DNA of 64,000 bases from the NCBI RefSeq assembly GCF_001750725.1, contig NZ_CP017279.1, positions 2,976,001-3,040,000 of the forward strand. Reading direction: 5' to 3'. The notes below the pieces were generated by a model. It had not been told where the DNA came from. It did no database searches and saw nothing but the letters and a program-made list of their open reading frames with translations. Positions 1 to 64,000 of the stretch are shown here, one piece after another. Source of the stretch: Enterobacter ludwigii (GTDB lineage: Bacteria; Pseudomonadota; Gammaproteobacteria; Enterobacterales; Enterobacteriaceae). The translations under genes and the position numbers were made by a program. Position 1 is the first letter of the stretch, and the number at the start of each line of letters is the position of its first letter.

Positions 1-463
1 TGTACGGCGCCACTTTCCCCGTCAACGCCATCGTCATAAAGGTACGGCCGTGGAAGGCACCGCCAAAGGCGATCAGGCCAGGACGACGGGTATACGCGCG
101 GGCAATTTTTACCGCGTTTTCGACCGCCTCTGCTCCCGTAGAGAAGAAAGCCGTTTTGGCAGGCCCATCAACGGGTACACGTTGGTTGATACGCTCGGCA
201 AGCGCCACATAGCCTTCGTACGGGACAATCTGATATGCCGTATGGGTAAATGCGTGGAGTTGTTTTTCGATGGCGGCAATAACTTTTGGATGCCGATGGC
301 CGGTATTCAGCACCGCGATCCCGGCGGCGAAGTCGATATACTCGTTGCCCTCGACGTCCCACACCGTGGCATTTTCGGCTTTATCGGCGTAGAAGTTACA
401 CATCACGCCGATACCGCGCGGCGTCGCCTGCAAACGCCGGTCATTCAGTTCACTGTTTTTCAC
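1..463 (-). CDS. 4-aminobutyrate aminotransferase family (PuuE/GabT-like), 3' end cut by window
   Basis: About 154 N-terminal residues are visible; the rest lies beyond the window edge. The frame opens with GTG at 461-463, preceded by an AGGGGGA ribosome binding site. Readable motifs are GIAVLNTGHRHP, the TGAEAVENAVKIARA cofactor-phosphate loop and FHGRT, all typical of class III PLP-dependent omega-amino acid transaminases. By recalled sequence it is closer to PuuE of putrescine degradation (shared MTMALTGKVAPY stretch) than to GabT. The family transfers the amino group of GABA to 2-oxoglutarate in the cytosol. It is transcribed in the same direction as rpoH but separated from it by the rpoH terminator. 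In E. coli K-12 the gene next to rpoH is different, so this neighbour is lineage-specific. Family assignment is firm; exact substrate is inferred. Confidence 0.85.
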   Translation of the reverse strand, partial: MKNSELNDRRLQATPRGIGVMCNFYADKAENATVWDVEGNEYIDFAAGIAVLNTGHRHPKVIAAIEKQLHAFTHTAYQIVPYEGYVALAERINQRVPVDGPAKTAFFSTGAEAVENAVKIARAYTRRPGLIAFGGAFHGRTFMTMALTGKVAPY

Positions 464-543
464 CCTGTCCCCCTGAGAAAGTCACCTGCTTAGCGCATCT
501 GTAAGTGTTTGCCAGGGGGAGGGAATTCGCCAGAGCGGGAGAT

Positions 544-577
544 AAAAAAACAAAACCCCCGAATTTGCATTCGAGGG
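544..577 (-). terminator. rpoH intrinsic terminator
   Basis: Read on the minus strand, a 9-bp stem (CCCTCGAAT / ATTCGGGGG, one G-U pair) with a GCAA tetraloop is followed by TTTTGTTTTTTT. It lies about 20 bases past the rpoH stop codon. Confidence 0.9.
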
Positions 578-598
578 TTATCGGGGACATCGCGGAAA

Positions 599-1456
599 TT
601 ACGCTTCGATAGCGGCGCGAAGTTTTTTCATGGCGTTCTTTTCAAGCTGACGCACACGTTCAGCGGAGACGCCGTAGCGATCGGCCAGCTCCTGCAGCGT
701 GGACTTGTTGTCTTCGTCCAGCCAGCGGGCGCGGATAATATCCTGGCTACGTTCGTCGAGGCCTTCCATTGCTGAAGTCAGCTTGTTCGCGGCCTGATCT
801 TCCCAGTTATCCTCTTCAATGCCGTCAGCAAAGTTAGAGGTTTTATCCTGCAGATACAGAACCGGTGCCATTGGCTGGCTGTCAGAGCCGTCGTCGTCGG
901 AGGACATATCGAAGGTCATGTCCTGCGCGGCCATACGGGATTCCATCTCACGCACGTCTTTGCTGGATACGCCCAGCTCGCGCGCCACCATTTCAACTTC
1001 ATCCTGATTGAACCAGCCCAGACGCTGCTTGGTTTTACGCAGGTTGAAGAACAGTTTACGTTGCGCTTTTGTCGTGGCGACTTTCACGATACGCCAGTTG
1101 CGCAGCACGTATTCATGAATTTCTGCTTTGATCCAGTGCACGGCGAAGGAGACCAGTCGCACACCCACTTCCGGGTTGAAGCGACGTACAGCCTTCATCA
1201 GACCGATGTTACCTTCCTGAATCAAGTCCGCCTGCGGCAGGCCATAGCCCGCATAATTACGAGCAATGTGAACAACAAAGCGCAGGTGAGACAGGATCAG
1301 CTTTTTCGCTGCTTCCAGATCGCCCTGGTAATGCAGCTTTTCAGCAAGCTCCTTTTCTTCCTCGGCCGTTAACATCGGCCAGGTGTTCGCAGCCCGGATA
1401 TAAGATTCCAGGTTACCAACAGGGGCTAAAGCTAAAGTTTGCATTTCTTTGGTCAT
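599..1456 (-). CDS. rpoH: RNA polymerase sigma-32 (heat shock sigma factor)
   Basis: 285 residues, one longer than E. coli RpoH and nearly identical to it. RpoH directs RNA polymerase to heat-shock promoters in the cytosol and is controlled by DnaK/DnaJ, GroEL and FtsH. Sigma region 2 includes [14 protein letters not shown] (77-90). The family-specific RpoH box QRKLFFNLR is at 132-140, and the region 4 helix-turn-helix near the C-terminus contains [17 protein letters not shown]. It is downstream of ftsYEX in the same direction, across a 251-bp gap with its own promoters. The E. coli mRNA has a temperature-sensitive fold around the start codon; I did not fold this one. The prlC gene later in the window carries a matching sigma-32 promoter. 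Confidence 0.98.
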
Positions 1457-1551
1457 TCATTCCTCTCAATGTTTCTTCTGGTCCAGGCTGTCCCCATCAG
1501 GCAACAACCATGCCAAAGCGTTTGAGCCACGAGATTAGCATTCACTCTTTT

Positions 1552-1580
1552 ATCAGACAGTGATTTTATCCACAAGTTCC
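1552..1580 (-). promoter_or_regulatory. rpoH sigma-E promoter (P3-like)
   Basis: On the minus strand GGAACTT (1574-1580) is followed after 16 bases by TCTGA (1553-1557), matching the extracytoplasmic sigma-E consensus. The E. coli rpoH P3 promoter has the same elements, which couple envelope stress to the cytoplasmic heat-shock response. Confidence 0.8.
1566..1574 (+). promoter_or_regulatory. DnaA box in rpoH promoter region
   Basis: TTATCCACA, a perfect DnaA box, lies in the spacer of the sigma-E promoter and abuts its -35 element. DnaA repression of some rpoH promoters is described in E. coli; its operation here is inferred. Confidence 0.7.
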
Positions 1581-1653
1581 AGGTGCAACGGTGAATAAAT
1601 TACGCACAAATTGTGACATGGAGATGATAACAGGGGAAGAGACAACAGGGACG

Positions 1654-1690
1654 CTTTCCCTGCAGAGCGAACATCTCGGTGCAGGGAAAG
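1654..1690. repeat. Inverted repeat between ftsX and rpoH
   Basis: CTTTCCCTGCA (1654-1664) and TGCAGGGAAAG (1680-1690) are perfect 11-bp arms around a 15-base loop, 18 bp past the ftsX stop. Neither strand shows a strong T-run after it, so it may act as an attenuator or mRNA 3' end stabiliser rather than a full intrinsic terminator. Confidence 0.6.
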
Positions 1691-1707
1691 ATTATATCAC
1701 GCTTTTA

Positions 1708-2763
1708 TTAGTCGGGAGTAAAGTGACGTAAATGTTGCACGGTTGCCAGCCATGCTGCCACCCAGCCGATCATCGAGCACACCAGCAGCAGTAACAGGCA
1801 CTCATCGAACCCTAAGCCACTGATATCAAACTTCGTTCCGAAAACCTGCGCCACCTCGGTTACGGCAGAGGACAGCCGCATCACCAAAATTTCTGACAAT
1901 ATCAGTGAAAGAAATGCGCCGGAAAAACCGAGCAATGCGCCACCGTACAGGAACGGACGCAGGATGAAGCCATCCGTCGCACCAATCAGTTTCTGCACGT
2001 TGATGGTGTCGCGACGCGCGAAAATGCTCAGGCGTACGCTGTTACCGATGACGAGGAAGACCGCCGCCACCATCAGCACACCAATCATCGCCGCCACGCG
2101 CCCTACCAGCCCGGTCAGCGCAGCAAGACGCGCAAACCAGCTGTCATCCATGCGCACTTCATCAATCCCGTTGATACGGGTGATGCGGTCACGCAGGGTG
2201 TTGAGCGAGTCGGTCCCCTGGAAATCGAGTTTCGGGATCACCACCGCCACGGCCGGGAGGGGGTTCTCTTCAAGCATGTCCAGCGCACCGCCAAAGCCTG
2301 ACCAGTTACGGAACTCACCCAGGGCTTCTTCACGAGAGAGATAATTCACTTTCTCTACGCCCTGTTCGGCCTGGATTTGCCCCACAACCTGCGCCGCCGC
2401 GTTATCGTCGAGCGCCTTATCCAGATAGACCGTGATCTGCGGAGAAGGATAGTACTGCGACGCCGCCTGGTTAACGTTTTTATAGACCATGTAGCAGACG
2501 CTTGGCAGCGTCAGGGAGATGGCAATCACCATCACCGTCAGGAACGTCGCCAGCGGTTTGCTTTTCAGGTCCTGCAACGCACCGTGGAACGCATAACGCA
2601 CCTGCTCGTTGAACACGTTGGTTTTGCGGGAGTTCGGCTTAGGCGCCGCTTTCGCACGCTTTGGCGCATTACGATTGCCGTCACCGCCGCCCTGCGGCTT
2701 ACGGAAGCGGTCAAACCGGTTTCCGAACTGCCGAATCTGGTTTATTGCATCACGCTTATTCAC
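1708..2763 (-). CDS. ftsX: Cell division ABC transporter-like membrane protein FtsX
   Basis: 351 residues, about the length of E. coli FtsX. It has a basic cytoplasmic N-terminus, one membrane segment near residues 80-100, a periplasmic domain to about residue 220, and three further membrane segments near the C-terminus. With FtsE it forms the divisome complex that activates EnvC and the amidases AmiA/AmiB for septal peptidoglycan splitting. Its start overlaps the end of ftsE by 8 bp, which implies translational coupling. It is the last gene of the ftsYEX operon ahead of rpoH. No anomalies seen. Confidence 0.97.
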
Positions 2764-3421
2764 CGAGGCCTCCGTGCAAATGACCGTCGCTCAGGGTCAG
2801 CATGCGGTACGAACGACGGGAAATCAGCCCGATGTCGTGCGTTGCCATCAATACCGTCACCCCAACGCGGTTAAATTCCTCAAACAGACGCAAAATCCCT
2901 TCTGACAGGGCGTCGTCCAGGTTACCGGTCGGTTCATCCGCCAGCAGTACCGCAGGTTTGTTCACCACCGCACGGGCAATCCCCACACGCTGCTGTTCAC
3001 CGCCAGACAGCTGGATCGGGAAGTTCTTCGCTTTGTCCAGCAGCCCGACTTTATCCAGCGCCGCAGAAACGCGACGACGGATATCATCATAGCTGGCACC
3101 GGCAATAATCAGCGGAATGGCCACGTTATCGAAAACGGTGCGATCCATCAGCAGGTGGTGGTCCTGGAAAATCATGCCAATCTGACGACGCAGGAAAGGC
3201 ACCTCACGGTTTTTCAGACGGCTAATATCATGGCCGCTGAACCAGATTTTCCCGGCGCTCGGCCGCTCGATCCCACAGATAAGCTTGAGCAGGGTACTTT
3301 TCCCCGCGCCGGAATGGCCGGTCAGGAATGCCATCTCGCCTGGCTGCAGGTGGAATGTCACCCCCTGCAGCGCTTGTCTCCCACCGAGATAGGCCTTGCT
3401 GACGTGTTCAAAGCGAATCAT
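2756..3421 (-). CDS. ftsE: Cell division ATP-binding protein FtsE
   Basis: 221 residues, the usual length for the family. The ABC ATPase motifs are complete: Walker [10 protein letters not shown] (35-43), signature LSGGEQQR (138-145) and Walker B VLLADEP (158-164), followed by an H-loop in MATHD. It energises FtsX at the division ring on the inner face of the cytoplasmic membrane. It starts 2 bp after the ftsY stop and overlaps ftsX, so all three genes are one transcription unit. Confidence 0.98.
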
Positions 3422-3423
3422 TG

Positions 3424-4890
3424 TTAGTCCTCTCGGGCAAATAGTGCCTCAATAAAGTCGTCCGCTTTAAACGGACGTAAATCCTCAATACGCTCGCCCA
3501 CACCGATGTAACGGATAGGAATATTGAACTGATCGGCCACGGAGAAGATCACCCCGCCTTTCGCGGTGCCGTCCAGTTTGGTCAGCGTGATCCCGGTCAG
3601 CCCTACCGCTTCATGGAACAGCTTCGCCTGGCTGATGGCGTTCTGTCCGGTGCTGGCATCAATGGTCAGCATAATTTCATGCGGTGCCTCTTCGTCCAGC
3701 TTCTTCATGACGCGGACGATTTTCTTCAACTCTTCCATCAGGTGCGCTTTGTTCTGCAAACGCCCTGCGGTGTCGGCAATCAGCACATCCACATTACGCG
3801 ACTTCGCCGCCTGGATAGCGTCAAAGATAACGGAGGCGGAATCCGCACCGGTATGCTGCGCAATCACCGGGATGTTGTTACGCTGGCCCCAGACCTGCAG
3901 CTGCTCAACCGCCGCCGCACGGAAGGTATCACCTGCCGCCAGCATTACCGATTTGCCCTGCTGCTCAAACTGTCGCGCCAGCTTGCCGATAGTGGTGGTT
4001 TTCCCCACACCGTTCACGCCAACCATCAGAATAACAAATGGCGTTTTGCCTTCAATATTAAGCGGTTCGTCAACTTTTGCGAGGATTTCGCCCATCTCGT
4101 CTTTCAGCAGACCGTACAGCGCTTCGGCGTCACGCAACTCCTTGCGGCTCGCCCCTTCGGTCAGACTGGCGATGATCTTACGGGTTGTTTCCACCCCAAC
4201 GTCGGCGATCAGCAGTTGCTCTTCCAGCTCTTCAAAGAGATCGTCGTCGATCTTCTTGCCGCGGAACAGACTGATAAATCCGGAACCTAAGTTTTCTTTG
4301 GTTTTGAGCAGGCTACGCTTCAGGCGGGCGAAGAAACCTTCTTTGGTGGGTTTTTCCTGCTCCTGAGCAACCTCTTCACCCTGCTCTGGTTGCGCTTCCA
4401 CCGGCACGACGATAACCGCTTCTTCCGCCGCTTCTGCCGCCAGCGCCTGGGCTTCCAGCTCTTCGTCGGTAAGCGCTGGCTCGTCTTGTGCTTCTTCTTC
4501 CACCGCCTCAACAATTTCGACGGTTTCTGCCTCGGCTTGCCACTCCTGCGCTGAAACCTCTTCGGCTTTCACCTCTTCCGGCAGCGGCAACGTTTCATGC
4601 TCGATAATCGCCTGCGGCGTATCGATAACGTCTTCTACCACAACGGGTTCTGGCTTCTCGCTTTCCTGAACCTGTTCGGTAACTTCCACCACCTCTTCAG
4701 CAAAGGCTTCGGTCTCTTCTTTGCTGTGCGCGTGCTCTTCCGCGTCGACAACGGCGGCAGTTTCTACCGGCGTTTCAGGCTGAGACTGCTCTTCAACGGC
4801 TTGTTGTTCTTCGGTTTTCTGCTCTGTTTCTTGCTCTTTTTCACCGAAGCCCAGCCAGGAAAAGAAGCCACGTTTTTTTTGTTTTGCCAT
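3424..4890 (-). CDS. ftsY: Signal recognition particle receptor FtsY
   Basis: 488 residues against about 497 in E. coli. Residues 1-190 form the acidic, Glu-rich A domain, with a basic hydrophobic patch at the very N-terminus (KKRGFFSWLGF) that helps membrane contact. The N domain spans about 190-285 and the SRP GTPase G domain follows, with GVNGVGKT at 291-298, DTAGR at 373-377 and TKLDGTAKGG near the C-terminus. FtsY docks SRP-bound ribosomes at the membrane. It is first gene of ftsYEX and divergent from rsmD across 127 bp. The A domain differs in length between enterobacteria, as expected for that region. Confidence 0.98.
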   Translation of the reverse strand: MAKQKKRGFFSWLGFGEKEQETEQKTEEQQAVEEQSQPETPVETAAVVDAEEHAHSKEETEAFAEEVVEVTEQVQESEKPEPVVVEDVIDTPQAIIEHETLPLPEEVKAEEVSAQEWQAEAETVEIVEAVEEEAQDEPALTDEELEAQALAAEAAEEAVIVVPVEAQPEQGEEVAQEQEKPTKEGFFARLKRSLLKTKENLGSGFISLFRGKKIDDDLFEELEEQLLIADVGVETTRKIIASLTEGASRKELRDAEALYGLLKDEMGEILAKVDEPLNIEGKTPFVILMVGVNGVGKTTTIGKLARQFEQQGKSVMLAAGDTFRAAAVEQLQVWGQRNNIPVIAQHTGADSASVIFDAIQAAKSRNVDVLIADTAGRLQNKAHLMEELKKIVRVMKKLDEEAPHEIMLTIDASTGQNAISQAKLFHEAVGLTGITLTKLDGTAKGGVIFSVADQFNIPIRYIGVGERIEDLRPFKADDFIEALFARED

Positions 4891-5017
4891 CTGCGACTAC
4901 ACTCCTCGCGGCGCTATATACATGGAAGCTAAAAAAATGATGAAATAGTCTAACACTTTACTTAATTGACATCACCGCCCGCAATCGCAGGCCAATTGTT
5001 AACAGAGCTTTCCAGAG

Positions 5018-5620
5018 ATGAAGAAACCCAACCGCGCCCCAGCCGGTCAAATTCGTATTATCGGCGGCCAGTGGCGAGGCCGGAAATTACCGGTGCCGGA
5101 TAGCCCCGGACTACGCCCAACCACGGACCGCGTACGCGAAACGCTGTTTAACTGGCTGGCCCCCTCAATGGTGGATGCCCACTGCCTGGACTGCTTCGCG
5201 GGCAGCGGCGCGCTGGGTCTGGAGGCGCTGTCGCGCTATGCCGCCAGCGCCACGCTGCTGGAAATGGAGCGCGGCGTTGCGCAGACGTTGCAGCAAAATC
5301 TGGCAACGCTAAAAGCGACCAACGCCAAAGTAGTGAATACCAACACACTGAGCTTCCTCGCGCAAAAGGGCACGCCGCACAACGTGGTGTTTGTCGACCC
5401 GCCGTTCCGCAAGGGGCTGCTGGAAGAGACGTTATCCCTGCTGGAAAACAACGGCTGGCTGGCGGATGACGCGTTAATCTACGTCGAAAGCGAAGTCGAA
5501 AATGGTTTACCGCCGGTCCCGGTTCACTGGGATCTGCACCGAGAAAAAGTGGCAGGTCAGGTCGCTTATCGTCTGTATCACCGTCAGGCACAAGGAGAAT
5601 CCAATGCCAGTACTGATTAA
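5018..5620 (+). CDS. rsmD: 16S rRNA m2G966 methyltransferase RsmD
   Basis: 200 residues, close to the E. coli length of 198. The SAM-binding motif I, DCFAGSGALGLEAL, is at about 58-71, and the catalytic VDPPF motif at 126-130 is that of N2-guanine methyltransferases. It methylates G966 of 16S rRNA during small-subunit assembly. It is divergent from ftsY. Its 3' end overlaps yhhL by 17 bp, so the two are probably co-translated. Confidence 0.96.
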   Translation: MKKPNRAPAGQIRIIGGQWRGRKLPVPDSPGLRPTTDRVRETLFNWLAPSMVDAHCLDCFAGSGALGLEALSRYAASATLLEMERGVAQTLQQNLATLKATNAKVVNTNTLSFLAQKGTPHNVVFVDPPFRKGLLEETLSLLENNGWLADDALIYVESEVENGLPPVPVHWDLHREKVAGQVAYRLYHRQAQGESNASTD

Positions 5621-5885
5621 TGTGGGACGTTTGTTGATGCTGGGCGTCTGGGCATTTCTGCTCCTCAATCTGGTGCACCCGTTCCCGCGCCCGATGAACA
5701 TCTTTGTGAACGTGGCCTTTATCTTTACCACCTTCATGCACGCCCTGCAGATGGTGATGCTGAAAAACGGCCTGCCAAAAGACGGTCCGCAGATGACCGG
5801 CTGGCAGCAGCTGCGCGTGTTTATTTTTGGCGTATTTGAACTGCTGGTGTGGATGAAGAAATTTAAGGCCCAGGCGAAGAAGTAA
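5604..5885 (+). CDS. yhhL: DUF1145 family small membrane protein YhhL
   Basis: 93 residues from the ATG at 5604, which follows AGGAG and overlaps the rsmD end. Longer upstream readings of this frame run inside rsmD and lack a binding site. Two to three hydrophobic segments (near 5-25, 30-50 and 70-85) mark it as an inner membrane protein. The motif [15 protein letters not shown] and the C-terminal [14 protein letters not shown] agree with E. coli YhhL as I recall it. No function is established for the family. Confidence 0.93.
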
Positions 5886-5907
5886 GGCGCCTCAAGCCTC
5901 AGCTTAC

Positions 5908-5928
5908 CCCTCTCCCTGCGGGAGAGGG
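5908..5928. repeat. REP-like palindrome, copy 1
   Basis: CCCTCTCCC-TGC-GGGAGAGGG, a perfect 9-bp stem between the converging ends of yhhL and yhhM. Related copies are at 9321, 12289, 56529 and 63848. It may also help end both transcripts. Confidence 0.85.
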
Positions 5929-5932
5929 AACA

Positions 5933-6292
5933 TTACCGATCTGGCGTAAACCCTTCAAACCGCGACCCCTTGTAACTCAGAATCCCTTTTTCTCCCACCG
6001 TCAGTTGATGGTACTGCTGCGCCTCCAGACGGTAGGTCATCTCCAGCCCGCCGGTTTCCGGCTTAAAGCTCGCTTCATAGCGCATGGTGGCTCCCGCCGG
6101 CGTAACCTGCTGCTGGCGCGAGCGTCGGTCATTGAGGGCTTTCTCGCGTTTATTGCTTATCACCACGCGTTTTTGCATCAACGGCGCGGCATCGTTGTCC
6201 GCCTTCTCACGGCGCTGCTGCACGAAACGAAAGGAGGCGGCAATGACGATAATCGCCACCACGATAACGAAAAAAAGCGGCATCTTGCTCAT
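5933..6292 (-). CDS. yhhM: DUF2500 family protein YhhM
   Basis: 119 residues, the same as E. coli YhhM. One N-terminal membrane segment (about residues 5-22) is followed by a basic stretch and a small soluble domain containing [13 protein letters not shown] and [10 protein letters not shown]. It is probably membrane-anchored with the domain outside the cytoplasm; the topology is inferred. The function is unknown. It converges with yhhL and is divergent from yhhN. Confidence 0.93.
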
Positions 6293-6421
6293 TCAAAAAT
6301 CCCATCAGATTATACGGAATTCAGGATACCTTGCCTTTCCCGGCATTGCCAAACGCCTGCCCCCATCACTACACTGAATAAGAAACTGATTATTCAGACT
6401 CAACAGTTACAGGGAGTTAAT

Positions 6422-7048
6422 ATGCTTTGGTCATTTATCGCTGTCTGTTTTTCCGCATGGCTTTACGTCGATGCATCCTATCGCGGCCCTGCCTGGCAGC
6501 GATGGTTGTTTAAACCCGTCACGCTGTTGTTACTCCTGCTGCTTGCCTGGCAAGCGCCCATGTTTAACGCCGTCAGCTATCTGGTTCTTGCCGGTCTGTG
6601 TGCGTCCCTGATTGGTGATGCCTTAACCCTGCTGCCGCGACAGCGCCTGCTGTATGCCGTTGGGGCATTTTTCCTGTCGCATCTGCTTTATACCATTTAC
6701 TTCGCCAGCCAGATGACGCTCTCCTTCTTCTGGCCGCTACCGCTGGTGCTGCTGGTCATTGGCGCGCTGCTGATCGCGGTGATCTGGACGCGTCTGGAAG
6801 AGATGCGCTTGCCTGTCTGCACGTTTATCGCCATGACGCTGGTGATGGTATGGCTGGCGGGTGAACTGTGGTTCTTCCGTCCGACGGCACCGGCAATGTC
6901 CGCGTTCTTTGGTGCCACGCTGCTGTTACTCGGGAATATCGTCTGGCTGGGCAGCCACTATCGTCGCCGCTTCCGTGCGGATAACGCGATTGCCGCCGCC
7001 TGCTACTTTGCCGGGCACTTCCTGATTGTGCGTTCGCTGTATATCTAA
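6422..7048 (+). CDS. yhhN: YhhN family (TMEM86-like) membrane protein
   Basis: 208 residues from the ATG at 6422, which follows AGGGAGTTAAT. Upstream in-frame codons are antisense to yhhM and are not part of the gene. The protein is almost wholly hydrophobic, with about eight membrane segments. The motif [14 protein letters not shown] carries the conserved acidic residue of the YhhN/TMEM86 family, whose animal members hydrolyse lysoplasmalogen. That activity is not shown for enterobacterial YhhN, so the substrate is open. It lies just upstream of the zntA promoter. Confidence 0.92.
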
Positions 7049-7055
7049 ATAAGCC

Positions 7056-7087
7056 TTGACTCTGGAGTCGACTCCAGAGTGTATGCT
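7056..7087 (+). promoter_or_regulatory. zntA promoter with ZntR (MerR-type) operator
   Basis: A -35 TTGACT (7056-7061) and -10 TATGCT (7082-7087) are separated by 20 bp, the over-long spacer of MerR-family targets. The spacer lies in a perfect 22-bp palindrome at 7059-7080 centred on GTCGAC. ZntR untwists such promoters when it binds Zn(II), Cd(II) or Pb(II). The regulator gene is not in the window. Confidence 0.93.
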
Positions 7088-7124
7088 GCGGTTAATGAGA
7101 AAATTATCATTACCGGAGACTGCC

Positions 7125-9311
7125 ATGTCGACTCCAGAAACACCTAAAAAAGTTCCACAATTCTCGGCACTTAAGCTCAGCCCCGTTCCCGCGAAGGACG
7201 ACTGCTGCTGCGACGGCGCATGCGAAACGCAAAACACGCCGCCGCTCCCGGAAAGCGCAAACCGCTACAGCTGGGTGGTCAACGGTATGGACTGCGCGGC
7301 CTGCGCCCGTAAAGTCGAAAACGCGGTAAAACAGGTCCCGGGCGTCAGCCACGTCCAGGTGCTCTTCGCCACCGAGAAGCTTCTGGTCAGTGCCGATAAT
7401 GACATCAGCACGCTGGTTGAAGCCGCCGTCAGTAAGGCCGGTTACAGCCTGCGCAGCGAAACCGCACCTGTCGAAAAGACGTCAGCCCTGCGAGAAAACC
7501 TGCCCATTATCACCCTTATCATCATGATGGCCCTGAGCTGGGGTCTGGAGCAATTTAACCACCCGTTCGGTAACCTGGCGTTCATCGCCACGACGCTTGT
7601 CGGACTGTTCCCGATTGCCCGTCAGGCCGTGCGGCTGATGAAAAGCGGAAGCTGGTTCGCCATCGAAACGCTGATGAGCGTGGCGGCGATCGGCGCGTTG
7701 TTTATTGGCGCGACGGCGGAAGCGGCCATGGTGCTGCTGCTGTTCTTAATTGGCGAGCGCCTTGAGGGCTGGGCGGCGAGTCGGGCACGGAAAGGGGTCA
7801 GCGCGCTGATGGCGCTGAAACCGGAAACCGCAACGCGGGTGACGGACAGCGAACGCCAGACGGTGGCAATTAACACGCTGCGCCCGGGTGATGTGATTGA
7901 GGTCGCCGCCGGCGGGCGTCTGCCTGCGGACGGTGAATTGCTTACCGCCACGGCGAGTTTCGATGAAAGTGCCCTCACCGGCGAGTCGATTCCGGTTGAA
8001 CGCTCAGCGGGCGAGAAAGTGCCTGCAGGCGCCACCAGCGTCGATCGTCTGGTGCAACTCACGGTCCTCTCCGGACCGGGTGAGAGCGCCATCGACCGCA
8101 TCCTGAAGCTGATTGAAGAGGCCGAGGAGCGTCGCGCACCCGTTGAGCGCTTTATCGATCGCTTCAGCCGGATCTACACCCCCGCCATCATGCTGGTCGC
8201 CCTGCTGGTGACAATTATTCCACCGCTGTTCCTGGGCGCAGCCTGGGAGGGCTGGGTTTATAAAGGTTTGACGTTGCTGCTGATTGGTTGCCCGTGTGCG
8301 CTGGTGATCTCCACGCCGGCGGCCATTACCTCCGGCCTGGCAGCCGCGGCGCGTCGTGGAGCGCTGATTAAAGGCGGTGCGGCGCTGGAGCAGCTGAGCC
8401 AGGTGCAACATATCGCCTTCGATAAAACCGGTACGCTGACGGTGGGTAAACCGCAGGTCACGGGCATTTATCCTCAGGAGGTCAGTGAAAATACGCTGCT
8501 CGCCCTGGCCGCTGCCGTCGAACAAGGCTCCACCCACCCGCTGGCACAGGCGATAGTTCGCGAGGCGCAGTCGCGTGGGCTGGACATCCCTGCCGCCACC
8601 GCACAGCGGGCGCTGGTCGGGTCCGGGATTGAAGCCGACGTTGAAGGGAATAACGTCCTGATCGTTGCCGCGAATACGTTTCCGGCGGCCGGGCTGAGCC
8701 AGCCAGTCCAGGCGCTGGAACAGGCCGGGCAAACCGTGGTGATGGTGGTGCAAAACGGCGTGGCGATAGGGATGCTGGCACTGCGTGACACCCTGCGTGA
8801 CGATGCAAAAGACGCCGTCGCCGCGCTGCATCAACTGGGCGTGCAGGGGGTGATCCTCACCGGGGATAACCCGCGAGCCGCGGCAGCGATTGCCGGTGAG
8901 CTGGGGCTGGCGTTTAAAGCCGGGTTATTGCCTGCGGATAAAGTGCGCGCCGTAACGGAACTGAACAATCATGCACCACTGGCAATGGTGGGTGACGGCA
9001 TCAACGATGCCCCGGCGATGAAAGCCGCCACCATTGGCATTGCAATGGGCAGCGGCACCGACGTGGCGCTCGAAACCGCCGACGCGGCGCTTACCCACAA
9101 CCGCCTGACCGGGCTGGCGCAGATGATTGCTCTGGCGCGCGCCACGCGGGCCAATATCCGTCAGAACATTGGGATTGCGCTGGGCCTGAAGGGAATTTTC
9201 CTGGTCACCACGCTGCTCGGTATAACCGGCCTGTGGCTGGCGGTGCTGGCGGATACCGGCGCGACGGTACTGGTGACGGCGAACGCGCTCCGCTTATTAC
9301 GTCGACAATAA
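7125..9311 (+). CDS. zntA: Zn(II)/Cd(II)/Pb(II)-exporting P-type ATPase ZntA
   Basis: 728 residues from the ATG at 7125; E. coli ZntA has 732. The N-terminus has a Cys-rich DCCCDGAC stretch (26-33) and an HMA-type metal-binding motif GMDCAAC (54-60). The transmembrane CPC ion site is at 389-391 and the phosphorylated Asp is D433 in DKTGT. TGES (actuator), HP and GDGIND motifs are also present. It pumps soft divalent metals from the cytosol to the periplasm. It is monocistronic, driven by the ZntR-type promoter and followed by a REP-like hairpin. Confidence 0.97.
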   Translation: MSTPETPKKVPQFSALKLSPVPAKDDCCCDGACETQNTPPLPESANRYSWVVNGMDCAACARKVENAVKQVPGVSHVQVLFATEKLLVSADNDISTLVEAAVSKAGYSLRSETAPVEKTSALRENLPIITLIIMMALSWGLEQFNHPFGNLAFIATTLVGLFPIARQAVRLMKSGSWFAIETLMSVAAIGALFIGATAEAAMVLLLFLIGERLEGWAASRARKGVSALMALKPETATRVTDSERQTVAINTLRPGDVIEVAAGGRLPADGELLTATASFDESALTGESIPVERSAGEKVPAGATSVDRLVQLTVLSGPGESAIDRILKLIEEAEERRAPVERFIDRFSRIYTPAIMLVALLVTIIPPLFLGAAWEGWVYKGLTLLLIGCPCALVISTPAAITSGLAAAARRGALIKGGAALEQLSQVQHIAFDKTGTLTVGKPQVTGIYPQEVSENTLLALAAAVEQGSTHPLAQAIVREAQSRGLDIPAATAQRALVGSGIEADVEGNNVLIVAANTFPAAGLSQPVQALEQAGQTVVMVVQNGVAIGMLALRDTLRDDAKDAVAALHQLGVQGVILTGDNPRAAAAIAGELGLAFKAGLLPADKVRAVTELNNHAPLAMVGDGINDAPAMKAATIGIAMGSGTDVALETADAALTHNRLTGLAQMIALARATRANIRQNIGIALGLKGIFLVTTLLGITGLWLAVLADTGATVLVTANALRLLRRQ

Positions 9312-9320
9312 CACGAGATG

Positions 9321-9341
9321 CCCTCTCCCACCGGGAGAGGG
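9321..9341. repeat. REP-like palindrome, copy 2
   Basis: CCCTCTCCC-ACC-GGGAGAGGG, a perfect 9-bp stem between the converging ends of zntA and the TRAP transporter operon. Confidence 0.85.
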
Positions 9342-9353
9342 CGGAAAACGGCG

Positions 9354-10640
9354 TCACTGCATCCCTAACACGCGCGGCAGCCACAGCGAGATGGCCGGGA
9401 TGTACGTCACCATCGCCAGCACCACCAGCAGCATGCCGTAAAACGGCAGCATGGCGCGAACCACATGCTCGATTTTCTGTTTACTTACCGCGCTCGCCAC
9501 AAACAGCACCGAACCAACCGGCGGCGTAATCAGCCCGATCCCCAGGTTCACCATCATGATCATCCCAAAATGCACCGGATCGATGCCCAGCGAATTGGTC
9601 ACCGGCAACAGCACTGGCGTCAGGATCAGGATGATCGGCGCCATGTCCATTAACGTGCCGATCAGCAGCAGCATGATGTTGAGATACATCAGGATCACGT
9701 ACTTGTTATCGGAGAGCGAGGTGAAGAACTCGGTGATACGGCTCGGGAGCTGCATGTAGGTCATCACCGCGCCAAACGCCGCCGCAAAGCCAATCAGTAT
9801 CATCACGATGGTGACGGTTTTCACCGTCCTGCACATCAGCTTCGGCAGCTCGTTCCATTTGTAGTCCCGGTAGATAAACATGGTGACAAAGAACGCCCAC
9901 AGACAGGCCACGGCAGCGGATTCCGTTGCGGTAAATATCCCGGACAGTATCCCGCCGAGAATAATCACCACGGTCATCAGCCCCCACAGCGCGTCCAGCG
10001 TGATTTTCAGCGCCTGCTTAAAGGGAATTTTTTCCCCTTTCGGGTAGCCACGTTTGCGGGCAAAGCCCAGACACATTGCCATCAGGCTTACGCCGAGCAG
10101 CAGCCCTGGCAGCACCCCCGCGATAAACAGCGTCGCGATAGAGACCGTCCCGCCTGCCGCGAGGGAATAAATTACCGAGTTGTGGCTGGGCGGGATCAAA
10201 ATCGCCTGTACCGACCCGCTGGCGGTCACCGCCGCCGCATAATCGCGCGGATAGCCCTTCTTCTCCATCTCCGGGATCATTACGCTGCCAATGGAGGCCG
10301 TATCCGCCACCGACGAGCCGGAAATCGCGCCGAAGAACGTGGAGGCCACAATATTCACCAGCGACAGCCCACCGCGAATAAAGCCAACAAACACGTAGGC
10401 GAAATTGACCAGCCGTCGGGCAATCCCCCCTTCCGCCATAATCGCACCCGCGAGAATAAAGAAGGGGATCGCCAGCAGCGTGAATTTATTCACCCCGCTG
10501 GTTATCTGAATCATCAGCGCCTCGAGGGGTAAATCTATCCACAACGCGCCCGCGACGGCGCTTAGCCCGACGGCAAAGGCCACCGGCATCCCCAGCGCCA
10601 GCAAAATGGCGAGGGTGAATAACAAAACGAATGCATCCAT
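9354..10640 (-). CDS. TRAP transporter large permease subunit (DctM family)
   Basis: 428 residues with about twelve hydrophobic segments, the size and layout of DctM/SiaM/YiaN-type permeases. Family motifs such as ALGMPVAFAVGLS near the N-terminus, FIRGGLSLVNIVASTFFG and TPPVGSVLFVAS are present. The large subunit carries solute across the inner membrane by sodium- or proton-coupled elevator movement. It is the last of three genes (dctP-dctQ-dctM order), 10 bp after the small permease. The module is inserted between zntA and tusA, which adjoin in E. coli K-12. Substrate cannot be read from the permease alone. Confidence 0.93.
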   Translation of the reverse strand: MDAFVLLFTLAILLALGMPVAFAVGLSAVAGALWIDLPLEALMIQITSGVNKFTLLAIPFFILAGAIMAEGGIARRLVNFAYVFVGFIRGGLSLVNIVASTFFGAISGSSVADTASIGSVMIPEMEKKGYPRDYAAAVTASGSVQAILIPPSHNSVIYSLAAGGTVSIATLFIAGVLPGLLLGVSLMAMCLGFARKRGYPKGEKIPFKQALKITLDALWGLMTVVIILGGILSGIFTATESAAVACLWAFFVTMFIYRDYKWNELPKLMCRTVKTVTIVMILIGFAAAFGAVMTYMQLPSRITEFFTSLSDNKYVILMYLNIMLLLIGTLMDMAPIILILTPVLLPVTNSLGIDPVHFGMIMMVNLGIGLITPPVGSVLFVASAVSKQKIEHVVRAMLPFYGMLLVVLAMVTYIPAISLWLPRVLGMQ

Positions 10641-10650
10641 TGTTCACCCC

Positions 10651-11160
10651 TTAACTGTGGTTGCCGATCAGCACGACGGGACGGTTTTCCTGCGAGCCAA
10701 ACAGCAGGCGCTCAATCACAAACAGGATCAGAACGGCAGAGCCCACCGGCAGCGGCAGATAGCTCTCGCCGGAGGTCAGGACCGGAAATTCGGCGACCGG
10801 TTGCTCCCAGAGTTCGACGCACAGCCAGTAGCTGTACCAGAACATCAGGCCAGCGATCAGCAGCATCAGCAGATCAACGGCCCGTGCGCAGACGGTTTTT
10901 AACGGCCCGGGCAGCCGGTCGGTGAGCATATTCACCGCAATGTGCGAACCGGCACGGTAGCTGACCGCCGCGCCGATAAAGGTGAAGGTCACCATGCAGA
11001 TGATGGCAACCGGCTCCGGCCAGGATTCACCGCGGTTAAGCACATAGCGCGAAAAGATGCCGATGGGGATCACAATCGTCATCACCAGCAGCGAGATGCC
11101 CGCCACGGCCATCGCCAGCAGGTAGAGACGGTCCATCCACTTCAGATAGAGTTCGGACAT
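10651..11160 (-). CDS. TRAP transporter small permease subunit (DctQ family)
   Basis: 169 residues with four predicted membrane segments, the normal form of DctQ proteins. The stretch SRYVLNRGESWPEPVA resembles the conserved NR(Y/F)...W.EE region after the first helix. It forms the membrane complex with the large permease. It is 11 bp downstream of the binding-protein gene and 10 bp upstream of the large permease, so all three are one operon. Confidence 0.9.
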   Translation of the reverse strand: MSELYLKWMDRLYLLAMAVAGISLLVMTIVIPIGIFSRYVLNRGESWPEPVAIICMVTFTFIGAAVSYRAGSHIAVNMLTDRLPGPLKTVCARAVDLLMLLIAGLMFWYSYWLCVELWEQPVAEFPVLTSGESYLPLPVGSAVLILFVIERLLFGSQENRPVVLIGNHS

Positions 11161-11171
11161 ACGTACTCCGG

Positions 11172-12143
11172 TTACTTGACGTCAGCGATGGCCTTCATCA
11201 GATCCTGATGCTTTTCGCCATACTGGGCGCGCACCGGCTCTGTGGCTTTGATAAATACCGTTTTGTCGATCTCGTGGAACTGCACCCCGCCAGCCTTCAT
11301 TTTTTCCAGCGCCTGGGCGTTATAGGCTTCCCACAACTTACGTTGTTCAAACTGGGCTTCACGGGCCAGGGTCAGGATCTTTTTCTGCTCGTCGGCGCTG
11401 AGTTTGTCCCACTTCACTTTTGAGTAGAGCAGCATTTCCGGGGTGATAAAGTGGCCGCTGAGGGTGTAGTTTTTGGCGACCGGCATATAGTTATGCGCGA
11501 CATAGGTCGGTGGATTATTCTCCGCGCCGTCAATCACGCCGGTTTGCATCCCGCTGTAAACTTCGCTCACCCCCATTGCCACCGCGTTAGCACCCATATC
11601 TTTCAGCGTCGCCAGCGCCACCGGACTGCCCTGTACGCGGATTTTCTTCCCTTTCAGATCGTCGGGTTTAACAATCGGATCTTTGGTGATCAGGTTGCGG
11701 GTGCCGGAGTCCATCCAGCCGAGGAACACCAGTCGTGATTTCGGGTTGGCAGTTAGCTTATCGCCAATTTGCTTGCCGATATCCCCGTCGATCACTTTGT
11801 GCATGTGGTCTTCATCGCGGAAAACGTAGGGCAGCGTGAAGACTTCGATATCGGGCAGGATGGCCGCCACCGGCGCCATCGAGACGCGGATCATATCGAT
11901 CGCCCCCATCTGCGCCTGCTCAATCATCTGTTTTTCATCCCCCAGCACGCCGCCGGGGAAGACCTTAATCTCCAGCTTGCCGTCGGTTTGTTGTTTGAGT
12001 TTTTCACCCATTTGCTGAACCGCCACCACGTTCGGGTAGCCTTCAGGGTGCACATCGGCGGCTTTGATGGTTTGCGCAGCGACAGAGCAGGCAAAAGCGG
12101 AGAGGCACAGGGCGGCCAGTAACGGCTTGAGGGTCGTTTTCAT
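11172..12143 (-). CDS. TRAP transporter solute-binding protein (DctP family)
   Basis: 323 residues with a Sec signal peptide (about 1-23, cleavage after SVAA). The conserved DctP region GKKIRVQGSP contains the family arginine that salt-bridges substrate carboxylates, and GVIDGAENNP the second ligand loop. The family binds carboxylated solutes (C4-dicarboxylates, sialic acid, uronates, 2-oxo acids) in the periplasm. It is the first gene of the operon. A KdgR-like palindrome 30 bp upstream hints at a uronate-type substrate, which is inference only. No regulator or catabolic gene is adjacent. Confidence 0.93.
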   Translation of the reverse strand: MKTTLKPLLAALCLSAFACSVAAQTIKAADVHPEGYPNVVAVQQMGEKLKQQTDGKLEIKVFPGGVLGDEKQMIEQAQMGAIDMIRVSMAPVAAILPDIEVFTLPYVFRDEDHMHKVIDGDIGKQIGDKLTANPKSRLVFLGWMDSGTRNLITKDPIVKPDDLKGKKIRVQGSPVALATLKDMGANAVAMGVSEVYSGMQTGVIDGAENNPPTYVAHNYMPVAKNYTLSGHFITPEMLLYSKVKWDKLSADEQKKILTLAREAQFEQRKLWEAYNAQALEKMKAGGVQFHEIDKTVFIKATEPVRAQYGEKHQDLMKAIADVK

Positions 12144-12172
12144 CGGGTCAACTCCAGGGTAGTGAGATAAGC

Positions 12173-12191
12173 GTTAAAACAGTGTTTTATT
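12173..12191 (-). promoter_or_regulatory. KdgR-like operator upstream of TRAP operon
   Basis: On the minus strand AATAAAACACTGTTTTAAC matches 17 of 19 positions of the KdgR consensus AATRAAAYRNYRTTTYATT as I recall it. It contains the palindrome AAAACA-C-TGTTTT and ends 30 bp ahead of the dctP start, a position suited to repression. KdgR controls pectin and hexuronate catabolism in enterobacteria. Confidence 0.45.
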
Positions 12192-12288
12192 TTTGTACGC
12201 TTAAAAACTAGACTACGGCCGGAAAAGCGGAGGTGAAGCGCCTCACAAAAGCGTGAAATTTTGAAACGATGGTTTAGAAAGGTTTTCT

Positions 12289-12309
12289 CCCTCTCCTTGT
12301 GGGAGAGGG
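12289..12309. repeat. REP-like palindrome, copy 3
   Basis: CCCTCTCC-TTGT-GGGAGAGGG, followed by TCGGGGTGAGG. It lies between the tusA stop and the TRAP operon promoter, in the path of tusA transcripts. Confidence 0.8.
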
Positions 12310-12334
12310 TCGGGGTGAGGCCATCAGGCCGCAC

Positions 12335-12577
12335 TTACCCCTTACGGATCACATACCGGTACGGCAGCGTTTCGGTCTGCTGTGCCACCAGCTCATGTTC
12401 CATAAAGGTACAAAAACCGGGAATGTCGCGGGTGGTGGCGGGGTCGTCGGCGATGATCAGCAGCGTCTCACCGGTCTGCATGTTGCGCACGGTTTTACGT
12501 ACCATCATTACCGGCTCCGGGCAGCGAAGGCCCTGAGCATCAAGGGTGTGGTCTGGGCTGGAAAACAGATCGGTCAT
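12335..12577 (-). CDS. tusA: Sulfur transfer protein TusA
   Basis: 80 residues from the ATG at 12577; the frame stays open upstream but homology to E. coli TusA (81 residues, formerly SirA) starts here. The persulfide-carrying cysteine is Cys19 in [11 protein letters not shown]. TusA takes sulfur from IscS and passes it to TusBCD for 2-thiolation of tRNA wobble uridine, and also serves molybdopterin synthesis. It is divergent from yhhQ. Confidence 0.96.
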
Positions 12578-12743
12578 GTTCTTCTCGGTCAGGTAAAAAC
12601 GGCTGTAGTTTACGCCCCATCGTCGGCAATGCAACCAGGTTAACGATTGCGTAAAAACTAACCATTGCAATGTCCGGCCAAAGCAGTATCATGCTGCGGT
12701 TTTTATTGGGTTCCCTCACCCCAACGTATAAAAAGGTTACAAC

Positions 12744-13409
12744 ATGATGCAGTTTTCTGATTCACAGCGCGTTAAAGCGTTGTTCTGGCTTTCGCTTTTT
12801 CATTTGCTGGTGATTACCTCCAGCAACTATCTGGTGCAACTCCCGATCTCCATCTTTGGTTTTCATACCACGTGGGGCGCGTTCAGTTTCCCGTTTATTT
12901 TTCTCGCCACTGATTTGACCGTGCGTATTTTCGGCGCACCGCTGGCTCGCCGCATTATTTTTGCGGTCATGCTGCCGGCGCTGTTCATTTCGTACGTGAT
13001 CTCTTCCCTGTTTTATATGGGAAGCTGGCAGGGGTTCGAGGCGTTAACGCACTTCAACCTGTTTGTCGCCCGTATCGCCTCCGCCAGCTTTATGGCCTAC
13101 GCGCTGGGGCAGATCCTCGACGTTCACGTGTTTAACCGCCTGCGTCAAAATCATCGCTGGTGGATGGCACCCACGGCGTCCACGCTGTTCGGCAACGTCA
13201 GCGACACGCTGGCCTTCTTCTTTATCGCATTCTGGCGTAGCCCGGACGCATTTATGGCCCAGCACTGGATGGAAATCGCCCTTGTGGACTACTGCTTCAA
13301 GGTGCTTATCAGCATTGTGTTCTTCCTGCCGATGTACGGCGTCCTGCTGAATATGCTGCTGAAAAGACTCGCAGATAAATCTGAAATCACAGCATTGCAG
13401 GCTGGTTAA
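12744..13409 (+). CDS. yhhQ: Queuosine precursor transporter YhhQ (QueT/YhhQ family, DUF165)
   Basis: 221 residues, the same length as E. coli YhhQ and nearly identical over recalled stretches (SNYLVQLPISIFGFHTTWG, GNVSDTLAFFFIAFW). It has six predicted membrane segments. In E. coli it imports the 7-deazaguanine precursors preQ0 and preQ1 across the inner membrane for queuosine tRNA modification. Two adjacent ATG codons (12744, 12747) could start it. It is divergent from tusA, and both neighbours serve tRNA wobble-base modification. I did not recognise a preQ1 riboswitch in the leader. Confidence 0.94.
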   Translation: MMQFSDSQRVKALFWLSLFHLLVITSSNYLVQLPISIFGFHTTWGAFSFPFIFLATDLTVRIFGAPLARRIIFAVMLPALFISYVISSLFYMGSWQGFEALTHFNLFVARIASASFMAYALGQILDVHVFNRLRQNHRWWMAPTASTLFGNVSDTLAFFFIAFWRSPDAFMAQHWMEIALVDYCFKVLISIVFFLPMYGVLLNMLLKRLADKSEITALQAG

Positions 13410-13481
13410 GGGTTCGCTTTATCAGTTGTGATAAGATGAACCAATCAGCCGTTATGGCCGTTTATCGAAAGGAAGAAGTTA

Positions 13482-14039
13482 ATGCGCAATCTGGTTAAAT
13501 ATGTCGGGATTGGCCTGCTGGTTGTGGGCCTTGCAGCCTGTGATAATAGCGACACGAAAACGCCTGCTCAGGGCGCGTCTGCAGAGAGCAACGCCACCGG
13601 TCAGCCGGTGAGTCTGCTGGACGGTAAACTCAGTTTCTCTCTGCCAGCAGATATGACTGACCAGAGCGGCAAGCTGGGTACCCAGGCGAACAATATGCAC
13701 GTTTACTCCGATGCAACCGGGCAGAAAGCCGTCATTGTGATTGTGGGCGACGACACCAGCGAAGACCTGGCCGTCATGACCAAACGTCTGGAAGATCAGC
13801 AGCGCAGCCGCGATCCGCAGCTGCAGGTCGTGACCAATAAATCTATCGAACTGAAAGGCCACACGCTGCAACAGCTGGACAGCATCATTTCAGCAAAAGG
13901 CCAGACCGCTTACTCTTCCGTGGTGCTTGGCAAGGTCGATAATAAACTGCTGACCCTGCAGATCACTCTGCCGGCGGAAAATCAGCAGAAAGCGCAGACG
14001 GCTGCTGAAAACATCATTAACACCATCGTGATCCAGTAA
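13482..14039 (+). CDS. dcrB: Lipoprotein DcrB
   Basis: 185 residues, as in E. coli. The signal sequence ends in a lipobox GLAAC, with Cys20 the lipidated residue. The mature part contains [18 protein letters not shown] and ends in IINTIVIQ, both family signatures. DcrB is a periplasmic, membrane-anchored lipoprotein needed for infection by phages C1 and C6 and linked to envelope biogenesis in E. coli; its biochemical role is unsettled. It is followed by a strong terminator that lies inside the end of the converging yhhS gene. Confidence 0.95.
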
Positions 14040-14043
14040 TTCT

Positions 14044-15261
14044 TCACGATGATGACGTGGCCTCCGGTGCCTGCACCGGGGGCCATTTTTTTAGCCGCCA
14101 TGTCAGCATCAATGCGATAACCACCAGACCCGCCGCGGCAAGATAGATTACCGGAACCCCTGCCCACGCCATCACCAGCCCCGCCAGCGGCCCGGTAATG
14201 CCCAGCGACATGTCCATAAACACCGTGTAGGTCGCCAGCGCCGACCCCTGGTTCTGCTGCGGCACGGCTTTTACCGCGACCACGCCGAGTGCCGGGAAGA
14301 CCAGCGAAAAGCCAGCGCCGGCGAGGAAAACGCCCATTTTCGCCATCCACGGTGCGGTGGCAATCCCGGTCAACACCAGCCCGACAATCTCTACCGCAAA
14401 GCAGATCAACGCCACATTCAGTCCCCCCAGACGGTTGATACCGTTCGGGAAGAGCAAACGCGCGCCGACAAACGCACAGCTAAACAGCGTCAGGGCAAAG
14501 GCTGCGCCGTCCCAGCCTTTGGCGTCATAGAAGAGAGTGATGAACGTGGCGATCACGCCGAAGCCGGTGGTTGCCAGCGCCAGCGCCATACCATAAGGCC
14601 AGACGCGCCCCAGCACCGCCCTGAACGGCAGTGGCTTGCCTTTGCTGGCCTTCACCTTCGGGCGCGGCAGGGCAAACAGAATCGCGAGCAGCGCGACGAC
14701 CATAATGGTGATAGCCAGCCCGGATAGCCCGCCATAGGCATAACAGATCACCCCCAGCGGTGCGCCCAGCGCCATTGCGCCGTAGGTGACGATACCGTTC
14801 CAGGAGATCACCCGGCCAATATGGGACGCACCCACCACACCCACGCCCCACAGCGTCGAACCGGTACCCGCCAGACTTTGCCCAATACCCAGAATCACAC
14901 GCCCCAGACAGAGCAGCGCCAGGCTGACCAGCGGCCAGTGGCTGGTGGTGGCGGCCAGCAGGTAGCCCAGACCACTCAGAAAACAGCCGCAGAGCCCCAC
15001 AATGACGATGCGCTTTGGCCCAAACAGATCCGCATAGCGCCCGGCATGCGGGCGGCTCAGGAGCGTGGCGAAATACTGCAGGCTGATGACCAGCCCCGCC
15101 CAGAATGCGCTAAAACCCATGACGTCATGGACATAGCCCGGCAACACCGCCAGCGGCAGGCCAATCGTCAGATAACTGGCGAAGTTAAAAATCACAACGG
15201 AAACAATGCGCAGATTGAGGCGCAATCCGCTCAGCGCCGGTTCGGCGGCATGCTCTGGCAT
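14044..15261 (-). CDS. yhhS: Major facilitator superfamily transporter YhhS
   Basis: 405 residues, the same as E. coli YhhS, with twelve predicted membrane segments. It has the MFS loop motif GRYADLFGPKRIVIVG after helix 2 and RVILGIGQSLAGTGSTLWG in helix 4. It belongs to the arabinose-efflux-like drug/sugar exporter group; the natural substrate is unknown. Its last codons overlap the hairpin that terminates dcrB, so the two genes converge with 4 bp between stop codons. Confidence 0.94.
   Translation of the reverse strand: MPEHAAEPALSGLRLNLRIVSVVIFNFASYLTIGLPLAVLPGYVHDVMGFSAFWAGLVISLQYFATLLSRPHAGRYADLFGPKRIVIVGLCGCFLSGLGYLLAATTSHWPLVSLALLCLGRVILGIGQSLAGTGSTLWGVGVVGASHIGRVISWNGIVTYGAMALGAPLGVICYAYGGLSGLAITIMVVALLAILFALPRPKVKASKGKPLPFRAVLGRVWPYGMALALATTGFGVIATFITLFYDAKGWDGAAFALTLFSCAFVGARLLFPNGINRLGGLNVALICFAVEIVGLVLTGIATAPWMAKMGVFLAGAGFSLVFPALGVVAVKAVPQQNQGSALATYTVFMDMSLGITGPLAGLVMAWAGVPVIYLAAAGLVVIALMLTWRLKKWPPVQAPEATSSS
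14058..14092 (+). terminator. dcrB intrinsic terminator inside the yhhS 3' coding end
   Basis: A 12-bp GC-rich stem (14058-14069 with 14074-14085, one G-U pair) and a CCTG loop are followed by seven T. It is read from the plus strand and lies wholly within the final codons of yhhS on the opposite strand. Confidence 0.92.
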
Positions 15262-15405
15262 GGGGTTTAACCTGAATTTTTACAACAGTGTTTCACTATT
15301 ACCACGGCAGGATAAGAAAATCAGCACTGACTTTCAGATTATCGGCTCCAGACGAAGCGGCCACCGGGCACTACACTTAACGGGCTATCACATTAAGGAA
15401 CCCGC

Positions 15406-16455
15406 ATGATACCGAACCAGTCCGACAAAGCAGGACTTCACATCTTATTAAAACTCGCCTGCCTGGTGGTTATCCTCGCAGGTATCCATGCTGCCGCTGA
15501 CATCATTGTCCAGCTCCTGCTGGCGCTCTTTTTTGCCATTGTGCTTAATCCGCTGGTGACCTGGTTTTTGCGCCGGGGCATCAGCCGTCCGGTAGCCATT
15601 ACTATCGTGGTCATCGTGATGATGATTGCCCTGACGGCGCTTTTCGGCGTGCTGGCGGCGTCGCTCAGTGAATTCTCCACCATGCTTCCACAGTACAACA
15701 AAGAGCTGACGCGTAAGATCGTTTCGCTTCAGGAGATGATGCCTTTTCTTAACCTGCATATCTCACCCGAGCGGATGTTACGCCGCATGGATTCAGAGAA
15801 GGTCATGACCTACGCCACCACCCTGATGACCGGCCTTTCCGGCGCGATGGCCAGCATCCTGCTGCTGGTGATGACGGTGGTGTTTATGCTGTTCGAGGTC
15901 CGCCATGTTCCTTATAAGCTGCGCTTTGCGCTGAATAACCCGCAAATTCATATTGCGGGTTTACACCGGGCCCTGAAGGGCGTGTCCAAATATCTGGCCC
16001 TGAAAACGCTGTTAAGCGTCTGGACCGGGGTGATTGTCTGGCTGGGACTGATGCTGATGGGCGTGCAGTTCGCGCTGATGTGGGGCGTACTGGCGTTTCT
16101 GCTGAACTACGTACCCAACATCGGCGCGGTGCTTTCCGCCGTGCCGCCGATGATTCAGGCGTTTCTGTTCAATGGCTTTTACGAGTGCATGCTGGTGGGG
16201 GCGCTGTTCCTGGTCGTGCATATGGTGCTGGGCAATATCCTTGAGCCGCGCATGATGGGCCACCGTCTCGGAATGTCGACGCTGGTGGTGTTCTTGTCGT
16301 TGCTGATCTGGGGATGGCTGCTGGGGCCGGTCGGGATGTTACTGTCAGTCCCGCTGACCAGCGTGTGTAAGATCTGGATGGAAACCACCAAAGGTGGCAG
16401 CAAACTGGCGATCCTGTTGGGTCCAGGGCGACCGAAAAGCCGTCTGCCGGGATAA
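15406..16455 (+). CDS. yhhT: AI-2E/PerM family transporter YhhT
   Basis: 349 residues, the same length as E. coli YhhT. It has about eight hydrophobic segments in the arrangement of the PF01594 family. The family motif FLLNYVPNIGAVLSAVPP is followed by helices ending in LEPRMMGHRLGMSTLVVFLSL. The family includes the AI-2 exporter TqsA and sodium/proton antiporters; no substrate is established for YhhT. It is the last backbone gene before the aryl polyene cluster. A strong terminator follows. Confidence 0.93.
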   Translation: MIPNQSDKAGLHILLKLACLVVILAGIHAAADIIVQLLLALFFAIVLNPLVTWFLRRGISRPVAITIVVIVMMIALTALFGVLAASLSEFSTMLPQYNKELTRKIVSLQEMMPFLNLHISPERMLRRMDSEKVMTYATTLMTGLSGAMASILLLVMTVVFMLFEVRHVPYKLRFALNNPQIHIAGLHRALKGVSKYLALKTLLSVWTGVIVWLGLMLMGVQFALMWGVLAFLLNYVPNIGAVLSAVPPMIQAFLFNGFYECMLVGALFLVVHMVLGNILEPRMMGHRLGMSTLVVFLSLLIWGWLLGPVGMLLSVPLTSVCKIWMETTKGGSKLAILLGPGRPKSRLPG

Positions 16456-16778
16456 CGGGTCCCACAACGCGTAACTGTGCAACACACCGAAAATTACCGC
16501 GACGCTCACCGCGCGGTAATTTTCATTTTCGCTAAGGAGGATTTCGCGTTATTTATTCCGCCCTAATAAATGAATCGTCATGCAAATATTTATTTAACGC
16601 AAATTACATGGCATATAATTCTCACCCTTTCGTTTCAATGCATTACACCTCCCCTCACGTAAAATAAACACCCACTTTTATATCGACAAAAATTATCTTC
16701 ATTAGCGATAATACCCCGCCAAAATATAATTTTTTAAAATTTCTGATTTAAATTGTTATTATTGATACGGAGTTGTTG
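16456..16778. other. Intergenic region at left border of the aryl polyene cluster
   Basis: No gene is visible. The first part holds the yhhT terminator (16489-16530). The rest, about 16550-16778, is markedly AT-rich against the surrounding GC-rich sequence and probably carries the promoter for the lipoprotein gene and the ape genes. I could not fix -10 and -35 elements. Confidence 0.6.
16489..16530 (+). terminator. yhhT intrinsic terminator
   Basis: Perfect 13-bp arms GAAAATTACCGCG (16489-16501) and CGCGGTAATTTTC (16512-16524) with a 10-base loop are followed by ATTTTC. The A/T-rich arm ends make it usable from either direction. Confidence 0.85.
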
Positions 16779-17168
16779 ATGAAAAAGATCATTAAATGGT
16801 TTGCTACTGTTGCTGTCGTCGGCGCACTGGCCGGTTGCGCGCGTACCGCCCCAATCGATCAGGTTCACGCTACTGTCAGTACAGGCCACACCGCTGAGCA
16901 GGTGAAAACCGCCATTCTGAAAGCAGGCCAGAAGCGCGACTGGATCATGAGCGAAGCGGGCCCGGGCGTAATTAAAGGCCGTCTGCAGGCACGCGACCAT
17001 TCGGTCGAAATCCGTATTCCTTATTCTGCGACAAGCTATTCAATTAATTACGAAAGCAGTATGAACCTGAAAGCCGCCGACGGTAAAATCCACAAGAACT
17101 ATAACCGCTGGGTTCATAACCTCGACCACGATATTCAGATGAACCTCTCTGCAGGCGCCGCGCTGTAA
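16779..17168 (+). CDS. Small lipoprotein at the head of the aryl polyene cluster
   Basis: 129 residues from the ATG at 16779, preceded by ACGGAG; a TTG two codons earlier is less likely. The signal sequence ends in a lipobox ALAGC with Cys20 lipidated. The mature protein is about 110 residues, with motifs HTAEQVKTAILKAGQKRDW and KNYNRWVHNLDHDIQ. By position it corresponds to the first gene (apeA) of characterised APE clusters, but I am not certain of that equivalence. It is separated from apeB by a hairpin that could end its transcript. It probably sits in the inner leaflet of the outer membrane. No function can be assigned from sequence. Confidence 0.85.
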   Translation: MKKIIKWFATVAVVGALAGCARTAPIDQVHATVSTGHTAEQVKTAILKAGQKRDWIMSEAGPGVIKGRLQARDHSVEIRIPYSATSYSINYESSMNLKAADGKIHKNYNRWVHNLDHDIQMNLSAGAAL

Positions 17169-17181
17169 TATTTTCCTCATG

Positions 17182-17210
17182 TCGGGCCGACATGGCCCGA
17201 TAACGTTTTT
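17182..17210 (+). terminator. Hairpin between the lipoprotein gene and apeB
   Basis: TCGGGCC and GGCCCGA form a 7-bp stem with a GACAT loop, followed by TAACGTTTTT. The interrupted T-run suggests partial termination, which would set lipoprotein and ape operon expression apart. Confidence 0.55.
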
Positions 17211-17235
17211 CTCGGCCTCATAAGGTTACGCACGC

Positions 17236-18300
17236 ATGTACGAAAAGGACACCCTCAACGCGCTGGACGCCATTACCGAAGCGCAACGCATCGCTTTTGC
17301 GCCGATGCTGTTTCAGACCGCGCGTTGTCTGCGTAATTCGGGCGTGCTTTCCTGGCTGGATAAAAAAGGGAAAACAGGGGCAAGTCTCGAGGAAATAACC
17401 GAAAACAGTACCCTGAGCAGTTATAGCGTAAGCGTATTGCTGGATATGGGATTAAGCGGACGGATCGTTACCTGTAAAGAAGGGCGCTATTTCCTGGCAA
17501 AGGTGGGCCATTTCTTATTGCATGACACCATGACTCGCGTGAATATGGATTTCACGCAGGATGTTTGTTACCAGGGGTTATTCCATCTGGCCGATGCCCT
17601 GCAGGAAGAAAAACCGGCGGGATTATCCGTGTTTGGCAACTGGCCAACCATCTATCCGGCATTATCACAATTACCCGCGCAGGCAAAAGAGAGCTGGTTC
17701 GCTTTTGATCATTACTATTCTGATGCTGCTTTCGACGCGGCGCTGCCATATATATTCGCAAGCTCGCCGACAAAATTGTACGATGTGGGCGGAAATACGG
17801 GTAAATGGGCGTTACGCTGCTGCCGCTATGACGACAATGTTGCCGTGACGATCCTTGACCTGCCACAGCAGATAACGCTGGCGCAGGAAAACATCGAAAA
17901 AGCAGGTTTATCTCATCGCATTGGCTTCCATGCTGTCGATATGCTTAGTCATGCGACATTGCCGGGTGAAGCCGATATCTGGTGGATGAGCCAGTTCCTG
18001 GATTGTTTCTCTCCGGACCAGATTGTCGCCATGTTGACTCGCGTTGCACAGGTTATGAAGCCCGGCGCGCGACTGTGCATCATGGAACTGTTCTGGGATG
18101 CCCAAAAATTTGAAGCCGCCTCATTCAGCCTGAATGCTACCTCGCTTTATTTCACCTGTATGGCGAACGGCAACAGCCGGTTTTACAGTGTAGAGAAATT
18201 TTATCACTACCTGGAGCGGGCCGGTTTCCACGTAGAACAGCGGCTGGACAACCTTGGGGTAGGTCATACCCTATTGATTTGTCAAAAAATTGAACAATAG
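17236..18300 (+). CDS. apeB: SAM-dependent methyltransferase ApeB
   Basis: 354 residues. The N-terminal part (1-100) looks like the winged-helix dimerisation domain of small-molecule O-methyltransferases. The SAM-binding glycine motif is LYDVGGNTGKWA near 180-190, followed by the acidic ILDLPQQ. In aryl polyene clusters the corresponding enzyme is thought to methylate the aryl head group or the carboxylate; the exact target is inferred here. It starts AAGG-N8-ATG after a hairpin and is followed 64 bp later by apeC, with another weak hairpin between. It is the first enzyme gene of the cluster. Confidence 0.88.
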   Translation: MYEKDTLNALDAITEAQRIAFAPMLFQTARCLRNSGVLSWLDKKGKTGASLEEITENSTLSSYSVSVLLDMGLSGRIVTCKEGRYFLAKVGHFLLHDTMTRVNMDFTQDVCYQGLFHLADALQEEKPAGLSVFGNWPTIYPALSQLPAQAKESWFAFDHYYSDAAFDAALPYIFASSPTKLYDVGGNTGKWALRCCRYDDNVAVTILDLPQQITLAQENIEKAGLSHRIGFHAVDMLSHATLPGEADIWWMSQFLDCFSPDQIVAMLTRVAQVMKPGARLCIMELFWDAQKFEAASFSLNATSLYFTCMANGNSRFYSVEKFYHYLERAGFHVEQRLDNLGVGHTLLICQKIEQ

Positions 18301-18316
18301 AGCAGTTGAACTGCCC

Positions 18317-18336
18317 GGCAGGCTTGCCTGTCTTTT
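18317..18336 (+). terminator. Weak attenuator-like hairpin between apeB and apeC
   Basis: GGCAGG-CTTG-CCTGTC (6-bp stem, one G-U) followed by TTTTAATG. It resembles a weak intrinsic terminator and may lower transcription of apeC onward relative to apeB. Confidence 0.4.
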
Positions 18337-18364
18337 AATGATGGTTTTCCGCGGACGCGCGTAG

Positions 18365-19087
18365 ATGAAATTTTCACTGAACATAATTGACTGGCAGGCA
18401 AGAGCGCCAGGCCTGAGCGATGCCGCAGAGTGGCAGGCGTGGTCACGCCAGCACCTTACCCTCGACCCGGCTGCGCCGTTGCCTAAGCTTACCGAACTGC
18501 CGATGATGACCGCGCGCCGCCTCAACTCGGGCAGTAAGCTGGCGGTAGACCTTGGACTCACCCTGCTTCGCCGCCACGCGATTGATGCCGTTGTCTATTC
18601 CAGCCGTCATGGCGAACTGGAGCGTAATTTCCGCATCCTGCACTCCCTGGCGACCGGTCAGGCCGTCTCGCCGACAGACTTTGCCATGTCCGTGCACAAT
18701 TCGGCGGTGGGCAACCTGACGATCACTGCGCGACACCCCATCGTCTCGTCTTCTGTTTCTGCCGGGCTGGACACCTTCCAGCAGGCATTATGTGAAGTGT
18801 TGAGCCTGCTTCAGGCGGGCTATTCCCGCGTCTTGCTGGTCGATTTTGACGGTGCCCTGCCCGATTTTTATCATCCGGGTTTACCGCCGCAGATGCCTAC
18901 CTGGCCCTACGCACTGGCCCTGGTGATTGAAGCCGGGAGCACACTGCAGTGCGAAACCCGCAGCGGCAGCACGGGTGAAGAACCTCCCCTGCCGCAGAGC
19001 CTGATGTTCCTGCAACGGTACCTCCGCGATGAACGACAGTTTGTGGTTTCAGGCGAACGTCTGCTGTGGCAATGGACACGCGAATGA
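18365..19087 (+). CDS. apeC: Truncated beta-ketoacyl synthase / chain-length-factor-like protein ApeC
   Basis: 240 residues, about half a ketosynthase. It matches the N-terminal thiolase-fold domain (ketoacyl-synt_2 type). The nucleophile region reads SVHNSAVGNLTITAR, and no cysteine stands where the active-site Cys of ketosynthases occurs, so it is probably non-catalytic. In characterised APE systems such a protein partners a true ketosynthase, like the chain-length factor of type II polyketide synthases. It overlaps apeD by the ATGA junction. The role is inferred from family and context. Confidence 0.85.
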   Translation: MKFSLNIIDWQARAPGLSDAAEWQAWSRQHLTLDPAAPLPKLTELPMMTARRLNSGSKLAVDLGLTLLRRHAIDAVVYSSRHGELERNFRILHSLATGQAVSPTDFAMSVHNSAVGNLTITARHPIVSSSVSAGLDTFQQALCEVLSLLQAGYSRVLLVDFDGALPDFYHPGLPPQMPTWPYALALVIEAGSTLQCETRSGSTGEEPPLPQSLMFLQRYLRDERQFVVSGERLLWQWTRE

Positions 19088-19899
19088 GCCGCCTGACTGC
19101 CCGTATCAACTGGTTATGGCGTCTGATGATGACCGGCTTCTGCTTCGTGCTGTTTGGCACGGGCGGGCTGCTGCTGTCGCTGGTGTGGTTCAATCTGCTG
19201 TTGCTGGTTCAGCGCGACCGCGCCAGACGCCGTCGCCTGGCGCGTCGCAGTATCGCGGCCAGCTTCCGCTTTTTCTTACATGTCGCCCGTGGCACGGGGG
19301 TACTGGACTATCGCATTCACAATCTTGACGCCCTTCGCGGGGATCGCGGTTGTCTGGTGGTGGCCAATCACCCGACGCTGATTGATTACGTGATCCTGGC
19401 GTCCGTCATGCCCGAAACCGACTGTCTGGTGAAAAGTGCGTTGCTCCGCAACCCCTTTGTCAGCGGCGTCATTCGCGCAGCGGATTACCTGATTAACAGC
19501 GAAGCGGAAACGCTCCTCAGTGCAAGCCAGCAGCGTCTGGCCCAGGGCGACACGCTGTTAATCTTTCCGGAGGGCACACGAACCCGGTCGGGAGAGACAA
19601 TCTCCCTCCAGCGCGGCGCGGCAAATATTGCCGTGCGCTGCCACAGCGACCTGCGCATCGTGGTGATCCACTGCAGCGAACCTCTGCTGGATAAAAAAAG
19701 TCACTGGTACGACGTACCGCCCGTAAAACCTGTTTTCACCGTAGATGTTCGCGATTGCGTGAATATCGACGCTTTTTACGATGCGAAGACACAAGAACCG
19801 GCACTGGCGGCAAGGCAGTTAAACCGGCATCTGCAGCATCGATTAACATCAGGCCTTCAATCTTTGTCAGGAATTAATGATGCAAGCGCTTCATCTTGA
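19084..19899 (+). CDS. apeD: 1-acyl-glycerol-3-phosphate acyltransferase family protein ApeD
   Basis: 271 residues from the ATG at 19084, which overlaps the apeC stop as ATGA; an ATG at 19072 is possible. One or two membrane segments (about 15-45) precede a PlsC-type domain. The catalytic HX4D motif reads NHPTLID and the phosphate-binding motif FPEGTRTRSG. It probably attaches the polyene acyl chain to a glycerolipid or similar anchor at the inner membrane, as proposed for APE clusters. It overlaps apeE by 23 bp. Confidence 0.88.
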   Translation: MSRLTARINWLWRLMMTGFCFVLFGTGGLLLSLVWFNLLLLVQRDRARRRRLARRSIAASFRFFLHVARGTGVLDYRIHNLDALRGDRGCLVVANHPTLIDYVILASVMPETDCLVKSALLRNPFVSGVIRAADYLINSEAETLLSASQQRLAQGDTLLIFPEGTRTRSGETISLQRGAANIAVRCHSDLRIVVIHCSEPLLDKKSHWYDVPPVKPVFTVDVRDCVNIDAFYDAKTQEPALAARQLNRHLQHRLTSGLQSLSGINDASASS

Positions 19900-20137
19900 A
19901 ATTAAAAATCTCATCATCACCACGCTGAATCTGGACGAGCTTACCGCCGAGGATATCGATACCGATGCTGCGCTGTTTGGTGATGGACTGGGTCTCGACT
20001 CTATCGACGCCCTCGAACTTGGCCTGGCCGTGAAAAACCAGTATGGCGTGGTGCTGTCTGCCGAAAGCGAAGAGATGCGTCAGCACTTCTTTTCCGTCGC
20101 CACGCTGGCTTCTTTTATCAACGCTCAACGCGCCTGA
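19877..20137 (+). CDS. apeE: Acyl carrier protein ApeE
   Basis: 86 residues. The phosphopantetheine site is Ser42 in GLGLDSIDALEL, the DSxxxxE arrangement of type II ACPs. The length and acidic helices are standard. It carries growing aryl-polyene intermediates and should be primed by AcpT, encoded at the end of this cluster. Two ATG codons (19877, 19880) follow CAGGA; the first is used here. It overlaps the apeD end. Confidence 0.92.
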   Translation: MMQALHLEIKNLIITTLNLDELTAEDIDTDAALFGDGLGLDSIDALELGLAVKNQYGVVLSAESEEMRQHFFSVATLASFINAQRA

Positions 20138-20150
20138 GATGTGATCCGTT

Positions 20151-20402
20151 ATGACTGAACAAGAAACCATTTATCAGGAAGTCTGCGAACTCCTGGCTAC
20201 GCTGTTTGAACTCGACCCACAGGTAATCACGCCTGAGGCTCGCCTGTACGAAGATCTGGATCTGGACAGTATCGATGCAGTGGACATGATTGTTCACCTG
20301 CAGAAGAAAACGGGGACGAAAATCAAACCGGAAACCTTCAAATCTGTCCGTACCGTGCAGGATGTGGTTGACGCTGTCGTTCAGCTTTTGCGCGACGAGT
20401 AA
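20151..20402 (+). CDS. apeF: Acyl carrier protein ApeF
   Basis: 83 residues with the phosphopantetheine serine at Ser40 in DLDLDSIDAVDM. A second, divergent ACP is usual in APE clusters, where one copy is believed to load the aryl starter and the other to support elongation; which does which here is not visible. It lies 13 bp after apeE and 6 bp before apeG. Confidence 0.92.
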   Translation: MTEQETIYQEVCELLATLFELDPQVITPEARLYEDLDLDSIDAVDMIVHLQKKTGTKIKPETFKSVRTVQDVVDAVVQLLRDE

Positions 20403-20408
20403 ACCACC

Positions 20409-20996
20409 GTGCCTGGAGGACGAGCGTTTCCGGCGATCCCACTCCTGACGGGAGTCGTGTTGCTGGCGTGGCCATTCCTGATTGGATTGGGGCTGACGCA
20501 CAACAGTCTGCACTGGCTGTTGCCGCTGATGGCCCTGGTGCTGGTGCTGCGTCTGCATCAGGCGCGGCGAAACGCAGGCCCGATGCGGTATGTGGTGCAG
20601 TGCATTGCGCTGGCAGGCCTGGCACTCTGCGCGGCAAGCTATCTGCTGAAAGCGCACCAGTGGCTGCTGCTCTATCCGGTGGTGGTTAATCTCGTGATGC
20701 TGGCCGTGTTTGGCGGCTCACTGTGGACAACCATGCCGCTGGTTGAACGGCTGGCACGTCTGCGTGAACCGAATTTGCCTCCGGCGGGTGTGCGATATAC
20801 CCGTAAGGTGACGCTGGTGTGGTGCGGGTTTTTCCTCGGTAACGGTGCGATAGCCCTGTTTACCGTGCTACACGGCGATATGCATGTCTGGACAGTGTGG
20901 AACGGTATGGTGGCTTATTTTCTGATGGGCACGCTGATGGCGACAGAGTGGCTGGTGCGTCAACGGGTGATGAAAAAAGAGAAGCTCGATGAATAA
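20409..20996 (+). CDS. apeG: Inner membrane protein ApeG (COG4648-like)
   Basis: 195 residues from a GTG at 20409; no convincing ribosome binding site precedes it, and coupling to apeF (6-bp gap) is likely. There are about five to six membrane segments and a basic C-terminus. Conserved-looking stretches are LWTTMPLVERLARLREPNLPP and YTRKVTLVWCGFFLGNGAIA. The family occurs almost only in such clusters; a role in export or membrane positioning of the pigment is an inference. It overlaps apeH by 8 bp. Confidence 0.82.
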   Translation: MPGGRAFPAIPLLTGVVLLAWPFLIGLGLTHNSLHWLLPLMALVLVLRLHQARRNAGPMRYVVQCIALAGLALCAASYLLKAHQWLLLYPVVVNLVMLAVFGGSLWTTMPLVERLARLREPNLPPAGVRYTRKVTLVWCGFFLGNGAIALFTVLHGDMHVWTVWNGMVAYFLMGTLMATEWLVRQRVMKKEKLDE

Positions 20997-22350
20997 ACCC
21001 CTCCCGCTTGGCCAGTGGTTAAATGCTCCACGCCCTGACGACATGCCGATCGCCTGGCTTGACGATCGCACCTGGACGCTGGGTGAGTTGCGCCACGATG
21101 TCACCTTGCTGGTAGAAGCATTGCGACAGCAGGAGGGTGAACGCTGGGCGCTGTGCTTTGAAAACAGCTACCTGTTTATTGTTGCGCTGCTGGCCTCACT
21201 GCATGCCGGTAAAACCCCGGTCATTCCAGGCCATAGCCGGGTCTCTCTGCTCGACGAACAGCAGTCGCTGTTTAGCGGTGTCCTGAGCGATCAGACGCTG
21301 GATATTCAGGGAAAGGTCATTGTGGTGACCTCCTCCCCTCAGAGCGCGTGCCAATGGGCACCGTTGCCCGTCATTGACGACGCGCGCTTTGTTGAGCTTT
21401 TTACCTCGGGCTCCACGGGTACCCCGCGCCGGGTCATTAAGCACATCGCCAGCCTGGACCGTGAAGCATGCCTGCTGGCGACCCGTTTTGGCGAACGCCT
21501 GGCGGGCTGCAGCATTGTGGCCTCGGTCGTACCACAACATCTCTATGGCCTGACGTTCCGCATCATGTTGCCAATGGCGATGGGGCTTCCGCTGCACGCC
21601 GCCATGCTTTATTACGCTGAGCAGCTGGCGGCACTCCCTCACGACAGGCAGTACCTTTTTATCAGCAGTCCGGCGTTCCTGAAACGGCTGGATACCGAGC
21701 TGACTGCCCCTCCCGTCGTGATGCTGATCTCCGCCGGGGGAATGCTGCCCTGGTGCGATGTCACGGAGACCCATGGCTGGCTTAACGTCTGGCCGGATGA
21801 AATCTACGGCAGCACCGAAACCGGGATCCTCGCCTGGCGGCATCGTCAGGCGGACAGCGTTCCCTGGCTCGCCTTCCCCGGCGTGGTGTTCCACAGTGAA
21901 GGGGAAATCTGCCGCGTGACCTCCCCGCTCATTCACGAAGCCGCAGGGTTACAGCTGGACGATATCCTGCACTTCGACAGTAACGGTTTTTTTAGCATTG
22001 CCGGACGTCGTGGTCGGGTGGTCAAAATCGAAGAAAAGCGTATCTCACTGAACGAGATTGAACGTCGCCTGCTGGAGCTTGAGGGCATATGTGAAGCCGC
22101 AGCGTTACCGGTTACCCGCGGAGGTCGTCAGGGTATAGGTGTCCTGCTGGTTCTGGATGAGAAGACCCGTCAGCGCTGGCATCAGCAGGGCAAAAAAACG
22201 CAGGAACTGGCCTGGCGCCGCGCCCTGCGGCCCTGGCTTGAGCCGGTCGCCGTCCCCCGCTACTGGCGCATTATCGATGAGATGCCGGTAAACAGTATGA
22301 ATAAGCGTGTCTATGCGCAGTTACAGGAGTTGTTTCATGAAAATTCATGA
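20989..22350 (+). CDS. apeH: Acyl-CoA/ACP synthetase (AMP ligase) ApeH
   Basis: 453 residues of the ANL adenylating superfamily. The P-loop LFTSGSTGTPR is at 137-147, the A5 motif EIYGSTETG lies near the middle, and GRRGRVVKIEEKRIS marks the hinge before the C-terminal lid. It should activate the aromatic starter (4-hydroxybenzoate-type acid) with ATP and load it onto an ACP. The catalytic lysine region at the C-terminus reads PVNSMNKRVY. It overlaps apeG and apeI. Confidence 0.88.
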   Translation: MNKPLPLGQWLNAPRPDDMPIAWLDDRTWTLGELRHDVTLLVEALRQQEGERWALCFENSYLFIVALLASLHAGKTPVIPGHSRVSLLDEQQSLFSGVLSDQTLDIQGKVIVVTSSPQSACQWAPLPVIDDARFVELFTSGSTGTPRRVIKHIASLDREACLLATRFGERLAGCSIVASVVPQHLYGLTFRIMLPMAMGLPLHAAMLYYAEQLAALPHDRQYLFISSPAFLKRLDTELTAPPVVMLISAGGMLPWCDVTETHGWLNVWPDEIYGSTETGILAWRHRQADSVPWLAFPGVVFHSEGEICRVTSPLIHEAAGLQLDDILHFDSNGFFSIAGRRGRVVKIEEKRISLNEIERRLLELEGICEAAALPVTRGGRQGIGVLLVLDEKTRQRWHQQGKKTQELAWRRALRPWLEPVAVPRYWRIIDEMPVNSMNKRVYAQLQELFHENS

Positions 22351-22690
22351 AATCGAACGCCACCAGGCACAGCCGCAGCACCTGGAAATCGTTTTGCATC
22401 TTGACCCCTCCCTGTTCTGGTTCCAGGGGCATTTTGCCGTACAGCCGTTGCTGCCAGGTGTGGCACAGATTGACTGGGTCATGCACTACGCCACCACGCT
22501 GCTGGCGCCGGGTTACCGTTTTCACAGCATCCAAAATGTGAAATTCCAGGCCCCTCTGCTGCCGGATACCACGGTCACGCTGGTCCTTAACTGGCATGCC
22601 GAACGTCAGATACTGACCTTCAGCTACCAGCGCCATGCCGGTGACGATCGCCATACTGCCAGCAGCGGGAAGATTCGCCTGTGTCAGTAA
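22337..22690 (+). CDS. apeI: 3-hydroxyacyl-ACP dehydratase ApeI
   Basis: 117 residues from the ATG at 22337, which follows CAGGAG. It has a single hot-dog fold with the FabA/FabZ signature GHFAVQPLLPGVAQIDW. Catalytic residues are His32 and Asp46, spaced 14 apart; Asp as in FabA replaces the Glu of FabZ. It removes water from beta-hydroxy intermediates to build the conjugated chain, probably with ApeP. It overlaps apeH and apeJ. Confidence 0.88.
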   Translation: MKIHEIERHQAQPQHLEIVLHLDPSLFWFQGHFAVQPLLPGVAQIDWVMHYATTLLAPGYRFHSIQNVKFQAPLLPDTTVTLVLNWHAERQILTFSYQRHAGDDRHTASSGKIRLCQ

Positions 22691-24372
22691 CCTTCCGCCC
22701 CTGCGTGCTGATCCCGTGCTACAACCATGGCGCGATGATGGCAAAAGTACTGTCGCGGCTGGCACCGTTCGGCTTGCCCTGCCTGGTGGTCGATGACGGA
22801 AGTGACGAGCAGACGCGCCGCATTCTGGAGCGTCTGGCCGCCGGGCAGCCCCAGGTTACGCTGGTACGTCTGGCGCAAAACGCAGGTAAAGGTGCCGCGG
22901 TCATTAAGGGGCTGGAAGAGTCTGCCCGCGCGGGCTATACCCACGCCGTACAGGTGGATGCCGACGGCCAGCATGCTATTGAGGATATCCCCAAAATGCT
23001 GGCTCTGGCTGAGCGTCACCCGGAGGCGCTGATTTCTGGCCAGCCCATTTACGATGATTCCATTCCGCGCTCCCGCCTCTACGGTCGCTGGATAACGCAC
23101 GTCTGGGTATGGATTGAAACCCTGTCCCTGCAACTTAAAGACAGCATGTGCGGTTTTCGGGTCTACCCGGTCTCGCCCACGCTGCAGCTGGCCGCACGCG
23201 TGCCGCTTGGCAAACGTATGGACTTTGACACCGAAGTGATGGTCCGTCTCTACTGGCAGGGCAATACCAGCTATTTTCTGCCGACCCGCGTTACCTATCC
23301 GCCGGACGGGTTATCCCATTTCGACGCGCTCAAAGACAACGTGCGGATCTCGCTGATGCACACCCGGCTGTTCTTCGGCATGCTGCCCCGCATTCCCGCC
23401 CTGCTGTTGCGTCGTCGCCGCCAGCACTGGGCGCAGCAGGACGAGGTGAAGGGCCTGTGGGGAATGCGCCTGATGCTGCGCGTCTGGCAGCTGTTTGGCC
23501 GCCGGGCCTTTACCGTGCTGCTGTGGCCGGTTATCGGGGTGTACTGGCTTACGGCCCGACCGGCGCGACAGGCTTCACAGCAGTGGACAGCACGAGTGAA
23601 GCAGGTGCTGACGCAGCGGAACATGCCTGTTCCGCCACGCCTTAACAGCTTTTTCCATTTTATGCGCTTCGGTAACGCCATGCTGGATAAAGTCGCCAGC
23701 TGGCGCGGCGAACTGAAGTTTCATCGTGACGTGGTCTTTGCTCCCGGTGCGTATGACGTGCTGGATGCTGACGCATCGCAAGGCAAACTGCTGCTCGCAT
23801 CGCATCTTGGCGATGTGGAAGCCTGCCGGGCACTGGCTCAGCTGGAAGGCAGCAAGGTCATCAACGCGCTGGTCTTTAGCGATAACGCGCAGCGCTTTAA
23901 ACAGATCATGACCGAGATGGCACCCCAGGCGGGGGTTAACCTGATGCCCGTGACGGACATTGGGCCGGATACCGCCATCGCCATCAAAGAGAAGCTTGAG
24001 CGCGGTGAATGGGTCGCCATTGTGGGCGATCGCATAGCGGTCACGCCACAGCGCGGCGGCGACTGGCGGGTGATCTGGAGTTCGTTTATGGGACAGCCCG
24101 CCCCGTTCCCGCAAGGGCCGTTTATCCTCGCCTCCATTCTGCGCTGCCCGGTGGTGCTGATTTACGCCCTGCGTCAGCAGGATGCGCTCACGATACACTG
24201 CGAGCCGTTTGCCGACCCGCTGCTTCTGCCACGCGGGGAGCGCCAGCAGGCGCTGCAACAGGCCGTCGATCGCTATGCACAGCGGCTTGAGCATTACGCC
24301 TTAATGTCACCGCTCGACTGGTTTAATTTTTTCGATTTCTGGCACCTGCCGGATGCCAAAGAGAAGGAGTAA
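22681..24372 (+). CDS. apeJ: Glycosyltransferase-acyltransferase fusion ApeJ
   Basis: 563 residues from a GTG at 22681 that overlaps the apeI stop. Residues 1-240 are a family 2 glycosyltransferase, with VVDDGSDEQTRR and the VDADGQH metal-binding motif. From about residue 300 on it is a lysophospholipid acyltransferase (LpxL/HtrB-like), with HLGDVE as the HX4E site and VGDRIAV. The fusion suggests that one protein adds a sugar and an acyl group when the polyene is attached to its membrane anchor. That order of steps is an inference. Confidence 0.87.
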   Translation: MSVTFRPCVLIPCYNHGAMMAKVLSRLAPFGLPCLVVDDGSDEQTRRILERLAAGQPQVTLVRLAQNAGKGAAVIKGLEESARAGYTHAVQVDADGQHAIEDIPKMLALAERHPEALISGQPIYDDSIPRSRLYGRWITHVWVWIETLSLQLKDSMCGFRVYPVSPTLQLAARVPLGKRMDFDTEVMVRLYWQGNTSYFLPTRVTYPPDGLSHFDALKDNVRISLMHTRLFFGMLPRIPALLLRRRRQHWAQQDEVKGLWGMRLMLRVWQLFGRRAFTVLLWPVIGVYWLTARPARQASQQWTARVKQVLTQRNMPVPPRLNSFFHFMRFGNAMLDKVASWRGELKFHRDVVFAPGAYDVLDADASQGKLLLASHLGDVEACRALAQLEGSKVINALVFSDNAQRFKQIMTEMAPQAGVNLMPVTDIGPDTAIAIKEKLERGEWVAIVGDRIAVTPQRGGDWRVIWSSFMGQPAPFPQGPFILASILRCPVVLIYALRQQDALTIHCEPFADPLLLPRGERQQALQQAVDRYAQRLEHYALMSPLDWFNFFDFWHLPDAKEKE

Positions 24373-24375
24373 AGG

Positions 24376-24798
24376 GTGCTGACCGATCCCCGCTTTACGA
24401 CCGAAGTAGAAATCACCGTTCCGTTCCACGATGTCGATATGATGGGCGTGGTCTGGCACGGCAACTATTTCCGCTACTTTGAGATTGCCCGCGAGGCGCT
24501 GCTCAACCAGTTTAACTACGGTTATCGCCAGATGAAGGCGTCAGGCTATGTCTGGCCGGTAGTCGATACCCGGGTGAAATACCGCGATGCGGTGACCTTT
24601 GAGCAGCGCATCCGTGTGCGCGCACACATCGAAGAGTATGAAAACCGTCTGCGTATCGCCTATCAAATTTTCGACGCGCAAACCGGTAAACGCACCACCA
24701 CCGGCTATACCATCCAGGTGGCCGTCGAAGAAGCCAGCCGTGAAATGTGCTTTGTCAGCCCGGCTATATTGTTTGAACGAATGGGAGTTACGCCATGA
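24376..24798 (+). CDS. apeK: Acyl-CoA/ACP thioesterase ApeK (4HBT family)
   Basis: 140 residues from a GTG at 24376, 3 bp after apeJ. The hot-dog thioesterase motif reads FHDVDMMGVVWHGNYFRYFE, with the catalytic Asp in HDVD. The family hydrolyses aromatic and acyl thioesters, so it may release the finished chain or edit misloaded ACPs. It overlaps apeL as ATGA. Confidence 0.88.
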   Translation: MLTDPRFTTEVEITVPFHDVDMMGVVWHGNYFRYFEIAREALLNQFNYGYRQMKASGYVWPVVDTRVKYRDAVTFEQRIRVRAHIEEYENRLRIAYQIFDAQTGKRTTTGYTIQVAVEEASREMCFVSPAILFERMGVTP

Positions 24799-25400
24799 GA
24801 TGGTTGCCTGTGCTGGCACTGATGATCAGCCCGCTGGTGAGCGCCGTGACGCTGGATGAGCTGCAGCAGCGGTTTACCGGGCAACCTGTCGTGCGCGCGC
24901 ATTTCGAACAGGTCCGGACGATTAAGGATCTGCCACAGCCGCTGCGCTCGCAGGGCGAAATGTTGATCGCACGCGACAGCGGCCTGCTGTGGGATCAAAA
25001 AGCGCCTTTCCCCATGACGTTGTTGCTGGATGATAAACGGATGATCCAGACGATCAACGGCCAGCCTCCGCAGACCATTACCGCCGACAATAATCCGCAG
25101 ATGTTCCAGTTCAACCACCTGCTGCGGGCGCTGTTCCAGGCCGACCGCAAGGTGCTGGAAGAGAACTTCCGCATCGATTTTCGCGATCTCGGCGAAGGCC
25201 GCTGGTCGCTGGTGCTGACCCCCACAACGACACCGCTGGACAAAATTTTCGCCACCCTCGATCTGGGCGGCGCGACCTACCTTGAGACGATTCGCCTCAA
25301 CGATAAGCAGGGCGACCGTACCGATATCGTCCTTTCCCGCCACACACTGACGCCCGCCAGCCTGACCGATGACGAACGCCAACGCTTTGCCGCACCGTAA
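24795..25400 (+). CDS. apeL: LolA-like outer membrane lipoprotein carrier ApeL
   Basis: 201 residues with a cleavable signal peptide (about 1-17, MRWLPVLALMISPLVSA). The rest fits the LolA fold, including RSQGEMLIARDSGLLWDQKAPF, a half-barrel that holds acyl chains. It probably shuttles the lipid-linked polyene across the periplasm to the outer membrane, by analogy with LolA. Its end overlaps apeM by 32 bp, the longest overlap in the cluster. Confidence 0.88.
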   Translation: MRWLPVLALMISPLVSAVTLDELQQRFTGQPVVRAHFEQVRTIKDLPQPLRSQGEMLIARDSGLLWDQKAPFPMTLLLDDKRMIQTINGQPPQTITADNNPQMFQFNHLLRALFQADRKVLEENFRIDFRDLGEGRWSLVLTPTTTPLDKIFATLDLGGATYLETIRLNDKQGDRTDIVLSRHTLTPASLTDDERQRFAAP

Positions 25401-27693
25401 ATCCCTGCGCCCGGCGCTGCTGTGGGCGACGGTATGCCTGATTCTGTTGGGCGTGTTGCTGTCGCTGCTGCCCGGCGCGCGTCTGAACAGCAGCGTACTG
25501 GCTATGCTGCCGAAGCAGACGCTCGGGGCAATCCCGCCGGCACTCAACGACGCGTTTATACAGCGTCTTGACCGCCAGCTTGTCTGGCTGGTCAGTCCCG
25601 GTAAAGAACCCGATCCGCGGGTGGCGCAGCAGTGGCTGGATCTGCTGAAAAACAGCCATTCGCTCAGGGAGGTTAAAGGCCCGATGGACGCCGCCGGGCA
25701 AAAGGCCTGGGGCGAGTTCTTCTGGCAGCATCGCAACGGCCTGATTGATTCGGCCACCCGGGCCCGCCTGCAAAACGGCGGTGAGGCGCAGGCGCAGTGG
25801 ATTTTATCCCAGCTCTACTCGGCCTTTTCCGGCGTGAGTGGCAAAGAGCTGCAAAACGATCCCCTGATGCTGATGCGCGGCTCGCAGCTGGCGCTGGCGC
25901 AAAACAGCCAGAAGCTACGGCTGATGGACGGCTGGCTGGTCACCCAGGATGCCAGTGGAAATTACTGGTATATGCTGCACGGTGAGCTGGCGGGATCATC
26001 GTTTGATATGCAGCAAACCCATCAGCTGGTAACCACCCTTACCGCCCTGCAGGAGACGCTGAAAACACGCTTTCCGCAGGCGCAGCTGCTCTCACGCGGT
26101 ACCGTGTTTTACAGTGATTACGCCAGCCAGCAGGCAAAACGGGACATCTCCACGCTGGGCATCGTCACGATCCTTGGGGTTATCCTGCTCATCCTGGCAG
26201 TGTTTCGTTCCCTGAAACCCCTGCTGCTGTGTCTGATTTCCATTGCCACAGGTGCGCTGGCGGGCACGGTGGTGACGCTGCTGCTGTTTGGTGAACTGCA
26301 TTTGATGACGCTGGTGATGAGCATGAGCATCATCGGAATTTCAGCGGATTACACGCTCTATTACCTGACCGAACGCATGGTGCACGGCGCAGAACATTCC
26401 CCGTGGCAAAGCCTGGCCAAAGTGCGTAATGCGCTGCTGCTGGCGCTGCTGACGACCGTTGCCGCCTACCTGATTATGATGCTGGCCCCCTTCCCCGGGA
26501 TCCGCCAGATGGCGGTGTTTGCCGCGGTGGGACTGAGCGCCTCCTGCCTGACGGTGATTTTCTGGCATCCCTGGCTGTGCCGTGGTTTGCCGGTGCGCCC
26601 GGTTCCGTTTATGGTCCTGATGTTGCGCTGGTTGGCCGCCTGGCGACGCAATAAAAAACTCTCTGTGGGCCTGCCTGTGGTACTGGCGCTGGTCTCGGCT
26701 GCCGGGCTTGCCACCCTGAAGGTCAACGACGATATCGCCCAGCTACAGGCGCTGCCCAAAGACATTCTGGCGCAGGAGAAAACCATTACCGCCCTGACCG
26801 GGCAAGGTGTCGATCAGAAATGGTTTGTGGTGTATGGCGCATCGCCGCAGCAAACGCTGGAACGGCTGGAAGCCTTTACCCCGGCGTTAGCCCAGGCCCA
26901 AAAAGCGGGGGATATTACCCGCTGGCGGACCCTGCCCTTAAATTCGCTGGCGCGCCAGAAAAGCGATCTGCTGCTGTTGCAGCAGGCCGCGCCGGCCATA
27001 ACGAACGCGCTGCGAAACGCGGGGCTGAGCACCGTCACACCGAATCTGAATGCCATGCCCGTGAGCGTGGAGGCGTGGCTCGCCAGCCCGGCCAGCGAAG
27101 GCTGGCGTCTGCTGTGGCTGACCCTGCCTGACGGCGAAAGCGGTGTGTTAGTGCCGGTGGACAACGCCCGGAACAGCGCCGCACTCAGCGAAGTAGCCGC
27201 CCGTCATGCGGGCGTCGTCTGGGTCGATCGCAAGGCCAGTTTTGACAGCCTGTTTGCGCTCTACCGCACGCTGTTAACGGGACTCTTATTTGTCGCGCTG
27301 GCGGTGATTGCCTGCGGGGCGATGGTACGCCTCGGCTGGCGAAAAGGGCTTATCAGTCTGGTCCCGTCCGTGCTGTCGCTCAGCTGCGGGCTGGCCGCGC
27401 TGGCCGTCACGGGGCATCCGGTAAATCTGTTTTCACTGCTGGCGCTGGTCCTGGTACTCGGCATTGGCATTAACTACACGCTGTTTTTCGGCAACCCGCG
27501 CGGTACGCCGCTGACGTCGATGCTGGCCATCACGCTGGCGATGATGACCACGCTGCTGACGTTAGGCATGCTCGTGTTCAGCACCACGCAGGCCATCAGC
27601 AGCTTCGGTATTGTGCTGGTGAGCGGCATTTTTACCGCCTTCCTGCTGGCGCCGCTGGCGATGCCTGTTAAGAAAGAGAGAAAACGAAAATGA
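25369..27693 (+). CDS. apeM: MMPL/RND-family exporter ApeM
   Basis: 774 residues with two halves, each a periplasmic domain followed by five to six membrane segments, the MMPL arrangement. The first membrane block contains SMSIIGISADYTLYYLTERM with conserved acidic and Tyr residues of proton relay helices; the second has GIGINYTLFFGNPRG. It probably lifts the polyene lipid out of the inner membrane for ApeL, using the proton gradient. That pairing is inferred from adjacency and from hopanoid and mycolate MMPL transporters. Confidence 0.9.
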   Translation: MTNANALPHRKSLRPALLWATVCLILLGVLLSLLPGARLNSSVLAMLPKQTLGAIPPALNDAFIQRLDRQLVWLVSPGKEPDPRVAQQWLDLLKNSHSLREVKGPMDAAGQKAWGEFFWQHRNGLIDSATRARLQNGGEAQAQWILSQLYSAFSGVSGKELQNDPLMLMRGSQLALAQNSQKLRLMDGWLVTQDASGNYWYMLHGELAGSSFDMQQTHQLVTTLTALQETLKTRFPQAQLLSRGTVFYSDYASQQAKRDISTLGIVTILGVILLILAVFRSLKPLLLCLISIATGALAGTVVTLLLFGELHLMTLVMSMSIIGISADYTLYYLTERMVHGAEHSPWQSLAKVRNALLLALLTTVAAYLIMMLAPFPGIRQMAVFAAVGLSASCLTVIFWHPWLCRGLPVRPVPFMVLMLRWLAAWRRNKKLSVGLPVVLALVSAAGLATLKVNDDIAQLQALPKDILAQEKTITALTGQGVDQKWFVVYGASPQQTLERLEAFTPALAQAQKAGDITRWRTLPLNSLARQKSDLLLLQQAAPAITNALRNAGLSTVTPNLNAMPVSVEAWLASPASEGWRLLWLTLPDGESGVLVPVDNARNSAALSEVAARHAGVVWVDRKASFDSLFALYRTLLTGLLFVALAVIACGAMVRLGWRKGLISLVPSVLSLSCGLAALAVTGHPVNLFSLLALVLVLGIGINYTLFFGNPRGTPLTSMLAITLAMMTTLLTLGMLVFSTTQAISSFGIVLVSGIFTAFLLAPLAMPVKKERKRK

Positions 27694-28268
27694 ATGCTTT
27701 TTACCGCGCAGCCGCGCTGGTCGCGACGCTGCTGCTGGCAGGCTGTAGCCATTCGACCGATACTGAAGGGACACGTCCGCAGGCCTGGCTTCAGCCGGGA
27801 ACCCGAGTGACGCTGCCGCCGCCCGGTATTACCCCGGCGGTCAGTTCGCAGCAGCTGCTGACCGGAACCTTCAACGGACAAACGCAGTCCCTGCTGGTCA
27901 TGCTCAACGCGGATGATCACAAAGTGACGCTTGCCGGGCTCTCTTCCGTCGGTATCCGTCTGTTCCTGGCGACTTACGACGATACCGGGATACACACCGA
28001 ACAGTCGATCGTTGTGCCGCAGCTGCCTCCCGCCAGCCAGGTACTGGCCGATGTGATGCTCAGCCATTGGCCACTCAGCGCCTGGCAGCCACAACTGCCA
28101 AAGGGCTGGACGCTTAAAGACAAGGGCGATCGGCGCGAGCTACGCAATGCCAGCGGCAAGCTGGTGACTGACATTGTCTACCTGCAACGCAAAGGCAAGC
28201 GCGTGCCAATCAGCATCGAGCAACACGTCTTTAACTACCACATCACCATTCAATATCTGGGTGACTGA
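27690..28268 (+). CDS. apeN: DUF3261 lipoprotein ApeN
   Basis: 192 residues with lipobox LLAGC (Cys19). The mature part contains GTFNGQTQSLLVMLNADDHKV, then a C-terminal stretch with KRVPISIEQH. DUF3261 lipoproteins are regular members of APE clusters and could be the outer membrane acceptor, LolB-like, for the pigment; this is inference. The ATG overlaps the apeM stop by four bases. Confidence 0.86.
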   Translation: MNAFYRAAALVATLLLAGCSHSTDTEGTRPQAWLQPGTRVTLPPPGITPAVSSQQLLTGTFNGQTQSLLVMLNADDHKVTLAGLSSVGIRLFLATYDDTGIHTEQSIVVPQLPPASQVLADVMLSHWPLSAWQPQLPKGWTLKDKGDRRELRNASGKLVTDIVYLQRKGKRVPISIEQHVFNYHITIQYLGD

Positions 28269-28269
28269 G

Positions 28270-29439
28270 ATGATTTACATTTCTGCTGTTGGCATGGTCA
28301 ACGCGCTGGGTAACTCGCTGGATGAGATTGCCGCTAACCTGACGGCGGGCGTAGCCCCTGGCATGCATTGTCGGTCCGGCTGGTTGCAGGATGCGCCCGA
28401 CGCCGTGCTGGGTGGCGTGGAAGGTGAATTGCCGTCCATTCCGGATACCCTGTCCGCGCACCGCACCCGCAATAACCAGCTGTTGCTGGCCGCGCTGGCA
28501 CAGATTCAATCCACCGTTGACGACGCGATTGCCCGGGTCGGCCGCGACCGCGTGGCCGTGGTTTTAGGTACCAGCACCTCCGGCCTCGATGAAGGGGATG
28601 AGCACGTACGATTAACGCTCAACGGCGAAGCCAGCACCCGGTGGCAGTATCCGCAACAGGAGCTGGGCGATCCGTCCCGTTTTCTTGCTAACTGGTTACA
28701 GCTCGAGGGCCCGGCATATACCCTCTCGACCGCCTGCTCCTCCAGCGCGCGGGCAATTATCAGCGGCCGGCGTCTGATTGACGCCGGGCTGGTGGATATT
28801 GCCATTGTGGGCGGCGCAGATACCCTGAGCCGGATGCCCGTCAATGGCTTTCACAGTCTGGAATCGCTTTCTCCAACGCTCTGCGAGCCGTTTGGCCGCG
28901 ACCGTCGGGGTATCACCATTGGTGAAGCCGCTGCGCTGATGGTGTTGAGCCGTGAACCCGCCGGGGTCGCGCTGCTGGGAACAGGCGAGTCCAGCGATGC
29001 TTACCATATTTCGGCGCCGCATCCGCAGGGTGAAGGCGCCATTCGCGCCATTACCCAGGCGCTCAATGACGCGGGTCTGCAGCCGGAGGATATTGGCTAT
29101 ATCAACCTGCACGGCACCGCCACACCGCTCAATGACCAGATTGAATCACACGTGGTACACGACCTTTTTGGAGAAAACGTGCCCTGCAGTTCTACCAAAC
29201 ACCTTACCGGCCATACGCTGGGCGCTGCCGGTATCACCGAAGCGGCGTTGAGCTGGCTTATTCTGACGCGTGACCTGCCGTTACCCCCACAGGATTTCGC
29301 CCGCTACGCGCCGGACGAGACGCTGTCGCCGTGCGGCGTGCTGCACCAGAGCACCGCGCTGAAAAAACCGGTCATTTTATCTAACTCGTTCGCGTTTGGT
29401 GGCAACAACGCCAGCATCCTGCTGGGGAGAGTGTCATGA
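28270..29439 (+). CDS. apeO: Beta-ketoacyl-ACP synthase ApeO
   Basis: 389 residues from the ATG at 28270, one base after the apeN stop; the frame extends upstream into apeN but without homology. The ketosynthase triad is complete: Cys156 in STACSSSARA, His in HGTATP and His in KHLTGHTLGAAG. It condenses malonyl units onto the growing aryl polyene. With ApeC lacking the Cys, ApeO or ApeR is the likely active partner of a ketosynthase/chain-length pair. It overlaps apeP as ATGA. Confidence 0.9.
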   Translation: MIYISAVGMVNALGNSLDEIAANLTAGVAPGMHCRSGWLQDAPDAVLGGVEGELPSIPDTLSAHRTRNNQLLLAALAQIQSTVDDAIARVGRDRVAVVLGTSTSGLDEGDEHVRLTLNGEASTRWQYPQQELGDPSRFLANWLQLEGPAYTLSTACSSSARAIISGRRLIDAGLVDIAIVGGADTLSRMPVNGFHSLESLSPTLCEPFGRDRRGITIGEAAALMVLSREPAGVALLGTGESSDAYHISAPHPQGEGAIRAITQALNDAGLQPEDIGYINLHGTATPLNDQIESHVVHDLFGENVPCSSTKHLTGHTLGAAGITEAALSWLILTRDLPLPPQDFARYAPDETLSPCGVLHQSTALKKPVILSNSFAFGGNNASILLGRVS

Positions 29440-29909
29440 GCTACTTATCACCCGTCGACTATCTGCCGCACGATGCGCCAATGATGCTGCTGGGATCCGT
29501 TGAACGCGTCACAGACGATTCCGCCGTATGCCGTGTCGCGGTCAACGGCCAAAGCGTACTGGCGCCCTTTTTAAATGCCGAGGGCGATTTGCCTGGCTGG
29601 TACGCGCTCGAACTGATGGCGCAGACCGTTGGCGTCTGGTCAGGCTGGCATCGCCAGCAGAAAGGGCAAGATCATATTGCGCTGGGCATGGTGCTGGGTG
29701 CGCGCGAGTTGGTCTGCGCCAGCGGACGTTTCGCAAAAGACGCGACGCTGGACATCACCGTCAGACTGCTGATGCAGGATGAACGCTTCGGCAGTTTTGA
29801 ATGTACGATCTCCTCAGGTGAGGAGACGCTGGCCACGGGCCGGGTCAATACCTTCCAGCCGAGCGCAGAAGAATTAACATCGCTTTTTAATCAGGGATCT
29901 CACGCATGA
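29436..29909 (+). CDS. apeP: 3-hydroxyacyl-ACP dehydratase ApeP
   Basis: 157 residues, the second hot-dog dehydratase of the cluster. The His12 region YLPHDAPMMLL and Glu59 in GWYALELMAQ take the catalytic positions. It is longer and differently built from ApeI; in characterised APE systems two dehydratases act together. It overlaps its neighbours by four bases on both sides. Confidence 0.87.
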   Translation: MSYLSPVDYLPHDAPMMLLGSVERVTDDSAVCRVAVNGQSVLAPFLNAEGDLPGWYALELMAQTVGVWSGWHRQQKGQDHIALGMVLGARELVCASGRFAKDATLDITVRLLMQDERFGSFECTISSGEETLATGRVNTFQPSAEELTSLFNQGSHA

Positions 29910-30637
29910 GTCGTTCCGTACTGGTCACCGGGGCCAGCAAAGGCATTGGTCGTGCCATCGCCTGCCAGCTTGCCGCTGACGGGTTTACCGTAGGCGTACA
30001 TTACCACCGTGACGCCGCAGGCGCGCAGGCGACGCTGGATACCATCACACAAGCGGGCGGTCAGGGTCGCCTGCTCTCTTTCGATGCAGGTAACCGCGAA
30101 CAGTGCCGTGACGTGCTGGAGCAGAATATCGAGGCCCACGGCGCATGGTATGGCGTGGTCAGTAATGCCGGTATCACCCGCGACGGTGCGTTTCCGGCCC
30201 TCAGCGAAGACGACTGGGACAGCGTCATTCATACCAACCTCGACAGTTTTTATAACGTTATTCAACCCTGCATTATGCCGATGATCGCCACCCGAAAAGG
30301 GGGGCGCATTATCACCTTATCCTCCGTGTCAGGCATGATGGGCAACCGCGGTCAGGTGAACTACAGCGCGGCAAAAGCGGGCATTATTGGCGCGACCAAA
30401 GCACTGGCAATTGAGCTGGCAAAACGCAACATCACCGTGAACTGCATTGCGCCGGGGCTGATTGATACCGGCATGATTGAAATGGAAGAGGCTGCGCTGA
30501 AAGAGGCAATGTCCATCATTCCCATGAAACGGATGGGCCAGGCCGAAGAGGTTGCAGGACTTGCCAGCTATCTGATGTCAGATATTGCAGGCTACGTTAC
30601 CCGCCAGGTCATTTCCATTAACGGAGGAATGCTATGA
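29906..30637 (+). CDS. apeQ: 3-oxoacyl-ACP reductase ApeQ (FabG-like)
   Basis: 243 residues, a classical short-chain dehydrogenase. The NADPH-binding TGASKGIGRAIA is at the N-terminus, NAG after strand 4, and the Ser-Tyr-Lys triad in LSSVSG and YSAAK. It reduces each beta-keto intermediate of the polyene chain. ATGA overlaps join it to apeP and apeR. Confidence 0.92.
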   Translation: MSRSVLVTGASKGIGRAIACQLAADGFTVGVHYHRDAAGAQATLDTITQAGGQGRLLSFDAGNREQCRDVLEQNIEAHGAWYGVVSNAGITRDGAFPALSEDDWDSVIHTNLDSFYNVIQPCIMPMIATRKGGRIITLSSVSGMMGNRGQVNYSAAKAGIIGATKALAIELAKRNITVNCIAPGLIDTGMIEMEEAALKEAMSIIPMKRMGQAEEVAGLASYLMSDIAGYVTRQVISINGGML

Positions 30638-31863
30638 CGCGTCGCGTGGTGATTACCGGTATGGGCGGCGTTACCGCCTTCGGTGAGGACTGGCAATCCG
30701 TTTCCCGCAGGCTGCTGGCGTATGACAACGCGGTACGCAAAATGCCGGAGTGGCAGGTTTACGATGGCCTGCACACTCTGCTGGGCGCGCCGATTGATGA
30801 TTTCACCCTGCCGGAACACTATACCCGCAAGCGTATTCGCGCCATGGGCCGCGTGTCGTTGATGTCGACCCGCGCCACCGAGCTGGCGCTGGAGCAGGCG
30901 GGGCTGATTGGCGAGGCGGTGCTCACGAATGGCCAAACCGGTATCGCCTATGGCTCCTCCACAGGCAGTACCGGGCCAGTCAGCGAATTCGCCACCATGC
31001 TCACCGAAAAACACACCCACAACATCACCGGTACGACCTATGTGCAGATGATGCCGCACACGACCGCGGTGAATACCGGCCTGTTCTTTGGCCTTCGGGG
31101 TCGCGTTATCCCGACGTCGAGTGCCTGTACGTCGGGCAGTCAGGCCATTGGCTACGCCTGGGAAGCCATTCGTCACGGTTATCAGACCGTGATGGTCGCA
31201 GGCGGAGCAGAGGAGCTTTGTCCATCAGAGGCGGCGGTATTTGACACCTTATTCGCGACCAGCCAGCGCAACGATGCGCCGAAAACCACCCCTTCGCCAT
31301 TTGATACGCAGCGTGATGGTCTGGTCATTGGGGAAGGCGCAGGCACCCTGATTCTGGAAGAGCTTGAGCATGCCAGAGCACGCGGTGCAACTATCTATGG
31401 CGAGATCGTTGGCTTCGCCACCAACTGTGATGCAGCCCATATCACCCAGCCACAACGTGAAACCATGCAAATTTGTATGGAGCAGTCGCTGGCGTTAGCA
31501 GGGTTAAGCGCGCGGGACATGGGGTACATCTCCGCGCACGGTACCGCCACCGATCGCGGTGATATCGCTGAAAGCCAGGCTACCGCCGCCATTTTTGGCG
31601 ACAACGTGCCAATTTCGTCGCTGAAGAGCTATTTTGGCCACACGTTAGGCGCCTGTGGGGCGCTGGAAGCCTGGATGAGTCTGCAGATGATGCGTGAGGG
31701 CTGGTTTGCCCCGACGCTCAATTTAAGACAACCGGATGAGCAATGTGGTGCTTTAGATTATATTATGGGTGAAGCCCGTCAGATTGACTGCGAGTATCTG
31801 CAAAGCAATAACTTCGCATTTGGCGGCATCAACACGTCGATAATCATCAAACGCTGGGCGTAA
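30634..31863 (+). CDS. apeR: Beta-ketoacyl-ACP synthase ApeR
   Basis: 409 residues, FabF-like. Cys165 in TSSACTSGSQAIGYAWEA, HGTATDRGD and KSYFGHTLGACGALE give the full Cys-His-His site. It is the third ketosynthase-fold protein of the cluster. Specialisation for starter condensation or elongation cannot be read from the sequence. It ends 2 bp before acpT, so pigment synthesis and carrier protein activation are transcribed together. Confidence 0.9.
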   Translation: MTRRVVITGMGGVTAFGEDWQSVSRRLLAYDNAVRKMPEWQVYDGLHTLLGAPIDDFTLPEHYTRKRIRAMGRVSLMSTRATELALEQAGLIGEAVLTNGQTGIAYGSSTGSTGPVSEFATMLTEKHTHNITGTTYVQMMPHTTAVNTGLFFGLRGRVIPTSSACTSGSQAIGYAWEAIRHGYQTVMVAGGAEELCPSEAAVFDTLFATSQRNDAPKTTPSPFDTQRDGLVIGEGAGTLILEELEHARARGATIYGEIVGFATNCDAAHITQPQRETMQICMEQSLALAGLSARDMGYISAHGTATDRGDIAESQATAAIFGDNVPISSLKSYFGHTLGACGALEAWMSLQMMREGWFAPTLNLRQPDEQCGALDYIMGEARQIDCEYLQSNNFAFGGINTSIIIKRWA

Positions 31864-31865
31864 CT

Positions 31866-32459
31866 ATGTACCAGTTTATACTGGGAAAGATCTCCACCCT
31901 GAGCGCAGACCCGCTGGCGTCGACGCTTGCACATATGGCACCTGCGGGTGCACGAAATGCATCCTGGCTGGCGGGGAGAACCCTGCTCGCCAAAACGCTT
32001 TCTCCTTCTCCGTTACCCGAGATCGTCTATGGTGAGCAAGGGAAGCCGGCCTTCGTGGATGCGCAGCCCTTCTGGTTTAACCTGAGTCACAGCGGCGATA
32101 ATATCGCGCTGCTGCTGAGCGACGAAGGCGAAGTGGGGTGTGATATCGAAGTTATCCGCCCACGTGAAAACTGGCAGGCGCTGGCTAACGCCGTCTTCAG
32201 CGTGGCGGAACATGCGGAGCTGGAGCGCGAAGACCCGGAGACAAAGCTTTCTGCTTTCTGGGGGATCTGGACGCGTAAAGAGGCCATCGTGAAGCAGCGA
32301 GGCGGCAGCGCCTGGCAGATTGTCAGCATCGACAGCACGTCGCAGACGCATTCGGTAAGCCAGCTCCAGTTCGGCTCGCTCAGTCTTGCCGTCTGCACCT
32401 CAACGCCTTATGCCCTTACCGCCGGGACGATTGCTCACCACGGGATGTCCGTGGCATAA
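31866..32459 (+). CDS. acpT: 4'-phosphopantetheinyl transferase AcpT
   Basis: 197 residues against 195 in E. coli. The Sfp/AcpT-type motifs are FNLSHSGD (71-78), the Mg-binding GCDIE (91-95) and FWGIWTRKEAIVK. It transfers phosphopantetheine from CoA to carrier proteins, here most likely ApeE and ApeF. In E. coli K-12 acpT remains without these partners, whereas O157:H7 keeps the linked cluster (De Lay and Cronan). This window shows the intact arrangement. The 3' end overlaps the end of convergent arnF by 44 bp. Confidence 0.94.
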   Translation: MYQFILGKISTLSADPLASTLAHMAPAGARNASWLAGRTLLAKTLSPSPLPEIVYGEQGKPAFVDAQPFWFNLSHSGDNIALLLSDEGEVGCDIEVIRPRENWQALANAVFSVAEHAELEREDPETKLSAFWGIWTRKEAIVKQRGGSAWQIVSIDSTSQTHSVSQLQFGSLSLAVCTSTPYALTAGTIAHHGMSVA

Positions 32460-32820
32460 AAATCACCAGCACGCCGAGAATAATCATCCCTACCCCCGCC
32501 AGCCCGTGCCAGGAAAAGTGTTCGTTCCAGCCGGGCAACAAAATGGCCGCGGCCCACACCAGAATGTAACTGAGGCTCAGCAAGGCATACGCTTTGCTGA
32601 GCGCCATGCGATGCAACGCCAGATACCAGCAGCCCATCGAGGCCACATACCCCATGAGTCCCAGCAGCAGCGCGCCAGTACCGGATGAGAAGTGCCAGAG
32701 CGCGGAGACAAACGCATAAAGCTCGCTGACTGGCGGCAGAGCCTGCATGGCATAGCGCAGCACCAGCTGCGCCGCGCTGACCAGCATTACGCTGCATAAC
32801 GCCCAGAACGTTCCTCTCAC
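32416..32820 (-). CDS. arnF: Undecaprenyl phosphate-L-Ara4N flippase subunit ArnF
   Basis: 134 residues with four membrane segments, an EamA/SMR-type half-transporter. [17 protein letters not shown] and ILLPGW match recalled enterobacterial ArnF. With ArnE it flips undecaprenyl phosphate-Ara4N to the periplasmic face. The C-terminal tail ([12 protein letters not shown]) is a few residues longer than in E. coli, and this tail overlaps acpT on the other strand. It overlaps arnE by four bases and is the last gene of the operon. Confidence 0.92.
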
Positions 32821-33155
32821 AGGCTTCCTCCGAGGATAACAATGCCGATGATGATGAACCCGACGCCCAGCCAGTGATGCAACGCGACTTTTTCATGCCA
32901 GAATGCTTTCGCCGCCAGGGTCACCCAGACAAAATTGAGGCTCAGCATAGGGTAGGCAACGCCGACAGGCAGGCGCTGCAGGACAACCAGCCAGACCAGC
33001 ATGCCGCTGCCCAGCGCCAGCAATGCCAGGCCCAGCCACAGCATAATATGCGCGCCACGCCGCCCGGCTTTCGCCGGACGGGTGGCCTGCTTCTGACACA
33101 GCTGCCCTGCGCAGGTCAGCAGGCTTGCCAGTATCAACCAGAGCCAGGTCGTCAT
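32817..33155 (-). CDS. arnE: Undecaprenyl phosphate-L-Ara4N flippase subunit ArnE
   Basis: 112 residues, four membrane segments, one more E. coli-like SMR-type subunit. [21 protein letters not shown] is a recognisable ArnE stretch. It pairs with ArnF. ATGA-type overlaps tie it to arnT and arnF. Confidence 0.93.
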
Positions 33156-34807
33156 TGCGGTAAATACTGCAGCCAGGCCAGACGGCCCTGAATATACAGG
33201 CTGTCCGGTTCTGGCAGATGAGCCCGCTTAATATCGTCGTGTTTTGACAGCAGGATCACCAGTGACACGCCCCCCTGCTGGCGATGCGTTGCCAGCCACT
33301 GCGCAAAATTATCTTTCTCGACAAACCGGTCTTTCACATCCGGGTACGCTAGCCCGTAGCTCAGCTCGCCGCTCTGACCAAACAGAATGATGTCATTACG
33401 CTTAAGCTCCCACGCCAGCCCGGAGGCCACGCCAACATTGTTCGCCAGCACAAACCGGCTGCTCTGAAGCGGGTCACGGATGGTATCCACCAGCGACTGC
33501 GGCTGTTTGGAATCCACCACCAGGTTAGGAATGGCAAACCCAATCAGCAGCGCCACGCCAGCAGGACACAACGCCGCCAGCCACCAGCGCTGCGCGCTTT
33601 GCCGCACGGTAAACCAGCCGACAGCCGCCCAGACGAGAAACGCCAGCACCGCGCAGAAGACTTTATACAGCTCAACGGATGTCCAGACCGGATGCTTAGC
33701 AACCCCCCACGGCGAGACCACCAGCGCCGCCACCACGCCAATCACACCAAACGCCAGGTTAATCCCGCCGTTAATGCGTAACGCTCTGGCCCCTTTGTCC
33801 GCCGCGATGCAGGCATAGCGCGCCATCAGGATAGCCAGCGGAGCAAAACACGGCAGGATGTAGGTTGGCAGTTTGCCTTTGGCAATGCTGAAGAACAGCA
33901 GCGGCATCACGACCCATCCAAGCAGATAAAAGCCACCGCCCGTGTTGTCTCTTTCGCGCCAGCCCAGCCGAAACGCGCCGGGCAACAGCGCCAGCCACGG
34001 CAGACTGCCGGCCAGCAGGAACGGCAGGTAGTACCAGAACGGCGCTTTGTGCTGAGCATCGCTCTGGGCAAAGCGCTGAATATGCTCAACCCAGAAGAAG
34101 TAGCGCCAGAAATCAGGCTCTCGGTGCGCAATGGCCAGCGCCCAGGGCAGGACGATCAGCACACAGCTCACGATGGCCAGCCAGCCAAAGATCAGCACCT
34201 CTTTCCAGCGCTTCTGCGCAATCACCCACGGCAGCACGCCTATTACCGGCACCGCCAGCGCCAGGAATCCTTTGGTCATCACCCCCATGCCGCAGGCAAG
34301 CCCGAGCAGCACGTAGCCACCCGCTTTTCCGGCCACGGTTTCAGCCTGCGAGGCCAGCCAGAAGCTGCACATAGCGGCCACCAGCCACAGGGTAATGATG
34401 GGATCCAGCACGGCGTACGTACCAATGCCATACACCAGGAACAGGGTCAGGAAGATAAGGCCGGAGAAAATGGCAACGCGCTTATCCCGCCACAGGCGCC
34501 ACGCCATCCAGATCACCAGCAGAGCCGTCAACCCGGTTGAGAATATGGCGCCGGCGCGCACGGCAAAGTTAGTATGCCCAAACAGCAGTTGCCCGATACT
34601 GTTGATCCAGTAGCCCGCAATCGGCTTTTCAAAGTAACGCAGCCCCAGAAAATGCGGGACAATCCAGTCTCCAGACGCCAGCATTTCGCGGCTGATTTCC
34701 GCATAGCGCGTTTCATCAGGCTGCCACAGCATGCGGATATCGATCGGAATGAGGTAGTAAACGATAAACAGTGCGAGAAGCGCTAAGCCATAACGGGCTG
34801 CTTTCAT
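33152..34807 (-). CDS. arnT: Undecaprenyl phosphate-alpha-L-Ara4N transferase ArnT
   Basis: 551 residues (E. coli 550), with about 12-13 membrane segments and a C-terminal periplasmic domain, the GT-C layout. The early periplasmic loop after helix 1 has the catalytic-type acidic motif [13 protein letters not shown]. It moves L-Ara4N from undecaprenyl phosphate to lipid A phosphates at the outer face of the inner membrane, lowering negative charge and giving polymyxin resistance. It overlaps arnD and arnE. Confidence 0.96.
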
Positions 34808-35706
34808 GATACCGGACTCACGGTTTGTTGATAGCCAAGCCAGCCTTCCCGGCCAGCCAGTTCATTACGCACAATTTTGCCCACGGGCAGGACGCTAAGA
34901 TCCTCTGGCAGCAATTCGCTCAATGGACAAAACTGAATGCCCTCCTGAGCGGCCATCGTCAACAGTGCATCGAAATCATGCTGATACGCAATCCCTTCCA
35001 CTTCCGCGTGGATGGTGTAGACGGGCGTACCGGTGTCGCGATGAATGCAGTCCAGAATATAGCGATTGAACCCTCCGGCACTGACCTCGCGCCCAACCAC
35101 TTCATCCCAGGTGGGAAGCGTGACCGGGATTTGCACCGTCCCCAGGCGATTCTCCCCGATGAGCGGCAAAAAAGGCCCGGTGCCGCGGCAATCGCTGTTG
35201 TAGCGAAACGCGAAGGGTTCTTTGGCTTTCACCACGCGTTGGTCGGCACGCCATCCCGCCACGGCGGAGCAGCGAATCGTCTGACCGGTAATGGCCTCCA
35301 GCTCCAGCATGCCGCGCTCAACTTCACGCGACAGGCGTGGAATATCCCAGACGCCAGCCCAGGCCTGCCAGGCATGGTGATCCCAGGCATGCAGTCCAAC
35401 CTCATGGTGCTGTGCCGCGTCGCGGATAACGGCTTCGTTACCCGCGCCAATGCGCCTGCCGGGCCATGCGGTTCCGGCCAGCAAAATATCCCAGCCGTAG
35501 AGAGAGGCTGCGCGTGAGCGCAGCATTTTGAACAGAAATGCCGGTTTAACCAGACGCCATAAATGACGTCCCATATTGTCAGGCCCCACGCTGAAGAAAA
35601 TGGATGAGCGCACGTTGTGCTTGCTCAGCAGTTCCAGCAGTTTGGGTACGCCGTCACGCGTCCCCCTGAAGGTGTCGACATCAATGCGTAAACCGACTTT
35701 TCTCAT
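34804..35706 (-). CDS. arnD: 4-deoxy-4-formamido-L-arabinose-phosphoundecaprenol deformylase ArnD
   Basis: 300 residues of the NodB/polysaccharide deacetylase family. Early RIDVDTFRG supplies metal-binding Asp residues and [13 protein letters not shown] the His-rich motif. It removes the formyl group from undecaprenyl phosphate-Ara4FN so that the lipid can be flipped. It is joined by four-base overlaps to arnA and arnT. Confidence 0.95.
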
Positions 35707-37685
35707 GAGACCTGTTCCGACAGCTCCACGGTGCGCAGGAAGAAATCGAGCGTTTCATCAATGGTCTGATCCATCTTCACCGTCGGTGTCCAGTTCAGGC
35801 AGCGTTTCGCATTACGAATGCTCGGTTTCCGGTGCTCAACGTCCTGATAACCTTTACCGTAGTAGCTGCTGCTTTCCACTTCACGGAAACCGGCAAATGG
35901 CGGGAAGCGATCGCGCAGCGGATGACGTTCAAAGCTTGCCAGCAGCATCTCAGCCAGCTCGCGAATGCTCGCTTCGTTATCCGGGTTACCGATGTTGATG
36001 ATCTCTCCGTTGCAGCGACCCTCTTTGTTTTCGATGATGCGGAACAGCGCCTCGATACCGTCGCTGATATCCGTAAAGCAGCGTTTTTGTTTACCGCCTT
36101 CGATAAGCTTGATGGGCGAGCCTTCCACCAGGTTCAGGATCAGTTGGGTGATGGCACGTGAGCTGCCGATACGCGCCGCGTTAAGGTTATCCAGACGTGG
36201 CCCCATCCAGTTAAACGGACGGAACAGCGTAAAGCGCAGACCCGCTTTCTCGCCGTAGGCCCAGATCACGCGGTCGAGCAGCTGCTTGGAGACGGAATAA
36301 ATCCAGCGCTGTTTGTTGATCGGCCCGACGACCAGGTTAGAGGTATCTTCGTCGAAGTTTTTGTCAGTACACATGCCGTACACCTCAGAAGTGGACGGGA
36401 AGATGATGCGCTTGTCGTATTTCACACAGTCGCGGATGATCTTCAGGTTCTCTTCGAAGTCCAGCTCGAACACGCGCAGCGGGTTACGGGTGTACTCAAT
36501 CGGCGTGGCAATCGCCACCAGCGGCAGCACCACGTCACATTTTTTAATGTGATATTCAATCCACTCGGAGTGAATGCTGATATCCCCTTCCACAAAGTGG
36601 AAACGCGGGTTGTCGAGGAAACGACTGATGGCATCAGCACCGATATCCAGACCATAAATTTCGTAGTTATCGTCTTTCAGCAGACGCTCGGTCAGGTGGT
36701 TGCCGATAAAGCCGTTGACGCCGAGGATCAGCACGCGGGTGCGGCGTTTGATGGCCACAACCGGTGCGCTGGTGATCAGTGCGCCAGTGACCAGCCCCAG
36801 AGACTGAGCCAGTTGCGCGCCCTGAACGTAAACGCCGTTATCGGTTTGCCCGGTAACGATCTCCAGCGCCTGCTCGCCGCAGCTGACAATCAGCGGGGAA
36901 GCCGAGACAACGGTGCCCGGTTTGGCGGCAGGAATGTCGTCGCGTACGCGGGATTTCCAGACGATAAATTTACTCACGCCTGCAAAGCTGTACGCCCCCG
37001 GCCAGGGGTCGGTAACGGCACGCACCAGGTTGTGCAACTGACGAGCCGGCTTGTTCCAGTCCAGGCGACCATCTTCTGGCCGGCGACGGCCAAAACAGCT
37101 CGCCTTGCTCTCATCCTGCGCGGTCTCGCTGAAGGTGCCGTTAAGGATCGCTGGCAACACATCACGTAACAGGCTTTGCGCTACGGTGCAAAGCTTCTGA
37201 TGAAGCTGCAGCGCAGTTTCATCCGCGTCGATAGCCACGCGCTGCTGCGCGATGATGGCACCGGCATCTGCGCGATGCACCATACGGTGCAGAGTGACGC
37301 CGGTTTCCGTTTCGCCGTTCACCAGCACCCAGTTCAGCGGTGCGCGGCCACGGTAGGCGGGCAGCAAAGAGCCGTGAAGATTAAATGCCCCTTTTGCGGC
37401 CAGACTTAAAATCTCATCGCAAATCAGGTTGCGATAATAGAACGAGAAGATGGCATCAGGCGCGAGCGCCCGGATGCGATCCACCCACAGCGGATGGTTG
37501 ACATCGTCCGGGGCGTAAACCGGAATACCGCGCTCTGCGGCGATACGCGCCACCGAGCCAAAGAAGTTATTCTCTCCGGCCGTGTCCGGATGCGTGAAGA
37601 TTGCAGCGATTTCATAGCCCGCTTCCAGCAGGGCCAGCGTGCCCGCACACCCCATATCGTGATAGGCAAAGACAACAGCTTTCAT
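35703..37685 (-). CDS. arnA: Bifunctional UDP-Ara4N formyltransferase / UDP-glucuronate decarboxylase ArnA
   Basis: 660 residues, the exact E. coli length. The N-terminal formyltransferase domain (1-300) has [12 protein letters not shown] with Asn102 and His104. The C-terminal decarboxylase/dehydrogenase domain starts with the NAD-binding [10 protein letters not shown] near 325 and has the YSVSK pair. The enzyme oxidatively decarboxylates UDP-glucuronate and, after ArnB acts, formylates UDP-Ara4N. It overlaps arnC and arnD by four bases. Confidence 0.97.
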
Positions 37686-38665
37686 GGGTGAATTTCCTCT
37701 TGAGATGCTTTGTGTTCCTGGCGGACAACACGTTGAATAAAGTAGCGCGGACGTGCGCGAACATCGTTATAAATACGGCCAATGTATTCCCCGAGCAGGC
37801 CCATCCCGACAAACTGGGCGCCGATGAACATAAACAGCACGGCAAAGAGCATGAAGACCCCTTCCGCCGCCCATTGGGGACCGTAGATCAGGCGGAGTAA
37901 CACCAGCAGCACGGAGAGCGCGAAGCCGAACACGGCAATGATGCTGCCGAAAACGCTCAACAGGCGCAGCGGCGTGGTGGTCAGGCAGGTGATAAGGTCG
38001 TACATCAGGTTGATGAGACGCATAAAGCTGTACTTCGACTCCCCGTGCTCGCGCTCGGCGTGCAGTACCGGGATTTCCGTCGCCTTACGGGCAAAGGTGT
38101 TCGCGAGAATGGGAATAAACGTGCTGCGTTCATGGCAGTGCAGCATGGCGTCGACAATATGGCGGCGGTAGGCGCGCAGCATGCAGCCATAATCGCCCAT
38201 CGCTTTGCCGGTGGTCCGCTGGATCAAACGGTTGATTGTGCGGGAAGCCAGCTTACGGAACAGGCTGTCCTGACGGTTTTGCCGCACCGTGCCGACCACG
38301 TCGTACCCTTCATCGGCCTTTGCAACCAGACGCGGGATCTCTTCCGGCGGGTTTTGCAGATCGGCATCAAGCGTAATAATCAGATCGCCCGTCACGTGGC
38401 TGAACCCGGCCATAATGGCGGAGTGCTGGCCGTAGTTACGGTTAAGCAGCACGGCAACAATATGGCTGCCCTCGGCCTGCGCGGCTTCGGTCAGCATCAG
38501 CGCGGAATTATCGCTACTGCCATCATCCACCAGCAGTATTTCATAGGCTTTGCCGAGCGTGTCGCAGGCGGCCGTCGTGCGGCTGATCAGTTCGGGCAGG
38601 CTCTCCTGTTCGTTGTAAACGGGGATAACCACAGAAACTTTTTGTACAGGCGGTGCGCTGAACAT
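37682..38665 (-). CDS. arnC: Undecaprenyl phosphate-Ara4FN transferase ArnC
   Basis: 327 residues from the ATG at 38665, which follows GCAGGAAATTGAT; an in-frame start at 38719 lies inside arnB and is rejected on homology to the 322-residue E. coli protein. The GT2 domain has [16 protein letters not shown] and the DXD motif [12 protein letters not shown]. Two C-terminal membrane segments anchor it. It places Ara4FN on undecaprenyl phosphate. It follows arnB by one base. Confidence 0.96.
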
Positions 38666-38666
38666 A

Positions 38667-39809
38667 TCAATTTCCTGCAAGCTGATGGAGCGCGGTAATG
38701 ACGCGGGTTGTGTCGTCATGAGTCATGTCCGGGAAAAGGGGGAGAGAACAAATACGCGCGCTATTCCATTCAGAATTCGGGAGCGATACATCAGGAAAAC
38801 GCTCGCGGTAGTATTTTTGCGTGTGCGCCGCGCGGAAATGCAGGCCGGTACCAATGCCTTTTTCCTTCAGGGCTGCCATCAGGTTGTCGCGAGAAATCCC
38901 GCAGCTGGCTTCATCCACGCGAATGATGAACAGGTGCCAGGCGTGGACGTGCGGCCATGAAGGAATACGCAGCGGCTGGAACGGCGTATCGGCAAGCTCG
39001 CGCAGATAGCGTTCAGCAATGTCATGACGTCGTGCGTTGGCCTCTTTCAGTTTGCCCAACTGCACCAGCGCCAGCGCGGCGTTGATATCCGCCAGGTTGT
39101 ATTTGAAGCCGGGCGTGATAACTTCTGCCTGCGGCGCACGACCGTGCGTCTGGCGGTCGTAGGCATCCACACCCAGGCCGTGGAATTTCAGGCTACGGAT
39201 CCGCTGCGCCAGTTGCGCATCGTCCGTGACCACTAACCCGCCTTCGGCGCAGGTCATGTTTTTAATGGCGTGGAATGAGAAAATCGCGGTGCCCTGCCAG
39301 CCCACGTGACGCGAGTGGTAGTACGTGCCGGCTGCATGCGCCGCATCTTCAATGACTGGGATACCGTGACGTTCCCCGATGGCGCGAATGGCGTCGATGT
39401 CACACGGCGCGCCGGCATAATGAACCGGAACAATCGCTTTTGTGCGTGGCGTAATGGCGGCGTCGACCGCATCCGGCGTGACCATCAACGTATCCCGGTC
39501 CACATCAATCATCACCGGGGTTGCACCCAGCAGCACAATCATATTCAGTGTGGATACCCAGGTCAGGGAGGGGGTAATCACTTCATCGCCTGGACCAATA
39601 CCCAGCGCCATCAGCGTGACATGCATTCCCGCGGTCGCTGAGCTGACGGCAATCGCATGTTGATTCCCGGTTAGCTGACAGAATGCCTCTTCAAGCGCCT
39701 GATTTTTCGGTCCTGTGGTGATCCAGCCGGAGGTTAATACCTCCTGCAACGCCGCTAATTCCTCGCTACCCATGGACGGCCGGGAAAAAGGCAAAAAATC
39801 ACTCATCAT
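38667..39809 (-). CDS. arnB: UDP-Ara4O aminotransferase ArnB
   Basis: 380 residues of the DegT/DnrJ/EryC1 PLP family. The Schiff-base lysine lies in [15 protein letters not shown]. It transaminates UDP-4-keto-arabinose with glutamate to UDP-L-Ara4N. Two ATG codons (39809, 39806) follow AGGAAATTA; either is possible. It is the first gene of arnBCADTEF and has a PmrA box in front. In E. coli K-12 the operon lies elsewhere, near pmrD; no pmrD is seen here. Confidence 0.96.
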
Positions 39810-39885
39810 TAATTTCCTTGAAATAAGAATGGCACGCTTTTGATATTAACCAAATGCCGGCTCGTTTATTTCAACGAACCATAAA

Positions 39886-39926
39886 CTTATATCAAGGTAG
39901 CTAACATTTCTTAGGGAAAAATTAAG
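39886..39926 (-). promoter_or_regulatory. arnB promoter with PmrA box
   Basis: On the minus strand CTTAAT-TTTTC-CCTAAG (39910-39926) matches the PmrA consensus (C/T)TTAA(T/G)-N5-(C/T)TTAA(T/G) at 11 of 12 fixed positions. A -10-like TATAAG (39886-39891) lies 18 bases further on, the spacing of a PmrA-activated promoter. This predicts induction by Fe(III), low pH or PhoP/PmrD signalling through PmrAB. Confidence 0.75.
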
Positions 39927-40052
39927 AAAGACATTCCATTCACTTCACCCTCCCATTAACCACTTAAAATACAAAGAGTTAAATTATTATGAATTATTTA
40001 TTGTGTGATCAAACTCGACCTTTGCCTGCAATTTTTTAAACATAACATCAAC

Positions 40053-40100
40053 AAACAAAAAAAATCCCGGCTATTTCTTTTAAAAGAAGAAATAGCCGGG
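40053..40100 (-). terminator. padC intrinsic terminator
   Basis: A 14-bp perfect stem (40066-40079 with 40087-40100) is followed on the minus strand by nine T after an A. The other strand continues with AACTTTTCTTTTT, so it may work in both directions. It lies in the 319-bp gap between arnB and padC, which otherwise holds the arnB promoter and no gene. Confidence 0.92.
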
Positions 40101-40128
40101 AACTTTTCTTTTTAGTTAATTGTCGCGC

Positions 40129-40635
40129 TTATTTTAAATTATCAGGAAAGTTTTTTGGTAACTCGCTCGCCGCACAGGCAATAACGCTTTCATTATTCGC
40201 CCCACAGTCGCGAACAAAGGTGATCGTCGCAAATTCATCAATGACTTCAGTGGGGTATGCCGGACCCGCATCACGATACGCATTCATCAATGGAATATGA
40301 TCGTTCTGGAAGCAGACGGTTTTTTCTGGATTGTTGATCACCCAACGTGGGAAGAAGATGGTGCCGTGGAACAGTTTGTCACCCAGGTTTGCAATCAGGC
40401 TCACGTCGGTACCGGTTGGTTCTGTCCAGGAAATTTTATAGATGCTCTCCCCTACGCGAACAATATAAGCCTGCTGATCTTTCACCCAACGGTTCGCCAC
40501 AATCCCGCTGTGAATACGGTAATCAAGGGTGGTTTCATTTTTGACATAAATCTCGTAGTTCCAGCCATTATCGTAGGTATATACAAGGTGTTTGCCGACG
40601 AAGCCGCTTAAGTCATGTTTGTCGAAGGTGTTCAT
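40129..40635 (-). CDS. padC: Phenolic acid decarboxylase (PadC family)
   Basis: 168 residues. It matches the small lipocalin-like phenolic acid decarboxylases. Residues equal to the known Bacillus active site (Tyr11, Tyr13, Arg41, Glu64) are present at Tyr19, Tyr21, Arg49 and Glu72, and WTEPTGTDVSL is conserved. The enzyme converts ferulic, p-coumaric and caffeic acids to vinylphenols without a cofactor in the cytosol, a detoxification of plant phenolics. It is divergent from a LysR regulator, the usual arrangement for inducible control. It has its own terminator. Confidence 0.95.
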   Translation of the reverse strand: MNTFDKHDLSGFVGKHLVYTYDNGWNYEIYVKNETTLDYRIHSGIVANRWVKDQQAYIVRVGESIYKISWTEPTGTDVSLIANLGDKLFHGTIFFPRWVINNPEKTVCFQNDHIPLMNAYRDAGPAYPTEVIDEFATITFVRDCGANNESVIACAASELPKNFPDNLK

Positions 40636-40685
40636 AATGTGTCTCCTTTGCTTTGATGAGACGATCGTACCCCTTCAAAAAATGA

Positions 40686-40716
40686 ATGAATAACGCTATG
40701 TTTAAATCAAATTCAT
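40686..40716. promoter_or_regulatory. Candidate LysR operator between padC and its regulator
   Basis: Arms ATGAAT (40686-40691) and ATTCAT (40711-40716) form a dyad in the AT-rich 99-bp divergent intergenic region. LysR proteins bind such dyads, but the arms are short. Confidence 0.35.
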
Positions 40717-40734
40717 CCAAATTTTAGATTAATC

Positions 40735-41616
40735 ATGCATAAGACGACGCTTGAACAATGGTCATTACTGGAAAGAGTGGTCGAGGCAGGCAGCTTTGCC
40801 AAAGCAGCGGAAGAGACCAACCGCAGCCAGTCCTCGGTCAGCTATAACCTGTCGCTGCTGCAGGAGCGGCTGGGCGTGGCGCTGCTGGTGCCCGAGGGGC
40901 GGCGGGCTGTCTTAACCCCGGCCGGCGAACTCCTGCTCAACCAGGTTAAACCGTTGCTGAAAGCCTTCGCCTATGTTGAGACCCGTGCGGCAAGCCTGCG
41001 TAATGGAATGCGCACGCGGTTAGATCTGGTGGTGGACAGCATTTTCCCGCGCCGACGCCTGTTCGCTATTTTGCGTCAGTTCCAGCAGCTGTATCCGCAA
41101 ACGCAGGTCCGCCTCACCGAAGTGCTGGAAAATAGCCGCACCGATGTCATTAATGATGAAGCCGACGTGATGGTGTTAACCCGCCGCCAGGACATAACCG
41201 GTCTTGGCGAATGGCTGATGAATATCGACTTTGTTGCCGTGGCGCATCATCAACATCCCCTCTTTAGCCTCGACGCGCCGCTTAACGACGATATGCTGCG
41301 CCCGTGGCCGCTCATTCAGATAGCCGACAGCCAGACCGCCGCGCGTGCGGCCGGCGAGTCGTGGACCTTTTCCACCATTGATGCAGCCATAGAGGCGGTG
41401 ATGTCTCAGGTCGGCTATGGCTGGCTGCCAGAGGAGCGTATTCAGACCCAGCTTGATCTGGGGGTGCTTAAACGCCTGCCGCTTAGCCATGGCGCACGCC
41501 GGGCTACGCCGCTGCACCTGATTGTGAAACGCTCCCTCGGCCCGCTGGATGAACAGGTTGAGACCCTGCTGCGCCTTTTTAGCCAGGAGCCGCCATCCTC
41601 ACCTGCTACGCTTTAA
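40735..41616 (+). CDS. LysR family transcriptional regulator, divergent from padC
   Basis: 293 residues. The N-terminal winged HTH (about 4-65) reads SFAKAAEETNRSQSSVSYNLSLLQERLGV. The rest is the LysR effector domain with VGYGWLPEERI near the end. Location suggests that it activates padC when phenolic acids are present; the short-chain dehydrogenase 30 bp downstream may be co-transcribed with it. No known LysR name could be assigned with confidence. Confidence 0.9.
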   Translation: MHKTTLEQWSLLERVVEAGSFAKAAEETNRSQSSVSYNLSLLQERLGVALLVPEGRRAVLTPAGELLLNQVKPLLKAFAYVETRAASLRNGMRTRLDLVVDSIFPRRRLFAILRQFQQLYPQTQVRLTEVLENSRTDVINDEADVMVLTRRQDITGLGEWLMNIDFVAVAHHQHPLFSLDAPLNDDMLRPWPLIQIADSQTAARAAGESWTFSTIDAAIEAVMSQVGYGWLPEERIQTQLDLGVLKRLPLSHGARRATPLHLIVKRSLGPLDEQVETLLRLFSQEPPSSPATL

Positions 41617-41646
41617 GGTCCGAACGTTAAACACGATAAGGAGCAG

Positions 41647-42444
41647 ATGATGAAGATCGATTTTACGGGGAAAGTCGCGCTGGTGACCGCCTCTACCGGC
41701 GGGATCGGGTTCGCCATAGCCCGAGGGCTGGCTGAAAGCGGTGCGGAAGTGATCATCAATGGCCGTAGCACGGAGTCTGTGAATAAAGGTATCCAGCAGC
41801 TACAACAGGTTGTGCCTGGGGTGCAGGTACGCGCCGCAATTGCCGACCTCAGCACGGCTGAAGGGGTGGAATCGCTGCTGAACGTGGCGACCCACGTCGA
41901 CATCCTGGTCAACAACGCCGGCATTTACGGCCAGCAGGATTTTTATGGCACCGACGATGACACCTGGGAGCGTTACTGGCAGACAAACGTGATGTCCGGC
42001 GTACGTATCTCCCGTGCGCTGCTGCCGGGTATGGTGCAGAAAGGCTGGGGACGCGTGGTGTTTATTTCGTCCGAGTCGGCCTGCAATATTCCGGCGGACA
42101 TGATCCACTATGGTGTGACCAAAACGGCGCAGCTGTCGCTCGCTCGCGGGCTGGCGAAGTTCGTGGCGGGAAGCGGTGTCACGGTGAACAGCGTATTGCC
42201 CGGTCCCACCCTTTCAGACGGTTTTGCCGGCATGATGAAAGACGAGATCGAGAGAACCGGCAAATCGCTGGAGGAACTGGCGAAAGAGTTTGTGATGACT
42301 CACCGCCCGAGCTCGGTTATCCAGCGTGCCGCGACGGTGGAAGAAGTCGCCAATATGGTGGTGTATGTCTGCTCGCCCCAGGCCTCCGCCACCTCGGGCG
42401 CGGCACTGCGCGTCGATGGCGGCGTGGTGGATGACATCATCTGA
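41647..42444 (+). CDS. Short-chain dehydrogenase/reductase
   Basis: 265 residues (start ATG at 41647 or 41650 after AGGAG). The NAD(P) motif is a variant, TASTGGIGFAIA; NNAG follows strand 4 and the catalytic Tyr-Lys appear as YGVTK, with Ser in FISSES. The C-terminus carries SGAALRVDGGVVDD. Substrate is unknown. It follows the LysR gene by 30 bp in the same direction, so a link with phenolic compound metabolism is possible but unproven. Confidence 0.88.
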   Translation: MMKIDFTGKVALVTASTGGIGFAIARGLAESGAEVIINGRSTESVNKGIQQLQQVVPGVQVRAAIADLSTAEGVESLLNVATHVDILVNNAGIYGQQDFYGTDDDTWERYWQTNVMSGVRISRALLPGMVQKGWGRVVFISSESACNIPADMIHYGVTKTAQLSLARGLAKFVAGSGVTVNSVLPGPTLSDGFAGMMKDEIERTGKSLEELAKEFVMTHRPSSVIQRAATVEEVANMVVYVCSPQASATSGAALRVDGGVVDDII

Positions 42445-42448
42445 TCCC

Positions 42449-42976
42449 TCAGACAGAACGGTCTGTGACCCGTCGGGCAGTAATATAGTGCGCCTGCCAG
42501 TAGTCATCAGTCAGGGTTGAAACGGTTACGCCCTGGCTGCGTGAGGCATGAATAAACTGGCTATTGCCGATGTACACGCCCACGTGCCTTCGGTCTGGAC
42601 CGGTCTGAAAGAAGACCAAATCCCCCGCCTTCAGACGGTATTGCGCCACCTTCACGCCGCGATGGATCTGTTCGCCCGTCGTACGCGGCAGATTAAGGTG
42701 CGCCGCATCGCTGAACAGATGCTGCATCAGCGCGGAGCAGTCCACGCCCCGATGCGTGGTCCCGCCCCACTGATAGTGGGTGCCTTTCCACTTCTGGTAT
42801 TGATCAAGGATCCGGGTACGCAGTGGTCCTGTTTCCTGGTGCAGCAACGCGGATTTTGCCGGAGAAAGGGCGAGCTCGCGGTTCATTGACAGCATCGACG
42901 CCGGCAGTTGAAAACTCAATGCCGAAAACGAAGCCAGACTTAACGAGAGGATTGAAATAAGCGATCTAAACGTCAT
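42449..42976 (-). CDS. NlpC/P60 family peptidoglycan endopeptidase
   Basis: 175 residues with an N-terminal signal peptide (about 1-22). The C40 catalytic residues are Cys80 in GVDCSALMQ, His131 in RRHVGVYIG and His143 in FIHAS. It resembles E. coli NlpC and MepS, which cut D-Ala/Lys-mDAP crosslinks or stem peptides in the periplasm. There is no lipobox, so the mature form should be soluble. It converges with the dehydrogenase, 4 bp between stops, and is divergent from the HAD gene across 240 bp. Confidence 0.9.
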   Translation of the reverse strand: MTFRSLISILSLSLASFSALSFQLPASMLSMNRELALSPAKSALLHQETGPLRTRILDQYQKWKGTHYQWGGTTHRGVDCSALMQHLFSDAAHLNLPRTTGEQIHRGVKVAQYRLKAGDLVFFQTGPDRRHVGVYIGNSQFIHASRSQGVTVSTLTDDYWQAHYITARRVTDRSV

Positions 42977-43216
42977 ATCAAAATAGATTCAGTGAGTGAA
43001 TATTTTCCTTACCGGTGGGGGCCAACGTTCCCCCGAAATAGCGCTCAATGTGGCGATAATATAGACAGCTCGCTTTTCAACCAATTATTATTGAGACCAA
43101 AAATGGACTCACTTTCCGATCGCAAGATCGCGAAAAAAATGCTCAAGACAGAAGGACAGACAGGGTAAAGCAGGTAAACTAATCAACAGAATGTGTATTT
43201 TAGCTAAGACGTATTT

Positions 43217-43879
43217 ATGACCAATATGATTGCCGACGAGGCCGTGGCCAAATCCAACGTGCTCTCCGTCTTCGACTTTGATGGAACACTGACGCACCAC
43301 GACAGCTTTATCCCTTTCCTGCGTTTTGCCTTTGGTAAACGTTACTTCGCGGGCCGCCTGGTGCGTATGGCCTTACCCACGCTGCACTGCGTGCGTCGTA
43401 AGCTGACGCGCGATGAGCTGAAGGAAGTGCTGATTAAAACGTTCCTGACGGGCGTCGATGAACACTGGCTACGCCAGAAGGCGGAAGCGTTTTGCGAAAA
43501 ATACTGGGACAAGCTGATGCGCCCTGCCGGCGTACTGGCCGTCGCCGCAGAGGTGAATTCCGGTGCGGAAGTGACCATCTGCTCCGCCTCTCCGGCGCTG
43601 GTGCTCCAGCCATGGGCTGACAAGCTAGGGATTAAGCTGATTGGCACACAGCTGGAAGTGAAAGACGGCAAGCTGACCGGACGTATCACCGGCAACAACT
43701 GCCGCTGTGCCCAGAAGGTGGCGAGGCTGGAAAAAGTGTATGGCGATCTGAATAGCTACCACCTGCGCGCGTGGGGCGATACCCGCGGTGACCATGAACT
43801 GCTGGCGGCGGCGCAGGATGCACACTGGCGGCACTTCCATCCACCGCGCAAGCGTCGACATTCACCGATTAAGTGTTAG
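43217..43879 (+). CDS. HAD-IB family phosphatase
   Basis: 220 residues. HAD motif I is DFDGTLT with nucleophile Asp20 and acid/base Asp22; motif II lies in ICSASPALV and the later GDTRGDHELL supplies motif IV acidic residues. Subfamily IB contains phosphoserine phosphatase and SerB-like enzymes as well as phosphatidylglycerophosphatase PgpC; the substrate here is not evident. The C-terminus is basic (PPRKRRHSPIK). It converges with terC across a shared terminator. Confidence 0.88.
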   Translation: MTNMIADEAVAKSNVLSVFDFDGTLTHHDSFIPFLRFAFGKRYFAGRLVRMALPTLHCVRRKLTRDELKEVLIKTFLTGVDEHWLRQKAEAFCEKYWDKLMRPAGVLAVAAEVNSGAEVTICSASPALVLQPWADKLGIKLIGTQLEVKDGKLTGRITGNNCRCAQKVARLEKVYGDLNSYHLRAWGDTRGDHELLAAAQDAHWRHFHPPRKRRHSPIKC

Positions 43880-43892
43880 ACACTGTCTACCC

Positions 43893-43926
43893 GAAAACGG
43901 CAACCAAAGGTTGCCGTTTTGCTTTT
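43893..43926. terminator. Bidirectional terminator between the HAD gene and terC
   Basis: AAAACGGCAACC (43894-43905) and GGTTGCCGTTTT (43909-43920) form a perfect 12-bp stem with an AAA loop. T-runs stand on both sides. The plus-strand tail reaches the terC stop codon. Confidence 0.88.
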
Positions 43927-44953
43927 AATGGGCTTCTTTCTTACCCGGGAACATCACGCTGGTGATAATCCCCAGCGCCAGCACGCCAAGCACCACAAAC
44001 AGGCTCGCCGTGGCACCAATGCTGTAACCGTGGTGCCAGAAGTGATCGGTGGCATTTAATCCGAGCTTGAACGCCACGAAGAACAGCAGCAGCACCACCG
44101 CTTTCTCCAGATGCACCAGATACTGCTTCAGCGCTTCCAGCACGAAGTAGAGCGTACGCAAGCCGAGGATGGCGAACATCATTGCGCTGTAAATAATAAG
44201 CGGCTCACGGCTGACGGCAATAATGGCCGGCACGGAGTCAAACGCGAACATCACATCAGAGAGTTCCACGACCGCCACGCAAAGCAGCAGCGGCGTTGCG
44301 TAGCGTTTCACCTTCTTCACGCGTCCAACCATCACGTCCTGGTTTTCAGGTTTCTCCAGCTCCGCGTCCACCTCTTTCTGGGTCAGAATAAAGGCATTGC
44401 TGCTGATTTTAGGCCAGACAGGATAGAAGCGTTTCACCAGACGGTAAGCCAGATGGCCGGAGTAATCTTCAACCTCGTCACTCTCTTCATTACGTCTGAG
44501 CATCATCACCGCCGTCCAGCCGACGACCAGCGCGAAGATAACCTCGACGTAAGGCCCCAGACTTAACAAGCTGGTCCCGATGGCCACAAAGATACCGCGG
44601 AAAACAATCGCCCCCAGCACGCCCCAGTAGAGGACGCGGTGACGATATTTATCCGGCACGCCGAACCAGGCAAAAATCGCCATCATCACAAACAGGTTAT
44701 CGACGGAGAGCACCTCTTCCAGCGCGTAACCGGTGAGGAACAGGCTTGCCATCTCTGCGCCGTGGTGAACATACAGGAACCCGGCGAAAGCCATGGCCAT
44801 CATGACCCAGAAGAGGGACCACATGGCAGCGCTTTTCAGCGAGATCGGTTTATCGTGACGGTGCATAAAGAGGTCGATAAACATCGCCCCGACGGCCATC
44901 ACTACAAAGACAACAACGGTTTCAGTCGGGAAACCGAGATGAGCAGAAGCCAT
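43925..44953 (-). CDS. terC: TerC family integral membrane protein
   Basis: 342 residues from the ATG at 44953, which follows AAGGATAGATTC and where homology to TerC begins. Up to eight or nine membrane segments carry the family motifs SVDNLFVMM and VVELSDVMFAFDSVPAI, whose acidic residues probably bind metal. It is much closer to plasmid tellurite-resistance TerC than to E. coli Alx, yet no other ter gene is present. TerC/Alx proteins are linked to Mn(II) export and metalation of secreted enzymes. The frame stays open 81 codons upstream through a hydrophobic stretch; I treat that as leader sequence. Confidence 0.92.
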   Translation of the reverse strand: MASAHLGFPTETVVVFVVMAVGAMFIDLFMHRHDKPISLKSAAMWSLFWVMMAMAFAGFLYVHHGAEMASLFLTGYALEEVLSVDNLFVMMAIFAWFGVPDKYRHRVLYWGVLGAIVFRGIFVAIGTSLLSLGPYVEVIFALVVGWTAVMMLRRNEESDEVEDYSGHLAYRLVKRFYPVWPKISSNAFILTQKEVDAELEKPENQDVMVGRVKKVKRYATPLLLCVAVVELSDVMFAFDSVPAIIAVSREPLIIYSAMMFAILGLRTLYFVLEALKQYLVHLEKAVVLLLFFVAFKLGLNATDHFWHHGYSIGATASLFVVLGVLALGIITSVMFPGKKEAH

Positions 44954-45196
44954 GAATCTATCCTTAACATTCATCTGCACGCTGGCAGAGACAACGTTTG
45001 CAACAAAGAGAAAAAACGCCCGCATCACCGGGCAAGAGAATAATAATAACATTTCTTCGCGCCAGTACGGCAATGTAAATGTGATGTTAAAAATCGCCAG
45101 AGAGAGAAGAGATAAAAACGCATAGCGTGCGGATATCGCCTCCTGCAATACGACGGAGCCCCCCTCACCATTACACCTTGCAGAAAGGACAATCAT
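44954..45196 (-). promoter_or_regulatory. Long terC leader with internal intrinsic terminator
   Basis: About 240 bases precede terC without another gene. On the minus strand GCCCG-GTGATG-CGGGC-GTTTTTTC (stem 45018-45033) forms a short GC-rich terminator 65 bases before the start codon. A terminator ahead of a TerC/Alx gene recalls the Mn(II)- and pH-responsive leader of E. coli alx, but I could not match the yybP-ykoY consensus (no GGGGAGUAG core seen). Confidence 0.5.
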
Positions 45197-45609
45197 TCTT
45201 TCGTAGATTATTCGTTCACTATCCTGAAAATTTTATTATCAGGGCAGCATCCCACATTCGGCGAATAGTAAATAAGCCGTAAAAATCTCAATAAAAATAC
45301 TGATAAAACCCTGAGAGAATACACGCTAACCAATTGATTTTAAATGAACAAAACGCAAATCACGCCGTTCTCACTTTATTTTTCTCAGGCTCTTGTTAAT
45401 CTAACTCCAACATATATTCAGACTTCTGACTATGGAAGTTTGCCACCATGACTGATAAGCAATCACCATGACTGATAAGCAATGATGAATACCTGCGCTT
45501 ACTTTTCGCAATAACTTTATATCCGCATACCGCGGCCACAATAACTCTTTTGAGTTACTAACCTGAAAAATAATGTTCAAACATTTACACACTGAGGAAT
45601 ATTTTAAAA
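45197..45609. other. AT-rich regulatory region ahead of the fimbrial operon
   Basis: 413 bp without a gene between the divergent terC leader and pilin gene. It is AT-rich and has a 20-bp tandem duplication (45444-45483) and a small palindrome TAACTC-TTTT-GAGTTA (45542-45557). I saw no inverted repeats of the fimS type and no recombinase gene, so phase switching by inversion is not indicated. H-NS control is plausible from composition. Confidence 0.55.
45444..45483 (+). repeat. Tandem 20-bp direct repeat upstream of pilin gene
   Basis: Two exact adjacent copies (45444-45463 and 45464-45483), each beginning CACCATGACTGATAAG. The duplication lies about 130 bp upstream of the pilin start. It could be a doubled regulator site or a slippage product. 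Confidence 0.95.
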
Positions 45610-46167
45610 ATGAATAAATCTGTCATTACCATGGGAATCTTATTGGCTGCAATTGCCAGCCCGTCCAGCCATGCGGCAGATCCCGGAAAAGGTGCAGGTC
45701 AAATCAACTTCACGGGCACTATTACCGCGAGCACCTGTGATGTCGATATTAACGGACAGGGAGGGAACCCAACAATTCAAATGGGCACCATCTCTTCTTC
45801 TGCATTTAAAGCGAAAGGCGATGTTGCAGGTATTCACCGTATTCGGATAGACCTGTCTAACTGCGATACAGGCGTCCTTAAAGAAGCCGGAGCACGATTT
45901 GGCGGTGCCTATGATCCTATTGATAAAGATCTCCTTGCGCTTAAAACCGGCGACGATGCAGCAACCGGTTTAGGGATTGAATTTCTGAATGAAGATGGAA
46001 CACAGCTGAAATTGGGCGAGAATCCAAATAAATTTATCCCTATCACCGGTACCGGAACTACGGGTACAGCCACCCTGATGTATTCAGCCCGTTATAAATC
46101 ATCCGCTGATGCGGTGACCCCTGGTAAGGCAGACGCGGTTGCGGATTACACGATTATCTATAAATAA
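45610..46167 (+). CDS. Major fimbrial subunit (chaperone-usher pilin)
   Basis: 185 residues with a signal peptide ending SSHA (about 1-22). The pilin domain has the usual start INFTGTITASTCDVDI, the paired cysteines (in STCDV and LSNCDTG) and a C-terminal beta strand ADAVADYTIIYK with penultimate Tyr. It is polymerised by donor-strand exchange into the fimbrial shaft. First gene of a five-gene operon; the 55-bp gap to the chaperone holds a strong hairpin. The start follows TGAGGAATATTTTAAAA. Confidence 0.92.
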   Translation: MNKSVITMGILLAAIASPSSHAADPGKGAGQINFTGTITASTCDVDINGQGGNPTIQMGTISSSAFKAKGDVAGIHRIRIDLSNCDTGVLKEAGARFGGAYDPIDKDLLALKTGDDAATGLGIEFLNEDGTQLKLGENPNKFIPITGTGTTGTATLMYSARYKSSADAVTPGKADAVADYTIIYK

Positions 46168-46180
46168 ATTACTCAACTCA

Positions 46181-46209
46181 GTTCCGGGCAATGAATAATA
46201 GCCCGGAAC
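46181..46209 (+). promoter_or_regulatory. Intercistronic hairpin between pilin and chaperone genes
   Basis: GTTCCGGGC and GCCCGGAAC are perfect 9-bp arms with an 11-base loop and no T-run. The position fits an mRNA stabiliser or processing stop that keeps pilin transcript in excess over the assembly genes. Confidence 0.65.
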
Positions 46210-46222
46210 GCAAGGATGTTTT

Positions 46223-46906
46223 ATGTTAAGGAAACGCAATCTGACGCTGCTGGCCCTGCTCTTTGGCTCTTATATATCACACGCCAGTGTGACCTTATCC
46301 AACACGCGTGTGGTCTATGATGCTGATAAGAAAGAGAGCAATATTAACGTCAGAAATAATACTGCAACCCCGTTTCTGGTCCAAAGCTGGGTACAGGGCA
46401 ATGATTCACAGGCTACCAAAGCCCCGTTTGTTGTGACGCCACCGCTTTTCCGCATGGATGCAGGCAAAGCCAACGCGCTACGTATTATCTATACCGGCAC
46501 AACGTTACCGCAGGATCGCGAGTCCCTTTTCTGGCTCAACGTTAAATCGATCCCGTCCTCATCAAGAGAGGATATCAACAAACTTCAAATAGCGGTAAAT
46601 ACCCGGGTCAAATTATTTTATCGTCCGACGAATTTAGCGGATGAACCGGCTGACATCGGCAAGAACGTTCGGTGGTCTATTGAAAATAATGAGCTCATCG
46701 TACGCAATAACTCTTCATATTACATTTCTTTTGCAGAGGTGACGATCAATAACAAAAAATGGTCAGAGTTTGACATGCTGGAGCCTAAAAGCAGCAAAGC
46801 ATTTACGCTGAATAACTCGCCACTAAAAAACAACGCAACCGTACACTGGAAATATATCAATGATTATGGCGGCAACAGCCAGATAATAACGCAAAAAATA
46901 GAATAA
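46223..46906 (+). CDS. Periplasmic fimbrial chaperone
   Basis: 227 residues with a signal peptide (about 1-21). Two immunoglobulin-like domains follow; N-terminal strands contain TRVVYDADKKESNINVRNN, and the G1 donor strand region includes RMDAGKANALRIIYTG and KLQIAVNTRVKLFYRP, signatures of PapD-like chaperones. It folds pilin subunits by donor-strand complementation and delivers them to the usher. Ribosome binding site AAGGATG. Linked to usher by 36 bp. Confidence 0.93.
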   Translation: MLRKRNLTLLALLFGSYISHASVTLSNTRVVYDADKKESNINVRNNTATPFLVQSWVQGNDSQATKAPFVVTPPLFRMDAGKANALRIIYTGTTLPQDRESLFWLNVKSIPSSSREDINKLQIAVNTRVKLFYRPTNLADEPADIGKNVRWSIENNELIVRNNSSYYISFAEVTINNKKWSEFDMLEPKSSKAFTLNNSPLKNNATVHWKYINDYGGNSQIITQKIE

Positions 46907-46942
46907 CAATTTTAACACAATAACCTCGCAGGGGTATTTTTC

Positions 46943-49435
46943 ATGACTATATTTTGGGGCATTCGTCCGGTGCTTTGCTTTGCCTGGATATTACCCAGCG
47001 CATTATACGCCAGTGATTATTTCGACCCAGCCTTTCTGGAAACAGGGGGCGCGCCGCGTACCGCTGTCGATCTTTCTCTCTTTGAGAATAAAGAAAGCCA
47101 GACTCCTGGCGTTTATCGTGTTGATCTCTTCCTCAACAATAAAATGATCGACACGCGCGATATCACGTTTCGACTCGAAGAGAACGCGCAGCATAAAAAT
47201 ATCCTCGCACCATGTCTTAGCAAAGAGGTGCTCCAGTCGCTTGGCGTTAAAACGGCGGCCTTCCCATTGCTGCAGGACGATACCAAGAGCTGTGCGAATC
47301 TGTCGGCTATTCCTCACGCGAGCAGTGAATTTGATTTCAGCGAGCAGGCATTGAGGCTCAGCCTCCCTCAGGCGGCCCTGGACAATCAGGCTCACGGCTA
47401 CATCGATCCTGCTCGTCGGGAACAGGGTATTCCAGGCCTCACGCTCAGCTACAACTACAGCGGTGCCAGCTGGACATCGAACAACGGGACAGGAACCGAT
47501 AGTCAGTATCTCAGCCTGCGTCCGGGACTGAATGTTGGTCCATGGCGTTTACGCAATTTTTCGACCTGGAGTAATAGTCAGGGCCAAGCTGGTCGCTGGG
47601 ACTCCATCTATACCTATTTGCAGCGCGATATTACCGCCCTGAACAGCCAGCTGATTGTCGGAGATAATAGTTCTACCTCTGACGTCTTTGACAGTACGCC
47701 GTTTCGCGGCGTGCAGCTCTATTCCGACGAACAGATGCTTCCAGGCAGTTTGCGGGGCTATGCCCCTGTGATCCGCGGTATTGCCCGCACGAATGCCCAG
47801 GTCACCATTTTCCAGAACGGTTATAGCATTTATCAAAGCTATGTACCGCCCGGCGAGTTTGTCATCAACGATCTTTACCTTGGCAGCAGCGGCGAGCTGA
47901 AAGTTGTGGTGAAAGAGGCGGATGGAAGCGAGCAAGTCTCTTTAGTGCCTTACGCGTCGTTAGCGATTATGCAGCGTGAAGGACAATATAAATATGAAGT
48001 CATTAGCGGCACCTACCGTTCCAGCAGCAGCGATGCTGAAAATGCGCCGTTTTCACAAGGAAGCCTGATTTACGGTCTTCCGTGGGAAACCTCGATATAC
48101 GGCGGCATGCAGGCCGCCAGTAAATACCAGTCCCTGCTCTTTGGCATGGGAAAAAACCTGGGCGATTTTGGCGCACTGTCATTTGATATTACCCAGGCCT
48201 GGGCAACCACTAAACAGGCAGAGAAAAATCGGGGGCAGTCGCTACGCCTTCGCTATAACAAAAATCTGCTGTCTACCGGCACTAACGTTGCGATTGCGGG
48301 TTATCGCTACTCAACGGCCGATTACTACACGCTGGGTGAAACGCTGAGTAGTTATCACTCGCAGCACTCGCTTCCGGAACGACGTCGTAGCCGTACAGAA
48401 CTGACGCTTAACCAAAACCTGGGAAATAACCTCGGCTACCTCTCCTCCATGCTGGTGAGCGAGGAATACCACACCAGCAAAAAACGCACCACCTCCGCCA
48501 CGCTGGGCTATGGCAATAGCTGGAACGGGATCAGCTATAGCCTGAATTACAGCCATCACCTGAACGTGACGAAAGAGGATAACCAGCGTCGCTATAACCA
48601 GGACAATCTGTTCAGCCTGAGCGTGAGCGTTCCCCTGGACAAATGGCTCCGCTCCGCGCGCGCCGGTTACTCATTTTCCGCAGCTGAAAACCGCGCGCCT
48701 GGTCATAGCGTTTCCCTGAGCGGCAGCGCCCTTGAGGACAATAATCTTAACTGGAGCGTACAACAGAACATCAACCCAGGCAGCCAGGCAAACAGCAGCG
48801 ATGCATCGCTTAGCTATAGCGGACGCTATGCGCAGGTTGGCGCCGGGTATGGTTATAGCCGGGACGCACAGCGACTGAATTATAACCTGCGAGGGGGCGT
48901 GCTGGTTCATCCGCATGGCGTCACGCTGGCGCAATCGCTGGGTGAAACGGTCGCGTTGGTTGAAGCGCCGGATGCGGCAGGCGTCAGCTTGCGTAACCAC
49001 GCTGGCGTAAGCACCGACTCCCGGGGCTATGCCGTGGTGCCTTACCTGGCGCCTTATCAGGAGAGCACAATCCAACTTCGTCCCGACACGCTCCCAGATG
49101 ATGTTGAACTGGAAAGCAATAGCCATAAGGTCGTTCCCACCCGGGGAGCCATCGTTCGGGCACGTTTCAGCACGGCGGTAGGTAAACGCCTGATGATGAC
49201 GCTGACAAATTCGCAGGGCAAACCGATCCCCTTCGGCGCCGTTGTTTCTCAAAACGCCATCAGCAGCATTGTGGGTGATGAAGGCAGCGTATTCCTGACC
49301 GGGATGGCGGACAAAGGGACGCTAGACGTAAGCTGGGGTAAGAGGGCCGATCAACGATGTCAGGTTCACTATCAGCTTTCTGGCCAGGAACCCACGATTA
49401 GCGGAATTGTGCAGTTAATGCAGACCTGCAAATAG
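46943..49435 (+). CDS. Fimbrial outer membrane usher
   Basis: 830 residues, the FimD/PapC size. A signal peptide (about 1-23) is followed by the periplasmic N-domain (DYFDPAFLETGG), the 24-strand barrel with the plug region (QITIFQNG-type VTIFQNGYSIYQSYVPPGEF), and two C-terminal domains. A C-terminal Cys pair appears in DQRCQVHY and LMQTCK. It secretes and polymerises the pilus. It lies between chaperone and adhesin genes. Confidence 0.94.
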   Translation: MTIFWGIRPVLCFAWILPSALYASDYFDPAFLETGGAPRTAVDLSLFENKESQTPGVYRVDLFLNNKMIDTRDITFRLEENAQHKNILAPCLSKEVLQSLGVKTAAFPLLQDDTKSCANLSAIPHASSEFDFSEQALRLSLPQAALDNQAHGYIDPARREQGIPGLTLSYNYSGASWTSNNGTGTDSQYLSLRPGLNVGPWRLRNFSTWSNSQGQAGRWDSIYTYLQRDITALNSQLIVGDNSSTSDVFDSTPFRGVQLYSDEQMLPGSLRGYAPVIRGIARTNAQVTIFQNGYSIYQSYVPPGEFVINDLYLGSSGELKVVVKEADGSEQVSLVPYASLAIMQREGQYKYEVISGTYRSSSSDAENAPFSQGSLIYGLPWETSIYGGMQAASKYQSLLFGMGKNLGDFGALSFDITQAWATTKQAEKNRGQSLRLRYNKNLLSTGTNVAIAGYRYSTADYYTLGETLSSYHSQHSLPERRRSRTELTLNQNLGNNLGYLSSMLVSEEYHTSKKRTTSATLGYGNSWNGISYSLNYSHHLNVTKEDNQRRYNQDNLFSLSVSVPLDKWLRSARAGYSFSAAENRAPGHSVSLSGSALEDNNLNWSVQQNINPGSQANSSDASLSYSGRYAQVGAGYGYSRDAQRLNYNLRGGVLVHPHGVTLAQSLGETVALVEAPDAAGVSLRNHAGVSTDSRGYAVVPYLAPYQESTIQLRPDTLPDDVELESNSHKVVPTRGAIVRARFSTAVGKRLMMTLTNSQGKPIPFGAVVSQNAISSIVGDEGSVFLTGMADKGTLDVSWGKRADQRCQVHYQLSGQEPTISGIVQLMQTCK

Positions 49436-49461
49436 CCCGTTAATAAATTAAGGAATTGAAT

Positions 49462-50499
49462 ATGAAAAAATTAGCGTTAGCTGTGTGCCTGGCAGTAGGG
49501 GGATTAATAGGATCACCTGCCTTTGCTGCTGTCGAAGGGAGCTGTTGGCCGACATCAAACTCAGGGCAGGCGGCAGAATTTATGATTAATAAAAAACTTA
49601 CGGCTGACCATATACCCGGCGTGGTACAAAGCGATTGGAATAATGGGGAAGATTTCAGGGGAACTTGCTTTTGTAGAGATTCATCCCAAAGAGAAAGCGT
49701 ACACTTTAAGTTTACCAGTAACGTGCTGAGCGCGGGAAGTGGTAAACCTAATGGCGATTTTATTTACTATCCATTTGATAATGAGAAAGGTATTAATATT
49801 GGTTTTAAGGTGGGCATTGGTGGAAGTGTTGGCCACCCTGTCCCCGTTGATCTGCAAAATAATACGGGTGTCAGTAATCAAAACAACATCAATTTCGACT
49901 GTGATGATGTCCATGAAGATCATCCATTTAACACAGGCACTGTCGGCACTGTCTCACTGGAGTTAACCAGGAACATCACAGGCCATCATGAATATCCTGA
50001 ACGAGAGTTACTTACAATTTACGCTCGGAAAGCATCCGGAGCCTTCGACCTCACAAAACCGTTTGTTAAGCTCAAATTTGAATTGAGTATTACTATCCCA
50101 CCAAACTGCAGAATTAATGGTGGAGAAGTCATTAACATCCCGTTTGGCGATATCACCGCTAATGAATTCACGCCTGAGGCCAGCAGTAAGCAAAAAAGCA
50201 TTCCGCTCAAGGTTACCTGTGATGACGAAGCGGATGTCAGCAAGGCGAATATTAAATTTCGCACCTCCGATTTCAATGACGCGGGTTTAATCAGAACCCG
50301 TAATAAAGAAGGAGGGGAACGCAACGATGTAGGGATAAAACTAGAACACAACGGTAATAAAATTGATGGTAGCAGTTCGGCGATACCGACACAGGAGGGT
50401 AATGTCACGATTATAGCAACACCCGTGCAGCAAGGAGAAAAATCTCCAGAACCGGGAAAATTTGAAGCCACATCAACGCTGGATTTCGAGTTTAAATAG
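49462..50499 (+). CDS. Two-domain fimbrial tip adhesin
   Basis: 345 residues from the ATG at 49462 after AAGGAATTGAAT. A signal peptide (about 1-22) precedes a lectin-like N-terminal domain with four cysteines (GSCWP, GTCFCRD, FDCDD). The C-terminal pilin domain begins near IPPNCRINGGEVI, has VTCDDEAD and ends LDFEFK. Layout and gene position resemble tip adhesins of Yeh/Fim-type fimbriae. The N-terminal half is AT-rich against the usher, a sign of separate origin or fast change. Receptor unknown. Confidence 0.82.
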   Translation: MKKLALAVCLAVGGLIGSPAFAAVEGSCWPTSNSGQAAEFMINKKLTADHIPGVVQSDWNNGEDFRGTCFCRDSSQRESVHFKFTSNVLSAGSGKPNGDFIYYPFDNEKGINIGFKVGIGGSVGHPVPVDLQNNTGVSNQNNINFDCDDVHEDHPFNTGTVGTVSLELTRNITGHHEYPERELLTIYARKASGAFDLTKPFVKLKFELSITIPPNCRINGGEVINIPFGDITANEFTPEASSKQKSIPLKVTCDDEADVSKANIKFRTSDFNDAGLIRTRNKEGGERNDVGIKLEHNGNKIDGSSSAIPTQEGNVTIIATPVQQGEKSPEPGKFEATSTLDFEFK

Positions 50500-50607
50500 A
50501 GAAAAAACTTAACCCACTAAAGAAAGACCTTATTTCACTGTAACTCATCGCACTTTAAAAATGAGTTGCCGGATATTTAAAAATGGATTTGTATAAGGAT
50601 ATAAAAC

Positions 50608-52428
50608 ATGAAACTTAAAAATAAAACGCGTGTCGCACTTTACGTTGCAGCCTTAGTAGGTACAGGCTTCACGGCGTCACAGGTTATTGCCAGCGATATC
50701 GAACCCTACTCTGCACCTTTCGCCATCAAGGGTGAAAAGAGTAAAGATTATTTCGGTATGACAATGACCACGATCGGTAAGTTTTCCGATAAGGACAATG
50801 GCTCGCATATCGCGGGCGAAGATATTGTGATTACAGCCCCCTGGGGAGATAGCGCGAAAGGGCTTGCGTACGTTATTTTCGGTACCTCCGGCGGAAAAAC
50901 CATGCAGGAAGTGAATAACGTAGGTGAATTCGATCCGCAAAACGCGCTTAAAATCTTCCACAGCAATAAAGCGAATAAGCCTGGCTCAGTGACGACAAAA
51001 TGGATGGGCGTCGCGGTACGTAAAATTGGTGATATTAACGGCGATGGGTATGACGATTTAGTCATTGCCTCCCACTGGCATGATCAAGTCTATATTATCT
51101 GGGGCGGGCCACATCACCGCACGGGCGCACGTCTTTCTAATCAGATAGACCTCAATGATATCGACAATGGCGACTCTCGCCTGGGTATTCGCATCCGTAC
51201 GGTAACTGCTTCAGGCTCTGCCAATACCGGTGGTTGGTTTGGCACCGCAGTCGGCCCAATTAAATATAAAAATTCTGCAGTGGCTAACAAGATGGTTGAT
51301 CTCGCTATCGGCGATATCGAAGGCACAGGCGGACGCGGCGGCGCTGTCATTATCTATGGCGCCCAAAAGCCAGGCGACCAGTGGCAGAACATCGATATTA
51401 AGCGCAACAGCCTGGGCGACTGGGAGATCCCGGCCACGACTGGCGCCTATATTCGCCCGCAGATGACCGCCACCAACGGTCCGGATAAACCGCTTAATAA
51501 CAACCTCGGTCAGCAAATCAGTGATGTGGGAGATATTAACGGCGATGGTTTCAGTGATTATCTGATCGTCGACCCGGAATCCGTCAATGAAGGCCGTGTT
51601 TCCGATAACAGTGGCACCAACGGACGCGGCACGGCGTATCTCGTTTACGGTAGCAGTTTCAACCAGGGGAATCTCGACATAGCCTCGTTAAATGCGACGC
51701 AAGCGACCCGTATTCACGGTATGGGGACGGCTTTCCTTGGTGGTCAGTCCGGGGGAGGAGAAGGGAGTAATGATCATAGCGCCTATACGCAGGACAAGCC
51801 CAATAACGGCACCATCACGCCATTAGGTAACCTCCTGAGTACTCACTATAACGCTTTTGCGATTAGCGCCCCTGCCGACATTGGCATCGATAAAAAACGC
51901 TCCGGGTTGGTCTGGATCATTAAAGGTAAGACTGATGGCAGTAAGTTGCCCTCCTCTTTGTTCCTCGATGCGGCGCATACCCGGCTTAACTACAACAAAA
52001 ACTTTAGCGTACGAGATGGCTATGCTATCTACGCCGACAGACCTGGCAGCAAACTGGCAGGGTTCGGGAATAGCATTCTTGGTAATGTGGATTTGAACGG
52101 CGACGGTAAGAAGGATCTGGTGATTGGCGATCCGAATGCGCTGAACTCCAGCGGCACTCAGGTTGGGGCCGTGTATGTGATCAACGGCGGCAAAAGCCTT
52201 GATGATTATGCTGACGATGAAGGCATGATCAATATTAATACGCTGGTGAGTGAAGGCGTTGCGAAAGTCTACTGGGGTAAAAATCAGTATGAAAAATTCG
52301 GCGCCTCCATTGCCGCTGGCAACTTTAATGGCTTCACCCAGGATAGTCTAGCCATTGGTTCTTACCGTGATAACAGCTGGACGGGTAAAGTCACCTTCCG
52401 CATTGCGGATTACATCATACCGGATTAA
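50608..52428 (+). CDS. Secreted FG-GAP (integrin alpha-like) beta-propeller protein in fimbrial operon
   Basis: 606 residues with a signal peptide (about 1-29, ending QVIAS). It contains repeated FG-GAP units: YFGMTMTTIGKF, WMGVAVRKIGDINGDGYDD, GQQISDVGDINGDGFSD, GFGNSILGNVDLNGDGKKD and KFGASIAAGNFNG, three of them with calcium-binding DxDGDGxxD-type loops. The units should fold as a beta-propeller like the integrin alpha head. It has no pilin fold or donor strand, so it is unlikely to be a pilus subunit; it may be secreted, periplasmic or bound to the adhesin. It follows the adhesin by 108 bp with AAGGATATAAAAC before ATG, and has a terminator after it. I know no described fimbrial system with such a member. 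Confidence 0.85.
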   Translation: MKLKNKTRVALYVAALVGTGFTASQVIASDIEPYSAPFAIKGEKSKDYFGMTMTTIGKFSDKDNGSHIAGEDIVITAPWGDSAKGLAYVIFGTSGGKTMQEVNNVGEFDPQNALKIFHSNKANKPGSVTTKWMGVAVRKIGDINGDGYDDLVIASHWHDQVYIIWGGPHHRTGARLSNQIDLNDIDNGDSRLGIRIRTVTASGSANTGGWFGTAVGPIKYKNSAVANKMVDLAIGDIEGTGGRGGAVIIYGAQKPGDQWQNIDIKRNSLGDWEIPATTGAYIRPQMTATNGPDKPLNNNLGQQISDVGDINGDGFSDYLIVDPESVNEGRVSDNSGTNGRGTAYLVYGSSFNQGNLDIASLNATQATRIHGMGTAFLGGQSGGGEGSNDHSAYTQDKPNNGTITPLGNLLSTHYNAFAISAPADIGIDKKRSGLVWIIKGKTDGSKLPSSLFLDAAHTRLNYNKNFSVRDGYAIYADRPGSKLAGFGNSILGNVDLNGDGKKDLVIGDPNALNSSGTQVGAVYVINGGKSLDDYADDEGMININTLVSEGVAKVYWGKNQYEKFGASIAAGNFNGFTQDSLAIGSYRDNSWTGKVTFRIADYIIPD

Positions 52429-52455
52429 TTCTTACATCGCCTGAATGAGGTCACC

Positions 52456-52485
52456 GCCGGGGAATAGTCACTCCCCGGCATTTTA
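52456..52485 (+). terminator. Terminator of the fimbrial operon
   Basis: GCCGGGGA (52456-52463) and TCCCCGGC (52472-52479) form an 8-bp stem with an 8-base loop, then ATTTTAA. It lies between the converging FG-GAP and yhiN genes. Confidence 0.8.
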
Positions 52486-52494
52486 ATGCATATT

Positions 52495-53679
52495 TTACAG
52501 CGCCTGCGCACACGCCCAGGCACTTGCCCATGCCCACTGGAAATTGTACCCGCCGAGCCAGCCGGTCACATCCATCACTTCGCCAATAAAATAGAGCCCC
52601 GGCACGTTGCGCGCTTCCATGGTGCGTGAGGAGAGTTCATGGGTGTCGACCCCGCCAAGCGTCACTTCCGCCGTGCGATAGCCTTCGGTGCCGTTGGGCT
52701 GCACCCGCCAGGCTGTCAACGTCTCAACCAGCACCGCCTGTTCGCGGCTGTTAAGCTGCTTGAGCGACACATCGGGGATCTGCCCCAGCACCTGCAAACA
52801 TTCCACCAGACGTTTTGGCAACTGCATGGCCAGCGTGTTTTTCAGGCTTTGATTCGGGTGCGCCGCGCGTTGCTCGTTGAGGAAAGCCTCCAGGTCGCAA
52901 TCGGGTAGCAGGTTAACCGTGACAAACTCCCCTGGCTGCCAGTAGCTGGAAATTTGCAATACCGCCGGGCCGGAAAGACCACGGTGGGTAAACAGCAGGT
53001 TTTCACGGAACACCGTACCGTCTTCAGCCGTAATGACCGACGGCACCGAGACGCCAGAAAGCGTCTGGAGCTGTTCCAGCAGGGGCTTATGCAGGGTGAA
53101 CGGTACCAGCCCCGCACGGGTGGGCAGCACGTTCAGGCCAAACTGTTCGGCAATCTTGTAGCCGAATGGTGAAGCACCGAGCCCCGGCATGGAGAGGCCA
53201 CCGCTGGCAATCACCAGGTTATCGGCGCTGACGCTTTCCCCGTTTAACTGCAGCGTGTAGCCCTGCTCATCGCGGGACACCTCCAGCACTTCCGTGCGCA
53301 GGCGCATCACCACGCCGCCCTTCTCGCACTCGGCCACCAGCATATCGACAATCTGCTGGGCGGAGTCATCACAGAACAGCTGGCCCAGCGTCTTCTCATG
53401 CCATGCGATACCGTGCTTACCCACCAGGTCGATAAAGTCCCACTGGGTGTAACGCGCCAGGGCCGATTTGCAAAAATGACGGTTCTGGCTCAGATAAGCT
53501 GCGGGTTCAACATAGAGATTTGTAAAGTTGCAGCGCCCGCCACCGGACATCAGAATTTTACGTCCTGGCTTTTTACCGTTATCCAGCAACAGCACGCGAC
53601 GACCCGCCTGTCCGGCCATCGCCGCACAAAACATACCCGCCGCACCGGCGCCAATTACCACGGCATCAAACCTTTCCAC
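52495..53679 (-). CDS. yhiN: FAD/NAD(P)-dependent oxidoreductase YhiN (HI0933/BaiN-like)
   Basis: 394 residues when started at the GTG (53679) that follows AGAGGATTTTGAC; E. coli YhiN begins at the same point with MERFDAV. A longer reading from the ATG at 53763 adds 28 residues without a good binding site. The FAD-binding motif VVIGAGAAGMF is at the N-terminus, followed by NGKKPGRKILMSGGGRCNFTN. The C-terminal GWLGGYNFQWAWASAWACAQ is conserved. Substrate is unknown. It converges with the fimbrial operon and is divergent from pitA. Confidence 0.94.
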   Translation of the reverse strand: MERFDAVVIGAGAAGMFCAAMAGQAGRRVLLLDNGKKPGRKILMSGGGRCNFTNLYVEPAAYLSQNRHFCKSALARYTQWDFIDLVGKHGIAWHEKTLGQLFCDDSAQQIVDMLVAECEKGGVVMRLRTEVLEVSRDEQGYTLQLNGESVSADNLVIASGGLSMPGLGASPFGYKIAEQFGLNVLPTRAGLVPFTLHKPLLEQLQTLSGVSVPSVITAEDGTVFRENLLFTHRGLSGPAVLQISSYWQPGEFVTVNLLPDCDLEAFLNEQRAAHPNQSLKNTLAMQLPKRLVECLQVLGQIPDVSLKQLNSREQAVLVETLTAWRVQPNGTEGYRTAEVTLGGVDTHELSSRTMEARNVPGLYFIGEVMDVTGWLGGYNFQWAWASAWACAQAL

Positions 53680-53908
53680 GTCAAAATCCTCTTCGTTAAC
53701 TGCCGCGGATTGTAAAGTTTCCTCTGTGGTCACACCAGCGCAATTAACCGAGATATCAGTCATATACTTGAAATATAAAATATATTTCTTTACCTAACGC
53801 CAACAAAGCCGAAGTTATATCAAAAAAAAGCTATATTTCACTTTGCCCGCCGCGCATTTGTCCTGGATAATGCGCCGCGTTCATGTCCTCAAAATGGCGT
53901 AACGTCCT

Positions 53909-55408
53909 ATGCTACATTTGTTTGCTGGCCTGGATTTACATACCGGGCTTTTATTATTGCTTGCTCTGGTTTTTGTACTGTTTTACGAAGCGATCAACGG
54001 CTTCCACGACACTGCAAACGCAGTAGCAACGGTTATCTACACTCGCGCAATGCGATCGCAGCTCGCGGTTGTTATGGCGGCGGTATTTAACTTTTTTGGT
54101 GTTCTTCTGGGTGGACTGAGCGTTGCATATGCGATCGTGCATATGTTGCCAACGGATCTGCTTCTCAACGTTAGTTCTGGCCATGGCCTCGCTATGGTGT
54201 TCTCAATGCTGCTTGCTGCAATTATCTGGAACCTCGGTACCTGGTATTTCGGCCTGCCTGCATCCAGTTCTCACACCCTCATCGGCGCGATTATCGGTAT
54301 TGGGTTAACGAATGCCCTCATGACCGGTACCTCGGTTGTTGATGCGTTAAACATCCCGAAAGTGCTGGGAATTTTCGCCTCACTGATTGTCTCCCCTATC
54401 GTGGGTCTGGTGGTCGCAGGCGGATTGATTTTCATCCTGCGTCGTTACTGGAGCAATACGAAAAAACGCTCCCGTATTCACCTGACGCCGGCAGAGCGTG
54501 AGAAGAAAGACGGCAAGAAAAAGCCGCCATTCTGGACGCGGATTGCCCTGATCCTTTCCGCTATCGGCGTTGCCTTCTCTCACGGCGCGAACGACGGTCA
54601 GAAAGGCATTGGTCTGGTAATGCTGGTACTGATTGGCGTCGCACCGGCGGGATTCGTGGTCAACATGAACGCCTCCGGTTACGAAATCACCCGTACCCGT
54701 GATGCGGTGAACAATGTTGAAATCTATTTCCAGCAACACCCTGAGCTGCTGAAGAAGGCAACCGGCGTTGACCAGTTGATCCCTTCTCCTGAAGCAGGCG
54801 CTACCACTGCGCCGGGCGAATTCCACTGCCATCCGGCAAACGCGATTAACGCGCTGGAACGTGCCAAAGGCATGCTGGGTAATATCGAAAGCTACGACAA
54901 ACTGTCCGTTGAGCAACGTGGTCAACTGCGTCGCATTATGCTGTGCATCTCTGATGTCACGGATAAAGTGGCGAAGCTGCCAGAAGTGAATGCTGACGAC
55001 CAGCGTCTGCTGAAGAAACTGAAAGGCGATATGCTCAATACTATTGAGTACGCGCCAATCTGGATCATCATGGCTGTCGCACTGGCTCTCGGTATCGGTA
55101 CGATGATTGGCTGGCGTCGTGTGGCGACCACCATCGGCGAGAAGATCGGTAAGAAAGGCATGACGTATGCGCAGGGTATGTCCGCGCAGATGACGGCGGC
55201 GGTTTCAATCGGTCTGGCGAGCTATACCGGTATGCCAGTTTCGACCACCCACGTACTCTCCTCTTCCGTGGCAGGGACCATGATTGTTGACGGCGGCGGT
55301 CTGCAACGCAAAACCGTGACCAACATTCTGATGGCCTGGGTATTTACCCTTCCGGCCTCTATCCTGCTGTCGGGTGGGTTGTACTGGATTTCGCTGAAGC
55401 TTATCTAA
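53909..55408 (+). CDS. pitA: Low-affinity inorganic phosphate transporter PitA
   Basis: 499 residues, the same as E. coli. The PiT signature repeats are [22 protein letters not shown] near the N-terminus and [14 protein letters not shown] in the second half. Ten to twelve membrane segments surround a large cytoplasmic loop (about 250-370). It imports metal-phosphate complexes such as ZnHPO4 with protons, so it also contributes to zinc uptake. Strong bidirectional terminator follows. Confidence 0.97.
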
Positions 55409-55423
55409 TCGGCAGAACGCGAT

Positions 55424-55458
55424 AAAAAAGCGGGTCAGGAAACTGACCCGCTTTTTTT
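55424..55458. terminator. Bidirectional terminator between pitA and uspB
   Basis: GCGGGTCA (55430-55437) and TGACCCGC (55444-55451), flanked by AAAAAA and TTTTTTT, serve both converging genes. Confidence 0.95.
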
Positions 55459-55462
55459 ATGC

Positions 55463-55798
55463 TCAGTGCCAAATCATCAAGGCAATCATGCTGACCACAA
55501 CCAGACCACACAGGGCGCTGGTTAAAATGAACTGACGGCGAAGACGCTCGCAACGGCGAATAAACTCTTCATCGTGGTGATCGCGATAGCGCTGGTAATA
55601 GATATACCCTACCAGACGCATCTGCTTGCTGGGCTGTCCGTGCGAGGTGAAGAACCCTCCACCGTCCACATACTGATAAAGCAACGGATCGCAACCACGA
55701 AGTACCACTAACAGCGCACGTAACGATGAGAAGTAGCGCGCCATATTCACTATGCAAACCACGCATAACGCCCAAAACAATGCGACGGTGCTAATCAT
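55463..55798 (-). CDS. uspB: Universal stress protein B
   Basis: 111 residues from the ATG at 55798 after GGGGAGGATGT, matching E. coli UspB; the frame is open further upstream but unsupported. Two membrane segments (about 1-20 and 90-110) flank a basic loop ([20 protein letters not shown]). In E. coli it is induced in stationary phase by RpoS and affects ethanol tolerance. It is divergent from uspA. Confidence 0.95.
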
Positions 55799-55991
55799 AC
55801 ATCCTCCCCGGCGTACGCCCACGAAGCAAGGCCTCTGAGCTACCGCACTCCAGTGCCCTGACAGACAGTTCAGTGAAAGAATGAACAAAAGTCGATCCGG
55901 TTCGCGTTTTAATATCCGAACGGCTCATTAAATAGTGTAGGAGATCCGTTAATTTTTTTGCCACAAGGTTAATCGTTATCAACACCAAAGC

Positions 55992-56020
55992 TTGAAAAAT
56001 ATGTTTTACTGGGCCGTAAT
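55992..56020 (+). promoter_or_regulatory. Candidate uspA sigma-70 promoter
   Basis: TTGAAA (55992-55997) and CGTAAT (56015-56020) are spaced 17 bp, about 60 bp before the uspA start. The -10 matches four of six positions. Confidence 0.4.
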
Positions 56021-56081
56021 GAAAGCATCAGACGACGGCTTTTCCATTTAGTCATCGATAACTTAAGGAAGGAGTAACACT

Positions 56082-56519
56082 ATGGCTTACAAACACATTC
56101 TCATCGCGGTAGACCTCTCTCCGGAGAGTAAAGTGCTGGTTGATAAAGCGGTATCCATGGCACGCCCTTACAACGCGAAAGTTTCTCTTATCCACGTTGA
56201 TGTGAATTACTCCGACCTCTATACCGGTCTGATTGACGTCAATCTCGGTGATATGCAGAAACGCATCTCTGAAGAGACACACCACGCGCTGAGCGAACTG
56301 TCCACCAACGCGGGCTACCCTATCACCGAAACCTTAAGCGGCAGCGGCGATCTGGGTCAGGTGCTGGTTGATGCGATTAAGAAATACGATATGGACCTGG
56401 TCGTTTGTGGTCACCACCAGGACTTCTGGAGCAAGCTGATGTCTTCAGCGCGTCAGCTGATTAACACCGTTCATGTGGATATGCTGATTGTTCCACTGCG
56501 TGACGAAGAAGACGAGTAA
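56082..56519 (+). CDS. uspA: Universal stress protein A
   Basis: 145 residues, almost identical to E. coli UspA (144). [20 protein letters not shown] and [20 protein letters not shown] are conserved; the C-terminal Walker-like ATP motif of other Usp proteins is not evident, as expected for the UspA subgroup. It accumulates on growth arrest and is a soluble cytosolic dimer. Start follows AAGGAAGGAG. In K-12 dtpB follows; here a REP-like element and rsmJ do. Confidence 0.97.
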
Positions 56520-56528
56520 GTCTGCTTT

Positions 56529-56549
56529 CCCTCTCCCACCGGGAGAGGG
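56529..56549. repeat. REP-like palindrome, copy 4
   Basis: CCCTCTCCC-ACC-GGGAGAGGG, perfect 9-bp stem, just after the uspA stop. A downstream GGTTGGGGTGACGGCATC recalls the GGGGTGAGGCCATC trailer of copy 3, so the unit may be larger than the palindrome. Confidence 0.82.
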
Positions 56550-56605
56550 AACCGTTCGAGCCTCTTTCCAGCGCGGGTTGGGGTGACGGCATCAAACCGC
56601 ACACC

Positions 56606-57367
56606 CTAACCTTCCTGTTCCGGCGTCCCCGAATAAATATCAAACCGGTGCCCTTTGGTAACCACCGCATTGGCCGTGGCCACGTCCGCCAGCGGCGGCG
56701 CATAGTCCGGACGTTTCACCACCACGCGCTTCGTGGCGAGCTGACGAGCAGGTGCCAGCAAACCATCCGCGTCTAAATCCGGCCCGACCAGCGACTGGAA
56801 CACCCGCATCTCTTTCTTCACCAGCGCGCTTTTCTGCTTATGCGGGAACATCGGGTCGAGGTAGACCACCTGTGGACGCGGAGTGATATCGGTCAGCGCC
56901 GTCAGGCTGGAGGCGTGAATCAACTGCAAGCGCGCCTGCAGCCACAGTCCAATCTCCGGGTCGGCATAGCCGCGCGTCAGCCCGTCGTCGAGCAGCGCGG
57001 CCACGACCGGATTGCGCTCCAGCATCCGCACGTGACACCCTACCGAGGCCAGGACAAACGCATCGCGCCCTAAACCCGCCGTGGCATCCACCACGTCCGG
57101 AAGATAGCTTCCTTTGACGCCAACCGCTTTGGCAACCGCTTCACCGCGACCGCCGCCGAACTTGCGCCGGTGCGCCATGGCGCCCCCCACAAAATCGACA
57201 AATATCCCGCCGAGCCTGGGTTCGTCACGCTTACGTAATTCCAGATGCGCCGGCGTCATCACCAGCGCCATCAGGTTTTCATCATCATGCTCCAGCCCCC
57301 AGCGGGCGGCCAGAACAGATAAGGCGCCGTCTCCGGCGCCTGTTTCATCGACTAAACAAATCTTCAC
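56606..57367 (-). CDS. rsmJ: 16S rRNA m2G1516 methyltransferase RsmJ
   Basis: 253 residues from the GTG at 57367, where E. coli RsmJ homology begins (250 residues). The SAM motif [15 protein letters not shown] and the catalytic [13 protein letters not shown] are intact. It modifies G1516 in the 3' minor domain of 16S rRNA. It starts 7 bp after the prlC stop, so both may be one transcript. Confidence 0.95.
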
Positions 57368-57374
57368 GTAACGG

Positions 57375-59417
57375 TTAGCCTTTAATTCCGTAGTGCTCAA
57401 GCATCGCATCCAGCTGCGGCTCACGGCCACGGAAGCGTTTGAACAGCACCATTGGCTCTTCAGAACCGCCGCGCGTCAGGATGTTATCAAGGAACGACTG
57501 GCCGGTTTCACGGTTGAAAATGCCCTCTTCTTCAAAGCGAGAGAACGCATCCGCCGCCAGCACGTCGGCCCACAGGTAGCTGTAATAGCCTGCCGCATAG
57601 CCGCCCGCGAAGATATGGCTGAACGCGTGCGGGAAGCGGCCCCAGGTTGGGCCAGGAATAACGGCGACCTGCTTTTTGATCTCGGCCAGCGTCTCGAGGA
57701 TTTTCGCCCCCTGCTCCGGACTAAACTCGGCGTGCAGACGGAAGTCGAACAGGCCGAACTCCAGCTGGCGCAGGATAAACATCGCCGCCTGGTAGTTTTT
57801 CGCCGCCAGCATTTTATCCAGCAGTTCTTTCGGCAGCGGTTCGCCGGTTTCGTAATGGCCGGAGATGAACGCCAGCGCGTCCGGCTCCCAGCACCAGTTT
57901 TCCATAAACTGGCTTGGCAGTTCGACCGCATCCCATGGCACACCGCTGATACCGGCAACGCCTGCGGTTTCGATACGGGTCAGCATATGGTGCAGGCCGT
58001 GGCCGAACTCGTGGAACAGGGTAATCACTTCGTCATGGGTAAACAGCGCAGGTTTGCCATTCACCGGACGGTTGAAGTTACAGGTCAGGTACGCCACCGG
58101 CTTCTGCAGGGAGCCGTCCGCTTTACGCATCTGCCCGACGCAATCATCCATCCATGCTCCGCCGCGTTTGTTCTCGCGAGCGTACAGATCCAGGTAGAAG
58201 CTCCCGCGCAGCTCGTTCTTCTCGTCATACAGTTCGAAGAAGCGCACGTCCGGATGCCAGACGTCGATGTCGGTACGTTCTTTGGCGGTGATCCCGTAAA
58301 TGCGTTTAACCACTTCAAACAGACCGTTAACGGCTTTGTTTTCCGGGAAGTAAGGACGCAGCTGCTCATCGCTGATGCTGTAAAGGTGCTGTTTCTGTTT
58401 TTCACTGTACCAGGCGATATCCCACGGCTGCAGCTCGTCGACACCGTATTCCGCTTTCGCGAAGGCGCGCAGCTGTGCCAGCTCTTTCTCGCCCTGCGGA
58501 CGCGCACGTTTCGCCAGGTCAGTCAGGAAATCGAGGACCTGCTGTGGATTTTCCGCCATTTTGGTGGCGAGGGATTTGGAAGCGTAGCTCTCAAAGCCCA
58601 GCAGCTGTGCCAGCTCGTGACGCAGCGCGAGGATTTCAGCCATCACCGGGCTGTTATCCCACTTACCGGCATTCGGGCCCTGATCGGAGGCGCGGGTGCT
58701 GTACGCACGGTACATCTCTTCGCGCAGCGCCTGATTGTCGCAGTAGGTCATGACCGGCAGGTAGCTCGGGATGTCCAGGGTTAAGAGGAAACCTTCCTGC
58801 TCTTTCGCTTCGGCCTGCGCTTTCGCCGCCGCCAGCGCGCTTTCCGGCATACCGGCCAGCTCGGCTTCGTCGGTAATCAGCTTCGTCCAGCCCATGGTCG
58901 CGTCCAGCACGTTGTTGCTGTACTGGTTGCCCAGCTCAGACAGACGGGCCGCAATTTCACCGTAACGGGTCTGTTTCTCTTTCGGCAAACCAATGCCGGA
59001 GAGTTCGAAATCACGCAGAGCGTTATCGACCGATTTTTTCTGCGCGGTGTTGAGTTCGGCATAGTGGTCGCCATCGCGCAGGTCGCGATAGGCTTTGTAC
59101 AGCCCCTCGTGTTGACCAACCCAGGTGCTGTACTCAGAGAGCAACGGCAGGGTTTGTTCATACGCTTCACGGAGTTCCGGGCTGTTTTTCACTGAATTCA
59201 GATGGCTTACCGGGGAGAAGAGGCGTCCCAGCACGTCATCCACTTCGGCCAGCGGCTGACACAGATTTTCCCAGGTGTACGGCGCGCCCTGCGCCACCAC
59301 GCTTTCTACCGCCGCTCGGCAGTTGTCCAGCGCCTGTGTTACGGCTGGAACCACATGCTCAGGGCGGATTTTAGAAAACGGTGGCAACGAAAAAGGCGTC
59401 AGTAATGGATTGGTCAT
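57375..59417 (-). CDS. prlC: Oligopeptidase A PrlC
   Basis: 680 residues from the ATG at 59417, the exact E. coli length; a longer start at 59456 is rejected. M3 metallopeptidase with the zinc motif HEFGHGLHH near 469. It degrades short peptides, including cleaved signal peptides, in the cytosol. Preceded by a convincing sigma-32 promoter and followed closely by rsmJ. Confidence 0.97.
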
Positions 59418-59478
59418 AAACGCTGTCCTGTTGAATAAGATGAATGAAGCGCGCATCCGGCGCTGTGCATACGCGATC

Positions 59479-59509
59479 TAGAATGGGGATAAGTGTAGAG
59501 GATTTCAAT
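59479..59509 (-). promoter_or_regulatory. prlC sigma-32 (heat shock) promoter
   Basis: On the minus strand ATTGAAA (59503-59509) and CCCCATTCTA (59479-59488) are separated by 14 bases, a near-consensus sigma-32 promoter. prlC (opdA) is a known heat-shock gene in E. coli. Confidence 0.85.
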
Positions 59510-59575
59510 GCCAGACGTTGCGCTTTCGCGGCAGGATAAACTTTTCTGTATACTGTGGCGATACGCTCTATTTTT

Positions 59576-59606
59576 GCCCGATGGCGCTACGCTTATCAGG
59601 CCTACG
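59576..59606. repeat. Classical REP element upstream of rlmJ
   Basis: GCCCGATGGCGCTACGCTTA... to GGCCTACG matches the E. coli REP consensus (GCC-GATG-CG--GC----CGTCTTATC-GGCCTAC). It lies 25 bp before the rlmJ start, in its leader, and is distinct from the CCCTCTCC family. Confidence 0.75.
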
Positions 59607-59631
59607 TTTACTACCTGGAACACAATCATTC

Positions 59632-60474
59632 ATGCTCAGTTATCGCCACAGCTTTCACGCAGGCAACCACGCCGACGTCCTTAAACACACCGTTCAGAGC
59701 CTGATCATTGAATCACTCAAAGAGAAAGATAAACCGTTTCTCTATCTGGACACCCACGCGGGCGCGGGACGTTATCAGCTGAGCGGCGAACATGCCGAAC
59801 GCACCGGGGAATACCTGGAAGGGATCGCCCGCATCTGGCAGCAGGACGACCTGCCGGCAGAGCTGGAGCCCTACATTGGTGTGGTGAATCATTTTAACCG
59901 CAACGGCCAGCTGCGCTACTACCCTGGCTCGCCGTTGATTGCCCGCCAGCTGCTGCGCGAGCAGGACAGCCTTCAGCTGACCGAGCTGCACCCAAGCGAC
60001 TTCCCGCTGCTGCGTTCTGAATTCCAGAAAGACAGCCGCGCCCGTGTGGAAAAGGCGGATGGCTACCAGCAGCTGAAGGCCAAACTGCCGCCGGTATCCC
60101 GTCGCGGTCTGGTGCTGATCGACCCACCTTATGAGATCAAAACCGACTATCAGGCGGTAGTGAGCGGTATTAACGACGGCTACAAACGCTTTGCGACGGG
60201 CACCTATGCCCTGTGGTATCCGGTGGTGCTGCGTGCGCAAATTAAACGTATGATCAAAGACCTGGAAGCGACCGGTATCCGCAAAATTCTGCAAATTGAA
60301 CTGGCCGTGCGCCCGGACAGCGACCAGCGCGGCATGACCGCTTCCGGCATGATTGTGATCAACCCGCCATGGAAGCTCGAAGCGCAGATGAACAACGTGC
60401 TGCCGTGGCTGCACAAGACGCTGGTGCCGGCCGGAACGGGCCATGCCACCGTCAGTTGGATCGTGCCGGAGTAA
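59632..60474 (+). CDS. rlmJ: 23S rRNA m6A2030 methyltransferase RlmJ
   Basis: 280 residues from the ATG at 59632, the E. coli length. N-terminal SYRHSFHAGNHADVLKH is conserved, and the catalytic motif LIDPPYE contains Asp164. It methylates A2030 of 23S rRNA before 50S assembly. Divergent from prlC. A REP element sits in its leader. Confidence 0.96.
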   Translation: MLSYRHSFHAGNHADVLKHTVQSLIIESLKEKDKPFLYLDTHAGAGRYQLSGEHAERTGEYLEGIARIWQQDDLPAELEPYIGVVNHFNRNGQLRYYPGSPLIARQLLREQDSLQLTELHPSDFPLLRSEFQKDSRARVEKADGYQQLKAKLPPVSRRGLVLIDPPYEIKTDYQAVVSGINDGYKRFATGTYALWYPVVLRAQIKRMIKDLEATGIRKILQIELAVRPDSDQRGMTASGMIVINPPWKLEAQMNNVLPWLHKTLVPAGTGHATVSWIVPE

Positions 60475-60545
60475 TCGCAGTCATCGGTGGAAACTATTGA
60501 TTTCAGGTATACAATCGCGGCAATTCACGATTAAGGATAAAAGCT

Positions 60546-61898
60546 ATGACTAAGCATTATGACTACATCGCAATCGGCGGCGGCAGCGGCGGCATCGCCT
60601 CCATCAACCGCGCGGCCATGTATGGCCAGAAATGTGCGCTGATCGAAGCCAAAGCGCTGGGCGGCACCTGCGTCAACGTGGGTTGTGTACCGAAGAAAGT
60701 GATGTGGCATGCGGCCCAAATCCGTGAAGCAATCCATATGTATGGCCCGGATTACGGCTTTGACACCACCATCAATAACTTTGACTGGAACAAGCTGATC
60801 GCCAGCCGTACTGCCTATATCGACCGTATTCATACCTCGTACGACAATGTGCTGGGCAAGAACAACGTCGATGTTATTCATGGTTTTGCGCGCTTTGTTG
60901 ATGCGAAGACGATCGAAGTTAACGGTGAGACGATCACTGCCGATCACATCCTGATCGCGACCGGCGGGCGTCCGAGCCACCCGGATATTCCCGGTGTGGA
61001 ATACGGTATCGACTCCGACGGTTTCTTCGAGCTGCCTGCTCTGCCAGAACGTGTTGCCGTGGTGGGCGCGGGATACATCGCCGTAGAACTGGCCGGTGTG
61101 ATTAATGGCCTGGGCGCAGAAACGCACCTGTTCGTGCGTAAACACGCGCCGCTGCGCAACTTTGACCCGCTGATCGTCGATACGCTGGTCGAAGTGATGA
61201 ATACCGAAGGCCCAACGCTGCACACCCACGCCGTGCCAAAAGCGGTCGTGAAAAATGCAGACGGTAGCCTGACGCTTGAGCTGGAAGATGGCCGTAGCCA
61301 GACCGTGGATTGCCTGATCTGGGCGATTGGTCGTGAACCGGCTAACGACAACTTCAACCTGGCGGCGACGGGCGTTAAAACCGATGAGAAAGGGTATATC
61401 GTTGTCGATAAATTCCAGAACACCAGCGTTCCGGGCATTTACGCGGTGGGCGATAACACCGGTGCGGTCGAACTGACGCCGGTTGCGGTTGCCGCGGGCC
61501 GTCGCCTCTCTGAGCGTCTGTTTAACAACAAACCGGAAGAGCATCTGGACTACAGTAACATTCCGACCGTGGTCTTCAGCCACCCGCCAATCGGCACAGT
61601 GGGCTTAACAGAACCTCAGGCGCGCGAGCAGTATGGCGACGACCAGGTAAAAGTGTATAAATCCGCGTTCACCGCGATGTATACCGCCGTCACCTCTCAC
61701 CGTCAGCCATGCCGCATGAAGCTGGTCTGCGTGGGTCCGGAAGAGAAGATTGTCGGTATCCACGGCATTGGCTTTGGCATGGACGAGATCCTGCAGGGCT
61801 TCGCCGTGGCACTGAAAATGGGTGCCACCAAGAAAGACTTCGATAACACCGTTGCGATCCACCCGACAGCGGCCGAAGAATTTGTCACCATGCGTTAA
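60546..61898 (+). CDS. gor: Glutathione reductase
   Basis: 450 residues, as in E. coli. FAD motif [17 protein letters not shown], redox cysteines Cys42 and Cys47 in [18 protein letters not shown] motif [12 protein letters not shown], and the catalytic His in IHPTAAEEF. It keeps cytosolic glutathione reduced with NADPH. A -10-like TATACAAT (60508-60515) without a good -35 precedes it, which would fit activation by OxyR. It is followed by its own terminator. Confidence 0.97.
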
Positions 61899-61905
61899 GC
61901 AAAAT

Positions 61906-61930
61906 GCCCCTCTGCGGAGGGGCGTTTGTT
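61906..61930 (+). terminator. gor intrinsic terminator
   Basis: GCCCCTC-TGCG-GAGGGGC (61906-61923) followed by GTTTGTT. Confidence 0.92.
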
Positions 61931-62169
61931 TCAGACATAAATCGTTGCACAACGAATGCTCTGAATTATTTGCCCCATAAATCTTTCTCAAAATCCCTTT
62001 TAGCCTTTATTTTTCAGGCAATTACTGTTTTAACTCCGCAAATACCCCGCGTTTAAAAACGTGATCAACCGCACATTTCCCTCAGCCAACACCGAAGCGA
62101 ATGTCTACGCTTATAAGACGCCCGGAAAAAACTGTTATTTTGAACACACAACCGGAGGTCCTTATCGCC

Positions 62170-63819
62170 ATGTTCAACCAGAAACTACAGGCTGCCGAGA
62201 ACATCGAGTTCGAGATTGCAGAAGAGCTGCGCTACGAGACCGATCCCTGCGAGTTAAAACTGGATGAAATGATTGAGGCGGAGCCGGAACCCGAAATGAT
62301 TGAGGGGCTACCCGCCTCTGATGCTCTGACGCCCGCCGATCGCTATCTGGAACTGTTCGAGCACGTGCAGTCGACACGGCTGTTTGCGGACAGCAAAACC
62401 TTCCCCGACTGTGCCCCGAAGATGGATCCTCTGGATATTCTGATCCGCTATCGCAAGGTCAGGCGCCACCGGGATTTCGACCTGCGCCGGTTCGTGGAGA
62501 ACCACTTCTGGCTGCCAGAGACCTATACCACGGAATATGTCTCCGACCCCGGCCTGTCGCTAAAAGAGCACATTGACAGCCTGTGGCCCGTGCTGACGCG
62601 CGAGCCGCAGGACCACATCCCCTGGTCTTCTCTGCTGGCGCTGCCGCAGGCCTATATCGTGCCCGGCGGGCGTTTTAGCGAGACCTATTACTGGGATTCC
62701 TACTTCTCCATGCTGGGTCTGGCAGAGAGCGGACGTAACGATCTGCTGAAATGTATGGCGGATAACTTCGCGTGGTTGATTGAACGCTACGGCCATATCC
62801 CGAACGGTAACCGTACCTATTATCTCAGCCGCTCCCAGCCGCCGGTATTTGCCCTGATGGTGGAGCTGTTTGAAGAGGATGGTGTGCGCGGTGCAAAGCG
62901 CTACCTTGAACACCTCAAAATGGAGCATGCATTCTGGATGGACGGGGCGGAATCGCTGCTGCTTAATCAGGCCTATCGCAGCGCGGTGCGTATGCCGGAT
63001 GGCTCGCTGTTAAACCGCTACTGGGACGACCGTGACACGCCGCGTGATGAATCATGGATTGAGGATGTGGAAACCGCCCGTCACTCTGGCCGTCCGCCGA
63101 ATGAGGTTTATCGCGATTTGCGCGCAGGCGCGGCCTCCGGCTGGGATTACTCCTCGCGCTGGCTGCGGGAGCCTGGCCGACTTGCCAGCATCCGCACCAC
63201 GCAATTTATCCCTATCGATTTGAACGCGTTCCTGTTCAAGCTGGAAAGCGCGATCGCCAATATTTCGGCATCGAAAGGGGATAAAGAGACCGCGGAACTG
63301 TTCCGCCAGAAAGCCAGCGATCGCCGCGCCGCGGTGAACCGGTATCTGTGGGATGACGAGAATGGCTGTTACCGTGACTACGACTGGCGCCGCGAGGTCA
63401 TGGCGCTGTTCTCAGCGGCGAGCATTGTGCCGCTGTACGTTGGCATGGCGACCCACGAGCAGGCTGAACGCTTGTCTGATGCGGTAAAAGCACGTCTGCT
63501 GACGCCGGGCGGGATTCTGGCCACCGAGTACGAGACCGGCGAGCAGTGGGATAAACCCAACGGCTGGGCGCCGCTGCAGTGGATGGCGATTCAGGGCTTC
63601 AAACAGTACGGCAATGACTCGCTGGGTGATGAGATTGCCTGGAGCTGGCTGCAGACGGTGAATCATTTCTATAAAGCCCACCATAAGCTGATTGAGAAAT
63701 ATCACATCGCCAGCAGTACGCCGCGCGAAGGGGGCGGGGGTGAGTACCCGCTGCAGGATGGCTTCGGCTGGACTAACGGCGTGGTACGGCGGTTGATAGG
63801 GTTGTATGGGGAGCCGTGA
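62170..63819 (+). CDS. treF: Cytoplasmic trehalase TreF
   Basis: 549 residues from the ATG at 62170 (after GGAGG at 11 bases), the same length as E. coli TreF; the longer open frame from 62101 is rejected. Glycoside hydrolase family 37 signatures [15 protein letters not shown] (near 164) and [14 protein letters not shown] (near 458) plus GGGGEY are present. No signal peptide, unlike periplasmic TreA. It splits trehalose to glucose when osmotic stress ends; in E. coli it is partly RpoS-dependent. It follows gor directly, whereas K-12 has the ars and acid-fitness genes between. Confidence 0.96.
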
Positions 63820-63847
63820 CCTTCTGCGGTCTGATGCCCGTATCCAT

Positions 63848-63868
63848 CCCTCTCCTGCCGGGAGAGGG
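63848..63868. repeat. REP-like palindrome, copy 5
   Basis: CCCTCTCC-TGCC-GGGAGAGGG between the converging ends of treF and the partial gene at the window end. Confidence 0.8.
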
Positions 63869-63879
63869 AGAAGACAGGA

Positions 63880-64000
63880 TTAACGAATCACTTCATAAAT
63901 GGCGGTCTGGATGGACTGCCATTTTTTTGTGGTGGCATCCGGCTGTGATTGTGCCCGACGCGTCGCCAAATCCAGATCATGCTGCTGGCGCTTCACCACG
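63880..64000 (-). CDS. C-terminus of an unidentified protein, cut by window
   Basis: About 39 C-terminal residues are readable, ending AIYEVIR before a TAA at 63880-63882; the charged segment DLATRRAQSQPDATTKKW precedes it. I do not recognise it. It converges with treF across a REP-like hairpin. The frame is open to the window edge, with composition like its neighbours, so it is probably real. Confidence 0.55.
   Translation of the reverse strand, partial: VVKRQQHDLDLATRRAQSQPDATTKKWQSIQTAIYEVIR

Follow-up and report, generated by a model that had tools for sequence, protein, structure and literature searches.

An integrin-type FG-GAP propeller gene closes a rare chaperone-usher operon lineage in Enterobacter ludwigii and related enterobacteria

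An integrin-type propeller gene of Enterobacter ludwigii, located at positions 50608-52428 on the + strand of the window (the whole 64,000-nucleotide stretch of contig NZ_CP017279.1 analysed here), is the last gene of an operon encoding a pilin, chaperone, usher, adhesin and propeller. Because every stand-alone copy of the propeller that was found (5/5) ends an operon of this kind, gene order supports its being a constant part of a rare, small chaperone-usher operon lineage and not a chance neighbour. The reading preferred here, to which we give an even chance, is that the propeller would be an exported binding module acting in concert with the fimbria once outside the cell.

Lying adjacent on the + strand are a 185-aa major pilin (45610-46167; Fimbrial domain PF00419, E 3.7e-19) with an N-terminal extension that fits, by eye, as a donor strand; a 227-aa periplasmic chaperone of the PapD type (46223-46906; PF00345, E 1.9e-44, and PF02753, E 8.2e-16); an 830-aa outer-membrane usher (46943-49435; PF00577, E 1.9e-185, with PF13954 and PF13953); and a 345-aa adhesin (49462-50499), whose length is counted from the ATG at 49462 and whose reading frame is listed from a TTG at 49456. 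All four have Pfam matches well above cut-off and together constitute a chaperone-usher operon, with the best NCBIfam matches of the usher, PRK15193 and LpfC, both falling below their own cut-offs. The adhesin joins a divergent N-terminal domain to a C-terminal pilin domain (PF00419 at residues 207-346), a pilin domain likewise present in the adhesins of the related genomes G032 and G219 (loci L006 and L007). The LpfD model matches it partially (residues 5-248; 69.8 bits, below the cut-off of 412), and its predicted structure is poor (pLDDT 52.2, pTM 0.46). The GC content is 0.477 for the pilin gene, 0.443 for the chaperone, 0.542 for the usher, 0.439 for the adhesin and 0.506 for the propeller, against 0.558 for the whole window, values as for acquired DNA.

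An earlier note, made from the sequence of the window, had placed the propeller gene directly after the adhesin gene and at the operon terminator, and the map agrees: a gap of 108 bp (50500-50607, + strand, containing a small AACTCAT/ATGAGTT hairpin) separates the end of the adhesin gene at 50499 from the propeller, and a terminator-like hairpin of 8 pairs, 7 of them GC, follows the propeller stop codon at 52456-52479 on the + strand, which by itself is weak evidence of a terminator. The + strand of this gap in the window yielded no terminator-like and no consensus promoter-like site; a separate promoter, with no shared transcript, would according to the note have made the link accidental. The gap measures 148 bp in G032 and 291 bp in G219; in all three lineages the coding strand of the gap yielded no terminator-like or promoter-like site, and a terminator-like site lies 3' of the propeller. 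This pattern, too, is weak evidence, because scans return such sites at about the shuffle rate up to about twice that rate (17 sites vs a shuffle mean of 12.5, sd 3.4, in the scan that gave the 52456-52479 hairpin). At its start the G219 gap has a strong, GC-rich hairpin that lacks a T-run (z -2.51; 1 of 200 shuffles as low), so separate expression of the propeller would be possible there. Separate transcription, most of all across this 291-bp gap, is what could be said for an accidental neighbour, a propeller gene that merely landed 3' of the operon; that account is largely refuted by gene order, with 5/5 stand-alone copies occupying this one operon position at three chromosomal sites, is also opposed by the pattern of terminator-like sites in three lineages, and is highly improbable.

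Within the genus, the AACTCAT/ATGAGTT hairpin (window 50541-50568) is kept in three genomes, with weak fold z-scores of -0.46 to -1.65. The 50500-50607 gap aligns with 96% mean column identity over 141 columns; special conservation of this gap was dropped as a candidate, the window and G393 differing at 11 of 108 positions here and at 1/55 and 1/36 in two other operon gaps. No Rfam match reached the gathering score in 43900-52600. In the G219 operon, a terminator-like hairpin with a symmetric stem is listed on the + strand between the pilin and chaperone genes (L007:14897-14925), and possibly limits downstream expression.

The propeller protein is largely as the earlier note had described it. 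The 606-aa reading frame on the + strand has an ATG start, and its FG-GAP repeats (PF01839, E 1.6e-14) score 53.8 bits vs a cut-off of 22.1, so that the match is not due to chance; such repeats are a mark of integrin-type beta-propellers. Calcium-type DxNGDG loops number exactly three, beginning at residues 142, 309 and 495: DINGDGYDD in blade 2 (51031-51057, residues 142-150), DINGDGFSD in blade 4 (51532-51558, residues 309-317) and DLNGDGKKD in blade 6 (52090-52116, residues 495-503), all on the + strand. The structure prediction of the propeller alone that the note had suggested returns a seven-bladed integrin-alpha fold, and sequence and predicted model together support a whole integrin-type propeller of seven blades; signal sequence and propeller fill the frame, and integrin leg domains are absent after it. 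Pfam gives no Fimbrial (pilin) domain match at E up to 1, in keeping with the claimed lack of a pilin fold, and a donor-strand pilin subunit is thereby ruled out. The description of the protein as secreted is supported as far as a Sec-type signal sequence at about residues 1-28, read by eye.

The best PDB sequence matches of the propeller are integrin alpha chains, and this, with the predicted fold, is what favours a host integrin mimic, a possibility raised in the earlier note, by which the propeller would imitate an animal integrin and so attach to the matrix or cells of a host. Identity to integrins is, however, only 14-18% over the aligned structures among the matches listed (aligned range residues 34-603), the nearest relatives found are enterobacterial, and bacterial integrin-type propellers are widespread according to the available text of a survey from 2011 (PMC3192720). 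The mimicry idea thus finds no specific support and has very little chance of being right.

Copies of the propeller are few in the genome searches, which were samples drawn from larger groups. A match was found in 4 of 392 family genomes (the window's own, G032 at 50%, G219 at 42% and G027 at 36%) and in 3 of 60 genus genomes (the window's own, G393 and G409), with 1/1 genomes in the genus of G032 and 1/6 in that of G219. Beyond the window's own, the order sample (394 genomes, 6 with a match) and the class sample (321 genomes, 4 with a match) gave partial matches only, and these weak partial FG-GAP matches, from five order-level and three class-level genomes with one common to both, were not full-length and were left out of the counts. 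A scan of named genome contigs, covering close relatives only, returned one locus (L002, Lelliottia nimipressuralis), which appears to be the same copy as G409; no match was found on plasmids (tblastn) or in E. coli genomes (blastn, distant setting). Six near-full-length copies are therefore counted, the window included (with G393, G409, G032, G219 and G027). Five of these are stand-alone proteins, and each closes an operon in the order pilin-chaperone-usher-adhesin-propeller, as the link claimed in the earlier note would have it. The note had held that homologues lying mostly away from usher genes would make the link accidental; the co-occurrence search that it proposed found only the G027 copy, one of six, away from an usher. 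The three operons of the window's genus have common flanking ORFs by size and strand and the neighbours differ in G032 and G219, the stand-alone propellers occupying the same operon slot at three chromosomal sites.

Usher trees point to common descent of these operons. With rows picked by similarity to two of the ushers and a midpoint root, the five propeller-linked ushers form one side of a branch with support of 96/94 in a tree of 36 rows and 94 in a tree of 50 rows that takes in ushers near that of G219; the rows without a propeller were labelled from stretches L058-L075 or because their genome gave no propeller match. The usher of G219 sits on a long branch, and by score other ushers are closer to it than that of the window. 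Identity to the window drops in the same order, G032 and then G219, for the usher (62% and 47%), the propeller (48% and 40%) and the adhesin (31% and 25%). Of the 57 propeller-less genus genomes, 4 were searched for the usher, scoring two candidates in each, and none had one of more than 50% identity; operons of this usher lineage without the propeller may exist among the genus genomes.

The propeller operons also differ from their relatives in lacking minor pilins. With an iterative pilin profile, 16 of 18 related propeller-less operons (the exceptions being L062 and L070) proved to have one or more single-domain pilins 3' of the usher gene, vs none in the four propeller operons examined besides the window and none in the window; the 18 operons are partly non-independent, with two from G337, two from G273 and one that is the second operon of G032. 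A periplasmic assembly factor, which would hold or cap the adhesin before usher engagement in place of the missing minor pilins, would accord with this absence, with the Sec-type signal read by eye, with the lack of a pilin domain and with an evolutionary rate as slow as that of the usher. A PapD-type chaperone, however, already serves the adhesin, the nearest non-operon relative (G027) belongs to a protein in a type I-export setting, and integrin propellers are extracellular binding domains; we consider such a factor unlikely.

Rates among the window, G393 and G409 were obtained by the NG86 method, with the adhesin N-terminal part set by hand as the codons before 205. The propeller is well constrained (dN 0.020-0.022, dS 0.39-0.45), beside dN of 0.026-0.038 for the usher, 0.051-0.072 for the chaperone, 0.019-0.062 for the pilin and 0.034-0.185 for the adhesin pilin domain. 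The adhesin N-terminal part (window 49462-50076, compared with L056 and L057) reaches dN 0.21-0.34 and dS 0.93-2.1; this head is divergent also at silent sites, with dN/dS below 1, which suggests that domain exchange fits as well as diversification. The propeller evolves slowly like the usher and has not diverged along with the adhesin head, from which we infer that it would contact something invariant and which argues against a tight fit to the variable head. Within the genus, 37 propeller sites vary, 7 of them in the first 32 residues; the variable sites lie mostly in loops and are too few for a binding face to be assigned.

The sixth copy, in G027, forms one domain within a protein of 1744 aa that also has Big_13/Big_6 repeats (L117:7612-12846). 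This protein shares the same propeller, 34% identical to that of the window, and differs in its fusion to Ig-like repeats and in adjoining ABC transporter and HlyD genes, from which it is divergently oriented, and not an usher, the usher found in that genome being about 78 kb away. Ig-repeat proteins beside ABC/HlyD genes have the layout of type I-secreted giant adhesins, and since the G027 layout resembles this, the propeller module probably works outside the cell. It could do so as a separate co-expressed adhesin or matrix protein, exported alone and tying cells to matrix or surface like Bap1 of Vibrio cholerae, with no contact to the fimbria and with the operon providing co-regulation only. 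That Bap1 contains FG-GAP repeats and uses OmpT to bind vesicles (PMC3789753), that the window propeller does not track the adhesin head and that the G027 relative has no adjacent usher all speak for this account. Against it, the propeller is inherited together with a single usher lineage in three genera, and minor pilins are absent from exactly these operons, which suggests a tie closer than co-regulation; on balance we find the account unlikely.

As to export, passage through the usher is unlikely because the propeller has no pilin domain and a seven-bladed disc is probably wider than the usher pore. Classical type II secretion was rejected as the common exporter since G219 has no GspE above cut-off: classical GspD and GspE are above cut-off in the window genome and in G032, GspE is also above cut-off in G393 and G409, and neither G219 nor G027 has a GspE that reaches it. 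No GspD-type secretin was found among the typed hits of G219, whose four secretin hits are C17 and three typed as HofQ, type III and type II-like. The type II-like system comprises a 627-aa secretin that does not reach the GspD cut-off, an ATPase carrying T2SSE and MshEN domains and, by eye, GspF-like, PilMNOP-like and pseudopilin-like proteins. Protein comparison finds it in the window genome (L112, C1:38000-52000, with the secretin gene at G000:C1:44804-46684), twice in G032 (L118 and L120, with L118 about 3.7 kb from the fimbrial operon L006) and once in G219 (L119); a DNA match finds it in G393, and it is suggested in G409 by hits to the secretin and the ATPase that are similar in size and similarly spaced. 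In the first 80 kb of four other genomes of the genus neither the system nor its flanks gave a match, which bears neither way on its presence there. At E up to 1e-100, the window's own genus was the only one of the 29 family genera sampled in which the secretin was found, the 28 without it including 9 represented by genomes of 2 Mb or less, G028 at 49% completeness, and G027. The system is present in 3/3 propeller lineages vs 0/19 larger genomes, with a Fisher value of 0.0006 for a comparison that was made post hoc and rests on three lineages. No copy of the ATPase gene covering 80% of the query was found in E. coli. Matches covering at least 80% of the secretin lie on 21 plasmid records and, at 27-35% identity among the matches listed, are distant kin found elsewhere; in the best 20 of 21, the first fifteen belong to Burkholderiales-type genera, judged from names, and the rest to Aliiroseovarius.

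Under the preferred reading of an exported binding module, the chaperone would pass the pilins and the two-domain adhesin to the usher in ordinary fimbria assembly, and since the operon encodes no minor pilins, the adhesin would probably be joined to the major pilin rod without an intermediate. The propeller would be exported by Sec and fold in the periplasm, stabilised by its calcium-type loops either in that compartment or after export, and would leave by a non-usher route, most likely the type II-like secreton. Outside the cell it would serve as an invariant binding module working with the fimbria, either by docking on the pilus or the adhesin or by linking the fimbria to a ligand in a matrix or on a surface. 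A more specific model, in which two export pathways serve one adhesive organelle and a dedicated type II-like secreton delivers an invariant integrin-like head that docks on the fimbria outside and replaces the minor tip pilins, is distinctly doubtful.

Conserved gene order and common descent now connect a bacterial integrin-type propeller with an adhesive organelle, so that deleting the gene offers a direct test of its role; should it work with the pilus, a part other than pilin or chaperone would be added to chaperone-usher fimbriae. The earlier note knew of no described fimbrial system with such a component, and none was found among the matches listed in the open-licence literature (titles and abstract starts), where the single paper that contains the terms FG-GAP, fimbrial and usher uses them in unconnected passages. 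Operons of the Fim/Lpf type share the pilin, PapD-type chaperone, usher and adhesin with a pilin domain, and differ from the present operon, where no single-domain minor pilin follows the adhesin and the propeller gene takes that slot. The PilY1/PilC tip protein of type IVa pili is likewise a calcium-binding propeller protein serving a pilus, but of another pilus class, and Pfam gives no PilC/PilY1 family match in the window propeller at E up to 1. Integrin alpha chains and bacterial integrin-type propellers (Chouhan et al., 2011, PMC3192720) resemble the window protein in their seven FG-GAP-like blades, DxNGDG loops and predicted fold; integrin alpha has in addition leg domains, which the window protein lacks, and a beta-chain partner. 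The strict bacterial set of that survey, as given in its available text, has the Cage motif and DxNGDG in all seven blades, whereas a simple regex with hand-set blade limits finds the Cage motif G..P..G in 4/7 and DxNGDG in 3/7 here, which leaves the propeller outside the strict set; the same source calls the function and location of bacterial propellers unknown. The Bap1 and RbmC proteins of Vibrio cholerae differ in their extra domains (VCBS, lectin) and, in the accessible text of PMC3789753 and PMC7841849, have no tie to a chaperone-usher operon, nor was a link to type II secretion found for them in the open-licence literature; they resemble the window propeller in having FG-GAP repeats, and are bacterial matrix proteins that contribute to adhesion (PMC3789753, PMC7841849).
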